Shown here: piece by piece, positions 1 to 64,000 of the stretch
Numbering within the stretch: the stretch's first letter is position 1
Layout: every line of letters starts with the position of its first letter
From: Geitlerinema sp. BBD 1991-9
Lineage (GTDB): Bacteria; Cyanobacteriota; Cyanobacteriia; Cyanobacteriales; Geitlerinemataceae
Direction of reading: 5' to 3'
DNA length: 64,000 bases
Assembly: GCA_001657325.1 (NCBI GenBank)
Contig: LWRO01000005.1
Location: forward strand, 186,001 to 250,000
Notes under the pieces: model-generated
Told to the model about the DNA's origin: nothing
Database searches by the model: none
What the model saw: the letters and a program-made list of their open reading frames with translations, nothing else
Translations under genes and position numbers: made by a program

Positions 1-932
1 CGTTCGGCAAACCCCCGCGCGATGAGGGCGTAGACGGCCAGATAGGTGCCGACTGGGGAGGGGCGACGGGCCTCCATTTCAAACAGAAGTTGCTGTTCGG
101 CGGCGGTGGTGTACTGGCGCAGTTGTTGGACGAAGCGTAGGAAGTCGTCTACGTCTAACCCCGATCGATCGTTGCCGGAGCCGTCGATACCACCCCGTTC
201 TTGGAGCATATCTTGGAGCAGTTGAATTCCTCGCTGTCGGTCAGCTTCTCGATCGATGGGGAGGGATAGTAGTTCGAGGATGCGGTAGGGACGCAGTTTG
301 TTTAAGTCGGATTGCATTTCACCACGCACTTGGGGGAACAGTCCTTCGCGCAAGAGAAGCGCCTGCCCGGCTTCCAGGGAGGCGGCGGCTTTTTCGTATT
401 GGTTCTGTTGCCACTGTTCTCGCCCGAGTTCGAGATAGGCAATGGCGACGGTGAGAACGAAGTCAGAATGGACGACGGCTTCGGTGCCGGTGGTTTCGTC
501 TTGGGGACGGTGGAGGAGTTGGGGACGACCGAGTTTGAGGACGAGTTCGTATTCGCCGAGTTCGAGGAAAATCGGTAACGCGCCGACGAGTTGGTCGTCA
601 TCGATTTCGAGGCGCGCCGTTCGGGGTTCGCGGTCTGTTGCCGTGGTGCTGTTCTCGTCGGCCGTGGTCGCTTCTGTTTCGATCGAGGTGTCGATCGAGT
701 CGAGGTCGTAGGTTTTCGTCAGAAACTCTGCGTCGTATCTTGCCCGTCGATCGGGGTCGGAAAGGACGTTGTAGGCTTCATCGATCAGTTGTTTTCGGGC
801 GCGGATCGCGATCTCGGAATATTCTCGACGTGGAAGTTGTCGAGATCGATCGCTGTAGGCTTGCTGGATCTGTTCGGCAGTCGCTTGGATCGGCAAGCCT
901 AAGATTCGATAGTAATCGAGTGGAATTAGCAC
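1..932 (-). CDS. ftn2: Cell division protein Ftn2/ZipN (ARC6-like), partial
   Basis: The reading frame begins with a GTG codon at 932-930 and reads VLIPLDYYRILGLP, then a degenerate J-domain ending in DEAYNVLSDPDRRARYD, and runs off the left edge of the window, so only about 310 N-terminal residues are seen. In cyanobacteria this start, followed by the helical repeat region seen here, is typical of Ftn2/ZipN, the membrane-anchored FtsZ tether related to chloroplast ARC6 (known from the family). The C-terminal membrane segment and IMS domain lie outside the window. A GGAG Shine-Dalgarno element lies just upstream of the GTG, which decides the start; no in-frame ATG is available. The frame stays open and codes in the expected register throughout. 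Confidence 0.85.
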   Translation of the reverse strand, partial: MLIPLDYYRILGLPIQATAEQIQQAYSDRSRQLPRREYSEIAIRARKQLIDEAYNVLSDPDRRARYDAEFLTKTYDLDSIDTSIETEATTADENSTTATDREPRTARLEIDDDQLVGALPIFLELGEYELVLKLGRPQLLHRPQDETTGTEAVVHSDFVLTVAIAYLELGREQWQQNQYEKAAASLEAGQALLLREGLFPQVRGEMQSDLNKLRPYRILELLSLPIDREADRQRGIQLLQDMLQERGGIDGSGNDRSGLDVDDFLRFVQQLRQYTTAAEQQLLFEMEARRPSPVGTYLAVYALIARGFAE

Positions 933-1555
933 GGCGCTCCACGTCCCCAAAGGTGAAACCGAGTCTAACCTATGGTATCTGACAACTGGAGAAATTGCGT
1001 AGCGATCGAGACGGGAATGGGGGTATTTGGCTTAAAGCGATGAATAATGAGAATTTGAGGGGGGAGATCGCTAGAGATTGCACTTCGTCGTAAGGCTTTA
1101 GCATGGGTTCGATCGAATCCTTGAAGCCCTCACTTTGAGCATCATATATATCGATCTTTGAGAAGCCATTAAGTTCGATTTTCTATTGCTTTTTTTGATT
1201 TTTCGATGTTTTTTGTTTGTTTCAAATCTAACAAAAAACTACAAGCCTAAATTAGATGAAATCGACCGAGATTGAAAATGTTTGCGATGACTTTTTATAG
1301 GAATCTTGTTAAGATATCGTGCAAACAAATCATAAATTTGCGATTTTTTTCGTTTTTGAGTGTTTTTTATTTCGTGGAATCACCCTGAAGAAATTATTTG
1401 TAAGCCCAAACAACACTATCAAAGATAATTCAAGAATTTTGTTTGAAATCTTTGGGTGAGACAAGATGTCGTGACATCTCGATCTTGAAAGTTGAGTCTT
1501 GCGGTATACTAGAACGAGCTTTTTCGATGGAACAGTATATCCGAGATGTCAAAAG
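933..1555. other. Intergenic region, AT-rich
   Basis: This stretch separates ftn2 (leftward) from the 3' end of the vWA gene. It is clearly more AT-rich than its neighbours between about 1140 and 1440, with several T-runs. No convincing ORF, hairpin terminator or RNA gene was seen. It presumably contains the ftn2 promoter, but no -35/-10 pair was clear enough to call. Confidence 0.4.
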
Positions 1556-3154
1556 CTATTGACTTTCTAAAAGCTGGGCATTTTCGACCAAGCGAATAAA
1601 CTCCGCACGATATCCTTCGATGTCTTCCCCTTTCGCATTGCGAGCTAAATTTAAAAGATCGTCCCACGTTGCATCACCTCGATAGCTTGAATTTCGCAAT
1701 AACATTCCAAACTCAGCGACTGACGCTGCAAACCGAAAATCATCGGAGGTGGCATCGAGACGCAGACCGTTATCGATGAGTGGCTGTGTTATCAATTCAG
1801 ACGTATCGCCGTCGGGTTGTTTATAGCGTAATTTTACCAACATTAACTCGTCACTATCAAAAGCTTCAGGAGCAATTTCAGTTTGTTGGTACGTCAAATC
1901 GTCCACATTAGGAAGATTGACATCTGTTTCAGACCCTACGGAAACGATCTCGTACAATGCCGTTACCGAATGTCCCGCACCGAGTTCTCCCGCATCTTTT
2001 GTATCGTCGTTAAAATCTCGATCGTCTAATAGGCGATTTTCGTAGCCAATCAAACGATAGGCTAATACTTTAGCTGGATTAAACTCAATTTGGATTTTGA
2101 CATCTTTGGCGATCGTCAATAACGTTCCGCCGAGTTCTGTTACCAAAACTTTCTTGGCTTCTAGCAAACTATCGATATAGGCATAGTTGCCGTTACCGTG
2201 GTTAGCCATCTGCTCCATTTTGGCATCTTGTAAATTACCCGTTCCGAACCCTAAAACCGTTAGAAAAATACCGTCTTCTCGTTTCCGTTCGACGAGGCGA
2301 ACCAACTCCCCTTCACTGGAAACACCAACGTTGAAATCGCCATCTGTGGCGAGAATTACGCGGTTGTTGCCATTTTCAATAAAGTTGTCTCGGGCGAGTT
2401 TGTAAGCGAGTTCGATGCCTTGTCTCCCTGCGGTGGAACCTCCGGCTTGTAATTGGTCTAAAGCACTGAGAATTTTATCTTTTTGGTTTCCGGGTGTGGG
2501 AGGAAGAACAAGTCCGGCAGCTCCAGCGTACACGACGATCGAAACGCGATCGCTTTCGTCGAGTTCGTTGACGAGTAGGCGAAATGCGGATTGCAACAAC
2601 GGTAATTTATTGGGTTCTGCCATGGAACCCGACACGTCGAGGAGAAAAACGAGATTGCTCGGCGGGAGATTTTCGGTTTCGACTTCGCGCCCTTGCACGC
2701 CAATTCTGACGAGCTTGTGGGTGCGGTTCCAAGGTGCTTCGGAGATTTCTGTAGTGATGGCGAAAGGTTCGTCACCTTCCGGTTGGGGATAGTCGTAGGA
2801 AAAATAGTTGATCAGTTCTTCGATACGAACGGCATCTTTGGGTGGGAGTTGTCCCATTTCAATGAAGCGGCGCACGTTGCTGTAAGAGGCTCGATCGACA
2901 TCGATCGAAAACGTAGACAACGGCTGAGTTCGGACGAGTTGAAAGTCGTTTTCGTCGATGGGGTTGTAGTCTTCGCGGTTGGCATTGGGTACGGGTGGCG
3001 CTTCTTCCGCAGGGGCAATCGCCGTATCGTAAGTGGCGGTTTTTTGAGACTCGAGAACGGATTGACCCGCTTCGTTTTGAGCGCCACAACTGACGAGACT
3101 TTGGAGCAGGACGATCGAACTCAACAAAATCAAGGGTTTGTAATGCTGTCGCAT
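1556..3154 (-). CDS. VWA-domain lipoprotein (YfbK-like)
   Basis: This is a 532-residue protein with a lipoprotein signal: a hydrophobic stretch and the lipobox LVSC with Cys23, so it is expected to be lipid-anchored. An N-terminal YfbK-type region (about residues 70-150, with the motif TFSIDVDRASY) precedes the von Willebrand A domain, whose MIDAS motif DVSGS is at about 173-177, with TDGDFN further on. A C-terminal extension of the type found in YfbK-like proteins follows. VWA domains bind metal and usually mediate protein contacts; no enzyme activity is implied. A TTG codon three residues upstream is possible, but ATG with GGAGG ten bases before it is the better start. The gene is monocistronic as far as visible; its substrate or partner is unknown. 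Confidence 0.8.
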   Translation of the reverse strand: MRQHYKPLILLSSIVLLQSLVSCGAQNEAGQSVLESQKTATYDTAIAPAEEAPPVPNANREDYNPIDENDFQLVRTQPLSTFSIDVDRASYSNVRRFIEMGQLPPKDAVRIEELINYFSYDYPQPEGDEPFAITTEISEAPWNRTHKLVRIGVQGREVETENLPPSNLVFLLDVSGSMAEPNKLPLLQSAFRLLVNELDESDRVSIVVYAGAAGLVLPPTPGNQKDKILSALDQLQAGGSTAGRQGIELAYKLARDNFIENGNNRVILATDGDFNVGVSSEGELVRLVERKREDGIFLTVLGFGTGNLQDAKMEQMANHGNGNYAYIDSLLEAKKVLVTELGGTLLTIAKDVKIQIEFNPAKVLAYRLIGYENRLLDDRDFNDDTKDAGELGAGHSVTALYEIVSVGSETDVNLPNVDDLTYQQTEIAPEAFDSDELMLVKLRYKQPDGDTSELITQPLIDNGLRLDATSDDFRFAASVAEFGMLLRNSSYRGDATWDDLLNLARNAKGEDIEGYRAEFIRLVENAQLLESQ

Positions 3155-3338
3155 GATATACAAGCCTCCGAGCCACTTCTCGCAAGTTAGATGCTTGCGC
3201 TACTGAAAGTACGCCCAACCTAGCACGGGCTTTTGAAAAGAGTGGCGATGGTTACCGTTTGCGAAACGAGGACGAGGCGAGGATCGATCGACTGCGATAA
3301 AATTTGGGTTTATAGCGTCTCATCCAGTTAAACCCACC

Positions 3339-4190
3339 ATGCCTTACATCGGAGTGCGCGGCGTCGAGCATTATTACGAGTGGATGCCAGAAACGGCTCC
3401 GTCTGGGTACAAACCCGTGTTGGTGTTTTTGCACGGTTGGGCGGGTTCGGCGCGATATTGGCGATCGACCGCCTCTGCACTGTGCGATCGATTTGACTGT
3501 TTGCTTTACGATATGCGGGGGTTCGGACGTTCTCGGCTTCCCGAACAAACGAGTCTCGATTACGAGTTAGAAACCTACGCCGACGATTTGGCGTTGTTTT
3601 TAGAGACGATGGGACTCGATCTCGTATTCCTCAACGCGCATTCGATGGGGGCTTCGGTGGCGACACTGTTTCTCAACCGTTACCCGGAACGCTCCGAACG
3701 GGCTATTTTGACGTGTAGCGGTATTTTCGAGTACGACGAAAAGGCATTTTCAGCATTTCACAAGTTTGGTAAACTCGTCGTCCAGTTTCGTCCGAATTGG
3801 CTGGCTGCAATTCCGGGGATGGATCGAATGTTTATGGCGCGGTTTCTCAAACGGGAAATTCCCGCTGAGGAACGTCGAGCGTTTCTCAAAGATTTTTTAA
3901 TGGCGGATTACGAGGCGGCGTTGGGTACGATTTACACGTCGGTGAGTCGAAAAGCGGCGGAAGTGATGCCGGGAGAGTTTGCGCGGTTGACGGTGCCGAC
4001 ACTGTTGGTTGCGGGAGAGTTCGATCGAATTATTCCGGCAGCTATGGGGCGACAGGCGGTTGAGAAAAACGAAACGAAATCGATCGACTATGTTGTGTTA
4101 CGGAATACGGCGCATTTTCCCATGTTAGAAGACGCACCCACTTATCTGAAGGTCGTTCGAGAATTCTTACTAAGCGGCTCGGATAATTGA
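3339..4190 (+). CDS. Alpha/beta-fold hydrolase
   Basis: This 283-residue protein is the usual size for a single-domain alpha/beta hydrolase. The oxyanion-hole motif HGW is at about 32-34, the nucleophile elbow AHSMGA gives Ser102, the likely acid is Asp229 in GEFDRIIP, and the general base is His259 in NTAHFP, so the catalytic triad is intact. The first position of the elbow is Ala-His rather than Gly, which is common in the family. There is no signal peptide, so it is probably cytoplasmic. The substrate cannot be told from sequence. It is divergent from the vWA gene and followed by a palindromic repeat. Confidence 0.8.
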   Translation: MPYIGVRGVEHYYEWMPETAPSGYKPVLVFLHGWAGSARYWRSTASALCDRFDCLLYDMRGFGRSRLPEQTSLDYELETYADDLALFLETMGLDLVFLNAHSMGASVATLFLNRYPERSERAILTCSGIFEYDEKAFSAFHKFGKLVVQFRPNWLAAIPGMDRMFMARFLKREIPAEERRAFLKDFLMADYEAALGTIYTSVSRKAAEVMPGEFARLTVPTLLVAGEFDRIIPAAMGRQAVEKNETKSIDYVVLRNTAHFPMLEDAPTYLKVVREFLLSGSDN

Positions 4191-4278
4191 TAAGCTGTTC
4201 GACTTTCCAAATACATATAAGACAAACCAAAGAAAAACGAATTCAAAAACGTCAATTCAAAACTGAAACGCAACACCC

Positions 4279-4316
4279 TTGGCGTCGGGGCGAACGGCCG
4301 TTCGCCCCGACGCCAA
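4279..4316. repeat. Perfect 38-bp palindrome, GGGGCGAACG family
   Basis: Two 19-base arms (first arm TTGGCGTCGGGGCGAACGG) are exact reverse complements with no spacer. The same core recurs as a perfect 30-bp palindrome at 41321-41350 and as a degenerate copy near 19450. It lies 3' of the hydrolase gene, between convergent genes, where it could act as a terminator hairpin. Confidence 0.9.
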
Positions 4317-4420
4317 TCTTGTATTCAGTTCAACAAATTACACCGTAATCTCAGGAGACCCAAGTTCCAACGCTACATCCCACGCTTGAAAGACGTAGCG
4401 ATCTCATCATCTCCCCAACT

Positions 4421-4990
4421 TCATTCGGGTCGATCGAATTGTTGCATCAAGTACGCTACGCCAAAATCGCCTCGAGGGTGCTGTTTGAGGGCCTCGGCGA
4501 GATCGAAAACTTGTTGCGCGAGGTCTGCACCGAGTTTTTCGATGGTGGCTTCTCGAGATCGCTCGATTTGCTGCTGTTCGCGAAGTTGCGCTTGCCAATC
4601 GCCTGAAAACAGTCGATCGATCTGAAGGTGCAACCCCAACTGTTTGAGAATGTCCCACTCACCCCGATCGAGCCAAATTCCCCCGTTAACTGGAGATCGA
4701 TCGACGTAAAACGGCGGTTGTGTATCGACGCGAGCGCGGACTAAAATGCGCCCGCTTTCTGGACACAATGCGGCTTTCGTGTCTTCCGGGGCCGGTTGAA
4801 AGTCGATTTGCTCGAGTTTTTGGGATAAGTCTACCGGATCGAGTTCGGCTTGAGCTTGTTGCGATCTCCAAGCTTCGTATCGATCTCGATCGATCCAAAC
4901 CCCGCCAGTTTGCGGACACTGCATCGCCGTCAATCCCGGTTCGAGGAGGTGTTCGACGAGGGTTGAGGTTTTATGTTTGGGACACTGCAT
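4421..4990 (-). CDS. TFIIB-type zinc-ribbon family protein
   Basis: This 189-residue protein has two copies of a zf-TFIIB-like unit. The first, at residues 1-40, has MQCPKHK and MQCPQTGGVWIDRDRYEAW. The second, at about 85-125, has CPESGRI and SPVNGGIWLDRGEWDIL. The GGVW/GGIW-x-DRxE signature is characteristic of the family. Metal ligands are incomplete: the first knuckle is C-x2-H, and the second unit keeps only one Cys, so metal binding by the second unit is doubtful. The C-terminal part is charged and helical. Its function is unknown; related proteins are usually annotated only as zinc-ribbon proteins. It lies upstream of, and collinear with, nothing obvious; the patD-like gene is on the same strand. 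Confidence 0.65.
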   Translation of the reverse strand: MQCPKHKTSTLVEHLLEPGLTAMQCPQTGGVWIDRDRYEAWRSQQAQAELDPVDLSQKLEQIDFQPAPEDTKAALCPESGRILVRARVDTQPPFYVDRSPVNGGIWLDRGEWDILKQLGLHLQIDRLFSGDWQAQLREQQQIERSREATIEKLGADLAQQVFDLAEALKQHPRGDFGVAYLMQQFDRPE

Positions 4991-5133
4991 AACAGACCAG
5001 ACGCGAGAGACAGAACAAAATTGGGTCGTTCGATCGAAAGTTTAAACGTTTTGTACCGTTGTGGAGAACGCACGCGAGAACGATCCCGAGAACCCTCTCC
5101 AGCATAATCTCGAGAATATTCGGTTGGATGTCC

Positions 5134-5469
5134 TCAACGTCCTGAGTTGTCCGAAAGCGCATCGCAGTAACGGCAAACCCTAGATAGTCGATCGTGGATC
5201 TCCTGTCGGCGTTGTCGTCGGGTGGTTTCTTGTCGCGCCGCTTGCAAAAACGCGGCATCAGTCGCTAACAAGCGGAGTTGCTTGTGCATTTCCGTAATGT
5301 ACGATTGCGCGAGCGAATTAGAAGACTCGATCGAATCTTTGAGAATCTGCACTTGAAACCACTGTTGCAGCTGTGCGATTTGCTGCACGATCGAAGGGAC
5401 GGCCATATCGAGATCCGAATCGAGACGTTCGAGGCGCTGTTTGAATTGCTGGTAGCGATCGAGAGACAT
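5134..5469 (-). CDS. patD: PatD-like small helical protein
   Basis: This 111-residue, fully helical soluble protein has the conserved stretch SYITEMHKQLRLLATDAAFL and a terminal RYCDAL. This pattern resembles the small cyanobacterial family annotated as heterocyst frequency control protein PatD. In Anabaena, PatD affects how often heterocysts form, but family members also occur in strains that do not differentiate, so the name does not prove heterocyst formation here. The symbol is given by recall of the family consensus, not by a search. It is divergent from relA across a 336-bp region. Confidence 0.6.
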   Translation of the reverse strand: MSLDRYQQFKQRLERLDSDLDMAVPSIVQQIAQLQQWFQVQILKDSIESSNSLAQSYITEMHKQLRLLATDAAFLQAARQETTRRQRRQEIHDRLSRVCRYCDALSDNSGR

Positions 5470-5805
5470 CGAAAAATTACTGATAGCGATCTGGTGACAT
5501 ATTAGCCGCCCAGAGAATTGTCTGGATTGCTACAATTGATGTAATCTAGACTTTACAAAAATTAAAATCTTTTTTTAAAACCGCCTTAAGCCGTTGGGTT
5601 GCTCGTTGGTTTCTGCTTACAATCCTGACATCACTTCTGATAAGCCGCTGCACTGCCGTGAGATCGAGCGTGAGTTTGATTCGATCTCGCGGGTTTTGAA
5701 TTCGAGAATCCGTATTTTTGTACTAACGGACACAGACTAAAATCGACGATTCGTCTAAGAATCGAGTTTTTCCTCGTTTTCCACCTGCCTGCTCTAATAA
5801 ACCTG
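5470..5805. promoter_or_regulatory. Divergent promoter region of patD-like gene and relA/spoT
   Basis: This 336-bp gap lies between two divergently transcribed genes and must contain both promoters. It has an AT-rich block at about 5530-5580 (run of T and A around 5571). TAATAT about 30 bp upstream of the patD-like ATG is a possible -10 box. No operator was recognised. Confidence 0.4.
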
Positions 5806-8061
5806 ATGAACGTAGCATCTCCCATCTGTAGCTTTGACCTTTCGATCGACGTTCCCGACTGGCTGCAAGCCTGCTTGAACAACGACGATCCCCACCATCT
5901 CGTGGCCAATCTTTCCAGTGAAGAAGTCGATCTCGTCAAACGCGCGTTCGAGTTTGCCTACAGTCTTCACGAGGGACAGTGTCGCGCGTCTGGCGAACCC
6001 TACATCGCCCATCCCGTCGCCGTTGCGGGACTCCTGCGCGAACTCGGTGGAAACGGATCGACGATCTCCGCCGGATTTCTCCACGATGTCGTTGAAGACA
6101 CCGACGTAACCCCCGAAGATATCGAACAGCGATTCGGAGAAGAAGTGCGCCGACTCGTCGAAGGCGTAACCAAACTCTCGAAATTCAATTTTTCTAGCAA
6201 AACCGAACGCCAAGCCGAAAATTTTCGCAGAATGTTCCTGGCTATGGCGCGAGACATTCGCGTGATCGTCGTCAAACTCGCCGATCGACTCCACAATATG
6301 CGAACCTTGCACCACCTCCCGCCCCAAAAGCAGAAGCGCATCGCCCAGGAGACCCTCGACATTTTCGCACCCCTCGCCAACCGTTTGGGAATCGGACGCT
6401 TTAAATGGGAACTCGAAGACCTCTCCTTTAAATATCTCGATCCCGAATCCTACCAGCGCATCCGAGAACTCGTCGCCGACAAACGCGCCGATCGAGAATC
6501 CCGCATTCAAAACGTCATTACAACTATCGAAACCCGACTCCAGCAAATCGGCATTCCGAATTTTGAAATTAGCGGCCGTCCCAAACACCTTTACGGCATT
6601 TTCCACAAAATGCAACGGCAGCAAAAAGCATTTCACGAAATTTACGATATTGCAGCCCTGCGAATTATCGTCGGTTCCAACGATGAATGCTATCGTGCGT
6701 TAGCCGTCGTTCACGATGCCTTCAGTCCTATTCCCGGCAGATTCAAGGACTACATCGGCTTACCCAAACCTAACCGCTACCAATCTTTGCACACTGGCGT
6801 GATCGGTCGTGGCGGCCGCCCCATCGAAGTGCAAATTCGCACCTATGAAATGCACCACGTTGCCGAATACGGGATCGCCGCCCACTGGAAGTATAAAGAA
6901 TCGGGATCGAGCCAAACCCAATGGACGACGGAAGACGAAAAATTTACCTGGTTGCGCCAACTGCTGGAATGGCAAAGCGATCTCAAAGACGCTCAGGAAT
7001 ATCTCGACAGCATCAAAGACAATCTCTTTGAAGACGATGTTTACGTGTTTACACCCAACGGCGATGTGATATCGCTCAAACAGGGTGCAACGCCGATCGA
7101 TTTTGCCTATCGCATTCATACAGAAGTCGGAAACCACTGTGCGGGGGCGAAAGTAGACGGACGCATCGTTCCCCTCGACAGTCTTTTAATTAACGGTAGT
7201 ATCGTCGAAATTATCACGCAGAAAAACAGCCATCCGAGCCTCGATTGGCTGAACTTCGTCGTTACGCCGAGCGCCCGCAATCGCATTCGCCAGTGGTACA
7301 AGCGCTCCCATCGCGATGAGAACGTAGCGCGGGGACGCGAGATGCTGGAAAAAGAACTCGGGAAAAGCGGTTTCGAGGCATTGCTCAAATCCGAACCCAT
7401 GCAGGATGTGACCGAACGTTGTAACTATCAAACGGTTGAAGATTTATTGGCGGCGGTTGGCTATGGTGAAGTGACGCTCAATCAGGTAGTGAACCGCCTG
7501 CAAGACGCGGTCAAAGCCCGACAAACGCCTACTGAGAGCGAGTTTTCGTCTTCGCAAATGTTATCTCTATCGACAGGCACTGTTCCCGATACGCAAGCGA
7601 GCAAGTCTCCCATTGCGGGGGTTGAAGGGATGGTCTATCACGTTGCGGGCTGTTGCAAACCCGTACCGGGAGAGCCGATTATCGGGGTGGTGACGCGCAG
7701 CGATCGAGGGATTTCGATTCACCGACAAAACTGCCACAATGTCGAATCGGTACCGGGCGATCGATTAGTTCCCGTCAGTTGGAACGTTTGCAGCCAAAAC
7801 GGCCGTCCGCAGACGTATCCGGTGGATATTTCAATTGAGGTACTCGATCGAGTGGGTGTTCTCAACGATATTCTCTCGCGACTCAAGGACAACAATATCA
7901 ACGTTCACAGCGCACAAGTTCGCACCAGCGAGGGTAAACCGGCGATTATCGATCTCGGGATTGGCATTCGCGATCTCGCTCAGCTCGATCGAACCTTCGC
8001 GCAAATCCGCAAAATGAGCGACGTGTTGAATATGCGGCGTATTGGTGAGGGGCGATCTTGA
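5806..8061 (+). CDS. relA: Bifunctional (p)ppGpp synthetase/hydrolase, RelA/SpoT (Rsh)
   Basis: This 751-residue protein has the complete Rsh architecture. The HD hydrolase domain carries HP at 69-70 and HDVVEDT with His93-Asp94; the synthetase domain carries GRFKDYIGLPKPNRYQSLHT and EVQIRT; TGS (VYVFTPNGDVISL) is followed by a Cys-rich linker (GCCKPVPG, CHNVE) and a C-terminal ACT domain (DRVGVLNDILSRL). Both catalytic halves keep their key residues, so it should make and degrade the stringent alarmone (p)ppGpp, as the single Rsh of cyanobacteria does. It is a long monocistronic gene, divergent from the patD-like gene. The product is cytoplasmic and ribosome-associated in the family. Confidence 0.93.
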   Translation: MNVASPICSFDLSIDVPDWLQACLNNDDPHHLVANLSSEEVDLVKRAFEFAYSLHEGQCRASGEPYIAHPVAVAGLLRELGGNGSTISAGFLHDVVEDTDVTPEDIEQRFGEEVRRLVEGVTKLSKFNFSSKTERQAENFRRMFLAMARDIRVIVVKLADRLHNMRTLHHLPPQKQKRIAQETLDIFAPLANRLGIGRFKWELEDLSFKYLDPESYQRIRELVADKRADRESRIQNVITTIETRLQQIGIPNFEISGRPKHLYGIFHKMQRQQKAFHEIYDIAALRIIVGSNDECYRALAVVHDAFSPIPGRFKDYIGLPKPNRYQSLHTGVIGRGGRPIEVQIRTYEMHHVAEYGIAAHWKYKESGSSQTQWTTEDEKFTWLRQLLEWQSDLKDAQEYLDSIKDNLFEDDVYVFTPNGDVISLKQGATPIDFAYRIHTEVGNHCAGAKVDGRIVPLDSLLINGSIVEIITQKNSHPSLDWLNFVVTPSARNRIRQWYKRSHRDENVARGREMLEKELGKSGFEALLKSEPMQDVTERCNYQTVEDLLAAVGYGEVTLNQVVNRLQDAVKARQTPTESEFSSSQMLSLSTGTVPDTQASKSPIAGVEGMVYHVAGCCKPVPGEPIIGVVTRSDRGISIHRQNCHNVESVPGDRLVPVSWNVCSQNGRPQTYPVDISIEVLDRVGVLNDILSRLKDNNINVHSAQVRTSEGKPAIIDLGIGIRDLAQLDRTFAQIRKMSDVLNMRRIGEGRS

Positions 8062-8104
8062 TACGTTCCCTTCGTTTTCTGCCTTCTTTACGAACCATGA
8101 AATT

Positions 8105-8665
8105 TTATAAAACTTCCTCGTAAATTTCCGCGACGGGAAGCGTTAAACTGACGGATTTCAAAGGTAACGTATCGTCTTTTTCAAAGATCGATCGTACCCA
8201 GTTTCCCGTCTCGTCGCGGTGATAGAGTTCCACGGTTGACTCCTCTTGAGAAACGAGGAGATAGTCTTGCAAACTGGGTAAAGTTTGATAGTTGAGGCGT
8301 TTTTCCCGTCGATCGAGCTTTTCCGTAGACGGCGAAAGCACTTCCACAATTAAACAAGGACGAGTTTTATAGTATTTTTCAGAGTCTTCCGCATCGCAAG
8401 TCACCATCACGTCGGGGTAGTAAAACACAGCGGTATTTTGGGCAATTTCGATATTTACTTTCATGTCGGCGATGAAAGTTTTGCAACCGCTACCCCGGAG
8501 GTGGGTGAGTAACCTGGCGTAGAGGTTTCCTGCAATGCGGTTGTGTGCTTCGCTTCCACCCGTCATGGCGAAGAGTTCGCCGCCGAGATATTCGTGGCGA
8601 AGGGGGCTGTTTTGTTCCCCTTTCAGGTAGTCAGAGACGGAGAGGAAGGCGGTTGCGAGTTTCAT
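8105..8665 (-). CDS. Uma2 family endonuclease (1)
   Basis: This 186-residue protein has the Uma2 (DUF820) pattern: RHEYLGGELFAMTGGSEAHNRIAGNLY, then YYPDVMVTCD and CLIVEVLSPSTEKLDRREKRLNY. The Asp of PDVMV and the E-V-L of the VEVLSPST strand correspond to the PD-(D/E)XK active site of the family. Uma2 genes occur in very many copies in cyanobacteria and their role is unsettled; they are often linked to mobile DNA, as here. It opens the accessory island and lies next to the tnpB remnant. Confidence 0.8.
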   Translation of the reverse strand: MKLATAFLSVSDYLKGEQNSPLRHEYLGGELFAMTGGSEAHNRIAGNLYARLLTHLRGSGCKTFIADMKVNIEIAQNTAVFYYPDVMVTCDAEDSEKYYKTRPCLIVEVLSPSTEKLDRREKRLNYQTLPSLQDYLLVSQEESTVELYHRDETGNWVRSIFEKDDTLPLKSVSLTLPVAEIYEEVL

Positions 8666-8731
8666 CGCTTTATCGAGTTAAGTTAAGATTGAGATCGATC
8701 GCTTTTATCGAGTTAATTGTAATCAATTGTA

Positions 8732-8759
8732 GGTTGGGTTGAGCCTCGCGAAACCCAAC
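8732..8759. repeat. Short inverted repeat GTTGGGTT / AACCCAAC
   Basis: The arms GGTTGGGTT and AAACCCAAC flank a ten-base loop (GAGCCTCGCG), giving a stable hairpin. Repeats of this GTTGGGTTTCG type are widespread in cyanobacterial genomes. It lies at the flank of the tnpB element. Confidence 0.6.
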
Positions 8760-8817
8760 GATGTGTTACATCTTCAACAATCTCGAAATTCTCGGTGTGA
8801 ACTACCCGACGCTGACC

Positions 8818-10037
8818 CTATCGGGTACAGCGCGGGCTTCCAGTTTTATCGGGAATCGCCTCGGAAAGCATCGAACGAATTCGACCTCTCTTCGGTCTTA
8901 CATTCCCTCCACTGGCAGCAGCCCCGGTTCCCGAGGCCAGTATCCGCAAGCCTTCATTTTTGATATTTGTTGCCGCGTTGATGTCTCGGTCGTGAACCTG
9001 CCCGCAATGGGGGCATTCAAACGACCGAACGTCGAGTCCCATTTTGGGGAGCGGCAATCCCCCCGTTGCCCCCCTTAGCAAGGGGGGTTGGGGGGATTGT
9101 GAGTACTGGGGAAAAATCGATCCACTTCCAGATACACCTTTCCTTCTCCCTCTGCCTTGTATTTGAGCATCGTCGAGAACATTCCCCAGCCTACATCGCT
9201 TATCGCTTTCGCGAGGCTGTGGTTCTTGACCATGTTCTTCACGGCTAGATTTTCCACCACAATCACTGGGTTCTCGTTGACTATCTTGCGGGATAGCTTG
9301 TGGAGAAAATCCGCTCGAGAGTTGGCAATCTTGCTGTGAACTCGCGCCACGAGCCGTCTGGCTTTTTGGCGAGAGTTCGAGCCTTGTTGTTTTCTCGAAA
9401 GTTTTCGCTGTTTGCGCTTGAGGTTGCGCTCGTGTTTCTTGAGGTGACGGGGATTGTTGTATTTTTTACCGTTAGAAGTCACCGTAAAGTGCTTCAACCC
9501 CATATCGATCCCAACAGCTTTACCGTCAGGATTGGGTTCGGGTTTGTCAGACCCGTCGTCGATAAGGATTGAAGCGTGATATCGTCCGTCAGTGTTGCGA
9601 CTGACAGTTACAGTTTTGATTGTCCCTTCAAACCAACGATGAACGCGACAGTACACCTCTCCAATTTTAGGAAGGTGTAACTTGTCGCCTTCAAGTTTGA
9701 CATTTTGCGGGTATTGAAGAGATTGCCGTTTGTGCTTGCTCTTGAAACGCGGGTAACGAGCGCGTCCCTCAAAGAAGTTTACAAACGCTCTCGAGAGGTT
9801 GAGTACCGAACTTTGCAAACACTGAGAATAAGTTTCTCCAAGCCACTCCAACTCTCGCTTCCACTGGGGAAGCATTTTTTTGAGGTCGTAACCCGAGATG
9901 CCTTTCCCTGTTTGTCGGTAGGCTTCGGTCGTCAGTTGCAGAGAACGGTTCCACACCAAACGGCAGCAGCCAAAGGCTTTCGCCAGGGCGACTTCCTGCT
10001 CTTTCGTGGGATAAATTCTCAGCTTGACGACTTTCAT
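8818..10037 (-). pseudogene. tnpB: IS605 OrfB/TnpB RNA-guided nuclease, disrupted
   Basis: Translation from ATG 10037 gives MKVVKLRIYPTKEQE, the standard TnpB start, then the RuvC motifs GIDMGLKHF (Asp) and VVENLAVKNM (Glu). The frame stops at 9075 after DRFFPST. The C-terminus continues in another frame from about 9048: KMGLDVRSFECPHCGQVHDRDINAATN, including the third RuvC Asp and the second CxxC, and ends at 8818. Between the two parts a C/G-rich palindrome (9056-9098) replaces the expected first CxxC of the zinc ribbon and breaks the frame. The encoded nuclease is therefore predicted to be inactive, although the remaining catalytic residues are intact. Intact relatives are guided by an omegaRNA from the 3' end. 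Confidence 0.85.
9056..9098. repeat. C/G-rich palindromic repeat inside tnpB
   Basis: The sequence runs AATCCCCCC-GTTG-CCCCCCTT-AGC-AAGGGGGG-TTGG-GGGGATT, a near-perfect inverted repeat of 43 bp. A sister sequence with the same organisation forms the core of the MITE at 14101-14145. It sits exactly where the first CxxC of the TnpB zinc ribbon is expected. Confidence 0.9.
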
Positions 10038-10166
10038 TAGTGCGATTAACAATCGTGTTAAACTCAGTCTAGCAGATCGAGCTGTTTGTCCGCCACTTTG
10101 TCGCCTCGGCTTTCCCGGCCGCCACTCACGCTTCGCGTAGAGTGCGGGGCTTCCCGCCGAGGGAGC

Positions 10167-10301
10167 TAAAATATCCACATCGCTATCGGGTTGGGCGGTG
10201 TCTCGCGCCACGGAACCGAAAATCGCCAGAAACTTCACGCCGAAATTTTCGATTTCTGCTTGGTGTTGGGTTAGGATTTCGAGGGCTTGCTTGCGGTGCA
10301 T
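10167..10301 (-). pseudogene. Truncated MNT-type nucleotidyltransferase
   Basis: From ATG 10301 the frame reads MHRKQALEILTQ, then FLAIFGSVARDTAQPDSDVDIL, the GS-x-A-R and D-x-D-I motif of minimal nucleotidyltransferases (MNT, MntA-like antitoxins). The frame then enters the left end of the TnpB element, so only about 45 residues remain. No continuation of the domain is recognisable beyond the right end at 8797. In intact loci such genes pair with HEPN toxins; none is present nearby. Confidence 0.7.
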
Positions 10302-10360
10302 TTTTTCAATGGATGGTTTCAGGAATTCACCACGGAGACACGGAGGACACGGAGAGGGAG

Positions 10361-12892
10361 TTATCGGCGGAGGAGTTGACGGAAAACGCGCCAGAAACGA
10401 CGAACTTGCTGTTTCAACCACTGCCAAAGGTTCGGTTTGGGCGGTGAGGGAGGCGGTGCGGTTAAGGCTTGTATGGCGTTGTCGCAATCTCGGACATCGG
10501 TTTCAAGTTCCATGCTTTGATACAACTCGCGGGCGTTGCGATAAGCACCGAGGGCATCGTCAACTCTGTCGATCTTGCTCAACGCTTCTCCTAAGTTAGC
10601 CCAAGACATCGCTTGACTTTGAGGATTTCCTAAATCTTTTTTAATGGCGAGAGCCTTTTGATAACACTGAATGGCTTGCTGATAGTTTTCTAGATGCTGA
10701 TAGGCTTCACCTAAATTGTTGAGAGATATTGCCTCGCCCTGGCGATCGCCGATTTCCCGTGAGATGTCTAAGCACTGCTGGTGGAACTCGATCGATCGTT
10801 GGTACTGCCCCAGGGAGTCGTAAGCATTGCCCAAATTGCCCAGGGAAGCCGCCTCGCCCTGGCGATCGCCGATTTCCCGTGAGATGTCTAACGACTGCTG
10901 GTAGAACTCGATCGATCGTTGGAACTGCCCCAGGGAGTCGTAAGCACTGCCCAAATTGTTCAGGGAGTTCGCCTCGCCCTGGCGATCGCCGATTTCCCGT
11001 GAGATGTCTAACGACTGCTGGTGGAACTCGATCGATCGTTGGAACTGCCCCAGGGAGTGGTAAGCATTGCCCAAATTGCCCAGGGAGTTCGCCTCGCCCT
11101 GGCGATTGCCGATTTCCCGTGAGATGTCTAACGACTGCTGGTAGAACTCGATCGATCGTTGGAACTGCCCCAGGGAGTAGTAAGCATTGCCCAAACTGCC
11201 CAGGGAGATTGCCTCGCCCCGGCGATCGCCGATTTCCCGTTTGATGTCTAACGACTGCTGGTGGAACTCGATCGATCGTTGGAACTGCCCCAGGGAGTAG
11301 TAAGCATTGCCCAAACTGCCCAGGGAGTTCGCCTCGCCCCGGCGATAGCCGATTTCCCGTGAGATGTCTAACTGCTGCTGGTGGAACTCGATCGATCGTT
11401 GGTACTGCCCCAGGGAGTAGTAAGCATTGCCCAAACTGCCCAGGGAGTTCGCCTCGCCCTGGCGATAGCCGATTTCCCGTGAGATGTCTAACGACTGCTG
11501 GTAGAACTCGATCGATCGTTGGAACTGCCCCAGGGAGTGGTAAGCATTGCCCAAATTGCCCAGGGAAGCCGCCTCGCCCTGGCGATTGCCGATTTCCCGT
11601 GAGATGTCTAACGACTGCTGGTAGAACTCGATCGATCGTTGGAACTGCCCCAGGGAGTGGTAAGCATTGCCCAAACTGGTTAACGCCGCACGAAATTTCC
11701 AGTTTTGACGATCGACCTCCGGCCAGTTTTCCACCAACTGACTGTACAATTCCACGCGGGTTGAATTGTAGCCCCTTAAATCCAAAAATCGATCTAAGCA
11801 ATCAGAACTATACGCGCCATCACGAAGCGTATCAAACGCCGACTCATACGCCCCCAACTGGCAATAATGATAAAAAATCTCCAAATACTCGCTCACGTCA
11901 TCGAGGCTTTCCCAGTCCCCACGCGGTTTCACCCGACTTTGATAATCAACAATCGCGCGTTGATGCGCCGCCGTCAGGTCCCCGGCTTTATGCTGCACGT
12001 AAGCCAAAACCACCTGCTGAAAATCATAAACCCGCGCTCCCTTCACCTCATCTTCCAACAGCCAAGACTGTCTCGCCAACTGTCGCAAATCCGCCGCCAC
12101 TTCCCTCGGCGGTTTCTCCAACCCCGACACCGCCAACGCCATCTCCGCCTCAAACTCACCCCGCAACACACTCACCGAGTGCAACAGCGTTTTAGCATCC
12201 TCACTCAACCGCTGATAACTAGCATCCAACACCGCCACAATTCCCACTTCCGCCTGACGGTGCGTTCCGCGAACCTCGGGATGCGCCAACAACTCCGGTA
12301 ACGAGTCCAACCCCAACTGACTCAACCGTTCCAACCGGGGATTTTGCGGCGAATCATCAACCAGCAAATCCGCCACCAACCGCAACAGCAACGGATATCC
12401 ATCCACTAACCTAGAAAACTCCCTCAGTTTCGCCTCGTCGTCGGTGAGTCCCCGCCCTTTTAAAAACGCCGCACCCTCCGTTTCGCTCAACCCCGTCAAG
12501 GGCGGCAACCAGTGATTAAACCCTCTCAAATTCGGGCGTTCCCGCGTCGTCACCACAACGGCGCTGTCGCTTTTGAGATTGAGCCAACTTCTAAAAAACG
12601 CATCGTAAAAGGAACCGGATACAAACTGCCCGTTTCGCAAAACCGTTTCCAAATTATCGAATACCAGCAAGCACTTCGTTTGCTGCAAACAGGACACCAA
12701 AGTCCCCGGTAATGCGGTTTCAGATTCGGGAATTGGATATTGAAAATGCGCTAAAACCGCCCGCGCCACATTTGTAAAAATTGCCCCCGCACTCACATCC
12801 GCCCAATAGCCGCGATATTCGGCGTTTAACTCCTCAAAAACCTTGGCGGCTAAGCTGGTTTTTCCAATGCCGCCCGTTCCCTCAATTCCCAT
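10361..12892 (-). CDS. STAND NTPase (NB-ARC) with TPR array; C-terminal part of split gene
   Basis: From ATG 12892 the protein starts with GIEGTGGIGKTSLA (Walker A), has LLVFDNLE (Walker B) and VVTTRERP, then winged-helix-like segments, and ends in about 11 tetratricopeptide repeats with the consensus LGNAYHSLGQFQRSIEFYQQ. A basic C-terminal tail follows. Proteins of this layout are signal-transduction ATPases that oligomerise on ligand sensing. Upstream the same frame stays open for 69 more codons, with no ATG, GTG or other usable start except TTG 12895, up to an amber codon at 13103-13105; the preceding gene is in the same frame. The gene was therefore most likely a single 1,195-codon ORF. 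If made alone, this part would begin directly at the P-loop and lack its effector and hinge. Confidence 0.75.
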   Translation of the reverse strand: MGIEGTGGIGKTSLAAKVFEELNAEYRGYWADVSAGAIFTNVARAVLAHFQYPIPESETALPGTLVSCLQQTKCLLVFDNLETVLRNGQFVSGSFYDAFFRSWLNLKSDSAVVVTTRERPNLRGFNHWLPPLTGLSETEGAAFLKGRGLTDDEAKLREFSRLVDGYPLLLRLVADLLVDDSPQNPRLERLSQLGLDSLPELLAHPEVRGTHRQAEVGIVAVLDASYQRLSEDAKTLLHSVSVLRGEFEAEMALAVSGLEKPPREVAADLRQLARQSWLLEDEVKGARVYDFQQVVLAYVQHKAGDLTAAHQRAIVDYQSRVKPRGDWESLDDVSEYLEIFYHYCQLGAYESAFDTLRDGAYSSDCLDRFLDLRGYNSTRVELYSQLVENWPEVDRQNWKFRAALTSLGNAYHSLGQFQRSIEFYQQSLDISREIGNRQGEAASLGNLGNAYHSLGQFQRSIEFYQQSLDISREIGYRQGEANSLGSLGNAYYSLGQYQRSIEFHQQQLDISREIGYRRGEANSLGSLGNAYYSLGQFQRSIEFHQQSLDIKREIGDRRGEAISLGSLGNAYYSLGQFQRSIEFYQQSLDISREIGNRQGEANSLGNLGNAYHSLGQFQRSIEFHQQSLDISREIGDRQGEANSLNNLGSAYDSLGQFQRSIEFYQQSLDISREIGDRQGEAASLGNLGNAYDSLGQYQRSIEFHQQCLDISREIGDRQGEAISLNNLGEAYQHLENYQQAIQCYQKALAIKKDLGNPQSQAMSWANLGEALSKIDRVDDALGAYRNARELYQSMELETDVRDCDNAIQALTAPPPSPPKPNLWQWLKQQVRRFWRVFRQLLRR
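10741..11678. repeat. Tandem 120-bp repeats encoding TPR units (about 8 copies)
   Basis: Eight successive 120-bp units, each encoding 40 residues, differ from each other at only a few positions. Most units carry a HIP1-type GCGATCGCC or a GCGAT(A/T)GCC variant at the same position. Such uniformity points to recent unequal crossing-over or gene conversion. Confidence 0.95.
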
Positions 12893-13102
12893 CAAGGTAA
12901 TTTCGGGATTTTGAATCCACTCTTTTAACTGCTGAATTTCTGATTTTCGTCCCTGCCAGTTGGCAACAACACCGCTAAAACTTCCCCCGATAAGAGCGCC
13001 ACCCGTCAGCTTTCTCTTATCTAGAATCTCCTTGATTTCACCAACATCTTCTCCAATTTCATCGAGGCGTGTTTTGATGTGTTCGAGTTCGCGAAGAATC
13101 TC

Positions 13103-13948
13103 CTATTTTGCCTGTTCGATAACCGCCGCAAAACCCGATTCAACTTCTCGAATTAAGTTACAGAAAATTTCCTGTTGTTTTTGATTTTCGCCCTTGACAA
13201 TTGCCTCTAAATATGTTTGAATGGAAGTGATCTCTTCTTGGGAGAAATTCGCCTTTTGGGATGCCAAAGCGGTGATTTCCCCCATCCAATTCAACGACAT
13301 GGCGGCATAGGCTTTACCGCCTTGTTCGGCATCCAACTTCAAAATTTCTCGAAACGCCTGGGGAAAGGTGGTGTGCAATTTCGAGGCAACGAGGGAAATT
13401 CGATTGAACGACAATTGAGTGTTTTTCGCCGCAGCCAACGCCGACACGATTTCTTGCCAAGTTTCTCGATCGAACGCCCTCACCTGTTTGAAATCCTCAG
13501 CCTTGCGAGACATCAACTTCAGCAGTTCCGTCTCGGAAATTTCCAGGGAAACATCCTCATCTTCGGTTGGCTGGGAGACTTGCAACCACTGGGTTGCGGC
13601 AACTTCTGCTAACTGCTTGAGGTTTTTCTTAAACTGAGTATCGAGGTCTTGGGTTTCTGCCAAATTAGAGAGAACCAGGCTGATGGCGGCTCCCGTGGCT
13701 TTGGCTAAATCGTGATTGGTGGTGTCTTGGTTTTCGAGGCGTTTCGCCAGTTCCCCCATGTCGTTGGCGACTAATCCTTTAAATACATCAGACACAGTTT
13801 CTGAAAATATTTCCGCCAACTTTTTAATCAGCTCAGAGGCAGCAATCCCTGTCAGAAGCGTTGGCAGCATTTGAGCCAGGATTGCACTGATGAGAACGCC
13901 TCCAAACAGAGCGAGGCGCGTTGGGGTTTGTCCGGGGATGAGTTTCAT
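13103..13948 (-). CDS. N-terminal part of split STAND gene (unrecognised domain)
   Basis: This 281-residue product begins MKLIPGQTPTRLALFGG and has a hydrophobic segment at about 13-36 (LALFGGVLISAILAQML), possibly membrane-inserting. An acidic, largely helical region follows with no motif I recognise. It ends in FAAVIEQAK and then TAG. Reading the amber as CAG (Gln) joins it smoothly to EILRELEHIKTRLDEIGED, a coiled-coil-like hinge that leads into the NB-ARC domain. In such proteins the N-terminal domain is usually the effector, so this is the candidate effector of the STAND protein (inference). I cannot name the domain. Confidence 0.65.
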   Translation of the reverse strand: MKLIPGQTPTRLALFGGVLISAILAQMLPTLLTGIAASELIKKLAEIFSETVSDVFKGLVANDMGELAKRLENQDTTNHDLAKATGAAISLVLSNLAETQDLDTQFKKNLKQLAEVAATQWLQVSQPTEDEDVSLEISETELLKLMSRKAEDFKQVRAFDRETWQEIVSALAAAKNTQLSFNRISLVASKLHTTFPQAFREILKLDAEQGGKAYAAMSLNWMGEITALASQKANFSQEEITSIQTYLEAIVKGENQKQQEIFCNLIREVESGFAAVIEQAK

Positions 13949-14073
13949 GGGGAAACGAACTCTCTCAACGCGGTTTCCAGTCAGACAGCGAGCTTATGGT
14001 TTCAGTTTACTGTGAGAAACCGGGTTTTTCGGTTGCGCTTAATCTGAAGTTTAAAATTAGACGAAAACCTGGT
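13949..14073. other. Upstream region of the split STAND gene
   Basis: This 125-bp region has an AGAAACCGGGTTTTTCGG motif at about 14016-14033, an AAACCSGGTTT-type repeat also seen at 15408-15421, and then the MITE. No clear promoter box was identified. Confidence 0.35.
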
Positions 14074-14253
14074 GAGTGCATCTCAATTATACAGCCCTCG
14101 CCATCCCCCCCAACCCCCCTTTGAAAGGGGGGCGAAGGGGGGATGGCTGGGAGAGGGACTTTAATCGATTTCCCCTTCTCTCAATATTGCGGAGTTGCGG
14201 GTAGGGGATGAGGGGATATGGAATTGGGTAGACTGCAAAAGTGAGATGCACTC
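14074..14253. mobile_element. MITE copy A (180 bp) with GAGTGCATCTCA termini
   Basis: The ends GAGTGCATCTCA and TGAGATGCACTC form a 12-bp perfect terminal inverted repeat, extended at the right by CTTTTGCAGTC. The 8-bp flanks are AACCTGGT and AAGCCGGT (6 of 8 identical), consistent with an aged target duplication. The interior holds a large C/G palindrome (14101-14145) and no ORF. Related copies lie at 36741-36841 and 59109-59233. Confidence 0.85.
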
Positions 14254-14272
14254 AAGCCGGTTTCTACCCAGG

Positions 14273-15016
14273 TTAATCTAACGCATCAGGATCGATTCCC
14301 AACTCCCGCAAACGAGCGGCGAGTTGATGTGCGCGTTGTTCGGCGGTTTCTGCCCGTTGTTCGGCGGTTTCTGCCCGTTGTTCGGCAGTTTCTGCCCGTT
14401 GTTCGGCTTGCTGAAGTCGCTGCTGAACGGTGTTGTAATCGAGGAACGGCGAACCATCGGGGCGATACAGTTCCATCGTTTCGGCATTCATTTCAAAGCG
14501 GATTTCCAAACGCGGACTCACCCAACCTTCCATTTTTTCAATAATCTCTAAACGCGCCATTTCGGGAACTTCTGCTTCTCCGCGCAACCAACCGGACAGA
14601 TCGTTTTTCTGGGGGTCGTAAATGTAATATTCTTCAACGCCGTAATCGTTATAAAACAAGAACTTACGCCCCATTTCTTTGAGGGTGTTCGTTGGGGATA
14701 AAATTTCAAAAACCACTTGAGGGGCGATGTCGTTTTCCTGCCATTGTTTGTAAGAGCCTCGATCGCCTTTCGGTCGATCGAACGCAACCATGACATCCGG
14801 TGCTTGAGACAGTTGGTTGTTCCCTTCGACGGGATACCAGAGGAGATCGCCAGCGATAAAAACATTGGGATTCTCGGCAAACAACCAAGCGAGATTGTGA
14901 TAAATTACGCTAATCCAGCGAAATTGAACGGTGTTGTCTGCCATCGGTTTCCCATCACTTTCGGGATAGACAATTTCGGGAGGCGATTGGGGTTGGTTCG
15001 ATCGCGAAGTTACCAT
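14273..15016 (-). CDS. Uma2 family endonuclease (2) with repeat coiled-coil tail
   Basis: This protein of about 247 residues has Uma2 motifs: PDVMVAFDRPKGDRGSYKQW, VVFEILSPTNTLKEMGRKF and YNDYGVEEYYIYDP. The active-site Asp (PDVMV) and the FEILSPT strand are conserved. The C-terminus is a heptad repeat AEQRAET repeated four times, a predicted coiled coil encoded by 21-bp DNA repeats. ATG 15016 (MVTSRSNQ) is preferred over a TTG 12 codons upstream. Such coiled-coil tails are common in cyanobacterial Uma2 proteins; their role is unknown. Confidence 0.8.
   Translation of the reverse strand: MVTSRSNQPQSPPEIVYPESDGKPMADNTVQFRWISVIYHNLAWLFAENPNVFIAGDLLWYPVEGNNQLSQAPDVMVAFDRPKGDRGSYKQWQENDIAPQVVFEILSPTNTLKEMGRKFLFYNDYGVEEYYIYDPQKNDLSGWLRGEAEVPEMARLEIIEKMEGWVSPRLEIRFEMNAETMELYRPDGSPFLDYNTVQQRLQQAEQRAETAEQRAETAEQRAETAEQRAHQLAARLRELGIDPDALD
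14334..14407. repeat. 21-bp tandem repeat (3.5 copies) in Uma2 gene
   Basis: The unit CGTTGTTCGGCGGTTTCTGC plus one base repeats in register at 14334, 14355, 14376 and 14397, with one substitution in the third copy. It encodes the AEQRAET heptads on the minus strand. Confidence 0.95.
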
Positions 15017-15130
15017 AGCTTTAAAGGGGCGAACTTGTTTTAATAGTAGCAAATTTTTTTGTGAGAAACTGTTTTTTTACAAGTGTTTATAATATTGACA
15101 AAAATATTGGCAAAATCGCAAATAAACGCT

Positions 15131-15364
15131 TCATCGACGGCGTTCTTCAAGGGCTTTTAAAACTTCTTCGCCGGGAATTGGCGTAACTGTTCCAGATTGG
15201 ATTTCTTCAAAACAGCGATCGACTTCTGTTGCCCAGGCTTCATCGACTTCTGACTGTTTGAAATTGTCCAGACTGCTGAGGAGGCGCTCGGCAAGGATGG
15301 CGCGTAGATGAGGCGATAAAGTTAAGGCGGATTCGAGTAGGGTATCGAAGTTTGGATCGGACAT
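15131..15364 (-). CDS. Addiction-module antitoxin component (orphan)
   Basis: This 77-residue protein has the layout of the putative addiction module component family (TIGR02574 type): LSPHLRAILAERLLSSLD followed by VDEAWATEVDRCFEEIQSG and a C-terminal EEVLKALEERRR. Such proteins are normally co-transcribed with, and just upstream of, a RelE/ParE toxin. Here the 115 bp downstream hold no toxin frame before the Uma2 gene, so it is an orphan. ATG 15364 is chosen because the protein then has family length; the longer open frame upstream is non-coding in composition. Confidence 0.75.
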   Translation of the reverse strand: MSDPNFDTLLESALTLSPHLRAILAERLLSSLDNFKQSEVDEAWATEVDRCFEEIQSGTVTPIPGEEVLKALEERRR

Positions 15365-15454
15365 AGTTTTTGATATTCTTCGATCGAGCAAATAAAACCC
15401 TTGGCGGAAAAAACCGGTTTCTGAACTTGCTGCGATGGTAGCAAATTTTGGGAA

Positions 15455-15489
15455 AGGCAAGAGGCAAGAGGCAAAAGGCAAGAGGCAGG
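15455..15489. repeat. Heptanucleotide tandem repeat (AGGCAAG x5)
   Basis: Five consecutive 7-bp units with minor variation lie in the gap upstream of the MDR oxidoreductase. Short tandem heptamers of this sort are a known feature of filamentous cyanobacterial genomes. Confidence 0.85.
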
Positions 15490-15568
15490 AAGATAGCGAA
15501 AGTGCGATGATGAAAGCGAACGCCATCCTAATCTTTCCCCACCTCAAAACTTTCTCCACCTCAAAACG

Positions 15569-16528
15569 ATGATGAAAGCTGTGACGATCGATCGATACGG
15601 GTCTTCTGACGTACTGCAATACCGCGATGTCGAACAACCCGTTCCCACCGGAAACGCCGTTCTCGTCCGAGTTCGCGCCAGTAGCGTCAATCCCATTGAC
15701 TGGAAAATCCGTCGCGGTGACTTGGCACTGTTGTCGGGATTCGATTTTCCCAGACCCCTCGGTGCTGATGTAGCCGGTATCGTGGAAGCTGTCGGCGACA
15801 CCGCCACGCAGTTTCAACCCGGCGATGAAGTCTTCGGCTTTGGCAACCCCCTCAACAGCGGCACTTACGCCGAGTTCGCGACACTTCCAGAGTCGCAACT
15901 GGCACTCAAACCGAAAAACGTCAGCTTTGAAGAAGCCGCCGCTGCACCCCTGGCGGGTTTGACGGCGATGCAAGCATTGCTCGATTTAGGCGAACTGCGT
16001 CCCGGTTGTTCGGTTCTCGTCAACGGTGCGTCCGGTGGTGTGGGTGAGTTCGCCGTGCAAATTGCCAAGACATTTTCGGCGACGGTGACGGGGGTGTGTA
16101 GCGAGGCCAATCTCGAGATCGTCCGTCATTTGGGAGCCGATGCGGTTATCGATTACACCCGCGAAGATTTTACGCACCAAGCCGCTCGCTACGATTTAGT
16201 TTTCGATGCGGTGGGAAAACGCACCTTTACTGACTGTCGCCGCGTTCTCAAGCCAGAGGGAATTTTCGTTTCAACCCTTCCGAGTCCCGAGTTACTCGCC
16301 TCGATCGCGCAAACGTTGCTGTTTTCCGGTCAAAAAGCCAAATTGATTTTGGCACAACCGAAAAGCCGCGATTTGCAAGCCTTGTGCGAGTTGATGGAAG
16401 ACGGAAAGGTGAAATCGCAGATCGATCGAACCTATCCCCTATCGGAGATCGCCGCCGCACACAACTACAGCGAAACGGGACGCGCCAAGGGAAAAATTGT
16501 CTTAACCGTCGATGTTGGGGAACAATAA
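15569..16528 (+). CDS. Zinc-type MDR alcohol dehydrogenase/quinone oxidoreductase
   Basis: This 319-residue medium-chain dehydrogenase/reductase has an N-terminal GroES-like fold (SSVNPIDWKIRRGD, PLGADVAGIVEAVG, GDEVFGFG) and the Rossmann nucleotide-binding motif VNGASGGVGEFAVQIAK at about 145-162. The catalytic zinc ligands of true alcohol dehydrogenases are absent, placing it in the quinone-oxidoreductase-like NAD(P)H-dependent group. The substrate is unknown. Two ATG codons are adjacent; either may start translation. The sequence around the start (CGATGATGAAAGC) is duplicated 65 bp upstream. Confidence 0.85.
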   Translation: MMKAVTIDRYGSSDVLQYRDVEQPVPTGNAVLVRVRASSVNPIDWKIRRGDLALLSGFDFPRPLGADVAGIVEAVGDTATQFQPGDEVFGFGNPLNSGTYAEFATLPESQLALKPKNVSFEEAAAAPLAGLTAMQALLDLGELRPGCSVLVNGASGGVGEFAVQIAKTFSATVTGVCSEANLEIVRHLGADAVIDYTREDFTHQAARYDLVFDAVGKRTFTDCRRVLKPEGIFVSTLPSPELLASIAQTLLFSGQKAKLILAQPKSRDLQALCELMEDGKVKSQIDRTYPLSEIAAAHNYSETGRAKGKIVLTVDVGEQ

Positions 16529-16625
16529 TTTCGATTGTCGCAATTCCCGTAGAGGCTTTGCAGGCAACACTTCTTCAACTCTCTGCTAAGTCCAAATCTT
16601 TGCTGAGTCGCACGGACTACCCGAC

Positions 16626-17441
16626 ATGCGAAAATCGATCGTTTTCTACCTCCTCCTCACCCTCATCGCCTTATTCATGCTCTTTCCTCTCCTGTGGCTG
16701 CTGAGTACGTCGCTCAAATCTCCCCAGGAGAACATTTTTCAATTTCCCCCACAGTGGATTCCCGAACAGCCGACGTTCGAGAATTTCGTGAAAGTTTGGC
16801 AGTCGCAACCCTTCGGGCGCTATCTTCTCAACAGTACGATTGTTGCCGTTCTCACCGTCGGCTTGAATTTAGGGTTTTGCTCTCTCGCCGCCTATCCCCT
16901 GGCGAGACTGGACTTTCGCGGCAAAAACGTTATTTTCGCCAGCATCCTCGCGACGATTATGATTCCCTTTCAAATCATCATGGTTCCGCTTTACGTGCTG
17001 ACGGTGCAGTGGGGGTTGAAAAATACTTATCTCGGTGTCATGTTTCCTTATTTAGCTGGTGCGTTTGGGATTTTTCTGTTGCGACAGGCGTTTGCAGGGG
17101 TTCCCAAGGAACTCGAAGAAGCCGCTCGCATGGATGGCTGTTCCGAGTTGGGGATATGGTGGTTTGTCATGATACCTGCGATTCGTCCGGCGTTGGTGAC
17201 GTTGGCGATCTTTACGTTTATCGGGTCTTGGGGCGATTTTCTCTGGCCGCTAATCGTTCTCGATCGACCGGAACTTTACACCCTTCCGTTAGGGGTGGCC
17301 AGGCTGGCGGGAACGTTTTCGCTCGATTGGCGGTTAGTCGCTGCGGGTTCGATCGTTTCGATCGTGCCAGTTTTCGTTTTGTTCGCTATCCTTCAGCGTT
17401 ACGTGGTGTCCTCGAACGTCGCCAGCGGCATCAAAAATTAA
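16626..17441 (+). CDS. Carbohydrate ABC transporter permease (MalG-type)
   Basis: This 271-residue inner-membrane protein has six predicted membrane segments and the BPD_transp_1 EAA loop EEAARMDGCSELGIWWFVMIPAIRPAL (read as about residues 160-186), which contacts the ATPase. It matches the CUT1 family MalG/UgpE permeases that import sugars or glycerol-3-phosphate. No partner permease, ATPase or binding protein is adjacent; in many cyanobacteria such components are dispersed. The gene lies about 100 bp after the oxidoreductase. The 3' end overlaps a perfect hairpin. Confidence 0.88.
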   Translation: MRKSIVFYLLLTLIALFMLFPLLWLLSTSLKSPQENIFQFPPQWIPEQPTFENFVKVWQSQPFGRYLLNSTIVAVLTVGLNLGFCSLAAYPLARLDFRGKNVIFASILATIMIPFQIIMVPLYVLTVQWGLKNTYLGVMFPYLAGAFGIFLLRQAFAGVPKELEEAARMDGCSELGIWWFVMIPAIRPALVTLAIFTFIGSWGDFLWPLIVLDRPELYTLPLGVARLAGTFSLDWRLVAAGSIVSIVPVFVLFAILQRYVVSSNVASGIKN

Positions 17442-17460
17442 TTTCAGAAATTAATTTTTG
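17432..17460. terminator. Perfect hairpin between convergent genes
   Basis: The arms CAAAAATTAATTT and AAATTAATTTTTG are exact reverse complements around CAG. The A- and T-rich flanks mean it can serve as a rho-independent terminator in both directions, for the permease and for the leftward GT2 gene. It overlaps the stop codon of the permease. Confidence 0.65.
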
Positions 17461-17479
17461 AAATTATTAACTTCAGAAG

Positions 17480-18481
17480 TCAACTCTCCGCCTGTTCGCG
17501 CACTCGTTCCGAATAATCTCTCGGACGCGCTCGGCGGAAGACTTGAAACGCCAGTTTTCGCAATCCCAAGGGAAGGTACGACAGCCACAAGCCCAGTTGG
17601 GCTTTTCGAGAACCATTATTGCGTACCGCTTGCTGTAATAATTCCCGTCCTCGATCGTCTTCACCGAGTTCGATACAACGCAATCCCAAAGCTTCTCGGG
17701 TTCCGGATAGTTTCGCACAGCGCAATTGCTCGATTTCTGCTTCGGGAAAGTGGTAGCTATCGAGACACAATAGTTTGGCGGTGAGAAAGCGGAGGTTTTG
17801 TTCGGGTTGGGTTTGTTGTCCGCCGTGAATGCGGTATTCCATCAGATATTCGGGAATGAAATACCCTTGCTTTCCAGCGATGGCGAGGCGGACTAATAAG
17901 TCGAAATCTTCACAACCGTCGGCTTCCGGGGGAAAGGATCGCATGAAATCGACGGCTTGTAACGCCTCCAGGCGAAACAAGGTCGAGCCGACTTGTAAAC
18001 TTTGAAAGTGAAAGGTTTGCAGGGTTAAATCGGGAATTTTCCCGTTTTGTAATTTATCTTTTCCCCATCTCGCAGCATTATCTCGCGTCGCGTTTTCATC
18101 TCGCTGGTGGTTGGCATCGATAATCCAATGGCTCGTACAGACGAGATCGATTTCGGGACGATCGTCGAGAACTTTGACGGTTTTTTCGAGAAATTCGGGA
18201 CAGAGTGCGTCGTCGTCGTCGAATTTAATAAAATATTCTCCCGTTGCAGCCTCGAATCCCGATCTCATGTTGCGACTGCGTCGGATGTTTTGGGGATGTC
18301 GGATGTAGCGGATGCGGGGATCGTCCCACTGTTTGACGACGTCGGGGGTGTTGTCGGAAGAAGCGTCGTCGCAAATTATTAACTCGAAGTCGGTGTAGGT
18401 TTGGGCGAGAACGCTGTTGACGGAATAGGTGAGGTAGTGAGCGCGGTTGTAGGTGGGGATACAGACGCTGACTTTTGGCAT
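17480..18481 (-). CDS. Glycosyltransferase family 2
   Basis: This 333-residue protein has a GT-A fold: VSVCIPTYNRAHYL, ELIICDDASSDNT, then EYFIKFDDDDALCPEF (DxD-type metal/nucleotide site) and GCEDFDLLVRLA. The catalytic-base region ED and the C-terminal helical tail are typical of family 2 transferases that add sugars to polysaccharides, glycolipids or proteins. There is no membrane segment, so it is cytoplasmic or peripheral. Acceptor and donor are unknown. It is a single gene, with the petF gene upstream on the same strand 385 bp away. Confidence 0.88.
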   Translation of the reverse strand: MPKVSVCIPTYNRAHYLTYSVNSVLAQTYTDFELIICDDASSDNTPDVVKQWDDPRIRYIRHPQNIRRSRNMRSGFEAATGEYFIKFDDDDALCPEFLEKTVKVLDDRPEIDLVCTSHWIIDANHQRDENATRDNAARWGKDKLQNGKIPDLTLQTFHFQSLQVGSTLFRLEALQAVDFMRSFPPEADGCEDFDLLVRLAIAGKQGYFIPEYLMEYRIHGGQQTQPEQNLRFLTAKLLCLDSYHFPEAEIEQLRCAKLSGTREALGLRCIELGEDDRGRELLQQAVRNNGSRKAQLGLWLSYLPLGLRKLAFQVFRRARPRDYSERVREQAES

Positions 18482-18866
18482 AACTCGTTTACCGTGAACG
18501 GTGAATAGTAAACCGTGAGTAGTGCAAACCGTTTTCAGTTGATAGTTTTCAAGCGGGTTGTTCCATTATCCGGTTATCGGATCGCCTCATCGCCGCTGGG
18601 GAAGTCGATCGATCGATTTTGCTAGTTTAACTAAATTGCTATACAATAATTTTAGATTCCTTGGGAATTAAAACTCAAAAGAGACGGTGAGGTAAGCGGG
18701 CAAGGACAAGCGAGGCTTTCCGTTGCCAGTTTAACTCGATCGAATAAACGAATCCGCCCAAAAGCGAAAGGCTTGAGAGCGGATTAAAAAATCTCTTGTT
18801 TGAACCCACAGGTGAAGCTGATTGCAATTGAAAGCAGCTTCGATGAAAGGTCAGTTAAATTTTGGC
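18482..18866. other. Intergenic region between petF and GT2
   Basis: This 385-bp gap contains degenerate ACCGTGAA-type short repeats at about 18489-18530, an AT-rich stretch at 18620-18660 that may hold the GT2 promoter, and an inverted repeat at 18751-18785 (AATCCGC ... GCGGATT) that could terminate petF. No ORF is credible. Confidence 0.45.
18751..18785 (-). terminator. Candidate petF terminator hairpin
   Basis: The arms AATCCGC and GCGGATT enclose an inner CAAAAGC/GCTT(T)TG-type pairing. On the petF strand it is followed by CGTTTATTCG, a weak T-tract. It is about 80 bp downstream of the petF stop. Confidence 0.4.
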
Positions 18867-19166
18867 TTAGTACAGTGCTTCTTCTTGGTGGGTTTGAATG
18901 GTGCAGTCAGAAGTGGGGTAAGCCACGCAGGTCAGAATGTAACCGGCTTCGATTTGATCGTCATCCAGGAAGGATTGATCGGATTGGTCGATCGTTCCCG
19001 ACACGATTTTACCGGCACAGGTGGAGCAAGCGCCGGCACGGCAGGAGTAGGGCAGGTCAATGCCTTGTTCTTCAGCAACATCGAGGATGTACTCGTCATC
19101 GGGGACTTCGATCGTGGCGTTCAGACCTTCAGCTTCGTTAACGAGCGTGACCTTGTAATTAGCCAT
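18867..19166 (-). CDS. petF: Plant-type [2Fe-2S] ferredoxin I
   Basis: This 99-residue protein starts [14 protein letters not shown] and has the cluster-binding pattern [10 protein letters not shown] with Cys42, Cys47 and Cys50, plus Cys80 in YILTCVAYP. Length and the acidic surface ([24 protein letters not shown]) are those of photosynthetic ferredoxin, which accepts electrons from photosystem I and passes them to ferredoxin-NADP reductase, nitrate and sulfite reductases and thioredoxin reductase. A palindrome upstream (19249-19265) may be regulatory. It is monocistronic. Confidence 0.95.
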
Positions 19167-19626
19167 GTGGTTAGTGTCTCCAGACTATAAGTTTGCCTAA
19201 TAGCCAAAATCGACGTTTCCGAACGCCGACCTGCTGCTATTAGGTATCTACTATCTTTGATAGTACGGGAAAAGACCAGGGATGCAACCCCCGAAACGAC
19301 ACCGAACGCAACGAAATTTATTATAACTATTCCTGATTTAAACTCGATTTACTTATGGATCGTCAGCCAGACTTCGATTTCTTTAGCATTTTCTTATTTT
19401 TTTGTCAATAGATTTTATACCATTTTTAAAAATTCATGCCATAGATGTCTGTCGAGGCGAACACCGTTCGCCCAAGTTCAGCCGAAGATCTCTAGCAGGA
19501 TTATCGAGAAATGGTATTACGATCGATTCCACGTTGTTTTCCGTTTGTATATCGTTGATTTAAGGTTTCCGCTTTATTCATCGAAATTCATGCATTAATT
19601 TATACATTAATTTATGTATTAAACTG
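19167..19626. promoter_or_regulatory. Divergent petF / bvdR upstream region
   Basis: This 460-bp AT-rich region separates two divergent genes. It contains the palindrome TACTATC-TTT-GATAGTA (19249-19265), about 83 bp upstream of the petF ATG, a degenerate copy of the GGGGCGAACG palindrome at 19450-19475, and near bvdR three imperfect ATTAATTTAT repeats (about 19592-19622). No ORF is supported. Confidence 0.5.
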
Positions 19627-20634
19627 ATGCTTCAAACTGTGCCGATCGAACGGTTGCGTCCGCCCGTGCGCGTGGGTATCGTCGGAACTGGCTTTGTCGC
19701 GAAGCGACGAGCTGAAGTGTTTGAGAACGACCCGAAAGCGCGTCTCGTCGCCGTGTCCGGTCGATCTCCGGAATCCACCCGAGAATTTGCCGCAACGTAT
19801 AATGTTGAAGTCACCGAGTCGTGGCAGGCGTTGGTCGATCGAGCGGATCTCGATGTCATCGTTCTGTGCGGGATCAATCTCGATCGAGGGCTGAGAGCTA
19901 GGACAGCCTTAGAACGGGGCAAACACGTCGTCGCCGAATATCCCCTCGCCCTCGATCCTGAAGAAGCTCGATCGATTCTCAGCTTAGCTCGAACAACAGG
20001 TCGCCTCCTTCACGTCGAACACATCGAACTGTTGGGGGGGTTGCACCGGGCGATCTTTGAATCTCTCCCCCAAATCCAACCCGTTTCCTACGCCCGCTAT
20101 GCAACCTTTAAGTCCAAACGTCCCGCCCCTCGAGACTGGAGTTACCACCATCACTGGTTTGGCTTTCCCTTCATCGGAGCCTTGTCTCGATTCCATCGCC
20201 TCGTGGACTGTTTTGGAAACGTCCGTCGCGTCAACGCTCGCTCTCGCTTTTGGGATGTACCCGAGTCGGATTACTATACCGCGTGCTTGTGTCAAGCCCA
20301 GCTAGAGTTTACCAACGGCGTTTTGGCCGAGGTGGTTTATGGCAAAGGCGATCGATTCGGGTCTAACTCAACCGCCTTTGAAATTCGAGGCGAAAACGGA
20401 ACCTTGCTCTTCGATCGTCAAGGCGGACAATTGATTCGTGGCGACGAGGTTCAGTCGATCGAAATCGGAACGCGACGGGGCGCTTTTGCGAAGGATACGC
20501 AGATGGTACTCGATCGACTGTTAGACGGAACGCCCCTGTACGTCAATCCTGAAGCGAGCCTCTACACATTAAAGGTGGCCGATGCCGCCCGGGAATCGGC
20601 CGAAACGCGGAGATCGATCGACTTAACGGCTTGA
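19627..20634 (+). CDS. bvdR: Biliverdin reductase
   Basis: This 335-residue Gfo/Idh/MocA-type oxidoreductase has the N-terminal Rossmann motif VRVGIVGTGFVAKRRAEVF, GKHVVAEYPLAL, LLHVEHIELLGGLH and the tract WSYHHHWFGFPFIGALSRFHR. This combination, including HVEHIELLGG and the His-rich HH-x-FGFP segment, is specific to cyanobacterial BvdR as I recall it, not to sugar oxidoreductases. BvdR reduces biliverdin IXalpha to bilirubin with NADPH and influences phycobilisome assembly. The 3' end overlaps the last codons of the convergent unknown gene by 12 bp. Confidence 0.83.
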   Translation: MLQTVPIERLRPPVRVGIVGTGFVAKRRAEVFENDPKARLVAVSGRSPESTREFAATYNVEVTESWQALVDRADLDVIVLCGINLDRGLRARTALERGKHVVAEYPLALDPEEARSILSLARTTGRLLHVEHIELLGGLHRAIFESLPQIQPVSYARYATFKSKRPAPRDWSYHHHWFGFPFIGALSRFHRLVDCFGNVRRVNARSRFWDVPESDYYTACLCQAQLEFTNGVLAEVVYGKGDRFGSNSTAFEIRGENGTLLFDRQGGQLIRGDEVQSIEIGTRRGAFAKDTQMVLDRLLDGTPLYVNPEASLYTLKVADAARESAETRRSIDLTA

Positions 20635-21162
20635 GGTGGCGGAGGTCAATCGGCTCGATTCCAACGATAACTCGACTTGCCAGGGATTTTCCGAATCGAC
20701 GGGAGACGGTTTGTCTTGCCAAACCTCACCCTTTTCATAGGCGCGAATCAGATACTTCCGCAATTCTAGCGGGGGCTGTTTTGAAGGAACCGGATAGCGC
20801 GCCCGCAACTGGTCGGTGTAGAAGTTGCTATCTCGGCCGATGCTGGCAATGAAATTAAAAATTTCGGGAATACTCTGTTCGCCGAACTCGTCGAGAAACG
20901 CTTTACAGGTGTCGATCGCCGCGTTACCGTGAGCGTAGGCAACCGCTCGATCGATTTTTTGGCTGCACGTTACGAGACATTGTTCCGTGCGGTAATCAAT
21001 GGGTGCTAAATCGTCCCCCCAAATCTGCACGGCCCAAGGAATATCTCGCGATACCTTGCGGCGATCGGTTACGGCAATTAAAACGTCGTCGATGGTCACG
21101 ATGAAGCGGGGTTCGTCCGCTTCTGCTAATTTCCGAACGTCGATAGTTTGGCAAACGATCAC
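20623..21162 (-). CDS. Conserved-looking hypothetical protein, 179 aa
   Basis: It starts at GTG 21162 with GAGGAA at Shine-Dalgarno distance; no ATG fits. The protein begins VIVCQTIDVRKLAEADEPRFIV, is mixed alpha/beta and soluble, and contains IPWAVQIWGDD, CSQKIDRAVAYAHGN and NFYTDQLRARYPVPSK. I do not recognise a family. Codon use is like its neighbours, supporting a real gene. It converges on bvdR and overlaps its end by 12 bp; on the other side it is divergent from tenA. Confidence 0.6.
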   Translation of the reverse strand: MIVCQTIDVRKLAEADEPRFIVTIDDVLIAVTDRRKVSRDIPWAVQIWGDDLAPIDYRTEQCLVTCSQKIDRAVAYAHGNAAIDTCKAFLDEFGEQSIPEIFNFIASIGRDSNFYTDQLRARYPVPSKQPPLELRKYLIRAYEKGEVWQDKPSPVDSENPWQVELSLESSRLTSATSSR

Positions 21163-21361
21163 GGTATCTTCCTCGATAGAGTCGATCGAATCGAAACAAA
21201 TTGTCGTTTTTTCGCCCCGGTCGTGTCAACAGGTGTTGAGATCTGACGGTCTGCGAACGCCGAGGGTTTGAGAATGCTATACTTTGACATTCGTCTCTCT
21301 TCAAAACAATCCGGACGTTCTCGCTTGAGATCTCTCACTTCAGAATCGATCGAGCCATACG

Positions 21362-21994
21362 ATGAGTTTATCCGCCACACTTTGGAATGCCAATCAAGAC
21401 ATTGCGACTGCCTGTCTCGAGTGTTCCTTCGTTCGAGGCATTGCAACGGGAACGCTTCCCCGCGACCGTTTTGCCAATTATGTGGGACAAGACGCCTTTT
21501 TCTTAAAAGCCTTTGCCCAAGCCTATAGCATTGCAGCGGCTAAATCCCCGGACTGGGAAGGATTTCAAGTTTTTCACCACCTCGCCGATGGCGTGCTGCA
21601 AGAACTCCAGTTGCACGAGGGTTATGCGAGAGCTTGGAACGTCGAGATCGACGAGATCGAACCGAACGCCACCGCACGATACTACACGGATTTTCTGTTA
21701 GCGACGGCGTGGAGATACGATGTGGGAACGACAGCAGCGGCCATGTCTCCTTGTATGCGGTTGTATTTCTTTTTAGGGCGAGAACTCGCTAAAAACGGCA
21801 TTCCCGAGAGTCCCTATTCAGATTGGATCGCAACGTATAGTAGCGAGGACTTCGCGCCATTGGTCGAACAACTGGAGACTCTCGTCGATCGATACGCGAC
21901 AGAAACCCCCGAACTTCATCAGATGTATCGCTATGCGATGCAATGCGAACTCGAATTTTTCGAGGCTGCGGAGAAATCCCCGAGTGAGTTTTGA
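21362..21994 (+). CDS. tenA: TenA family protein (thiaminase II-like)
   Basis: This 210-residue all-helical protein has the TenA features: the N-terminal helix with FVRGIATGTLPRDRFANYVGQDAFFL, then LHEGYARAW and AMSPCMRLYFFLGREL, where Cys131 corresponds to the catalytic Cys of TenA. TenA hydrolyses aminopyrimidines for thiamin salvage. Other TenA relatives with this helix pattern act differently, so the substrate is open. It stands alone; no thi genes are nearby. Confidence 0.75.
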   Translation: MSLSATLWNANQDIATACLECSFVRGIATGTLPRDRFANYVGQDAFFLKAFAQAYSIAAAKSPDWEGFQVFHHLADGVLQELQLHEGYARAWNVEIDEIEPNATARYYTDFLLATAWRYDVGTTAAAMSPCMRLYFFLGRELAKNGIPESPYSDWIATYSSEDFAPLVEQLETLVDRYATETPELHQMYRYAMQCELEFFEAAEKSPSEF

Positions 21995-22244
21995 CAGGAT
22001 TCCGCCTAACATTTTGGATTCTCCGCCAACAGAGGTCTGTTTGGGGCCTCGATCGTTTTGAGGATCTCGTCTGACAACGAGCCACCTTGCATTGAAAACC
22101 AGTCGCGATACTGCCAAAAGCCTGACAATCACGAGGTTTTTCGCTCTTTTTGCCTGACAACCAGACGATCTGGAGATCGAGTGACGCTCGATCGACGGAG
22201 GTTAACGGCAGACCAAGAATGCAGCAACCGCACGCACCCTTTGA

Positions 22245-23969
<1,725 letters not shown>

Positions 23970-24002
23970 CGATCTCACGCCAAGCGGATGTCTGAGCGTT
24001 AG

Positions 24003-24021
24003 GGGCGGGGCGATCCCGCCC
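24003..24021. terminator. GC hairpin between pgm and recR
   Basis: GGGCGGG and CCCGCCC form a 7-bp stem with a 5-base loop between two convergent genes. There is no T-tract, so it may act as a transcription or exonuclease barrier. Confidence 0.5.
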
Positions 24022-24034
24022 TCAACGATGCCGT

Positions 24035-24667
24035 TCAATCGAGATCCCGTCGACCTTCCAGCGCTCTCGCCAGGGTGACTTCGTCTGCATATTCCAGATC
24101 GCCCCCCATCGGCAATCCAAACGCGATGCGCGTCACGCGGGTAAAGGGTTTGAGGAGTTGTCCCACGTACATCGTCGTGGTTTCCCCTTCAACGCTGGGA
24201 TTAATCGCGAGGATGACTTCTTTAATTTCGCCGCGACTGACTCGCTGAATCAGGGGTTGAATGTGAAGCTGTTCGGGGCCAATGCCTTCCATCGGCGAAA
24301 TCGTACCCCCGAGAACGTGATATTTTCCGCGATATTCTCGCGTTTTTTCTAGCGCAATGACATCGCGAGAATCGGCAACGACACAAATTGTATTGTCGTC
24401 GCGGTTGGGATTGCGGCAAATGTCGCACACAGCGTCAGCGGACAAGTGAAAGCAAATTTGGCATAAACCGACTTGCTGCTTCGCTTCGATGAGGGCAGTG
24501 GCGAGGGCGCGAACGTCTTGCTCGGGACGTTTGAGAATATGCAACGCGAGACGTTGGGCTGTTTTGGGACCGACGCCCGGGAGTTTTTGAAACTGCTCGA
24601 TCAGACGAGCGAGGGGACGAGTGTAAACGGGAAACCTCCTTCTTTTGAGTTGACGGCATTGTCTCAA
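24035..24667 (-). CDS. recR: Recombination mediator RecR
   Basis: The protein has the helix-hairpin-helix [18 protein letters not shown], the zinc finger [16 protein letters not shown], and the Toprim domain ([14 protein letters not shown] ... [11 protein letters not shown]). RecR works with RecF/RecO to load RecA at gaps. The start is problematic: in relatives the protein begins (V/M)[12 protein letters not shown], and here that Val is encoded by GTT (24628-24626). AAGGAGG lies at ideal distance before it. The only standard in-frame start codon upstream is TTG 24667, 13 codons earlier and without a Shine-Dalgarno. The interval given uses TTG. Confidence 0.9.
24635..24641 (-). promoter_or_regulatory. 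Strong Shine-Dalgarno of recR
   Basis: AAGGAGG on the minus strand, with six bases to GTT at 24628-24626. The spacing is optimal for initiation at the GTT codon and not for TTG 24667, which lies upstream of it. Confidence 0.7.
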
Positions 24668-25023
24668 TATACTGGATATACAGATTCGATCGAATGCTTT
24701 GAAGCCAAGCTGAGGGGTCGATCGAGTTAACTTAAAATCTTAAAAAATATAGAAAAATAGATGTTCTTTCCCAGATCTTATCGTATAGTCTGACTTGAGG
24801 CAATCTCTAATGACCTTGCAATAAGATCCTAAAACAACTGAATAGTATAAATATTAATCGATCGTGCATTGTTAAAACAAGTCAATGAAGTTTTGAGCTG
24901 TATATTTCAGCTATTTTAATTTACTTCTTATGGATTCACGTTGAGGCTTTTTGTTTTAGAACATCTAAAACAAAATATTAAATACCATAGAACATTTATT
25001 GACAAACAATAAAACAAGACAAA
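24668..25023. promoter_or_regulatory. Divergent upstream region of recR and membrane protein gene
   Basis: This 356-bp strongly AT-rich region contains GAATAGTATAAATATTAATC at about 24840-24860, with a possible -10 (TATAAA) for the rightward gene. No ORF or stable hairpin was seen. The base composition shifts sharply from recR to the AT-rich segment that continues to 26.8 kb. Confidence 0.4.
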
Positions 25024-25779
25024 ATGCAAGAAAAACTCAAAAGAAACAACTTAGAAATCGGGGATTACTTCGATTGCGGGTGGGAAATCTTTCAAAAAAA
25101 CTTTATGACTTTCCTGAGTTTAGCACTTCTAATCAACTTACCCATCGCCATTGTTGCTGAATTCTTACCGTTACCACTTACCCCGACAGGGGAAATCGCC
25201 TGGACACCTGAAGATGCTAAAATTTGGGGAATTTTTTACATAATCGCAACGATTTTCGGCATTTGGACGACAATTGCCACACTAATCGTTTCAGAAAATG
25301 CTGTGTTCGATCGATCTTTAGACGTTAAAACTGCACTGCAATCTGCGCTCCCCACAATTGCGATCGTGGTTTTAATGAGTCTTCTGTCTGGAATTTTAGT
25401 AGGATTGGGTTTGATATTTTTTGTCATTCCCGGAATTTATATCGCCATAAGCCTAGCATTTGTCACACAATTCATCGTCCTTCGCCATCGAGGATTGGGT
25501 TCTATCGCAAAGAGTTGGAGTCTTGTAAAAGGGCAATGGTGGAAAGTATTTTGGCGGCTATTCGTGATTGGTTTTGCATTATTTTTACTGTTGCTGGCAT
25601 TAACAATCGTAGCTAGCTTTATTTCGATCGTTTTTAGTGCATTTCCAATTGCACAAAATGTCATTAACGTTGTTTTTAGTGTAACATTTGGACTCTTGAT
25701 TTATCTAGGAATCGTAATTCAAAATATGTTGTTTCTCAATCTCGACTATGTGCGAAACAATCCCGATCGGCCTATTTAA
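25024..25779 (+). CDS. Polytopic membrane protein, paralog 1 (YciC/GDPD-membrane-domain-like)
   Basis: This 251-residue protein has about six membrane segments. It starts with the amphipathic LKRNNLEIGDYFDCGWEIFQKN and has a conserved loop SIAKSWSLVKGQWWKVFWRLF. This W-x-LVKG-xWWKVF motif is shared with membrane domains of the glycerophosphodiesterase-associated/DUF-type families of unknown function. The gene at 25964 is a paralog with the same opening and loop. The DNA is more AT-rich than the surrounding genome. A perfect hairpin terminator follows directly. Confidence 0.7.
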   Translation: MQEKLKRNNLEIGDYFDCGWEIFQKNFMTFLSLALLINLPIAIVAEFLPLPLTPTGEIAWTPEDAKIWGIFYIIATIFGIWTTIATLIVSENAVFDRSLDVKTALQSALPTIAIVVLMSLLSGILVGLGLIFFVIPGIYIAISLAFVTQFIVLRHRGLGSIAKSWSLVKGQWWKVFWRLFVIGFALFLLLLALTIVASFISIVFSAFPIAQNVINVVFSVTFGLLIYLGIVIQNMLFLNLDYVRNNPDRPI

Positions 25780-25783
25780 AAAA

Positions 25784-25822
25784 GGAAGTATATTTTTTAT
25801 ACCGTTCAAAAAATATACTTCC
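25784..25822 (+). terminator. Rho-independent terminator, perfect 15-bp stem
   Basis: GGAAGTATATTTTTT and AAAAAATATACTTCC pair perfectly around a 9-base loop, starting five bases after the stop of paralog 1. It separates the two paralogs transcriptionally. Confidence 0.75.
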
Positions 25823-25963
25823 AGATGTAAGTCTGGCAACGATCGTTCGATTTAAAAAAATCTTATTTATCTCGACTAATATCGAGATAAAGCGATTCAA
25901 AATTTCGACCTTTAAATTTAGAAATGTTGAGTCAATAAATACTCAAATAAAAAATAAATTATT

Positions 25964-26734
25964 ATGTCCATGCAAAAAAAACTCACGCGCAACAATCTAG
26001 AAATTGGAGATTACTTCGATATCAGCTTGGATATTTTTTTGAAAAATATTCAAGTATTTTTACTCTTTTTAGTTGTAAACTACTTGCCAATTATTTTATT
26101 TGTCGCTTGGTCTGCCCAAATAAAGGCTTTACTGCAAAACGTTGATTTTACTTCTGAAGAATATACTATTTTCTACCTTTTTAGTGCAGTCTTCATATTT
26201 GCTGCGACGCTCGTACAATTGGCAATTCCTATTTTGACAGAAAGGGCTGTTTTGGGCCGATCGATCGATGCACTCTCAATCCTTAAAACTGCATTGCCAA
26301 AAGTCATTCCGATGCTCCTCGTTACTATTGTATTTGGAATTATTCTTGCTGTGGGGTACATATTACTAATCGTGCCTGGTATTTATCTGACACTTTCATT
26401 TATATTTTTTCCACAAGTAATCGCACTTCGTAAATGTAGAGTTTCTGCTTTGAGCTATAGCTGGAGTCTTGTTAAGGGGCAATGGTGGAAAGTATTCTCA
26501 AGACTTTTTATTCTTGACATCACCTGGTGTATCTTCGTGTTGCTTGTAAGTATTTTATTTAATTTTATTAATTTTATATTTTTTGTATCCTTCGCTTTTC
26601 CGGCTCTTCAGTTTGCGCTAGGTATCATTTTTTACATTTTTGGCGCTTCGATTTCATGTCTCATGAATGTAATTTATGTAGTGTTTTTTCTCAATCTCGA
26701 TTACATTAAAAATACAACAACCGCAACCAGTTAA
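25964..26734 (+). CDS. Polytopic membrane protein, paralog 2 (YciC/GDPD-membrane-domain-like)
   Basis: This 256-residue, six-segment membrane protein starts MSMQKKLTRNNLEIGDYFDIS and has ALSYSWSLVKGQWWKVFSRLF, like the preceding gene, plus a matching end FLNLDYIKN. The two clearly arose by tandem duplication but are well diverged. Function is unknown; the shared amphipathic N-terminus and WWKVF loop are likely to be functionally important. ATG 25970 is an alternative start. No Shine-Dalgarno is evident in the AT-rich leader. Confidence 0.7.
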   Translation: MSMQKKLTRNNLEIGDYFDISLDIFLKNIQVFLLFLVVNYLPIILFVAWSAQIKALLQNVDFTSEEYTIFYLFSAVFIFAATLVQLAIPILTERAVLGRSIDALSILKTALPKVIPMLLVTIVFGIILAVGYILLIVPGIYLTLSFIFFPQVIALRKCRVSALSYSWSLVKGQWWKVFSRLFILDITWCIFVLLVSILFNFINFIFFVSFAFPALQFALGIIFYIFGASISCLMNVIYVVFFLNLDYIKNTTTATS

Positions 26735-26817
26735 CTTGTTAAAATAGGTACTCCAAAAAAAACACTTCTTGAGTTGCTCTTTATCGGCTATTTATTCAAT
26801 CGCCCAACTTTGAATTT

Positions 26818-29172
26818 ATGCAGATTGCCAAATCCCAACCCGATACCCTCCAAACGCTCGCCCTCGATGTGGGGGGGATGAAATGCGCCGGATGCGTGAA
26901 AGCCGTCGAACGCAAACTCACCCAAATTCCAGGGGTAAAGTCCGCGTGTGTCAACCTCGCCACCGAAATGGCAACTGTTGAATGCGAAGCGGATTCTATC
27001 CAACCAGAAATTTTAGAACAAACCCTAACCGAAGCAGGATTTCCCAGTCAACTTCGGACGACAAGCGGCTTGTCTGTCAAAGATTTAGAAGCGACGGAAG
27101 AACGACACCGAGAAGCCGCCCGAGAACAGCGACAACAACTCTTAATTGCGATCGTTCTCATTATTTTATCCACCGTCGGACACTTGCAAATGTTGGGGCT
27201 TCCGGCGATTCCTGGGTTGAGTAATATTTGGTTTCACTTTACTCTTGCAACGATGGCGTTACTCATACCCGGTCGTCCAATTTTAAGCGATGGATGGCGC
27301 GGTTTAACACACAATGCACCCAACATGAACACCCTCGTCGGATTGGGCGTAACGACAGCGTATTTAGCCAGTACAGTAGCGTTGTTTTTTCCACAGTTGG
27401 AATGGGAGTGTTTTTTTGAAGAACCCGTCATGTTGTTGGGATTTGTTTTGCTAGGGCGGGCGTTGGAAAAACAGGCGAGAAATCGGGCGGCGGCTTCGTT
27501 ACAGGCGTTGGTGGGATTGCAGCCGAAAATTGTGCATTTGGTGACAAATCCCGAGAATTTACAATCGATCGATCCGAAATCGATTGTCGATCTTCCCGCC
27601 GATCGCGTGCGCGTGGGTGAGTTTCTACAAGTGCGTTCTGGTGAAAAAATTCCCGTCGATGGCGAAGTCATGGCGGGACAAACAACAGTGGATGAATCGA
27701 TGCTGACGGGGGAACCAATCCCCGTTCTCAAGCAAGTTGGAAACGAGGTGGCGACGGGAACGCTGAACCAGTCGGGAACGATCGTAGTACGGGCGAAACG
27801 GATGGGAAAAGATACGACGTTGGCGCAAATCGTACAGTTGGTTCAAAACGCGCAAACGCGGAAAGCCCCCGTTCAACGGTTTGCGGATACGGTGGCGGGC
27901 TATTTTACTTATGGCATTCTTTCGATCGCGGCGTTGACGTTTCTGTTTTGGTACAGCCTAGGAACTCATTGGTTTCCCGATGTGTTGTCGGTGGGTACGG
28001 CGTTTCCCAATTTAGGATACGTTCACGGAAGTTTCGATCGACCGTCTTCACCGTTACTCCTCAGTTTAAAACTCGCCATCGATGTTTTAGCGATCGCTTG
28101 TCCTTGTGCGTTGGGCTTGGCGACACCAACCGCGATTCTCGTTGGAACGGGAATCGGGGCGGAACGGGGTTTACTCATTCGAGGGGGCGACGTGTTGGAG
28201 AACGTTCACCGATTGGATACGGTGGTGTTCGATAAAACGGGAACGCTGACGACGGGAAAGCCAACCGTGACGAAGATTTGGAATGCGAAATCGATCGATT
28301 GGCTTCCCTTGGCTGCATCTGTCGAACAGAATACCAACCATCCGTTAGGCGATTCGATCGTGCGCTACGCGAAACAGCACGAAATCGAGTTGTTTCCTGT
28401 AGAGGCTTCCCACACCGAACCGGGGTTTGGAGTTTTGGGAACTGCGAACGATCGATCGATCCTCGTAGGAAATTTGCGATGGATGGAAAAACACGACATT
28501 TCGATCGATCCTTCAACTCACCAACAAGCTGAATCCTTCGTCCGAGATGGGAATACGATCGTTTACGTGGCGATCGATGGAGAAATAGTTGGTTTAATCG
28601 CAGTGCGAGACGAATTGCGCCCCGATGCGGCGGAAACGGTGAAACGATTGCAAAAGCTGGGATTGCACGTGAAATTGCTAACCGGAGATCGACGGGAAGT
28701 CGCCGACTCGATCGCGAAGCAATTGGGAGTGGGATCTGAAGACGTATTAGCTGAAGTGAATCCTGGTGAAAAAGCTCGATCGATCGAACAATTGCAACAA
28801 CAAGGTCGCAACGTCGCCTTAGTCGGAGACGGAATTAACGACGCACCCGCCTTAGCCCAAGCGAACTTAGGAATTTCCCTCCAAGGCGCAACCGATGTCG
28901 CCGTCGAAACCGCCCAAATTGTCTTAATGCGCGATCGAACCGACGACATCCTCCAAGCCATTCGTCTCAGCCGCGCTACCTTCAACAAGATCCGTCAAAA
29001 TCTCGTCTGGGCGTTTTCCTACAACTCGATCGCGATTCCCATCGCCGCAGGAATTCTACTTCCCAGTTTCGGCATTTTACTCGATCCCGCCGTCGCCGCC
29101 GCGTTAATGGCGATGAGTTCGATTAGTGTCGTCACTAATTCACTGCTTTTACGCCGTCAATTTCGGGCTTGA
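26818..29172 (+). CDS. ctaA: Copper-transporting P1B-type ATPase (CtaA-like)
   Basis: This 784-residue P-type ATPase has one N-terminal heavy-metal-associated domain ([13 protein letters not shown], Cys23 and Cys26), eight predicted membrane segments and the metal-binding CPC (428-430, [14 protein letters not shown]). It also has TGEP, the phosphorylated Asp472 in DKTGTLT, HP (NHPLGDS) and [14 protein letters not shown] with this HMA identifies a Cu(I) ATPase. The wording of the HMA fits cyanobacterial CtaA (plasma-membrane import for plastocyanin and oxidase supply) better than PacS, by recall. No Cu chaperone or regulator is adjacent. Confidence 0.88.
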
Positions 29173-29194
29173 AACCCAGGTAAAAACCCAGGTC

Positions 29195-29213
29195 GGGCGC
29201 GGTCTCCGCGCCC
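29195..29213. terminator. GC hairpin between convergent ctaA and argG
   Basis: GGGCGCGG-TCT-CCGCGCCC forms an 8-bp perfect stem between the two convergent stops. No T-run follows, so bidirectional termination is only a guess. Confidence 0.55.
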
Positions 29214-29230
29214 ACTTCCCATACACCTCA

Positions 29231-30427
29231 TCACATCTTTTGCGACCAAATCCGCGTCGGAAGACCCCAAACGTAGATGAAACCTTCAGCCGCTTTGTGG
29301 TCGAACTGGTCGTCCGAACCGTAAGTTGCTAATTCGTCAGTATACAAACTATTGTCTGACTTGCGACCGACGATCGTTGCCATTCCCTTGAACAACTTCA
29401 CCCGAACCACACCGGAAACCCGTTTCTGAGTTTCTCGAACAAACGCATCCAACGCAGCTTTGAGGGGACTAAACCAAAGTCCGTTATAAACCAGTTGGCT
29501 GTACGTTTCTTCGATTCCCCGTTTGTACTGCGTGACATCCTTCGTCAGCGTCAAACTTTCGAGATCGCGGTGGGCTTGAATCAGTGTCAACAATGCAGGG
29601 GCTTCGTAAATTTCCCGAGATTTAATCCCCACGAGGCGGTTTTCTAACATATCAATCCGCCCGATACCGTGACGGCCAGTCATATCGTTCAAGGTCGAAA
29701 CGAGTTGAACGGGGGCGAGAGCTTTTCCATCGAGATGGGTGGGACGACCTTCCTCAAAACCAATTTCGACGTATTCCGGTTCGTTGGGCGTGTCGGCGAT
29801 CGCTTTCGTCATCGCAAACACTTCTTCAAGCGGTTCGTTCCAGGGATCTTCGAGGGGGCCCGCTTCGATGCTGCGTCCCAAGAGATTTCGATCGATACTA
29901 TAAGGAGAAGACTTCTTCACCGGCGACGGAATCCCAAAGCGTTCTCCATAGGCGATGGTTTCTTCCCGACTCATCCCCCATTCCCGGGCTGGGGTCAAAA
30001 CTTTTAAAGTGGGGTTGAGGGCGGCGATCGCTACGTCAAAACGAACTTGGTCGTTCCCTTTCCCCGTACAACCGTGGGCGACAGCATCCGCCCCATATTC
30101 CTCCGCCACTTCCACGAGTTTCTTCGCAATCAAAGGACGCGCCAGCGCCGTCGACAGCGGATAGCGGTTTTCGTAGAGAGCGTTGGCTTGAATTGCAGGG
30201 AAGGCGTAGTCAGTGATGAACTCCTCGGTCACGTCCGCCACGAGAGACTCACTCGCGCCCGAAGTCAGGGCTTTTTCGCGAATCGGCCCGAGTTCGTCCC
30301 CTTGACCCAAATCTGCAGCGAGGGTGATGACTTCGTCAACGCCCCATTCGTGCTTCATGTAGGGAATGCAGACTGAGGTATCTACGCCACCCGAGTAGGC
30401 GAGTACGGCTTTGGTAGCACGACCCAT
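29231..30427 (-). CDS. argG: Argininosuccinate synthase
   Basis: This 398-residue protein has the ATP-pyrophosphatase P-loop [24 protein letters not shown] (citrulline/aspartate site) and [13 protein letters not shown]. The length matches ArgG. It condenses citrulline and aspartate to argininosuccinate with ATP hydrolysis, the penultimate step of arginine synthesis. In cyanobacteria arginine also feeds cyanophycin. It is a single gene; an 11-bp inverted repeat lies 130-170 bp upstream of the ATG. Confidence 0.96.
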
Positions 30428-30830
30428 GTACGTTTCGTTCTCCGTCTCAAAACAACCAATCTCCTATTATGGGGTAATTTTTCCCTTTTCCTCGTTTGCG
30501 GTGACGAGATTTTGCGTTTTGCGGTGGGGAACGCCTGGAAATGGGGGGCTGTGTTAGGGTTCGCTGACAATGTGGAGGGAATGGTCTGTCAGCGAACTCA
30601 GTTGAGTTGTGAATTCAATCAACTGTCCTAGTTAGTGTTCGGGATACTTAACACAACAAACAATAAAATCAACTAGGAATCTTGAAAAACGAATATCCGC
30701 CAGGTAAAGTCATGCCAAAGCATCCACCTGCGACAATCAAACAAGAGTTACTAGAAATGGGTATCTCGATTAATTGGTTGTGTAGCTCAATTTATGCGAT
30801 AATTAATTGATATGAATTGAGACTAACATC
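30428..30830. other. argG upstream region with inverted repeat
   Basis: Contains GTTCGCTGACA (30559-30569) and its exact complement TGTCAGCGAAC (30587-30597) around a 17-base spacer, about 130-170 bp upstream of argG. A 32-codon frame at 30711-30809 (MPKHPPATIKQELLEMG) is open but unsupported by any similarity I know. Confidence 0.5.
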
Positions 30831-31041
30831 ATGAGACAAAAAAAATTGAAGTTGGGAAAATTGCCATGCCAAACTGAGTGACCAAAAATCCTTACTCGAT
30901 CGCATTGATAAATTTATACCTTGAGCAGGACTTCGTCCAATTCTCGAACAAAGGCACCCCAAGTATCGCCTCGGCAAAGCTGGGTGAAAACCCTTTGATG
31001 AGATCTTAATGTTTAAGTTTATTGTGTTACAAAAACTCCGT
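30831..31041 (+). pseudogene. IS5-type transposase N-terminal remnant
   Basis: The frame reads HAKLSDQKSLLDRIDKFIP, stop, AGLRPILEQRHPKYRLGKAG, stop, KPFDEILMFKFIVLQKL. With the two TGA codons (30922 and 30985) read as Trp and Arg, this gives the FIPWAGLRPILE ... AGRKPFDEILMFK pattern of the IS5-family N-terminal (DUF772-type) domain. The start MRQKK is out of frame by one indel. The catalytic DDE part is missing, so this is a relic. Confidence 0.75.
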
Positions 31042-31195
31042 CGATTTAAAAATGAAATGCACCCGCCAATTTTCTCAGGCGAACGAATCGACAACGATCG
31101 AAAAAACAAACGTTTGAATTCCACAAGAACCGTTCGACCCGTTGGCTTGCTTTCGCTATCCAACGGGTCGGGGCTTAGGGTTGGACTGTCGAAAA

Positions 31196-31396
31196 CTACA
31201 AAACCACTTCGTAGTTTTTGCCAAATACGAATACCACGTCGCCGTTGGCTAACTTACGTCCCCGTCGAGTTTCCGCTTCTCCATTAACCGAAACTTCTCC
31301 AGACTGAACGAGAATTTTAGCTTCTCCCCCGGTTCCAACAGCCCCTACCAATTTTAAAAACTGATCGAGTTTGATAATTTTCTCAGTATCGCTCAT
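31196..31396 (-). CDS. S4-domain RNA-binding protein (YbcJ/YaaA-like)
   Basis: This 66-residue protein is a single S4 RNA-binding fold: KLDQFLKLVGAVGTGGEAKILVQSGEVSVNGEAETRRGRKL. Stand-alone S4 proteins of this size are thought to bind structured RNA, possibly ribosomal. The gene follows the carbonic anhydrase stop after only three bases, so they are probably co-transcribed. Confidence 0.88.
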   Translation of the reverse strand: MSDTEKIIKLDQFLKLVGAVGTGGEAKILVQSGEVSVNGEAETRRGRKLANGDVVFVFGKNYEVVL

Positions 31397-31399
31397 CGT

Positions 31400-32197
31400 C
31401 TATCTCGTAGAATTACCGTAAATACGCGAGACTTGATCTGATGACAACCAAGGCATTTTCTCATCTTTATGCAGATCGGAAACGGGTTTGGGAACTCGGA
31501 TTTTGTGGGGTGATAATTCGTCGATCGAATCGGGAAGTGATAACAAGCATTGCATCGGAGACGCTTCGAGGGAGGTGTTTTCGCTAGGCGTAACGAACGC
31601 ATGGCGAATCGCGTCGTATTCTAAAACATCTCCGGTTTCGATGTGATACACCCAAGCATGAAGGTGTAGCTTCTTCTGATGTAATTTGGCGTGAACGACG
31701 GGATAGGTTCGCAGGTTATCAATTTGCGTCAAGACGTTTTCAGCAATGGCGACATCGAGGAGGGGTTCGCCTTCAAGTTGGGAATAGCTTTCTTTCAGCA
31801 AGCGGCGCGTCGCTTCAGCGTGTTTCAGCCATTCGTACACCAACGGCATTTCGTCTTCTAAACTACTGCGTTTGAGCAAGCCTTTCATCGCTCCGCAGTG
31901 AGAATGTCCGCAAACGATAATATGTTCGACACCTAACGCTTGGACGGCGTATTCAACCGCTGCGCCTTCTCCACCGTTGGCGGCACCGAAGGGGGGAATG
32001 ATGTTTCCCGCGTTGCGAACTACGAACAGTTCGCCGACTTCTGCGTTCGTGATCAGGTTGGGATCGACGCGCGAGTCGGAGCAGGTGACGAAGAGAATTC
32101 GGGGCTTTTGTCCGTGAGAGAGCTCTTCAAACAGTTCGCGGTGGGTGCTGAAATAGCTCGATTGGAATTCCCGCAGACCTTTGAGTATTTTTTTCAT
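31400..32197 (-). CDS. ccaA: Beta-carbonic anhydrase
   Basis: This 265-residue protein has the zinc site Cys39-x-Asp41-x-Arg43 (TCSDSRVDP), and His98 with Cys101 in CGHSHCGAM. The C-terminal extension beyond the core (about residue 200 onward) resembles the carboxysomal CcaA/IcfA form, which converts bicarbonate to CO2 for Rubisco. No carboxysome genes are in the window, so the carboxysomal location is inferred from the extension. It is the first gene of a two-gene operon with the S4 gene. Confidence 0.88.
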   Translation of the reverse strand: MKKILKGLREFQSSYFSTHRELFEELSHGQKPRILFVTCSDSRVDPNLITNAEVGELFVVRNAGNIIPPFGAANGGEGAAVEYAVQALGVEHIIVCGHSHCGAMKGLLKRSSLEDEMPLVYEWLKHAEATRRLLKESYSQLEGEPLLDVAIAENVLTQIDNLRTYPVVHAKLHQKKLHLHAWVYHIETGDVLEYDAIRHAFVTPSENTSLEASPMQCLLSLPDSIDELSPHKIRVPKPVSDLHKDEKMPWLSSDQVSRIYGNSTR

Positions 32198-32847
32198 CGT
32201 TCGCGCGTCTTGAAGGGCAGCCTTTTTGATCGGCCGCTATTTTATCACCGTTTCAGCAGGTTATTTTTTCGATCGATTGTTTTTACTTATCAGATCGTTC
32301 GCGAATCCGTTTCAGAAAACCTTCGCAATTCCTGCCAAATTTAGCACTGCTTCTACTTCGATCTCGTGGGCTTACCACCAACAGGACGCTCGATCGACTG
32401 TCGCCCTCAAACTCTCCCTTTGACAGATTGGGACACTCGAGCGCTACTCGCCAAAGATGCAGACCACACGAACGCGAGAGTTCCATCATTTCATTGGTCA
32501 ACCGTACCGGTTCGAGAACGGGCATTTTTTAGCCTTATCGCAGCAACAGCCTGCAAACCGTCAATGTCCTGAAGTTTAGCCAGAAACTCGAGCTTTAGCA
32601 GGCAAGTGTAAGGCCAGCTCGATCGACTCAGATATGACTCGACGATTGCTGACCCAGGCTAAAACTGGTAAACCGTCGTTTTTAATGTTAAGATTAGTGA
32701 ATATCGAAATGTTAAATATCAAAAAAGATCGTTAAAAATACACTCAAGAAGACTATTTAAAATGTCTGTCGATCGAGTCCTAAAAACTCACTCGACGACT
32801 CCGACCGCAAGCGTTTGGATTGCGGCGATCGAACGACGCTAGGAAAC
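32198..32847. other. Intergenic region between ccaA and hybrid kinase
   Basis: This 650-bp region between divergent genes presumably contains both promoters. The part near 32680-32760 is AT-rich and a plausible promoter region for the kinase. Several short frames exist on both strands, but none has coding character or recognisable similarity. No hairpin or repeat stands out. Confidence 0.4.
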
Positions 32848-35800
32848 ATGACACCTCGCTTCTCTACCTTCTTTCAACTCAGTCTTCCACAACTTTGGCA
32901 TCGATGGACGAAACGCCATCAAGCGGGATGGCGACCGCGTCATCTACTGGTGTACCTCATCCTGGGAGCCTTGACGGCCGGGGTTAGCTTGACGGCCGGA
33001 CTGAGCTATAAAGTCGTGCGGGAACTGCTGCTCGACAATCTCAAACATAGCGCGCTAAAAACACTCCACGAAAGTGCGAGCGAAATCGACGTTTGGTTTG
33101 CCGTTCAAGTGACCTACATCGAAGCGATCGCGAACACCCCAATCGTCCGCAGTCTCGATTGGGAGGAAATTCAACCGTATCTCCAGCAAGAAACCGAACG
33201 CCTAGACGGCTTTCTTACCCTATCGCTCGTTCTCCCGAACGGTTTGCTTCGCAACCAGGACGGGCAACTGGGGAATATTGCCGATCGCAAGCACTTCCAA
33301 GGTGCAATGGGGGGACAGCTCGAAATTAGCCAACCGATCCTCGGGCGCGTCTCTAAAATACCGATTTTTGCAATTAGCGCGCCGATTTGGGACGATCCCA
33401 ACGCTCTCGAGCGTCAACCCATCGGCGTGCTGACCGGTGCGATCGAAGTCCAACGGTTCGACCAAAGTCTCCGTCAACTCAAATACGGCCCGGGAAGTTA
33501 CGCCTTTGCGATCGACGCGAAAGGCGAAGAGATTGCCTATCTCATCGCACCCACGCAAACTGTCACCGAAGATCTCAACTCGACCCTCCCGAAAGAAGTA
33601 AGCGAAATTGAAGCGCGGGTTCTGCGTCAAGTTCGAGAGAACGGGCGTAGCATCCAGCGTACCGAAATTAACGGTCAAGCGGTCTATATTGCCTATCAAC
33701 CTTTTGAAGATTGGTCGATCGCCCTGGTCATTCCCTGTGAAAACATCGAAAACCAGCTTCAATCCCTCCACGTCCTCGCAGGGGTTCTCGGGGTCATCCT
33801 GGCCACCGCCACGGTGTTAGCCGGACGACAAATCAAAGCCTCCGAGCGGGCCCGCGCCCACGCCGCCAGGGAATCGCTGCTCAACGGTTTGGCGAGCCGC
33901 CTGCACGCCTCCCTCGATCTCAGCAAAACGCTTCCCCCCACACTCAAAGATCTCGCAGACCTCCTCGCGTTCGAGTGCGTGGCGTTTACCTGGTACGATC
34001 GACAGGGCCAAGTCCTTCAACTGGCATTCCAATACACCCAAGCCGATCGATCAACTCAGGTCGAGCAGTTGCGTGCTGTCAATTCCGATATCGCTCTAGA
34101 TTTACAACTTCAACAGGGAGAAGCCGTCAACCTCATCGCCGAACCCTCTGGAAAAACCATCGAACTACACCCCGACTGCTATTCTGCCTTTTCGATTCCG
34201 ACCCGATTGGGAGCGCCGGGATATCTCCTCTGTCAACACAGCCTCCCTTTCAAGCTCAACACAGAAGAACGGGAACTGATGCGCCGCGTGGTCGGACAAC
34301 TCGGTATTGCCGTCAACCAAGCCCATCTTTACTCCGAAACGCAGCGAGCGATCGCCTCCCTCGAACGAGAACAGCAACAATTGCGCCAAGTGGTGACAAA
34401 CGCTCCTGTGGCGATGGTCATGCTCGATACCGAGCTGCGCTATCTCGCCTTCAGTAATAAATGGCTGAGCGACTACAACCTCGATCGAGAAAACCTGCTC
34501 GGTCGCTTCCACGAAGAGGTCTTACCCGACTTGGCTAAAGAACGCAAAGACGTATATCGTCGCGCGCTCTCTGGAGAAGTCATTGCCGATCCCGAACTCA
34601 TCTGGGAACGAGCCGATGGTCGCCGCACTTACCTGCGATCGGCGATTCACCCCTGGTACTGTCCCGAAGGCCAGATCGGTGGCATTATCATCGTGACCGA
34701 GCGCATCGACGATCTCGTCAACGCCCGAGTCGAAGCCGAACAGGCCGCTCAATTCAAGGCCGATTTTTTGGCAAACATGAGTCATGAAATCCGCACGCCG
34801 ATGAACGGGGTGTTGGGGATGACGAGTTTGTTATCGCGCACGCCTCTCAAACGCCAGCAACGGGAGTACGTCCAGGCAATTCAGCGCAGCGCTCAACATT
34901 TGCTAACGCTAATCAATGACATTCTCGACTTCTCCAAGCTCGAAGCTGGCGAAATGCAACTCGATACGATCGACTTCGAGTTAGAGCGCTTTATCGAAGA
35001 TATTCTCGATGTCATGGCCGCTCAGGCAGACGAAAAGCATTTAGAACTGGCCACAATTGTCGATCGAGACGTTCCCCGTCACCTGCACGGCGACGCGATG
35101 CGACTGCGACAAATTCTGTTGAACTTAGTCGGAAACGCGCTCAAATTCACCGAACGCGGAGAAGTTGTCGTTCAAGTGTCGCTGCAAGCAGAAAACCCCG
35201 ACAAGACAGCCGTTCGCTTCGCTGTGCGCGACACGGGTATCGGCATTTCTAAAGCCGGACAGACTAAACTCTTTCAATCGTTCTCCCAAGTCGATACCTC
35301 GACCACCCGACAGTACGGCGGAACGGGGTTAGGTTTGGCGATCGCCCAACAACTCGTTCAGTTGATGGATGGAGAAATCGGTGTTGAAAGTGTCGAAGGC
35401 ATCGGTTCGATGTTCTGGTTTACCGTGCCACTCCAACGCGCGGATGTAACGTCTTCCCCAGTGTTGCCGAAACTTCCGCTAGATATTAGCCGCTTGCGGT
35501 TACTGTTCGCCGCCGGAAACGCAACCACTCGTCAATCGATTCAGTCTTCGATCGAATCTTGGGGCATTCACAACACGAGAGGTGTTCAAAGCGGTAAACT
35601 CGCACTTCAAGCCTTGACCGAGGCGGCTGAAGCCTCTCGCCCCTTCGATATTCTGATGCTTGACTTACAACTGTCCGATATCGATCTCGAGGCGTTCCTC
35701 GACACCCTGCACCGCGATCCGAGGTTACAGCAAACAAAGGTTGTGGTGATGAGTCATCTGAAAGACCAACCGACAGCCGAACGCCTGCTCGATCGAGGAA

Positions 35801-36732
35801 TCGCCAGTTACTTCCTCAAGCCAGTTCGTGCCTCTCGTTTGTTCGACGCTTTAATTGCCGCAGTTGCTCCTGACGTGCGGACTCAGGACGATCTCGACGC
35901 TGCCGAACCGCCGCCACGCCTTTCTTCTGTCGATTTTTCTTATCTAAATTTGCTCGTCGTCGAAGATCACCCCACCAACCAGCAGGTGATTCTGTCGCAA
36001 CTCGAAGAACTCGGTTGTCGTGCGGACTGTGCGTCAAACGGTCAGGAGGCGTTGGAACGATTGGCAGAAAACCGTTACGATGTCGTATTCATGGATTGTC
36101 AAATGCCCGTTCTCGATGGCTATGCCGCCACTCGCGAACTGCGTCGCCGAGAAGGAGGCGAACGCCACACGGTAACGATTGCGCTGACGGCCCATGCTAT
36201 GCCTGCCGATCGAGACAAGTGTTTAGCGGCGGGAATGGACGACTATATTTCCAAACCCGTCGATTTGGACGTTCTCGTGCGAACCCTCGAGCGTTGGACG
36301 GGAAACGCACCGTTGAAGGAACGGGTTGATGCGGACGTTCGCGAGGAGGTTGCAGTGAAGGCGGAGTCGATCGAGTATGGCGACGGCCCGATCGATCTCG
36401 ATCGATTGCAAAAAATCTCGCGCGGGAAATTCAGCTTACAACAACGCTTACTCGAGGCGTTCGTTCAAGCGACGCAAACCGATCTCGAAGCGTTCGATCG
36501 CGTTCTCAGCGAGTGCGATTGCGATCTCGCCGTCGAAAAAGCCCATCGCCTCAAAGGTGCAGCCGCCAATATCGGCGCGAAAGGAATGTCAGAACGAGCC
36601 GCCGAGTTAGAAAAATTGGCCCGCAACGAAACGTTAGGCCAGGCCAGCTCGATCGTCGAAGCGTTAGGGGACGATCTCGATCGCGTGCGAGCGTTCGTTC
36701 GTACAATACAGAAGAACTCGCAGAACAACTGA
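32848..36732 (+). CDS. Hybrid histidine kinase: dCache-GAF-PAS-HisKA-HATPase-REC-REC-HPt
   Basis: This protein has about 1,294 residues. The order is: TM (LLVYLILGALTAGVSLTAG, near 35), a periplasmic Cache-type sensor, TM (LHVLAGVLGVILATATVLAG, near 315), GAF, PAS, HisKA with NMSHEIRTPMNG, HATPase ([26 protein letters not shown]), REC1, REC2 ([21 protein letters not shown]) and HPt (AHRLKGAAANIG). REC1 keeps LMLDLQLS but lacks the acidic pair at its start (FAAGNATT), so it is probably a pseudo-receiver. The start is ATG 32848 with AGGAA; a TTG 11 codons earlier is less likely. The signal sensed is unknown. The REC-kinase downstream is a candidate partner. Confidence 0.9.
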   Translation: MTPRFSTFFQLSLPQLWHRWTKRHQAGWRPRHLLVYLILGALTAGVSLTAGLSYKVVRELLLDNLKHSALKTLHESASEIDVWFAVQVTYIEAIANTPIVRSLDWEEIQPYLQQETERLDGFLTLSLVLPNGLLRNQDGQLGNIADRKHFQGAMGGQLEISQPILGRVSKIPIFAISAPIWDDPNALERQPIGVLTGAIEVQRFDQSLRQLKYGPGSYAFAIDAKGEEIAYLIAPTQTVTEDLNSTLPKEVSEIEARVLRQVRENGRSIQRTEINGQAVYIAYQPFEDWSIALVIPCENIENQLQSLHVLAGVLGVILATATVLAGRQIKASERARAHAARESLLNGLASRLHASLDLSKTLPPTLKDLADLLAFECVAFTWYDRQGQVLQLAFQYTQADRSTQVEQLRAVNSDIALDLQLQQGEAVNLIAEPSGKTIELHPDCYSAFSIPTRLGAPGYLLCQHSLPFKLNTEERELMRRVVGQLGIAVNQAHLYSETQRAIASLEREQQQLRQVVTNAPVAMVMLDTELRYLAFSNKWLSDYNLDRENLLGRFHEEVLPDLAKERKDVYRRALSGEVIADPELIWERADGRRTYLRSAIHPWYCPEGQIGGIIIVTERIDDLVNARVEAEQAAQFKADFLANMSHEIRTPMNGVLGMTSLLSRTPLKRQQREYVQAIQRSAQHLLTLINDILDFSKLEAGEMQLDTIDFELERFIEDILDVMAAQADEKHLELATIVDRDVPRHLHGDAMRLRQILLNLVGNALKFTERGEVVVQVSLQAENPDKTAVRFAVRDTGIGISKAGQTKLFQSFSQVDTSTTRQYGGTGLGLAIAQQLVQLMDGEIGVESVEGIGSMFWFTVPLQRADVTSSPVLPKLPLDISRLRLLFAAGNATTRQSIQSSIESWGIHNTRGVQSGKLALQALTEAAEASRPFDILMLDLQLSDIDLEAFLDTLHRDPRLQQTKVVVMSHLKDQPTAERLLDRGIASYFLKPVRASRLFDALIAAVAPDVRTQDDLDAAEPPPRLSSVDFSYLNLLVVEDHPTNQQVILSQLEELGCRADCASNGQEALERLAENRYDVVFMDCQMPVLDGYAATRELRRREGGERHTVTIALTAHAMPADRDKCLAAGMDDYISKPVDLDVLVRTLERWTGNAPLKERVDADVREEVAVKAESIEYGDGPIDLDRLQKISRGKFSLQQRLLEAFVQATQTDLEAFDRVLSECDCDLAVEKAHRLKGAAANIGAKGMSERAAELEKLARNETLGQASSIVEALGDDLDRVRAFVRTIQKNSQNN

Positions 36733-36740
36733 CACCAGAG

Positions 36741-36841
36741 GAGTGCATCTCACTTTGGAGATCGGAACCCCACCTATCCTTCCCTTAGCGAGGGGAGGTG
36801 CCGAAAGCGGAGGGGTTATTCTACGAAATTGAGATGCACCC
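36741..36841. mobile_element. MITE copy B (101 bp) with perfect 8-bp target duplication
   Basis: It begins GAGTGCATCTCA and ends TGAGATGCACCC. It is flanked by CACCAGAG on both sides (36733-36740 and 36842-36849), a perfect 8-bp duplication. The interior forms a hairpin of CCTTCCC/GGGAGG type. The insertion starts eight bases after the stop codon of the hybrid kinase. Confidence 0.92.
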
Positions 36842-36922
36842 CACCAGAGCAACTCAAACGAAGGCTGAATCGAGAGTGCTTTCGAGACGAATCGAATATC
36901 ATGCTGCAAGGACTGATCCAGT

Positions 36923-38209
36923 ATGGCAAGGATTTTAATTGTTGACGATGAAATTACAACACAACTCGTGTTACAAGACTTACTTGAAAGTGAAGGACAC
37001 GAGGTTTTTGTTGCCGATGACGGATGGCAAGGATGGCAACTCGCACTCGAGCGCGATCCGAACTTAATTGTTTGCGATTGGATGATGCCGAACATTGACG
37101 GACTCGAACTCTGTCGTCGGATCAAAGCCAAGCCAGAATTAGAAGCGGCATTTTTTATTTTACTAACGGCTCGAGAAAATCTCGACGATCGCGTTCGCGG
37201 TTTGGATGCCGGTGCAGATGATTTTATTTCTAAACCTATCGAAACGGAGGAGTTATTAGCACGAGTTCGTGCGGGATTGCGCCTCAACCACTTAAACGAG
37301 CAATTGAGTCAATCTTTACAGCAATTACAAGCTGCTCAAGCTCAATTAGTCCACGGGGAAAAAATGTCGAGCCTGGGGCGTTTGGTGGCGGGAATTGCCC
37401 ACGAGATCAATAATCCTATCAACTTTATTTATGGCAATTTAACTTACGTTAGCGAATATACTCAAACGGTTTATCAGTTAATCGAAGAAGCAATCGAAGA
37501 ACCTGATTTTTCTCACGATCGACTACTTGAAAAAATCGAAGAACTCGACATTCCTTTTATCGTCAAAGATATGAAAAAAATCGTATCTTCCATGAAAGAA
37601 GGAGCCGAGCGCATCCGCGAGATCGTGATTTCGTTGCGGGAGTTTTCGAGTACCGAGCGAGCTGGCGTTCACTCGATCGATGTTCGCCGATCGATCGATC
37701 TCGCCTTGTCGATCCTCGCACATCGCTTGACGGATCGATCGAACAATCCTACGATCGAAGTCGTCAAAGACTATGGAGAAATACCGTCGATCGAAGGCTA
37801 TGCGGGTTCGCTCAATCAAGTATTTTTGAGTTTGATTGAAAATGCGATCGATGCTTTAGTTGAAGCTTCCACGGCGAAACAAGACTCTCAGAAACGAGAT
37901 TCTCAATGGAAACCACAGCTTCGCATTCAAACGACGACAACACCAGACAACAAAGTTGAGGTGACGATTTCCGACAACGGAAACGGAATTCAAGACGCGA
38001 TTTCCGATAAGATTTTCGATCCGTTTTTTACGACAAAACCAGTCGGACAGGGGAAAGGCCTCGGACTGGCCATCTGCTATCAAATCGTCGTTCGACAGCA
38101 TGGTGGAGAATTGAACTATCGATCGACTCCGGACTCGGGAACGCAATTTGTCGTTTGTCTTCCCCTGAAACCGGCGGTCGTCGAACCGGAATCGATGTTA
38201 GCGCCGTGA
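36923..38209 (+). CDS. Response regulator-histidine kinase (REC-HisKA-HATPase)
   Basis: This 428-residue soluble protein has an N-terminal receiver (ILIVDDE, phospho-Asp in LIVCDWMMPN, K of FISKPIE), a coiled-coil linker (SQSLQQLQAAQAQL), then HisKA with IAHEINNP. The HATPase domain has LSLIENAIDAL, DNGNGI, FDPFFTTKPVGQGKGLGLAI. Such REC-first kinases receive phosphate from another kinase's HPt and pass it on. The gene follows the hybrid kinase in the same direction after 190 bp, of which 109 bp are MITE plus duplication, so the ancestral spacing was about 80 bp and co-transcription is likely. Confidence 0.9.
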   Translation: MARILIVDDEITTQLVLQDLLESEGHEVFVADDGWQGWQLALERDPNLIVCDWMMPNIDGLELCRRIKAKPELEAAFFILLTARENLDDRVRGLDAGADDFISKPIETEELLARVRAGLRLNHLNEQLSQSLQQLQAAQAQLVHGEKMSSLGRLVAGIAHEINNPINFIYGNLTYVSEYTQTVYQLIEEAIEEPDFSHDRLLEKIEELDIPFIVKDMKKIVSSMKEGAERIREIVISLREFSSTERAGVHSIDVRRSIDLALSILAHRLTDRSNNPTIEVVKDYGEIPSIEGYAGSLNQVFLSLIENAIDALVEASTAKQDSQKRDSQWKPQLRIQTTTTPDNKVEVTISDNGNGIQDAISDKIFDPFFTTKPVGQGKGLGLAICYQIVVRQHGGELNYRSTPDSGTQFVVCLPLKPAVVEPESMLAP

Positions 38210-38235
38210 CCTTTTATTCAGTGCTTTAGGGGGTA

Positions 38236-38550
38236 CTATTGAGGGCGTTTGAAATAGCAAGCCGTTGTCGATTCATCTCGATCGCGTGCGGGTGCGTACA
38301 AACACGTGACCAGTTCAAATCCCAAATCTCCCAAATCCTGCATATCTCCCACAAAGCGTTCGTAGCCGGGATCGGTTTCTTGCGTTGCAGAAATCGATCG
38401 ATATTCCCATTTCAGCGGTTGAGGTGTGCTTGACGGAGGGGAAAACTGCGCCGACGCGGGACGCATCAACTGCAAAACCGCCACGAGTCCCAAGATCGCC
38501 AACGTGACGACGTTCGTAACAACCCGCCCATTCCATCGTTTCTGTGTCAT
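38236..38550 (-). CDS. Small secreted/anchored DUF4177-like protein
   Basis: This 104-residue protein has a single hydrophobic segment (VVTLAILGLVAVLQLM) followed by ASAQ, a plausible signal-peptidase site. The mature part, LKWEYRSISATQE ... DLGDLGFELVTCLYA ... ACYFKRP, follows the W-EY ... LG-x-GFELV ... YxFKRP pattern of DUF4177. Its function is unknown. Its ATG overlaps the TGA of the preceding glycosyltransferase (ATGA, 38547-38550), implying translational coupling. Confidence 0.7.
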   Translation of the reverse strand: MTQKRWNGRVVTNVVTLAILGLVAVLQLMRPASAQFSPPSSTPQPLKWEYRSISATQETDPGYERFVGDMQDLGDLGFELVTCLYAPARDRDESTTACYFKRPQ

Positions 38551-39722
38551 CGTTCAATTACTCCGCGATAAGCCTCGATCGATTGTTTGGCGATCGCATC
38601 CCAACTGTAATACTGAGAAGCGTAGGTTCGCGCGTTGTTCCCCCACATCCGACACGTATTGAGATCCGATAGCGCCCAACGCAATCGCTCGAATACCGAA
38701 TCTACCGTACACCGAGAAACCAATCCCGATTTCGACCCTTCGACCGCTTCCCAAATCTGCACGCGATCGGAGACGATAACCGGAGTTCCTACCGCCATTG
38801 CTTCCGCTACAGCAATTCCGAAATTCTCGTAATAGGACGGGAGAACGAACAAATCCGCACGGTGTAATAGCGCCGCTTTCACGTCGCCGCTGACGAATCC
38901 CGTGACGATCGACCTGTCGTTTAACGGCGATTGTCGGATTCGATCGACAATTCCCGTTTCGTACTGAGGATCTTGCGGATTGCTTCCCGCGAGAACGAAT
39001 TGAAAATCTAACCCTTCCGAGATCGATCGTTCCAACGCCGGAATCAGCAAATCGAGGCCCTTCTTCGGTTCGATGCGCGACATGAACAACACCAGCGGAC
39101 GAGTTCGATCGATCCCTTGCTTCGCCAAAATCTCATCCGCGTTGTCGGGATTCTCCAGCGGCGTGACCCCCAGCGGAATCACCCAATCCGTCGTTTTGAC
39201 CCCGAACCGTTCGGAAATTCGCGCCTCTTCAGCACTGGTAAAGTGAATCGCCGCCGCACCCGCAATGTTTCCCCGTTCTAACACCGCCGCATACAATTGC
39301 TTGAGTTGTCGCTTTTTTCGCAAATCCGCTGGATCGAGCGTTCCTAGAGGACGTAACACGTAAGGAAGTCCCCGCTGTCTAGCCACCCACGCCGCACAAC
39401 TGCTGAGGGGAGAAAATAGCGCGTGAACGTGTGCGATGTCGTACTCTGTGGCGTGAGTCTGTAACCATCGCAGCAAATCGAGGGAAAATTTGTAGCGGCG
39501 AAACGGAGAACAGCGGAAATACCAAACCGTGTAATTATCTTGCGGAACGGGTTGTTGGAGGGGAACGTCGAGAGGAGGTTGTCCCGCGTCGCCGTTGGAA
39601 TCGGTGGTAACGACCGTGACCTCAACCCCTTGACTCGCCAAAGCTTGGGAAAATCCGCGAACCATTTGACTCGGGCCGCCATAGACGAGGGAAATCGAGG
39701 GGACGATCTGTAATACCTTCAT
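38547..39722 (-). CDS. Glycosyltransferase family 4/GT-B
   Basis: This 391-residue GT-B protein starts MKVLQIVPSISLVYGGPSQ. The acceptor domain has VHALFSPL, and the donor domain has FMSRIEPKKGLDLLI and FVLPSYYENFGIAVAEAMAVGTPVIVSD, the E-x7-E motif of family 4. It should transfer a nucleotide sugar to a polysaccharide or glycolipid acceptor. The open frame extends 68 codons further upstream, but that part overlaps the divergent phosphoesterase and is non-coding. Coupled to the small DUF4177-like gene. Confidence 0.88.
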   Translation of the reverse strand: MKVLQIVPSISLVYGGPSQMVRGFSQALASQGVEVTVVTTDSNGDAGQPPLDVPLQQPVPQDNYTVWYFRCSPFRRYKFSLDLLRWLQTHATEYDIAHVHALFSPLSSCAAWVARQRGLPYVLRPLGTLDPADLRKKRQLKQLYAAVLERGNIAGAAAIHFTSAEEARISERFGVKTTDWVIPLGVTPLENPDNADEILAKQGIDRTRPLVLFMSRIEPKKGLDLLIPALERSISEGLDFQFVLAGSNPQDPQYETGIVDRIRQSPLNDRSIVTGFVSGDVKAALLHRADLFVLPSYYENFGIAVAEAMAVGTPVIVSDRVQIWEAVEGSKSGLVSRCTVDSVFERLRWALSDLNTCRMWGNNARTYASQYYSWDAIAKQSIEAYRGVIER

Positions 39723-39879
39723 GATTGGGTGGTGGGGCGATTTTCTTTCAACGATAGTCCAATTTTTTTCCGTCGCATAGAAAGTCCTCGAGCGTCTGTC
39801 GCTACACTGAGTAGGTGGACTGCGGCGAGCAAGAACGACGTTCCGCGAACGCGATCGAACGATAACAAACTCCGATACA

Positions 39880-40986
39880 ATGCGAAACTTTAGATTTGCG
39901 ATCGTCAGCGATTTACATATCGCCATCCCTCAAACCATCTGGGACAATCCCAGTCGCTTTCACCTGGTCGAAATTTCAATTCCCGTTTTAGAAACGATTT
40001 TCGATCGATTGCGATCGGCCGATCTCGACTTTCTCCTGATTCCCGGCGATCTCACCCAACACGGGGAACCGGAAAACCATCGCTGGTTAGCCAAGCGACT
40101 GGCGCAACTTCCCTATCCGGTGTTCGTCGTCCCCGGAAATCACGACGTTCCGGTTGCGGTTGCGGACGATCGATCGATCGGCATTGGCGATTTTACCCGT
40201 TACTACGCGCAATTCGGCTACGACGATCTCGATCGACTTTACTACACCCACGAATTGCTTCCAGGGTTGCACCTCATCGGTTTGAACTCCAACCTGTTCG
40301 ATGCGAGTGGAACGCAGTTCGGGGTTCTCGACGACGAACAATTTCAGTGGTTAGAAGCAGTTCTCGAGAAACGCCGCGACGAGGTTGTGTTGGTGATGAT
40401 ACATCACAACGTTATCGAACACCTACCGGGTCAGTCGCGAAACAAGCTCGGTCAGCGATATATGCTCGATAACGCACCGGTTTTGAGAAAGTTGCTTCGA
40501 TCGAACAACGTCCAATTGATTTTTACGGGACATCTTCACATTCAAGATGTTGCGTTCGATCGAGGACTTTACGACATCACGACTGGTTCGACTGTCACCT
40601 ATCCGCATCCTTACCGCATTCTTGAATATTACACCGATCTCCACGGTCATTCTTGGTTGCAAATTGAGTCGGGACGGGTTGAAGCGGTTGAAGGATGGCA
40701 CAATTTACCGAGAATTTCGAGAACTTGGATGGGCGATCGAAGTCGACCGTTTATGTTGCGGTTACTGACGGACGAACCGTTAAATTTATCGGAAGAAGAA
40801 GCCGAACCCCTCGTTCCGAGTTTGCGCTACTTTTGGGCGACGATCGCCGACGGTGACGCACAGTTTGAGTTTGCAAATTTCCCGCCAAAACCTCGCCGTT
40901 TCTTTGAATCGTTTAGTGCAACGCTAGAGAATGGGAGTTTGGCACTCATTGACAATCACGTCGCGTTGAAATTGGGATGTTGGTAA
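39880..40986 (+). CDS. Metallophosphoesterase (CpdA-like)
   Basis: This 368-residue protein has the complete metal-binding set: SDLH (Asp11, His13), PGDLTQHG, PGNHD, MIHHN and GHLHIQD. The N-terminal domain resembles class III cyclic nucleotide phosphodiesterases, but the substrate cannot be told from sequence. A C-terminal extension of about 110 residues is unassigned. No signal peptide. It is divergent from the glycosyltransferase. Confidence 0.82.
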   Translation: MRNFRFAIVSDLHIAIPQTIWDNPSRFHLVEISIPVLETIFDRLRSADLDFLLIPGDLTQHGEPENHRWLAKRLAQLPYPVFVVPGNHDVPVAVADDRSIGIGDFTRYYAQFGYDDLDRLYYTHELLPGLHLIGLNSNLFDASGTQFGVLDDEQFQWLEAVLEKRRDEVVLVMIHHNVIEHLPGQSRNKLGQRYMLDNAPVLRKLLRSNNVQLIFTGHLHIQDVAFDRGLYDITTGSTVTYPHPYRILEYYTDLHGHSWLQIESGRVEAVEGWHNLPRISRTWMGDRSRPFMLRLLTDEPLNLSEEEAEPLVPSLRYFWATIADGDAQFEFANFPPKPRRFFESFSATLENGSLALIDNHVALKLGCW

Positions 40987-41576
40987 TTTCAATTCTGTAG
41001 GCTTTTGATTTCGCGATCGATTTTTGGATAAAATCAAGAAATACACAAATCTTTTTTTGTAAATTTTTGACTCATAAAATATCATCTTTTAATCGAAATA
41101 CTACTTGTTTTAAATCTCAATAAAATCTCTTTAAAACGGATATCTAAGAAGAGTCAACCAGCAATTTGTGACCTATAATTTTACTCGAATCAATAATACG
41201 ATCGATTTTGTCTTTATCTATTCAATAAGATAGTTGTTTGTGATACCTCACATTTAATTGAAAGACTGAGGGGCTGTTGGAATTGCGGTAGTATTGGATT
41301 GCCTATGATACCAAGACCCTTGTCGGGGCGAACGGCCGTTCGCCCCGACACCAACGGTTTCAGAATTTCATTAACTCTGCTTATCACTCTGACTCCAACA
41401 GATCTAAGACTGAAGACTTTACTTTTATTATTCTTCAACCGATAAAATCCAATCACCAAAGCATTGGGGTGTTCGATTTTACATCCAGGTCTAATTTTTT
41501 ATATTGTATTAACCTCTTTCGAGAGATGTTTGTCATAAAATATAGGTTTAGCTCTTGTTAAAAAAAACAAAATGCA
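40987..41576. other. Intergenic region, AT-rich with palindrome
   Basis: A 590-bp gap, AT-rich, containing the 30-bp palindrome at 41321-41350. No ORF is supported. The last 100 bp must hold the promoter of the nuclease-like gene; no clear -10/-35 pair. Confidence 0.4.
41321..41350. repeat. Perfect 30-bp palindrome, GGGGCGAACG family
   Basis: TGTCGGGGCGAACGG and its exact complement, without spacer. The core is identical to that at 4279-4316, and the flanking bases (ACCCTTG) are also shared. Confidence 0.9.
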
Positions 41577-42197
41577 ATGGTAAATCGAAAAAATTTAGCC
41601 TTGGAAAAATTGTTTAAAACTCCCTATCGAGGTAACGAAAAATTCTCAGACAGCGATCGAAACCTCGATTTTACAGTTCTAGATTTTTGGAGCTGGTCGA
41701 ATTCTAATCTCCTAGAAAACACAATTCGTGGTGTTCTAGCAGAATTTATCGTCGCACGAGCCCTCAATATCGAGACGGACAGTCGAGTAGAATGGGAGAG
41801 TACAGATTTGTCCTTTGAAGAAGTCAAGATTGAAGTCAAAAGCTCTGCTTACATTCAAGCATGGGAACAGAAAAAACTCTCAACGATTCAGTTTTCCATT
41901 GCTCCGACTCACTTCGACAACACCCACCCAGATTTCAAGCAAGCCCCAAAACGACACAGTGATATTTATATTTTTTGCCTGTTTAAAGAAACCGATCCGC
42001 ATCAAATTAATCCCCTCGATCTGTCCCAATGGGAATTTTTCGTTCTCGCCACTCAAACGTTAAACGAACGAGTCGGAGCGCAAAAATCGATCGGTTTGAA
42101 TTCTTTAAAAAACCTCGATCCTAAAATAGTGCAGTACGATCGACTCCAATCGACCGTTCGATCGATCTCATCCGACCTCAAAAACGAACAGCTTTAA
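41577..42197 (+). CDS. Predicted PD-(D/E)XK nuclease-like protein
   Basis: This 206-residue protein contains LAEFIVARALN, VEWESTDLSFEEVKIEVKSSAYIQAWEQKKLSTIQFSI. The helix Glu, the D of STDL and the EVK after a beta strand fit the E-D-(E-x-K) order of PD-(D/E)XK nucleases, followed by a Q-containing strand. I do not recognise a named family. No methyltransferase or other defence partner adjoins; the DUF218 gene follows six bases downstream and may be co-transcribed. Confidence 0.6.
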   Translation: MVNRKNLALEKLFKTPYRGNEKFSDSDRNLDFTVLDFWSWSNSNLLENTIRGVLAEFIVARALNIETDSRVEWESTDLSFEEVKIEVKSSAYIQAWEQKKLSTIQFSIAPTHFDNTHPDFKQAPKRHSDIYIFCLFKETDPHQINPLDLSQWEFFVLATQTLNERVGAQKSIGLNSLKNLDPKIVQYDRLQSTVRSISSDLKNEQL

Positions 42198-42203
42198 ATC
42201 TCC

Positions 42204-42995
42204 ATGTTCTTCTTCCTCTCCAAACTCCTTCCCCTGTTCGTCTACCCCCTCGGCTTGAGTGCGTTACTGATGTTGCTGGCGCTGACGCTGCGGTGGAAAC
42301 GCCCCCGAAGTGCAGCCTTGGCGACGTTACTCGCGTTCGCCGTCCTCATGGCGGGGGGAAATGGTTGGGTGTGCGCCGGATTGGTTCGATCGCTCGAACG
42401 CCAACACGTCCCCACCGAACCCCTCCCGAACGCTGAAGCCATCGTCGTTTTAGGCGGCGCAACGAGATCGCCGTCCCCGCCGCGTCCTTGGGTGGAAGTC
42501 AACGAAGCTGGAGATCGAACCCTTTACGGGGCGAAACTATACCTCGAGGACAAAGCCCCCTACGTCGTGTTGTCCGGCGGACGCATTAGCTGGCGCGGCG
42601 AAATCGGTTCCGAAGCCGAAGACATGGCGCAGATTGTCGAAGCGTTGGGCGTTCCCGCTGAGGCTATTTTGCTCGATCGAACCTCCCTCAACACCTATCA
42701 AAACGCCACCAACGTCAAAAAAATCCTCGACGAACGGGGAATTCGCCGCATTTTACTCGTCACGTCGGCGTTACATATGCCTCGATCGTTGCGAGTGTTC
42801 CAAAAACAGGGATTCGATGCAATTCCCGCCCCCACCGACTTCCTCGTCACCGACGACAGCCTCGCCGCGATGGGAGAAAGCTGGGAATCGATCGTCCTTA
42901 ATATCATGCCCGATGCCCAACGCCTCGCCCTCACGACTCGCGCGATGAAGGAATACGTCGGCTTGCTCGTATACGGGTTGCGCGGTTGGTTGTAA
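42204..42995 (+). CDS. YdcF/ElyC-SanA family (DUF218) membrane protein
   Basis: This 263-residue protein has two N-terminal membrane segments (LPLFVYPLGLSALLMLLAL and SAALATLLAFAVLMAG), then the DUF218 domain: AIVVLGGATR, YVVLSGGRISW, SEAEDMAQIVEALGVP, LDRTSLNTYQNA and LLVTSALHMPRSL. ElyC and SanA act in envelope and peptidoglycan maintenance; the molecular activity is unclear. It lies six bases after the nuclease-like gene and converges on the amidase gene, with four bases between the stops. Confidence 0.87.
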   Translation: MFFFLSKLLPLFVYPLGLSALLMLLALTLRWKRPRSAALATLLAFAVLMAGGNGWVCAGLVRSLERQHVPTEPLPNAEAIVVLGGATRSPSPPRPWVEVNEAGDRTLYGAKLYLEDKAPYVVLSGGRISWRGEIGSEAEDMAQIVEALGVPAEAILLDRTSLNTYQNATNVKKILDERGIRRILLVTSALHMPRSLRVFQKQGFDAIPAPTDFLVTDDSLAAMGESWESIVLNIMPDAQRLALTTRAMKEYVGLLVYGLRGWL

Positions 42996-42999
42996 TCGC

Positions 43000-44781
43000 T
43001 TACCGATGTTCCGCAACCCACGCTTCGATTCCCTCCGCCAGCGAAAGTGCTAAAGCTTGCTGAGCTTGCGAATCGACAATCCACTCGAACTCGTCAGGAT
43101 TGATGAGAAAGCCCAACTCCAACAACACGGACGGCGCGACGCTGGGGCGAGTTAACGCGAAGTTCGCCCAAAATACGCCGTATTCCGGGCGGCTCAAGTC
43201 TGAAACCAGGTGACGGTACAGAAAGACCGCTAAATCGTGAGATTGGGGATGATACCAAAACGTGCCGATTCCGGCTGTATTTTCCGCGTCGCCGTTATCG
43301 GGGAGAGCGTTGTAGTGCAAGCTCAAGGCGAGATCGGGTTCGACTTTTTCGATAATTTGGACGCGATCGTGAGGCCACAGATCGATATCATCCTCTCGCG
43401 TCATGACAACCCTCGCCCCTCGACGTTCGAGTTCGTCGCGTAACAGCAAACTGACCGCCAGCACAACCTCTTTCTCAGGAGTACCAGTCGGGCCGCGCGC
43501 ACCCAAGTCTTCCGGGCCGCCGTGTCCGGGATCGAGAACGAGCGTCACGCCAGACAGCGGAAGCGTTGCAGGTGAAAAGCTTGGAGGATGGCGCAGGGAC
43601 AGAACGAGAGTGGTGTTGTCGTAGCGCAGTTTGTACCCCCACTGTTGGCTCGATCGAAAGTGAAAGCGATATTGTGCTTCGGTGGGGGACACTTGCTGCC
43701 AAGTCATGCGTTCGACCCAAGGATCGGCATCAAAGGCGATAAAATCCGTTTGCGCGGTGGTGTTGTGGAGAGTGAGAATCAGCGTGTCGTCCTCTTGTTC
43801 GATCGAAACCGGAACGGGCGTTTGTAGGGGAAAAAATACGTCCGTCCATCGCGCTCCGTGGCGGGCGCTGACACTGCGAACGATCGATCTCGGCGGAACG
43901 CCCCGACGAAGCACCTCCACCTCTTCCGCGCGAATCCAAGCCCCGTAATCGAGTCGCACCCATTCGCCTTCACGCCCCGTAATCTGAGCTTGCGCTCCTT
44001 TAGGTAGAGGCGTGAGGCGGGAGTAGCTGGTACTCGGTCCCGTTCGAGCCACGCCGCCTTCCACGACTACCTCGGCAACGTTGATGGTATCGGGGGATAA
44101 AATCTCGATCGATCCGCTTCCCGGTTGCGAAATCAGCTGTCCGTTCGCCTGCAATTCAAAAACGGGGGTTCCCCAGTTTCCCGCTGTCTCAAACTGGGTA
44201 CAACCGCGATACGTCATCATCGACGCGGTGGGGGGAATGGGTTGGTTTTGACCGACGAGAACGGCGAGGTTCGAGGGTAAGTCGTTCGCGTGGATGTCGG
44301 GAAGGAGGGAAACGGTTCGATTTCCCAAACGAACGAGGGCGGAAGTCGTAGCTGACGCGAGCGCGACGGCATTGAAACACACCAGCTCGCCTGGCATTCG
44401 CGCGATATCCACAGACGGCTCGATCGAGCCAAACCCCAACTGACCCGTGACGGTCGGTTGAAGCGACTGTCGCATGACGGTCAGCGAAATCGATCGATCG
44501 CCGTAGCGCACCTCAAACTGATTTTCACCCACCTGAAGCGGGAAACTGGGGGCGAAATGTCCGGCGGGCGATCGATCGATGGGATTACCGTTTACGAAGA
44601 CGTCTCCATCCGCACCCGCCGTACCGATAATAAAAATGCGATCGGCACTCGTTTGATGGTTGTTTGGCGGATAAGAGACAAACAAGTTGGTTTCAGCCAT
44701 AGCAGGAACGGCAAACACCCAAGGGACAACGAGAGCAGCGACGCTGGAAACGATGGGGTTTAGTTCGATGGAAAAGGTCAT
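43000..44781 (-). CDS. N-acetylmuramoyl-L-alanine amidase (Amidase_3)
   Basis: This 593-residue protein has a signal-like N-terminus (VSSVAALVVPWVFAVPAMA), a beta-rich region of about 350 residues including a bacterial SH3-like part (ARTGPSTSYSRLTPLPKGAQ), and a C-terminal Amidase_3 domain. Zinc and catalytic residues are seen in LDPGHGG, TPEKEVVL, SLHYNA and LLELGFL. It should be exported and cleave peptidoglycan side chains, as in cell separation. It lies nine bases after the CHASE2 kinase, so the two are co-transcribed. Confidence 0.9.
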   Translation of the reverse strand: MTFSIELNPIVSSVAALVVPWVFAVPAMAETNLFVSYPPNNHQTSADRIFIIGTAGADGDVFVNGNPIDRSPAGHFAPSFPLQVGENQFEVRYGDRSISLTVMRQSLQPTVTGQLGFGSIEPSVDIARMPGELVCFNAVALASATTSALVRLGNRTVSLLPDIHANDLPSNLAVLVGQNQPIPPTASMMTYRGCTQFETAGNWGTPVFELQANGQLISQPGSGSIEILSPDTINVAEVVVEGGVARTGPSTSYSRLTPLPKGAQAQITGREGEWVRLDYGAWIRAEEVEVLRRGVPPRSIVRSVSARHGARWTDVFFPLQTPVPVSIEQEDDTLILTLHNTTAQTDFIAFDADPWVERMTWQQVSPTEAQYRFHFRSSQQWGYKLRYDNTTLVLSLRHPPSFSPATLPLSGVTLVLDPGHGGPEDLGARGPTGTPEKEVVLAVSLLLRDELERRGARVVMTREDDIDLWPHDRVQIIEKVEPDLALSLHYNALPDNGDAENTAGIGTFWYHPQSHDLAVFLYRHLVSDLSRPEYGVFWANFALTRPSVAPSVLLELGFLINPDEFEWIVDSQAQQALALSLAEGIEAWVAEHR

Positions 44782-44790
44782 GTGGAAACT

Positions 44791-47718
44791 TCACGCTCGA
44801 TCTTGCTGCATGACTGAAACCCGCACTCGATCGAGGGCGAGTTCCAATTGTTCAACTAATTCTGCCATGCCTTGGTCTTGGCTGTCCTTGGCCTGATGCT
44901 CGAGTTGTCGTGCCAGATCGGGAATTTTCAACACGGCGGCGCTGCTACTCGCGCCTTTGAGTTTGTGGGCTAACTGAGATAACCGCATCCAATCGGCTTT
45001 TCGGAGTGCTTCCTTAATGTCGCCCACGCAGATTGTTGCATCTTCAGCAAACGTTTGCAGTAATTCCTGTTGAAATTCGCGATCGCCGCCGGTGATTTCG
45101 TTGAGTCGATCGAGATCCACGGAAACGACGAATTCTACAGCTGTTTCCTCAGCGTGCGAAGCCCCCGAGCGGCCTGCAGTTGGAGTTTGGTCTCGGTCTT
45201 GGTTTTGGCCTCGATCGTTCTGACGCACCCATCGTTCGATCGCCGCTCCAAGAACTTCCCGCTTGACGGGTTTGCTAATGTAGTCGTCCATACCCGCTTC
45301 GAGACAATGTTCTCGATCTCCGTCGAGGGCGTGAGCCGTCATCGCGATCACAGTCGTATGTTGCTGGTTTCCCTCCCGTTCCCGTAATTTTCGCGTCGCT
45401 CCGTAGCCATCGAGAACGGGCATTTGACAATCCATCAGTACGATATCGAAGGATTCTCGCTCTAGTCGATCGAGTGCGATTTGCCCGTTATCTACACAGG
45501 TAACATCTAAATATCCCAACAGTTTGAGTTGGTTGCGCACCACCTTTTGATTCACGGGCGTATCTTCCACCACTAAAATCTTCACCGAGTCTTGGTGTCC
45601 GTTGAGTCCGTTCGTCCGCGCCGCCTCAATTTTGCCAGACACGGGAATGCTATCGACTTCTTCAGCCGAAGCGACTTCGAGCGCACTTTGAAAACGAACG
45701 GTAAACCAAAATGTCGATCCCTTGCCTAACTCGCTTTCGACCCCGATCTCGCCTCCCATGAGCTGTGAAAGCTGTCTGCAAATCGCCAACCCCAAACCCG
45801 TACCCCCATACTTGCGCGTCGTCGAAGCATCTACCTGAGAAAAGGATTGAAATAACTTGTGCTGGTGTTCTGGAGCGATCCCAATCCCCGTATCCCGCAC
45901 TTCAAAGCGAACCAAAGCCGAACCGTCGCTATCGTGCAAATACAGACCCGCAATGCGGATGCTCCCCGAAGACGTAAACTTGATCGCATTCCCCGTTAGG
46001 TTGATGAGAATTTGCCGGACTCGTGTCGGATCGCCCTTCACCCATCGAGGTAAAGCGGGGTCGAGATCGATCGACAGCAGCAGTCCTTTCTCATGAGCGG
46101 GGGCGAATAACAAGCGCTTGACTTCGTTGAGGCAGTTTTCGAGATCGAACGCAATGCACTCCAAGCGCATCTGTCCAGCTTCTAACTTCGAGAAATCGAG
46201 AATGTCGTTGACGATCAGAACGAGGTTTTCGCTGCTACTGCGGATCGTTTGTAGGAAATCCCGCTGTTCTTCCGTCAAAGGCGTAACCAGCAACAATTCT
46301 GTCATGCCGATCACCCCGTTCATCGGCGTGCGGAGTTCGTGACTCATGTTCGCCAAAAACTGACTTTTGGCCACCGTTGCCGCTTCCGCCGCCGATAATG
46401 CCGCTTTGAGATCGACCGTGCGCTCTTCGACCTGCTGTTCCAGGTTACGAGAGTAGCGAGTCAGTTGGCTGTTCGCACATTTCAGTTGCCAGAGAAAGTA
46501 CCAGTTTACGAGGGTCACAGACGATCCGACGATGGCGAACAGCGGAGTCACGATGGGCAACAGCCAACCACTCTGAAAAGCAACGTACACGATCGAAAGG
46601 AGGACGATGCCACTTCCGAACGTCGACGCAACGGCCGCCAGCAAACCCACGCTATACCCTCGCCTGCCAGCGAACTGAAGCAATTTCCAAGTCACCGCCG
46701 CACCGATGACAGACCAGCTGAACGTCCAACACCATTCGATCGATTTCGGCCACAACTGCAGGAGCGGCCGACCTTCCAACGCCGCGCTGAGCAGTTGACT
46801 GACGATATTGGCGTGAACGACCACACCCGGCATTTGCGGGGGATCTTGGCGCAGGTTGCTGCTGTAGGGGGTATAGAAAAAGTCGTTGAGACTCGGTGCG
46901 ACGGGGCCGATTAAAACGATACGATCGCGAAATCGATCGAGGGGAACGTTGCCGTTGAGAACGTCCGTCATGGAGACGGTCTCAAACGTCTCGCTCTCGT
47001 AGTGGAGCAGGATTTGAAAACCACCAATTTCTTCGTCGAAGTAGTTGCCTTCTCGACCGGTTAACGGAATGAGGATGGCTCGGCCCAATCCAAAATGGGT
47101 TTTTTCCGCATCGACGAGTTCGAGGACGATGTTTTGTCGTTCTAAATAGTGCAGAACCAGAAGTGTCGCCAAACCCAAACGTTCTGTATTGGCTTGTCCG
47201 CCCGGGTTTTCAGCTTCGGCGTAGAGAATGGCACGGCGAATCTTGCCGTCGGCATCGGGGACGAGGTCTGACATCCCAACCTGTCCGGAGGCTTCAAGTG
47301 CAGGAGGGGGAGCGACAGTATGACCGATGAATTTCTCAACGCCGAACAGATTCGGCGTCGATCGAAAGACTTCCGCCAGTTCGGCATGGCCCGGCTCGAC
47401 CGGAAGATCTCGATATAAATCCAAGCCGATGGCGGCAGGTTGACCCGAGCGAATGTAGCGCAACAATCGAGCGAGGGTGAGATCGGGCATCGGCCAGTGT
47501 CCGACCGTTACAATGTCGGGTTCGTCAATGGCAACGACGATGATGCGTTTATCGGTGGGAGGAGTCGATCGAAGTCGAAACAGTTGGTCGCGAGCTGTCC
47601 ATTCCCACAGTCGGAACACCCCCCCAATTTGCCCGGCGACGACGAGTCCGGCCACAAGGGGAGCTGCAATCGCAACGAAACGCCACTGCCAAATTTTCGA
47701 CCAGTTCCGAGATCCCAT
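44791..47718 (-). CDS. Hybrid histidine kinase: CHASE2-HisKA-HATPase-REC-HPt
   Basis: This protein has about 975 residues. After one membrane segment comes an extracytoplasmic CHASE2 domain ([41 protein letters not shown]), then three membrane segments, a coiled coil and HisKA ([12 protein letters not shown]). HATPase, one receiver ([26 protein letters not shown]) and HPt ([10 protein letters not shown]) follow. The ligand of CHASE2 is unknown. ATG 47718 is preferred to TTG 47730. It is the first gene of an operon with the cell-wall amidase, which suggests control of, or by, envelope state (inference). Confidence 0.9.
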
Positions 47719-48176
47719 AAGATACGACAAACCTTCCCGACATTTCTCGCAACGCGGGAAGGAGAAACCTCGTACTCAAGTCATACCAAAATCGAGAACC
47801 TAGTGTCGAGTCACGCTACGAGTCACCTTGGGAAGAAACTGAGATCCGCAACGTTTAGCGGCATTTTACGCGATGTTGCGGCGTTTTAGATTCCGCTCTC
47901 CAAGGCTGACTGCATTGAAAACCTGGCAGATTACCCGTTCGAGAAGCGATAGAGGTTCCAGATTCTCTCTCGCAGTTTGCCATGCCGCATACTCGAAAAA
48001 CGGGAGCGTTTCCGCTGAAACCCAAGTCGATGAAAATTCCGTAGACTGTTTTACTCGACAATCGTTTTATCTACGGTTGACTCAGACCTACGCCTGACGA
48101 CTCGATCGCCCCAACGAGGCGCAGGTCTGAGTAGATGCTCCTGAAAGTTATCGTGTCGAGAACGTTCTAACACAGC
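47719..48176. other. Intergenic region with hairpin
   Basis: Between the DUF928 gene and the CHASE2 kinase, both leftward. It contains the inverted repeat at 48080-48132 and presumably the kinase promoter. No coding frame is convincing. Confidence 0.4.
48080..48132 (-). terminator. Candidate DUF928 terminator (15-bp imperfect inverted repeat)
   Basis: ACTCAGACCTACGCC pairs with GGCGCAGGTCTGAGT with one mismatch around a 23-base loop, 45 bp after the DUF928 stop. No T-tract is present. Confidence 0.45.
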
Positions 48177-48905
48177 TCAATCTGCTAGAGGGGCTTGCGC
48201 GAGGTTTTCTAGACCCACAGAGGCGAGTAGTTCGTTCCAGCTGGCTGCGAGGTGACTGTCTTGAGGACGAGCTTCGCGGGCGAGAGCAAGGGTGCTGAGG
48301 GCATCGTACCAAACGCCAGCATCGCCGTAAGCTTGTGCTTTTTCGACGGGGCTGTGCGCTTGTTCGAGGTTTCGGGCCAAGTCGGCTTCGACGGGCATCC
48401 GATACACGACCCCTTCAATGGTTGGGTTATCGGGATCGGCAAGTTCGGAAACACAATGGAGTTCGAAATACCATTTGTAATCTTTACCCAGTTGCAGTTC
48501 CGGTGCGTCTTCCGGCAACGTCACGCTCACGATACCACCTTGTTCGGGCAGTTCGACGCGGGTTCGATAGTGTTCGCTCGTTGCATCTTGAAGGCTGAAC
48601 GAAGCTATCGTCGCAGTCATCGGCGGGACGTAGACGAAGAACGTGGGACGATCGGCAACGGTGAGAACTCGCTGAGTGTTCGGTAAAAGAGGGAGGATTT
48701 GTGCCGTGGCTTCAGCCCCTGCGAGACAGCGATCTCCTCGGCTCGCTCCGCCAGCCGTTGAGGTTCTCGGTTGACCTGCCACGCCGTCTGGGGTCGAAAA
48801 CGTGACGGCTCCGGCCGGGCTGAGGGCGAACAACGCGGCACTACTGACTAAAGCGGCTGCTAATGCCCTTTGTCGAAAGTTGGGTTTTAAGTTAATTAGA
48901 TTCAT
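48177..48905 (-). CDS. DUF928 domain secreted protein
   Basis: This 242-residue protein has a signal peptide (ALAAALVSSAALFALSPAGA). The mature part contains CLAGAEATAQILPLLPN, RPTFFVYVPP and GKDYKWYFELHCVSELADPDNP, the usual signature of the cyanobacterial DUF928 family. Its function is unknown; it is often found with CHAT/TPR secretion-type loci in cyanobacteria, as here. It is upstream-isolated, with a 369-bp leader. Confidence 0.85.
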   Translation of the reverse strand: MNLINLKPNFRQRALAAALVSSAALFALSPAGAVTFSTPDGVAGQPRTSTAGGASRGDRCLAGAEATAQILPLLPNTQRVLTVADRPTFFVYVPPMTATIASFSLQDATSEHYRTRVELPEQGGIVSVTLPEDAPELQLGKDYKWYFELHCVSELADPDNPTIEGVVYRMPVEADLARNLEQAHSPVEKAQAYGDAGVWYDALSTLALAREARPQDSHLAASWNELLASVGLENLAQAPLAD

Positions 48906-49274
48906 ATCTTCCTTCCTTTCCGTCGATTGATTTTACTCCTGCTTGCCCCCTTCCTATCATAGTCTGAGGATTTCGTCCAGATTGTAAAATCTCCGTCAAG
49001 ATCGGTTAGAGATTTGGTAAATTTATAGCGATCGATCGTGGCTATCCGGCTCGTTTGAACGTTGGTATTTCAACTAATTCTCAATATGACAGCCAAACGT
49101 CAGGTTCAAAACGAGTCTTCGGTGCGGAAAATGGGCGTTTTCTTGAGGAAAATGCATCGAATCGCAGGAGTCAGCACGACCCAAACGGCTTGCTAATCCT
49201 TGGAATGCCGTTGTCAGTCCAACCCCCAACGAGCCGGCTCGAGGCAACAGCTTGTCAAACACAAATGTTACAGT
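48906..49274. other. Intergenic region between CHAT gene and DUF928
   Basis: A 369-bp gap with the DUF928 promoter presumably in it. AAGGAAG directly upstream of the DUF928 ATG is a good Shine-Dalgarno. No ORF or repeat. Confidence 0.4.
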
Positions 49275-51848
49275 TCACATCCAGTTTCCGACTAGAACAA
49301 ACGGTGCCCAAAAGAAAGGATGCTCGTAGTCAGATTGTACTAAAAGCGATAGTTGGGCTTGTCGTAGGGCTTCAGCTTTCGTCGTCCCGGGAATAGCAAG
49401 TTGTCGGTAAAATTCGACCATTAAATTCGCCGTCGATCGATCTCGAACGGCCCACAAGGTTGCAATCGTCGATCTCGCACCGCTTTCGACCGCGAGTCCC
49501 GCCAGCCCCAACACGGCTCGATCGTCCCCCCTCGCCGTTTGACAAGCGCTTAGCACTAACAGTTCTAACGCCCCCGAACGTCGTTCGTCGCGCCGCTTCA
49601 AGAACGTTCCCAACTCGCTAACGGGCAGTTTACCGTCCCAGGTCACGATAAAGGTTTCATTGGCATCAGAACTAAACTGACCGTGGGTTGCCAAGTGCAG
49701 CACGGGACTCGACGTGCGCGACAGGGCTTCTCGGGTGGATTCTGTCGTGAACTCTCGATCGAGTTGAATTTGGGCGGGAATTTCGTCAGCGATGCGTCGG
49801 ACTTCGGATTGAACTTCGGGTAAGGCCGCAAATCCTTGCCGTCCCTCGCTCAAACCGCCAATGACCGCTTGCAATCGCCGATTGTCCAGGGGGCGAGATT
49901 CGAGCAGTTGCAATCCCGGGGTCAGAGCAAGTCTGTACCGCTCGAGGGCGTAACGCTCGCCATCGTAGAGAACCGACATGGGTAGGTTTCGCAGGGAGCC
50001 ATCTAAAACGAATACCAACGTTTCGACGGCAGACTGCTGTAGGTAAGGTTCGGCCGGACGGAGTAACCAGTCGTAAAGTTGGGTGTAAAGTGCGAGCCGT
50101 TGGTCTTTGGGAAACGACAAACTCAACGCTTGACGCATCCGGCTGAGCTTTTCTTCTAATTGGGTTTCGGGAATTGCAGTCCGATAGCTTCTCAGGGGTT
50201 CTCCCGGCATTGAGAGAATGACTTCTAATCGATCGCTCAGGACGATCGGGTAAATGGCGGCGGCGTGGGGATCGATCCCGTCGATCTGCGTCGGACGCGC
50301 TTCCAGACACGCCTCTCGGAAAAAGTTTTCGAGCTCGGCAAGCTGGAGTGCTTCGATCGTCTGTCGGGCTTGCTGTAACTCCGCTTGGGTGGGATCGTCA
50401 GCCAGCAACAAACTCACCAAATCTCGATAGATCGGTTCGACGCTGTCCCGAAACGACAGCCGAACCTCGGGGTTGATCGTGACGAGGTCGTGACTGAGGG
50501 CTTGCAGTTGCTTCACGGCTTCGGTGTACGCAGTCGTGGCGTTGTCGAACTCGCCGAGTTGTTGGTAAAGCCGTCCGAGTTGAGCTTGCCACTGGGCAGT
50601 AATATCGGGCGTGTTGAGGGACGAAACGGTTTCGAGGGCGAGCTGGGTCAAGTCGAGGGCGTTCGTCCACTGCTGCTGTCGCTCGTAGAGATGGCCGAGT
50701 TCTCCCAGGGCGTAGGCTTCAGCTCGTGGGTCTTGGAGCGTGCGAGAGCGCTCGATCGCCACGGCTAAAAAATCGGCGAGAACGGAGAGATTGGCAGCAG
50801 CGTGCGGTTCGAGTTGCAATCGCGTTTCGACGAAATTCACGGTGGCGTAAACGGCATCCCGACTCGGGGGTAACGACAGCAAACGCCCTTCGACCGTTGC
50901 TAAGAGATCGATCGCTGTCGGCCAGTCTTCTCGATCGACCGCCGTTCGGGCCCGATTGAGTTGCACGATCGAGGCGACCGTTGGATTGGTGGCCTGCTGT
51001 GCGGCTTGTTGGTAAAATTCGTCGGCTGCTTCGAGATCGCCAAGGGCTTGTGTCGTCTGACCGAGCGCTTGCAACACGACGCTTTGTTCGGGAATCGCTT
51101 CGAGTCCTCGGGAAATCTCCAACGTCCGTTCCAAAACGATCCGAGACTCTTGCAGATCGCCGATCACTTGCAACGCGACGCCTAAATCTGTCAGTGCGGC
51201 AACTTTTAGTCGATCGTCAGGACGGTCGTTCAGGCGTTCGGTGACCGTTTCGAGCAGGGTTTGCGATCGACGGTACAATCCTAAAGCTTGTAGGGCGATC
51301 GCTTGGTTGGTCAACGCGCCCAATTCGCCCAGCGGGTCGCCGAGTTCGGCGTACCGCACAGCCGCATCCTGCCAAATTTCTAACGCCGATTGAGCGTCAC
51401 CTAACGCTAAACGAACTCGACCGAGGGCAATGGCAGCTTGGGCTTCCACCGCTCGGCGTTCGGACGGTGGCACGTCAGCCAGGACTTGCCAACTCGCTTC
51501 AACGGCCTGTCGCGCCTCGATAAACTGTCCGAGTTCGTACAGTGCCATTCCTTGATAGGTATAGCTCCCCGCCTGACCCAACGCATCCCCCCGAGCGGCA
51601 AAGGCTTCAGCCGCTGCTTGAAATCCTCGAGCCGATCCTTGAAACTGGCCGCTTTCGTAGAGAAAGCGTGCTTCCCGTTCGAGGGTGGTCGGATCGCTCG
51701 TTCGCTCGCTCGTTTGAACGACTGTCGGCGGAACGGCTCCAGACCGATGGGATATCGTGGTAAACCCCCACCAACCCAAAACGAAGAGGATTAAGAGAAA
51801 TCCAAGTTGCAATCGTTTGCGCCAAGCGAGATCGAACCGTGCGTTCAT
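49275..51848 (-). CDS. CHAT-domain TPR protein (caspase-like)
   Basis: This protein of about 857 residues has an N-terminal membrane segment (LGFLLILFVLGWWGF), then about ten TPR units, and a C-terminal CHAT domain. The catalytic His is in LHLATHGQF, the Cys in LVLSACQTARGD, and the GLAGLAVESGARSTIATLW segment follows; the dyad is intact. CHAT proteins are caspase/separase-like peptidases. The position of the anchor predicts a CHAT domain outside the cytoplasm or on the membrane surface. ATG 51848 is preferred over TTG 51863. A conserved-looking element at 51987-52026 lies upstream. Confidence 0.9.
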   Translation of the reverse strand: MNARFDLAWRKRLQLGFLLILFVLGWWGFTTISHRSGAVPPTVVQTSERTSDPTTLEREARFLYESGQFQGSARGFQAAAEAFAARGDALGQAGSYTYQGMALYELGQFIEARQAVEASWQVLADVPPSERRAVEAQAAIALGRVRLALGDAQSALEIWQDAAVRYAELGDPLGELGALTNQAIALQALGLYRRSQTLLETVTERLNDRPDDRLKVAALTDLGVALQVIGDLQESRIVLERTLEISRGLEAIPEQSVVLQALGQTTQALGDLEAADEFYQQAAQQATNPTVASIVQLNRARTAVDREDWPTAIDLLATVEGRLLSLPPSRDAVYATVNFVETRLQLEPHAAANLSVLADFLAVAIERSRTLQDPRAEAYALGELGHLYERQQQWTNALDLTQLALETVSSLNTPDITAQWQAQLGRLYQQLGEFDNATTAYTEAVKQLQALSHDLVTINPEVRLSFRDSVEPIYRDLVSLLLADDPTQAELQQARQTIEALQLAELENFFREACLEARPTQIDGIDPHAAAIYPIVLSDRLEVILSMPGEPLRSYRTAIPETQLEEKLSRMRQALSLSFPKDQRLALYTQLYDWLLRPAEPYLQQSAVETLVFVLDGSLRNLPMSVLYDGERYALERYRLALTPGLQLLESRPLDNRRLQAVIGGLSEGRQGFAALPEVQSEVRRIADEIPAQIQLDREFTTESTREALSRTSSPVLHLATHGQFSSDANETFIVTWDGKLPVSELGTFLKRRDERRSGALELLVLSACQTARGDDRAVLGLAGLAVESGARSTIATLWAVRDRSTANLMVEFYRQLAIPGTTKAEALRQAQLSLLVQSDYEHPFFWAPFVLVGNWM

Positions 51849-51986
51849 CGATAAACTGTGCAAAAAGCTCGTAGAAGGGTTTGGGGGTCAACCAGATCGA
51901 ACCCTACAAGTTGTCAGCGATCGGGTCGGGAGAACGTCGGGCAATTGACGATTGCGATCGATCGTTGTCAATACAGATAAGATCGT

Positions 51987-52026
51987 CCTCTTGTGGGGTA
52001 AGCCCCCTCTTAGCCTAGGATAACCG
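51987..52026 (-). promoter_or_regulatory. Shared upstream element, copy 1 (CHAT gene)
   Basis: On the plus strand TTGTGGGGTAAGCC, then 8 bases, then CTAGGATAACCG. A similar arrangement occurs at 57923-57960 upstream of the sigma-factor gene, in the same orientation relative to the gene. It is about 139 bp upstream of the CHAT ATG. Confidence 0.5.
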
Positions 52027-52073
52027 AGTGTTCTGGGTAGAGGGGTGTTTCTCGATCGAGAACGGTCAAAAGT

Positions 52074-52916
52074 TTAAGTTAAATTTAATGAATTTGAATT
52101 TAATGAATTTAAGTTCATAAAGTCTCTGAGGGCTTCGACCATCCGAGGGGGCCAGCGACGGACTTCGCGAACCCAGGTTAAATCGCTGTAGCGCGAGTCT
52201 AAACCGCGAGCGGCCACCCAGTTACTCTCGGCTTCTCCCATTTTTCCCGTCGTCCACAAAACGGCTGTCAACGCCGCTCGCATATCGGCAAACTGGGGGT
52301 AACGACGCACGATATTTTTCATTTCTCGCAACGCCGGTTGTGTTTCGCCAACTTGATAAAGGGCTAGGGCGTAGTTGGCACGCGCTAAGGCAAATTTGGG
52401 GGCGAGTTCGACGGCTTTGGCGTAGTCAGCCAGAGCTTCGTTCCAGTCCCTGCGGCCGGCGTTGGCATTCCCGCGATTGTTATAGGCAGCTGCGTCTTTG
52501 GGAGACCGGTCTAACACGCGATTGTAGTCAGCGACCGCATCGCTCCACTGTCCTAGGGCTTCGTAGACCGTACCGCGATTGAGATAGGAATCGGGGACGT
52601 TGGGGGCGAGTTCGATGGCGCGGTTGTAATCGGATAGTGCGTCTTGAAGCTTGTTTTGTCCGGCGCGCGTGTTGCCTCGATTGCTCCACAGGGCAGGATT
52701 GTCGGGTAGGAGTTCGATCGATTCGCTCCAGTAAGTCTCGGCTTCGGCAAAGTTGTTTTCGCGCAAGGCCGCGCTGGCACGTTCCACTAAGATTTCTACC
52801 TGCTCGAACGGGGTGTCGATCGGATCGATCTGACTCGCCGTCGCGACTGAGACCAGTCCGAACGCGACGATCGACACCCAGACCAACCCACTCAAAACCT
52901 TAGCAACCCAACCCAT
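52074..52916 (-). CDS. Secreted TPR protein (lumenal type)
   Basis: This 280-residue protein has a signal peptide (VLSGLVWVSIVAFGLVSVATA) and then at least four TPR units with the pattern ALWSNRGNTRAGQNKLQDAL and AAAYNNRGNANAGRRDWNEAL. It is probably in the periplasm or thylakoid lumen, acting in protein contacts. The extreme C-terminus (NLNSLNSNSLNLT) is encoded by a short imperfect 15-bp DNA repeat, and may be a recent extension. It is 225 bp upstream of the CHAT gene. Confidence 0.85.
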   Translation of the reverse strand: MGWVAKVLSGLVWVSIVAFGLVSVATASQIDPIDTPFEQVEILVERASAALRENNFAEAETYWSESIELLPDNPALWSNRGNTRAGQNKLQDALSDYNRAIELAPNVPDSYLNRGTVYEALGQWSDAVADYNRVLDRSPKDAAAYNNRGNANAGRRDWNEALADYAKAVELAPKFALARANYALALYQVGETQPALREMKNIVRRYPQFADMRAALTAVLWTTGKMGEAESNWVAARGLDSRYSDLTWVREVRRWPPRMVEALRDFMNLNSLNSNSLNLT

Positions 52917-52951
52917 AAACCGTTTTCTCGATCGACTTTACGGCAATTGTA

Positions 52952-54979
52952 TCAACCTTGACGGACGGGCAGTTCGATAACGATCTCTGTACCTCGATCG
53001 ATTCGATCGTTGACGTACAGTTTACCCCGATGCCCCTGGACGATAACTTGATAGCACGTTGACAACCCGAGTCCCGTTCCCTGACCGACGGGTTTCGTGG
53101 TAAAAAACGGGTCGAACACGCGATCTCGGATCTCGGCAGGAATGCCCGAACCGTTGTCGCGGAAGGTCAGACGCACCCACACCTGAGAAATTCGCTCGGT
53201 GACGATTGTGAGCTGCTTGGGGTGTTCGACCTCGTCAAGGGCATCGAGGGCGTTTTCGAGCAGATTAAAAAAGACTTGATTGATTTGACCGGGACGACAC
53301 TCGACGTTCGGTAAATCGGGATCGTACTGTTTGCAAACCTTTAAATCTGCGACAAACCGCTGTGTGAGGACGACGAGAGTACTTTCGAGACACTCGTGTA
53401 AATCAACAGCTTTTTGTTCGGCTTCGTTGAGATGCGAAAAGGTTTGCAAGGATTTCACGACATTAGAAATGCGATGAGAACCTTCCTTCATCGATTTCAT
53501 AACATTTGGAAAGTCCGAACGTAGGTATTCAAAATCGATCTCTTCTTTGATCTGTTCGATTTCTGAATTTTGCAAATTTTGAAAGCTTTCGAGTAGTAAC
53601 GTCCCGTATTCGTTGGCGTAGTGTAAATTGGCAAAGATAAAATTGTTGGCGTTATTAATTTCGTGGGCGACACCTGCCGCCATTTTGCCCAAACCCGAGA
53701 GTTTTTCACTTTGAATCAATTGTAGTTGTGTCGATTGCAATCGATCGAGCGTTTCTTGTAATGCCTGTGCTTGTGCTTTCGTTTGGGCGTAGAGTTCTGC
53801 TTGTTGGATGGCAATGGAAATTCGATCGGACAATTGCGTCATCAGTTGACTCTCGCGGCTTTTCCAACGTCGTGGAGCGCGACAGTGATGCGCGACGAGC
53901 AATCCCCACAAGTGTGAGGCTTCGGTTTCGGGTTGTTGTCGAATGAGAATGGGAACGATCAAGTTAGCCCGCACTTGCAAGTTTTGGAGAAATGCCGCGT
54001 GGCATCGATCGAGTCCGGGATCGCGAGTCACATCGTCAATGGCTCGCACTCGCCCTTCGCGATACAGTTGGGCGTACTCTCCTGAAAAACAATTATCCGC
54101 CCCCATGTCGCCGAGAACAGAGATCCAGGGATCGATAACGTCTTCGACAACGACGCGACCGTGCCAGTTTTCGTAAAATTGATAAATGACCGCGCGATCG
54201 GTGTTTAACAGCCGTCGCGCACCTCGAACGGCAGTTTTGAGAATAGTGTCGGCATCGAGGGTATTGCGAAGTTGATTAGTGACGAGGTGCAAAAATGCTT
54301 CTTGGGCAGCCGCGTCGAGTGTCGTTCGATATAGTAAGGCTCGATCGATGGCAATGCCGAGTTGACGGGCAACCCCTTCAAGGAGTTGGATTTCCCCATC
54401 TTTCCAAACTCGTTCTCGATCGCATTGATGGAGTCCGACGATGCCGTTGACTTTGTCCCGGTTGCGTGTGGCGATGGCTAACATCGATCGAATGTTCAAC
54501 GAGCGCGTAATTTGCTTCGTCGTGTCGCTCAAACCGGGAAATTCGATAAAACGTTCGACGGCGATCGCGTTTGGTGCTTGCAGTAAAGCTTGAATATGAG
54601 CGTTGTCCGCTGGGTCGATTTCGAGACCGAGTTGTGAGGGATGGTCTCCGTCGTTATATTCGCCTCGGGTCACGAGAATGTTGCATTCTGGGTCTTCCCG
54701 CACGAGAATGCTGGCGCGGTTGCTCTGTAGCGTTCGACAGAGCAACTGACAAGCTGTATTCAAAACTTCGTTGAGATCCAACGTACTGCTCAATTGAATG
54801 TTAATTTCGTTGAGTAGGGTTGCGATCTGACACTGTTCCTTGAGGGTTTCTGCTGAAACGACAGAAACATCCGTCGAACAGTCGTCGCCAGGCTCTGCCT
54901 CTGCTAGATTGGGGGGCGAAGCCGATCGCCCGGAACGATCGAGCAGTTGCCAGTCAGACGAACGGTGTGGAGAAGACAT
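52952..54979 (-). CDS. Cyanobacteriochrome histidine kinase (GAF-CBCR GAF-HisKA-HATPase)
   Basis: This 675-residue soluble kinase has an ordinary GAF domain (about 60-217) and a second GAF (about 228-397). The second GAF reads DRAVIYQFYENWHGRVVVED, GADNCF, EGRVRAIDD, LDRCHAAFLQ and VRANLIVPI. Cys326-His327 matches the bilin-attaching Cys-His of cyanobacteriochromes. Cys297 sits in a D-x-C-F motif 29 residues before it, the arrangement of dual-Cys DXCF photoreceptors. HisKA (VAHEINN, His439) and HATPase (NLLENALDAL, FDPFFTTKPVGQGTGLGLS) follow. It should sense light, probably blue/green or teal, and phosphorylate an unlinked regulator. Confidence 0.85.
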   Translation of the reverse strand: MSSPHRSSDWQLLDRSGRSASPPNLAEAEPGDDCSTDVSVVSAETLKEQCQIATLLNEINIQLSSTLDLNEVLNTACQLLCRTLQSNRASILVREDPECNILVTRGEYNDGDHPSQLGLEIDPADNAHIQALLQAPNAIAVERFIEFPGLSDTTKQITRSLNIRSMLAIATRNRDKVNGIVGLHQCDRERVWKDGEIQLLEGVARQLGIAIDRALLYRTTLDAAAQEAFLHLVTNQLRNTLDADTILKTAVRGARRLLNTDRAVIYQFYENWHGRVVVEDVIDPWISVLGDMGADNCFSGEYAQLYREGRVRAIDDVTRDPGLDRCHAAFLQNLQVRANLIVPILIRQQPETEASHLWGLLVAHHCRAPRRWKSRESQLMTQLSDRISIAIQQAELYAQTKAQAQALQETLDRLQSTQLQLIQSEKLSGLGKMAAGVAHEINNANNFIFANLHYANEYGTLLLESFQNLQNSEIEQIKEEIDFEYLRSDFPNVMKSMKEGSHRISNVVKSLQTFSHLNEAEQKAVDLHECLESTLVVLTQRFVADLKVCKQYDPDLPNVECRPGQINQVFFNLLENALDALDEVEHPKQLTIVTERISQVWVRLTFRDNGSGIPAEIRDRVFDPFFTTKPVGQGTGLGLSTCYQVIVQGHRGKLYVNDRIDRGTEIVIELPVRQG

Positions 54980-55247
54980 AGGAATTCCGTCTCGGACGAA
55001 GATCGATTGGGGTATGGAAAACGTTGCGGGAGTCAGAAGCGACGAGGAAAGCGGGTATCGCCAAGCCTCATTTGCAGTTTAGCCTCGACAATCGCGTCAA
55101 TTTCGCGGTTTAGGCATTTTTCCCGCTCGAAATTTACAACTCGAAATTTACAATTTAAATCGAAGTGCGATAGAGTTTATTCTCATCAGAATACTTAGAA
55201 ATTGCAACTAAAGATGTTCTGGTGGTTGACCGGTCGAATCGCTGAAA

Positions 55248-56084
55248 ATGCCGAACTCATTCTCCTGCGAACGTCCATCTGATGCATCCTGGTTAGCTCT
55301 TGCCATTGGCAACTCGCGGTTGCATTGGGCGCAGTTCGATCGAGACGAGATCGTTGCAACTTGGCATACACCGCCGATGGCGTCTGCGGACATCGATCGA
55401 TTGCAAGCGAGTCAGTTTGATTTTTCTCCCTGGTGCGAGGTCGTACTGCGCAGTCGGATTCCCCTGGTTGTCACGTCAGTCGTTCCCCAACAACTCCGCC
55501 TGTGGCGAGATCGCTTGCCAGCCGATGTTATCGAGCTTGACGACGTCCCCTTACAGAAATTGTATCCGACCTTAGGGGTCGATCGAGCACTGGCTGCTTT
55601 AGGCGCGGGAACTCAATACGGTTTTCCCGTTTTAGCGATCGACGGAGGAACGGCCTTGACGCTGACGGGTGTTGACGGGACTCGATCGTTCGTTGGTGGC
55701 GCAATTTTACCGGGGTTACGCTCGCAGTTGACAACGCTCGGACAGAAAACGGCTGCTTTACCGACGATCGATCTCTCAATCGATCTCTCCGGTCAAACCG
55801 CCTTACCGCCTCGCTGGGCATCTGATACCCCAACAGCAATACGGAGCGGTATCGTGTATACCGTCTTGGCCGGGCTGCGGGATTTTATTGAAACTTGGTG
55901 GCAGCAATACCCCCGCAGTGCTGTCGTCTTGACTGGAGGTGATGGTGAGATCTTACGACGGGGTTTGTCCGAACTTTCCCCCGAGATCGGTGCGAAGGTT
56001 CGCTGTGATGCGAACGTCTTGTTTTGGGGCATGAACGCATCGATCTCGTTCAAAACACAGCCACCACTCGCGGATGACTGGTGA
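55248..56084 (+). CDS. coaX: Type III pantothenate kinase
   Basis: This 278-residue ASKHA-fold kinase has IGNSRLHWAQFD (phosphate 1 region), YPTLGVDRALAALGAG (pantothenate site) and AIDGGTALTLTGV (phosphate 2 region), and FVGGAILPGL. It phosphorylates pantothenate, the first step of coenzyme A synthesis; CoaX forms are the usual cyanobacterial type. The stop codon lies inside the first unit of a heptanucleotide repeat. It is divergent from the CBCR kinase. Confidence 0.88.
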   Translation: MPNSFSCERPSDASWLALAIGNSRLHWAQFDRDEIVATWHTPPMASADIDRLQASQFDFSPWCEVVLRSRIPLVVTSVVPQQLRLWRDRLPADVIELDDVPLQKLYPTLGVDRALAALGAGTQYGFPVLAIDGGTALTLTGVDGTRSFVGGAILPGLRSQLTTLGQKTAALPTIDLSIDLSGQTALPPRWASDTPTAIRSGIVYTVLAGLRDFIETWWQQYPRSAVVLTGGDGEILRRGLSELSPEIGAKVRCDANVLFWGMNASISFKTQPPLADDW

Positions 56085-56171
56085 CTGGTGACTGGTGACT
56101 GGTGACTGGTGACTGGTGACTGGTGACTGGTGACTGGTGACTGGTGACTGGTGACTGGTGACTGGTGACTG
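56076..56171. repeat. Heptanucleotide tandem repeat (GACTGGT, 13.7 copies)
   Basis: GACTGGT is repeated without error from 56076 to 56166, plus a partial unit. It overlaps the last three codons of coaX and fills the gap to the convergent TPR gene. It is the same class as the heptamers at 15455-15489. Confidence 0.97.
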
Positions 56172-56176
56172 ACCGA

Positions 56177-57181
56177 TCACCAATCTCCCAAGATTTGACT
56201 TAACTCGTTCGATAACCGAGAAGCGGTGCGATTGTCGTCGAGTTGTTGTGCGATCGCGATGGCCCCTTCGTAAAACCGAACGGCCTCCTCGATTTCACCG
56301 GCGATAACGTAGAGTTCGCCAAACTCCGTCAACGTTTTCAATTCTTCTCTCAAATTGCCCGTGTCCCGCGAGAGTTCCAACCGTTCTTCGAGTAACTCCT
56401 GCGTTCGTAAAAATCTCCCGACGCTGCGGTGTGCGCTGACTAAACCATCGATCGATCTCAACCAATTTTCCACATCGCCAGACTGTCTAGCCAAGCGTAA
56501 CGCTGACCCGTAAGTCCCGATCGCGTTATCGTAATCGTCCACCGCCCAGTACACATCGCCGAGATTGTTGAGCGTATTGGCTTCCCCGATTCGATCGCGC
56601 GCCCGCATCCGAAATGGCAAAGCTGCCTCGTAAAATGCGATCGCCTCAGAATAGTTTCCCCGCGCCGCTTCCACTAAGCCTAAATTACTCGTTGCCAAAC
56701 CCCGTATTGGCGTTGAATTCGTGCGTTCTGCGAACGCTAACGCCTCACCAAACGCGGCTTGTGCCTCGGTGAATTTACCCCGTCGCAACAAAGCCGTGCC
56801 GAAGTTGTTCAATCCCGACATCAACCCTTGTAAGTCGTCGCGCCGCCGTGCCATAGACACTCGCGCCTCGAACATCTGTTCTGCCATGGCGAAATTGTCC
56901 ATCTGCGCGTAGGCAAAACCCAACAGGTTGTAGGCGCGTCCCATACCATCCCAGTCGTAAGATTCGGTATAGAGATCGAGAGCAGATTCCAAGACCTCGA
57001 TCGACCCCTCCAAATTTCCCAAGTCTTGCTGTTCGCGCCCCAGGCGCAACAACTCGTCAGCATCTTCGCGAGTGAGTGTTGGCTGTTCGTCGAGAAAAGG
57101 CGCATCGGGAATTTGTGCGAGTGTGGGAAGTGTCAATCCCAGACCGATGATAAGAGCGGGGGCGAAGTTCGTCGGTTTCAT
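56177..57181 (-). CDS. Secreted TPR protein in sigma-factor operon
   Basis: This 334-residue protein has a signal peptide (FAPALIIGLGLTLPTLAQ) and six or seven TPR/TPR_12 units, for example GLATSNLGLVEAARGNYSEAIAFYEAAL and GEANTLNNLGDVYWAVDDYDNAIGTY (each read in short parts). It is predicted to be periplasmic. It starts nine bases after the stop of the sigma-factor gene, so they are co-transcribed, suggesting a cell-surface target or regulator of that sigma factor (inference). Confidence 0.83.
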   Translation of the reverse strand: MKPTNFAPALIIGLGLTLPTLAQIPDAPFLDEQPTLTREDADELLRLGREQQDLGNLEGSIEVLESALDLYTESYDWDGMGRAYNLLGFAYAQMDNFAMAEQMFEARVSMARRRDDLQGLMSGLNNFGTALLRRGKFTEAQAAFGEALAFAERTNSTPIRGLATSNLGLVEAARGNYSEAIAFYEAALPFRMRARDRIGEANTLNNLGDVYWAVDDYDNAIGTYGSALRLARQSGDVENWLRSIDGLVSAHRSVGRFLRTQELLEERLELSRDTGNLREELKTLTEFGELYVIAGEIEEAVRFYEGAIAIAQQLDDNRTASRLSNELSQILGDW

Positions 57182-57190
57182 CGTCGTGTT

Positions 57191-57859
57191 TTAGGGCGCT
57201 GTTCCGTTACTGTTGAAAGATTCGATCGCGTTCTCACCGTATAAATAAATGGTACGAATGTCTTCCGGAAGTGCTTCTTCAAGTTGTCGGTATCCAGTGG
57301 GAAGCTGTCGCGCAACTTCAGCCGGTGTCACGTTTTCCCCTTCAGCTTGTAGATAAGCCGCAATTCGCGTCTCGCTCCATTTAAACGTCTGCGACATCAC
57401 CACCATAAGCCGCAGCAGGGGGGGCAAGGTATCTAATGCCTGTTGCAAATAACACCACAAGGGGGGAGGTGCAGCTTCCAGAGAATATTGAATCGATTCA
57501 ACCGGAGGGAGTTGCGCTCGATCGATCGACATCGCCGTGAGTTCGATCAACCAGTTTTGTAAAGTCAACTCTCCCGTTTCATCGTTATTGGCTTCTATAC
57601 TAGGGTTAAAATCAAGGGTTCGCATTTCGTGGAAAATTCGCTGCCAGATTAAGGCAAAAAGGTAGTCAGCGCGCACGGGGGATTTAGCCGAATGGCGAAC
57701 CAGCGTGTAGACGATCGCACTGTAACGGCAAAAAATGGCCGTGAAGTACTTTCCTTCGTCCGGATGCCGCTGGTACAGTGTCAGCAACTCCCGATCGCTG
57801 TGGTGAAACAGCGATTTAACGATCGGGTGGCTCGCTTCGGGAAACGTGGGGATTTGCAC
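57191..57859 (-). CDS. Sigma-70-family RNA polymerase sigma factor (group 3/ECF-like)
   Basis: This 222-residue protein starts at GTG 57859. It contains RELLTLYQRHPDEGKYFTAI with FCRYSAIVYTLVRH, resembling sigma region 2, and a C-terminal LPPLLRLMVVMSQTFKWSETRIAAYLQ, resembling region 4 with its helix-turn-helix. The pattern YSLEAAPPPLWCYLQQALDTLP is conserved in a cyanobacterial family annotated as sigma-70 family, by recall. The linker is divergent, so assignment is moderate. It heads an operon with a TPR protein and has an upstream element shared with the CHAT gene. Confidence 0.7.
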   Translation of the reverse strand: MQIPTFPEASHPIVKSLFHHSDRELLTLYQRHPDEGKYFTAIFCRYSAIVYTLVRHSAKSPVRADYLFALIWQRIFHEMRTLDFNPSIEANNDETGELTLQNWLIELTAMSIDRAQLPPVESIQYSLEAAPPPLWCYLQQALDTLPPLLRLMVVMSQTFKWSETRIAAYLQAEGENVTPAEVARQLPTGYRQLEEALPEDIRTIYLYGENAIESFNSNGTAP

Positions 57860-57922
57860 GGTTTTTCGCGAATCGGGAAGGGTTGTAACTAGAATACCAA
57901 GGGGATACCGGATTTCGATGGC

Positions 57923-57960
57923 TCCCCCCTGTGGGGTGAGGCCTCCATCTAGGATATCGG
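57923..57960 (-). promoter_or_regulatory. Shared upstream element, copy 2 (sigma-factor gene)
   Basis: Plus strand CCCTGTGGGGTGAGGCC, four bases, ATCTAGGATATCGG. It resembles the element at 51987-52026 over about 35 positions with a 4-base length difference in the middle. It is 64 bp upstream of the sigma-factor start. Confidence 0.5.
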
Positions 57961-58156
57961 TTTCGCGATTCGGTTCGATCGCGAAACTCGATAGGACGTT
58001 CGATGTGGGTTAGCGTACTTTCACACCACCTTGAAACGTCTTATGGATATTTCCTCTCTCATCAACTCCCACCCATGGGAAAAGGATTTGGATAAAATTA
58101 GAGGTGTGGATAAATCTTAAAGTTTTTGGGATTCGATCGATCTCGTTCGTCTATCT

Positions 58157-58732
58157 ATGCTTCAACCGATTTTCACTTTGTTGTCTCAAGGCATTTCTCT
58201 GGCGGCACTCCCGTTGATGGATACCCTGTTTTCGACTCAGGGCATCATGGTAATGTTGCTGGCAGCTTATGCGGTGGCGATGTGGATGTTTCTCACGAGC
58301 GCCCCGAAAGTGCATACGATCATGGTGTCCGATCTCGATGTCGCACGGCAGTTTTACGAAGGGGAGTTGCAGCTTTCAGCCGCTGACGTGCCACTTCACT
58401 ACTATTACAATTACGAGCAAACGCTCGGTGCTGCGACGGTCGATCCCCTCTACTTGTCAGCTGATATTGGCAAGTCGCACCGCAGCGATACCCCAGATGG
58501 ATTGTGGTATCAACTGAAGAAAAACGCACAACTGCACGTGATTAGCGGTGCGAGTTTGGGACAGACCAATCGTCAACGTCATGTCTGTTTCGATCGAGAA
58601 TGTCTAGAAGAGGTCTTATTGCGGGCGCAACAGCGGGGTACGAAGTACAAAATTCGCCGTGAAACCCCCTTGAACTTTCTCGTTAAAGACCTTCACGGAC
58701 ACGTGATCGAAATGACTGAGGCGAATAGTTGA
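58157..58732 (+). CDS. VOC/glyoxalase-like protein with membrane anchor
   Basis: This 191-residue protein begins with two hydrophobic stretches (LLSQGISLAALPLM and GIMVMLLAAYAVAMWMF), followed by a vicinal-oxygen-chelate fold: HTIMVSDLDVARQFYEGELQL, QRHVCFDRECLEEVL and FLVKDLHGHVIEMTE. The last strand with HVIEM carries a typical metal-ligand Glu. The reaction is unknown. Such membrane-anchored glyoxalase-like proteins are widespread in cyanobacteria. Confidence 0.75.
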   Translation: MLQPIFTLLSQGISLAALPLMDTLFSTQGIMVMLLAAYAVAMWMFLTSAPKVHTIMVSDLDVARQFYEGELQLSAADVPLHYYYNYEQTLGAATVDPLYLSADIGKSHRSDTPDGLWYQLKKNAQLHVISGASLGQTNRQRHVCFDRECLEEVLLRAQQRGTKYKIRRETPLNFLVKDLHGHVIEMTEANS

Positions 58733-59421
58733 ATTGAGCAACGAAGACAAGAGGGTCAGGGAAAAGCACGCTCCAGTATCCGCAAACAAGTCCTCAGCAG
58801 AGCCACGCATTCGAGCCGTCGCCTCAAAGGCGGCAAAGGCGGCAGAGATCGATCGGCCGATCGATCTTTCCGGGTTCCCCCTATCTTTTTCTGCCTTGCT
58901 TCTATTTGACCCCTCTTCTGTCATTTTTGGGGTGAAAATTTAGATCGTTGTCGTTAAATATTTGTCGAGGAAAGGATTTGAAAAATATTTCGATTTGAAC
59001 TCTATGATTTGTAAATTTTTAGAAAATACGATCCCTCAAAATCAAGCTCTTCAAGGCTTCTAGGAATTTTTTCTAATAAGATCTTACCTCAATTTAACAG
59101 AGGAGGGTGGGCGTATCTAACCTTTATTATCGGAACCCCACCCATCCTCCCCGGGCTAAGGGGAGGTGCCGTTCGCGGTAGCGGGACGGAGTCCTTAGGC
59201 GGAAGGGTCATTCTAGGAAATTGAGATGCACCCAAGAGGGTTATCTTAAACGACCGTTGGGGCGATCGAAGTGACGTCTCAGGTAAGACCGACCACCCAA
59301 CAGAATTTCGCACTTTGAATGTCAGCTTCAGGCCTTTTTTGTGAAAATATTTTAAAAACGCCTTGAATACAAGATAAAGACTTGTCAAAAATTTTTTTAC
59401 AATCGTTCGGATGCTCGGGAA
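58733..59421. other. Intergenic region with MITE C
   Basis: A 689-bp gap. The first 210 bp form an open frame (from 58734) without a credible start or similarity. 58950-59100 is AT-rich, the MITE is at 59109-59233, and the rest is AT-rich and empty. Confidence 0.4.
59109..59233. mobile_element. MITE copy C (125 bp), degenerate left end
   Basis: The right end TGAGATGCACCC is intact; the left end GGGCGTATCTAA differs from the family sequence at three positions. The flanks are AGGAGGGT and AAGAGGGT (7 of 8 identical). The interior CGGAACCCCACCCATCC and AAGGGGAGGTGCC is close to copy B, with an extra GTAGCGGGACGGAG segment. Confidence 0.85.
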
Positions 59422-59700
59422 TTACCAATAAAGTGTCTCTTCGTAATATTCTTCACAAGAAATTTGCCGTACGTCTTGTAGTCCCAATGTTTCGAGATAA
59501 CCTCTCCAGGCATCGGGAGTATCCTCAAACGATAGCAATCCAATCGCTCGAGCCACATCAGCAATCCACGGCAATGTCGCGATCCGATACCCTTGCCAGT
59601 TCGCTCGAACTTCCAACCAATCAGGCATCTCCATTTCGGCAAACTGACTCGACCTCATGACTTCGGCACGAAAACAGTAAATTTGACCGTTGCGGGACAT
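59422..59700 (-). CDS. Conserved-looking hypothetical protein, about 92 aa
   Basis: From ATG 59700 it reads MSRNGQIYCFRAEVMRSSQF, then MPDWLEVRANWQGYRIATLPWIADVARAIGLLSF and a Tyr/Glu-rich end. An ATG at 59772 would add 24 residues (MIGGRFWYKVPN) that overlap a degenerate CATCACC-type repeat; the shorter form is chosen. It is small and soluble. I do not recognise it. It lies 104 bp downstream of the branching enzyme on the same strand. Confidence 0.55.
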   Translation of the reverse strand: MSRNGQIYCFRAEVMRSSQFAEMEMPDWLEVRANWQGYRIATLPWIADVARAIGLLSFEDTPDAWRGYLETLGLQDVRQISCEEYYEETLYW

Positions 59701-59804
59701 AGTGGATGAGATGACGAGATCGTCCAACGAAAACACATTGGGAACTTTATACCAGAATCTCCCCCCAATCATCACCTCACCATCTCATCATCCCATCACC
59801 TTCT

Positions 59805-61394
59805 CTAGAGCGGACGATACACTCGGTAGTCGATTTGAGGAAAGATATTGTCGATCTCTTCGACTTTCTCTAACCAACCCGAATCGATTTTCTCTGCATT
59901 GATAGCGTCGAAAAGTTTGTGGAAGCGCATCAAATGCGATCGAGTGCGACGAACTGCATAGGGAACCATCGTTCCGGTGCGCATGATAAACGCCCAGTCC
60001 GACGATTGCGCCAACAACAATTCTCGCGCCGCTTGATTGAGGGCTCGCCACTCCAACTCATCAGCCGGTTCGCGGCTGCTCAATTGAATCATCCGTTCGG
60101 TCGCCTTGTGCAAGTGGGGGTACACCCAAGCGTTAGTATCGTTGAGCCAGTACTCGTGAAAGCCCTTAAAGCCCCAACTCGACTGCGACGGCTTACAAAC
60201 TTGCTGAGTGGGATGTGCCCGCAAGTAGTCCGCCAAATGCGTCATGTCATAGGTATTTTGATCGTACCAAGACTTGCGGAACAAGTAATCGATAAACCAA
60301 GGCCCTTCATACCACCAGTGACCGAACAGTTCCGCATCGTAAGGAGACACGACGATAGGCGGACGGCCCATAATCCCGTGCAGGTGTTCGACTTGTCGCT
60401 CGCGGTTGAACATGAAGTTGGAAGCGTGTTCGGCCGACTTTTCTCGCGCCCAATAGGGATCGTAAAGTGCTTTCTGACTCAAATCTAAGCCGCGCCCGGT
60501 GATCTTGTGATATTTAATGCCCGTGTTTTTTCGCTGTCCGTTGGGCATAATGTAGGGCTTGATGTACTCATACTCAGCTTCCCAACCTAAATCTTTATAA
60601 AACTCTCGGTACTCTGCCGCCCCAGGATAGCCGACTTCCGACGACCACACCTGCTGAGACGACTCGTGATCGCGGGCAAACACTCCCACACCCGTTTCTG
60701 TAAAAATGGGGGCGTAGGTACCGAAGCGAGGACGCGGCCGCGCGTAGAGAATGCCGTGGCCGTCCGTGAGGAAATAGCGCAATCCAGCATCGGCAACCAT
60801 GCGCTCGAGACCTTCGTAATAGGCACACTCAGGCAACCAAATTCCCTTCGGCGGCCGGCCGAAGTGTTCTTCGTAGCTTTCCACCGCTACCCGCAACTGC
60901 GCCCACACCGCCTGGGGATACATTTTCATCAGGGGGAAGTAACCGTGGGTCGCACCGCAGGTGATGATTTCGAGGTTGTTGCTGTCGAGGAATTGCTTAA
61001 AGGCTTTAACGAGATCGCCATCGTAGCGTTCCCAGACTTCTCGAGTATGCTTGAATTCCGTCTCGTAAAATTCTGCGAGATAGCGCAGGTGTCCGTGGTG
61101 TTCGTAGCGATCGATTTCCTTGGCGATCAGCTCTTCAAGCTGACTCAGGTGAGCGTCGTAGCGTTCCTGAAGCAACGGATCGCGCAGCATCGACACCAAA
61201 GGGGGTGTCATGCTCATCGTCATTTTGAAATCCACTCCATCCTGTTTCAACCCTTCAAAAACACGCAGGAGGGGAATATAGGTTTCGGTAATAGCTTCGT
61301 AGAGCCATTCCTCTTCGAGAACGTAATCGCTTTCCGGATGTCTTACGAAGGGCAGGTGCGCGTGTAGCACCAAAGCGACGTAGCCAATAGCCAT
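59805..61394 (-). CDS. GH57 1,4-alpha-glucan branching enzyme
   Basis: This 529-residue enzyme has the GH57 pattern: HAHLPFV at the start, the catalytic nucleophile in GIWLPECAY (Glu about 189), the second acid in VSPYDAELFGHWW, and a C-terminal DUF1957-type helical domain (SSDWAFIMRTGTM). The loop GLDLSQKALYDPYWAREKS is typical of bacterial GH57 branching enzymes, which form alpha-1,6 branches in glycogen. With pgm it links to glycogen metabolism. It starts at a standard ATG. Confidence 0.92.
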   Translation of the reverse strand: MAIGYVALVLHAHLPFVRHPESDYVLEEEWLYEAITETYIPLLRVFEGLKQDGVDFKMTMSMTPPLVSMLRDPLLQERYDAHLSQLEELIAKEIDRYEHHGHLRYLAEFYETEFKHTREVWERYDGDLVKAFKQFLDSNNLEIITCGATHGYFPLMKMYPQAVWAQLRVAVESYEEHFGRPPKGIWLPECAYYEGLERMVADAGLRYFLTDGHGILYARPRPRFGTYAPIFTETGVGVFARDHESSQQVWSSEVGYPGAAEYREFYKDLGWEAEYEYIKPYIMPNGQRKNTGIKYHKITGRGLDLSQKALYDPYWAREKSAEHASNFMFNRERQVEHLHGIMGRPPIVVSPYDAELFGHWWYEGPWFIDYLFRKSWYDQNTYDMTHLADYLRAHPTQQVCKPSQSSWGFKGFHEYWLNDTNAWVYPHLHKATERMIQLSSREPADELEWRALNQAARELLLAQSSDWAFIMRTGTMVPYAVRRTRSHLMRFHKLFDAINAEKIDSGWLEKVEEIDNIFPQIDYRVYRPL

Positions 61395-61876
61395 AATTTT
61401 GAGAACCTGTGGGTTGACAGCGAACGAGCCGAGAACGAGATCGCACGTCGAGATCGATGGCGAGCGCTCTAAGCGTTACAGTAGGAGGGCGATTCCAGAA
61501 ACTTAAAAATTGCTTAAGGACTGGTCTTGGTTAGAAATATACCGCTTAATTTGCGTTCTTGTTCGTTCGCGACGGTCAATTTCGATCGAGTTGCGGCCGA
61601 TAGGTTTCTTTGACCTTCCCAACTGTTTTGGAAGGCAAAATCCTTCAGTCGATCGGCTGGTCGGGAGAAAGGATATGATGAAGAAAAATTCCGTCATCGG
61701 GGAAATTGCGAGGTCGCTATTGCACTGCGGCTTTCCCGAGTGACTCCGCATTCGCTCGTCTCGGCAAGATCGTTTTCCGTTTTGTCTTTCAACACTAGGG
61801 CGCGTGGCGGTATTTGCTTCGCCCGATCGCACGCCACTTTTTCCGTTCACCTCCATTCTTTCCGTTGGATCTTGGT
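61395..61876. other. Divergent intergenic region
   Basis: A 482-bp gap between the branching enzyme and the acidic membrane protein. It contains several short frames on both strands without coding signs, and an A/T-rich part at 61500-61560. No hairpin or repeat found. Confidence 0.4.
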
Positions 61877-62971
61877 ATGAGTTCAAACCCCGGCAAGTTA
61901 CTGGAACAGGCGAAACAGGGCGATCCGCAAGCGATCGCCGCGCTGATGAACCGTTCCACTCAACCCAAAGGTATCTCTGTTAAAGCCACTCTCAAAGACC
62001 GTTGTTTGCAAGTCCTTCTCGAGGGGTCGAACGTTCCCAAGCAAAAGAAAACGGTCGACTTCGTGCGAGAGGGAATGCTCAAACTCGAGATCGACTCGAT
62101 CGAACGGGTCAAAGTTTACGGCCGACAAGTCGGTCAAGAACATCCCGTTTGGCAACAGGAGATCGTCCTAAAAGACGATTTTCCCGAGAGTTTACCGAGT
62201 TCGACTCCGCCGGATCTCGCCCATCAAGCCGTACCGGTTGACGAACTCGCCAGCGAAAGTCTTCTTCCCAACGATCTCCTTGAAGGTCGCCCAGGCGAAG
62301 GGGCCGATCTATCGGAAATGGACTTTCCCGAGGCTCCTCCCGATGCTGAGGCGTTTTTGAACGAGGGTCTGGGGGAGGAATATGCAGAAGACTATGCAGA
62401 GGAGGAATACGGCGACGATCGCGAAGACCTCGAACCTGAAGGTGAAGGGTTTGAAGAGGAGTCGATGGAGCGTTTCGACGAGTTTGAGGACGCTGAGGAC
62501 GCTGAGGCGGACGAGCCAGACCCTTCAACGAAACCGAAATCTTCTCTCGGTCTGCTTCTGGGGCTGTTGGTAATCGTCGTGTTATGCGGAGGCGGCTACT
62601 ACCTCTATACGACCCGACCCGGACTGTTCTCGGCAATTCCCTTTCTCGATCGAGGGAATGGGACGACCCCAGAAACACCGGCATCTGAAGGGACTGAGGC
62701 TGACGTGCCAACGGCCGAAACGGTGGAGGAAGAACCGACGCCCGAACCGACCAATCCTTTTTCGGATGCGGTGAAAGCGGCTGAAAATGCTGCGACTAAG
62801 GCTCAAACGGCTCAAACGCCCGAACAATGGCAAGAAGTCGCTCAGTCTTGGCGAGCGGCTGCTGACAATATGAAAGCTGTCCCTCAAGATCACCCGCAAT
62901 ACAATCTCGCGCAACAAAAGGCACAGGAGTATCAAAAAAACTTCGAGTACGCACAAAAACAAGCGCAATAG
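61877..62971 (+). CDS. Acidic single-span membrane protein
   Basis: This 364-residue protein has an N-terminal conserved domain (GKLLEQAKQGDPQAIAALMNRSTQPKG and VKATLKDRCLQVLLEG, read in short parts), then a strongly acidic region of about 100 residues (EYAEDYAEEEYGDDREDLE). One membrane segment (LGLLLGLLVIVVLCGGGYYLY, near 230) and an Ala/Gln-rich helical tail follow. The N-terminal domain recurs in cyanobacterial proteins of unknown function. ATG 61877 is preferred over TTG 61814. Confidence 0.7.
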   Translation: MSSNPGKLLEQAKQGDPQAIAALMNRSTQPKGISVKATLKDRCLQVLLEGSNVPKQKKTVDFVREGMLKLEIDSIERVKVYGRQVGQEHPVWQQEIVLKDDFPESLPSSTPPDLAHQAVPVDELASESLLPNDLLEGRPGEGADLSEMDFPEAPPDAEAFLNEGLGEEYAEDYAEEEYGDDREDLEPEGEGFEEESMERFDEFEDAEDAEADEPDPSTKPKSSLGLLLGLLVIVVLCGGGYYLYTTRPGLFSAIPFLDRGNGTTPETPASEGTEADVPTAETVEEEPTPEPTNPFSDAVKAAENAATKAQTAQTPEQWQEVAQSWRAAADNMKAVPQDHPQYNLAQQKAQEYQKNFEYAQKQAQ

Positions 62972-63005
62972 TCGTCCTTTTCTCTGCAATATTTTCCAAC
63001 GACCT

Positions 63006-63950
63006 ATGAATCGAGAACGCTCTGACTATCACTGGCTCGATACGGTTGAAGGGTTTTCCCTCATCGGCGCTGTGTTGGGAACGGGGGCGGGTTTTATTTC
63101 CCAACAGGTTATGTATGCTTCTGCCCCCGTCACGTTGGCTTTAGTGATGAATTTTGTCAACCGCCAACGCCACCAACAACGGATACAACAACTGTGCAAC
63201 GAACGAATTGCCAATACACAAGTCGAACTCGAACGCCGGTTTGAAGACCGATTGCAACGCCTGAACGAAGCGTCTATCTCGGCTGGAGACGTTCCGGCGA
63301 CAGCCACCTTCGATACCGTACCGTCAGCCGTTCCCATGCAAGGGTTTCAAATCAGTGCTGTATCGAACTTAGAGCGTCAGATGAAAGACCTGGCGGCTAA
63401 AGTTGCCGCTGTTTCTGGGCAACGGGGTGTGACGGTGGGGGAACAAAACGGATCGGCCAACGTTGCGATCGAATTGCCGCCTACGCTGGAAGAAGAGGAA
63501 CACAACGGTCATCTCAGCCAGTTTTGGCAGGATTACGAGTCTGGGTCTCGATCTTTTGTCGGGATCGACCTTTCGGGTGCGAATTTGTCGGGTTCCCATG
63601 TCTATCTCGACAATATCGATTTGAGTTCGGCAAACCTCGAAGGAACAATTCTGACGGCGATTAATTTGGGAAATGCGACGTTCGATCGAGCGAACCTCAA
63701 AGAGGCGCAATTGGATAATACGAACCTCGCTCGTGCCGATTTGATCGATGCGATCCTGACGGGGGCGAACCTTAAAGGGGCTAACTTACGCGGGGCAAAC
63801 CTTCAACGCGCCGATCTTCAAAATGTCGATCTGTCCTATGCCGATCTCACCCACGCTAACCTAGAAGGGGCGCGACTCGAGAATGCGAAACTCTATCGCA
63901 CGCGCACGGACGGACTCCAAGTCGTACCGTTGGAATCGTTGTCGAGTTAG
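63006..63950 (+). CDS. Pentapeptide-repeat membrane protein
   Basis: This 314-residue protein has two hydrophobic segments near the N-terminus (FSLIGAVLGTGAGF, ASAPVTLALVMNFV), a coiled coil (QVELERRFEDRLQRL) and a C-terminal pentapeptide-repeat array (SGANLSGSHVYLDNIDLSSA, LKGANLRGANLQ, ADLTHANLEGA). The A(D/N)LxX pattern forms a right-handed beta helix. Its function is unknown. It follows the acidic membrane protein after 34 bp and is probably co-transcribed with it. Confidence 0.82.
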   Translation: MNRERSDYHWLDTVEGFSLIGAVLGTGAGFISQQVMYASAPVTLALVMNFVNRQRHQQRIQQLCNERIANTQVELERRFEDRLQRLNEASISAGDVPATATFDTVPSAVPMQGFQISAVSNLERQMKDLAAKVAAVSGQRGVTVGEQNGSANVAIELPPTLEEEEHNGHLSQFWQDYESGSRSFVGIDLSGANLSGSHVYLDNIDLSSANLEGTILTAINLGNATFDRANLKEAQLDNTNLARADLIDAILTGANLKGANLRGANLQRADLQNVDLSYADLTHANLEGARLENAKLYRTRTDGLQVVPLESLSS

Positions 63951-64000
63951 CTCACTTCGATCGAGGTTCCCGCCTCGAAAACGAGCGTGCGCCACTCTCG

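Follow-up and report, generated by a model that had tools for sequence, protein, structure and literature searches.

A predicted dual-cysteine (DXCF) cyanobacteriochrome histidine kinase of Geitlerinema sp. BBD 1991-9 and its orthologues in related filamentous cyanobacteria

Described photoreceptors and the Geitlerinema kinase

GAF domains of the DXCF type of cyanobacteriochrome (CBCR) are typically described as combining a blue dark state with a green photoproduct and phycoviolobilin (PMC11284453), while some are reported to form teal, yellow or orange products (PMC5240096). In the GAF domain of TePixJ (3vv4, 4fof, 4glq), a blue/green DXCF CBCR, C494 and C522 are described as forming thioethers to C10 and C3-1, respectively, and D492 and H523 are further residues given in the same source (PMC6955287). 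PPHK (6oap) is a dual-sensor histidine kinase from Leptolyngbya sp. JSC-1 (PMC11480761), and RcaE (7ckv, 8k9o) is the green/red sensor kinase of chromatic acclimation. DpxA of Fremyella diplosiphon, a teal/yellow CBCR, is described in a commentary as repressing phycoerythrin and as having measured kinase activity (PMC4937213); we compare it here by description alone, as a CBCR with measured kinase activity.

The kinase considered here lies in a 64,000-nucleotide stretch of the genome of Geitlerinema sp. BBD 1991-9 (contig LWRO01000005.1, positions 186,001 to 250,000; this whole stretch is called the window, and coordinates refer to it). The host genome comprises 5.98 Mb on 113 contigs. An original prediction, made from the letters of the window, had placed a dual-cysteine CBCR kinase at 52952-54979, and the reading frame (675 aa), its strand (minus) and its coordinates were all borne out. 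The features of the protein are as follows.

52952..54979, minus strand: GAF-GAF-histidine kinase of 675 aa, probably soluble, predicted DXCF CBCR kinase (ORF, Pfam, motifs)
54341..54781, minus strand: GAF1, about residues 67-213, without bilin cysteines (Pfam GAF_2/GAF_3, tree, column check)
53807..54256, minus strand: GAF2, residues 242-391, predicted bilin-binding CBCR domain (Pfam, PDB matches, model, tree)
54089..54091, minus strand: Cys297 codon, second (DXCF) cysteine (aligned with the Cys of TePixJ DPCF)
54002..54004, minus strand: Cys326 codon, canonical bilin cysteine, followed by His327 (aligned with TePixJ CH)
53663..53665, minus strand: His439 codon, predicted phospho-acceptor in AHEINNANN (AHEINN at 438; HE kept across the orthologue alignment)
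52961..53287, minus strand: HATPase_c, residues 565-673 (Pfam, E 2.9e-23)

Within GAF2, the residues on which the original prediction rested, D295-N-C297-F298 and C326-H327, were found in place, and the remaining CBCR signature is intact (EDV at 279, GRVRAI at 309, VRANLIVPI at 336). A histidine kinase output, also part of that prediction, is confirmed by the Pfam HATPase_c match together with the kinase motifs AHEINN (438), NLLENALD (572), DNGSGIP (608) and GTGLGL (634), the H box being AHEINNANN with His439. Pfam HisKA is absent from the matches to the 675-aa protein, though the H box AHEINNANN and the ATPase motifs are there. No PHY family occurs among its Pfam matches either, and the two PHY matches of the genome both fall outside the window (C105 and C80:125011). 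Kyte-Doolittle values over 19-residue windows all stay below 1.6 (maximum 1.33), which makes the protein probably soluble, as had been proposed. GAF1 has a Cys at neither bilin-cysteine column of the alignment, and bilin binding by this domain was set aside for that reason; it is probably a structural or second-signal domain.

The H box itself (53640-53665, the His439 region) reads HEINNANN, with an Ala replacing the Pro of some related kinases. Among the 30 loci of the genome search described below, the window's own included, the residue after HEINN is Ala in 23 and Pro in 6, and was left unread by the pattern in 1. We set this Ala aside as a family mark, as HEINNANN was a search peptide of the orthologue scan and the resulting set is biased.

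Placement of the second GAF domain and conservation of its cysteines

The best PDB sequence match of GAF2 (window:53780-54307:-) is PPHK (6oap, 2.8e-32), followed by RcaE (8k9o, 2.6e-31; 7ckv, 2.6e-29) and TePixJ (3vv4, 9.8e-28). An AlphaFold2 model built from a 43-row alignment (mean pLDDT 89.0, pTM 0.87) has PPHK, SyB-Cph1, TePixJ, miRFP670nano and AnPixJg2 (3w2z) as its top Foldseek matches, and each of the best 50 of 757 matches is a CBCR or phytochrome structure or a protein derived from one by engineering. PPHK, the top match in both sequence and fold, is alike in having its bilin GAF in a histidine kinase, but has DQYF at the DXCF site, without a second Cys there. RcaE also has a CBCR GAF in a histidine kinase, but shows QEVF and CL where the window protein has DXCF and CH, and it stands at another place in the tree.

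TePixJ shares the DXCF Cys, the DXCF Asp and the CH motif. In the alignment, Cys297 falls on the Cys of DPCF and Cys326 on that of CH, and D295, F298 and H327 align too, D295 and H327 with the TePixJ residues D492 and H523 (PMC6955287); N339 of GAF2 corresponds to N535. Identity between the two domains is 34-36% in fold alignments. TePixJ differs in having Gln526 where the window protein has Phe330, and in being deposited as a methyl-accepting chemotaxis protein, whereas the window protein is a kinase. The cysteines of GAF2 are 29 residues apart, as the original prediction had it; the accompanying statement that known DXCF photoreceptors share this spacing does not apply to TePixJ, where it is 28 (C494-C522), because the window protein has one extra residue before the CH motif. 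Both spacings are found among the 42 aligned GAFs with both cysteines, 28 in 24 of them and 29 in 18, the window included.

The phylogeny that the original prediction had called for was built from 57 GAF domains, with the sequences of Tlr0924, Tlr1999, UirS and DpxA left out. Thirteen GAFs that lack the bilin cysteines, among them GAF1 of the window protein, are separated from the other 44 with support 95/96; that these 13 are 'non-bilin' is our reading from the missing cysteines and the grouping. GAF2 falls within a CBCR crown of 38 rows (96/82) together with TePixJ, PPHK and red/green CBCRs. The 22 rows of its own branch (89/93) are its orthologues plus two other GAFs from the host genome, none of them characterised. 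A paper by Rockwell from 2015 reportedly deals with DXCF lineages. The topology tests reject a grouping of the query family with the GAF1s (p-AU 0.00065) and disfavour, short of rejection, one with the full set of 13 non-bilin GAFs (p-AU 0.091). GAF2 and TePixJ stand apart in the best tree, though the test also allows a tree that joins them in one clade (p-AU 0.252).

Conservation was followed in orthologues collected by scanning genome contigs with query peptides. This gave 58 loci, of which 49 (L031 to L079) were taken for orthologue work and nine (L080 to L088) were excluded, their matches covering the kinase part alone. Of 50 rows (the 49 orthologues and the window), 48 have both cysteines and the His; L076 and L078 have no letters at those columns. 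The GAF alignment comprised 43 sequences, the window and 42 of 59 relative GAF stretches, tandem copies included. Here D, C and F of DXCF are each found in 43/43, as is the His, and the canonical Cys in 42/43. The exception is the second CBCR GAF of L073 (L073:7162-7656, Oscillatoria), in which DXCF is kept and Glu stands at the canonical Cys; given this Glu, bilin binding by that domain may be altered or absent.

As a cross-check, 30 loci, the window's own among them, were fetched from a search of 119 genomes, 73 of which matched. The DXCF...CH pair occurs in 26 of these and is missing in L140, L144, L146 and L147 (identity 37-40%); this set shares organisms with the orthologue set, and the two are not independent samples. 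Of the 13 non-bilin GAFs in the tree, 0 have a Cys at either column, while on the other side 24 of 44 have both, a count that includes the query and its relatives and is therefore not independent evidence.

Proposed photocycle and competing readings

Together, the CBCR sequence and fold matches, the tree, the cysteine conservation and the bilin-pathway genes of the host support the predicted identity as a DXCF CBCR kinase. We consider it likely that the window ORF encodes a dual-cysteine CBCR histidine kinase, one that absorbs blue light in its dark state and whose activity is switched by conversion to a longer-wavelength product. Points against this reading are Phe330 in place of TePixJ Gln526, the Ala after HEINN, the missing canonical Cys in L073, the lack of characterised members in the branch of GAF2 and the p-AU of 0.091 for grouping with all the non-bilin GAFs. 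By homology, GAF2 would attach a phycocyanobilin-derived bilin through Cys326. By analogy with TePixJ and other DXCF CBCRs, Cys297 would form a second, labile thioether at C10 in the dark state, giving blue absorption, and blue light would isomerise the bilin and break the C10 bond, yielding a green-to-orange form. The change would then be relayed through the linker to the kinase module (His439 and HATPase_c), which would phosphorylate a response regulator encoded elsewhere. Both the colour and the bilin of GAF2 are predicted from typical and variant DXCF CBCRs, and the product is put at green to orange because the typical domains are blue/green and some are teal, yellow or orange.

Chromophore supply fits this prediction. 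The genome has two heme oxygenase matches and three matches to ferredoxin-dependent bilin reductases, from which we infer enough enzymes for phycocyanobilin and probably for phycoerythrobilin, the three reductases being untyped. It also has 76 GAF matches, and the receptor would be one of several, since further DXCF-type GAFs lie on contigs C58, C20 and C51. One of these (L091/L011, C20:70748-71203) is a 176-residue open frame holding a DXCF-type GAF (DDCF...ACH) and little else, possibly a light sensor that consists of one domain and has no output. On C80, some 60 kb before the window, lies a GAF-PHY-GAF-kinase (L150); its last GAF combines CH with TGCF, which resembles DXCF except that Thr replaces the Asp.

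The strongest alternative, which we still regard as unlikely, is that GAF2 binds bilin and Cys297 makes no reversible C10 adduct, so that the colours are not blue/green (e.g. green/teal or green/red) and Cys297 either aids PCB-to-PVB isomerisation alone or does nothing. Some CBCRs are described as isomerising the bilin without reversible ligation, the function of the second Cys varies, and AM1_6305g1 isomerises PCB to PVB with no need of that Cys, working with a Cys-to-Ser replacement (PMC11284453). As that example shows, the DXCF motif by itself does not determine colour or mechanism. PPHK and RcaE, which score highest among the solved relatives, have no DXCF Cys, and TePixJ, though not joined with GAF2 in the best tree, may yet share a clade with it (p-AU 0.252). 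Against this reading, the invariance of D, C and F of DXCF in all 43 aligned GAFs suggests that Cys297 is used.

Less probable again is a CBCR-fold GAF that has lost bilin binding and uses its cysteines to sense redox or a small ligand. Such loss is plausible in the group because bilin-side GAFs that lack the two cysteines exist in the same genome (own_L017_958, own_L004_1456), but the DXCF and CH motifs of this family are intact and conserved over many genera. An ordinary non-photosensory GAF kinase with DXCF and CH as chance residues is very improbable: although the topology test stopped short of formally rejecting a group of the family and all 13 non-bilin GAFs, GAF2 matches bilin GAFs in sequence and fold, the grouping with the GAF1s was rejected, and chance cysteines are disfavoured by both the conservation of DXCF and the non-bilin control.

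Gene neighbourhood and spread of the family

On the minus strand of the window, the order of genes is kinase, TPR protein, CHAT protein, DUF928 protein and a CHASE2 hybrid kinase with receiver and Hpt. The immediate neighbours of the kinase are the following.

52074..52916, minus strand: TPR protein with an apparent signal peptide (judged by eye), 35 bp downstream of the kinase on the same strand
55248..56084, plus strand: coaX, type III pantothenate kinase, divergent (head-to-head) neighbour of the kinase

The original prediction had the kinase without an adjacent regulator, which fits: among 14 window proteins scanned with Pfam, the sole receiver domain is that of the CHASE2 hybrid kinase (44791-47730). 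The CHAT and TPR genes of its proposed neighbourhood were likewise found, while the 'sigma' gene (57191-57859) has a weak Sigma70_r4_2 match at 20 bits, below the cut-off of 25.7. Kinase and TPR gene possibly share an operon, and a TPR gene also lies downstream of the kinase in L063, L066, L067, L069, L072 and six further loci, some of which may come from the same genomes. As in the window, coaX is divergently upstream of the kinase in 44 of the 49 orthologous loci. Of the five others, three (L070, L076, L078) start inside the kinase frame or immediately ahead of it; the remaining two, L062 and L075, are without coaX in more than 5 kb. We know of no functional reason for this head-to-head pairing.

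In 20 of the 49 orthologous loci (e.g. L051:8341-12260), a flavodiiron gene lies downstream of the kinase on the same strand, and in 17 there is a pair, which we take to be flv3-like and flv1-like. The flavodiiron identity comes from a best PDB match to 'putative diflavin flavoprotein A 3', with all NCBIfam matches below cut-off. The 20 loci comprise 18 of the 37 with at least 3.1 kb downstream and two with shorter flanks; they come from related species and are not independent. Between kinase and flavodiiron gene lie 118 to 3114 bases, distances at which only some of the loci could plausibly have a shared transcript. A flavodiiron operon in the window was ruled out, the genes being absent there; the window's genome has the pair elsewhere, and a link between light and flavodiiron proteins would there act in trans. 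Because a flavodiiron gene or pair trails the kinase in many relatives, we offer as a doubtful suggestion that the family (a GAF, one to three DXCF GAFs and a histidine kinase) forms an uncharacterised lineage of DXCF sensors and that its light signal has a part in electron flow for photoprotection.

The number of CBCR GAFs before the kinase varies: one in the window protein, L031 and Microcoleus-type proteins, two in L063 (Baaleninema simplex), L066, L067, L069, L072 and L073, and three in L075 and L077. The third GAFs form a distinct branch of the tree (96/94), and so a GAF still carried by near relatives may have been lost from the window protein. Among plasmid records, 14 had a match, each less than 60% identical. 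No paper describing this kinase family was found in a search of titles and abstract openings that had most subscription journals outside its reach.

In all, kinase orthologues are common in related filamentous cyanobacteria, and the protein is an ordinary addition to the known class of two-cysteine bilin sensors. A widely conserved kinase family is thereby added to the predicted two-cysteine light sensors. Its members, with anything from one to three such predicted GAFs, are a natural resource for the question of why like sensors are stacked in photoreceptors. The family would tie colour sensing to photoprotection if its flavodiiron neighbourhood proved functional.
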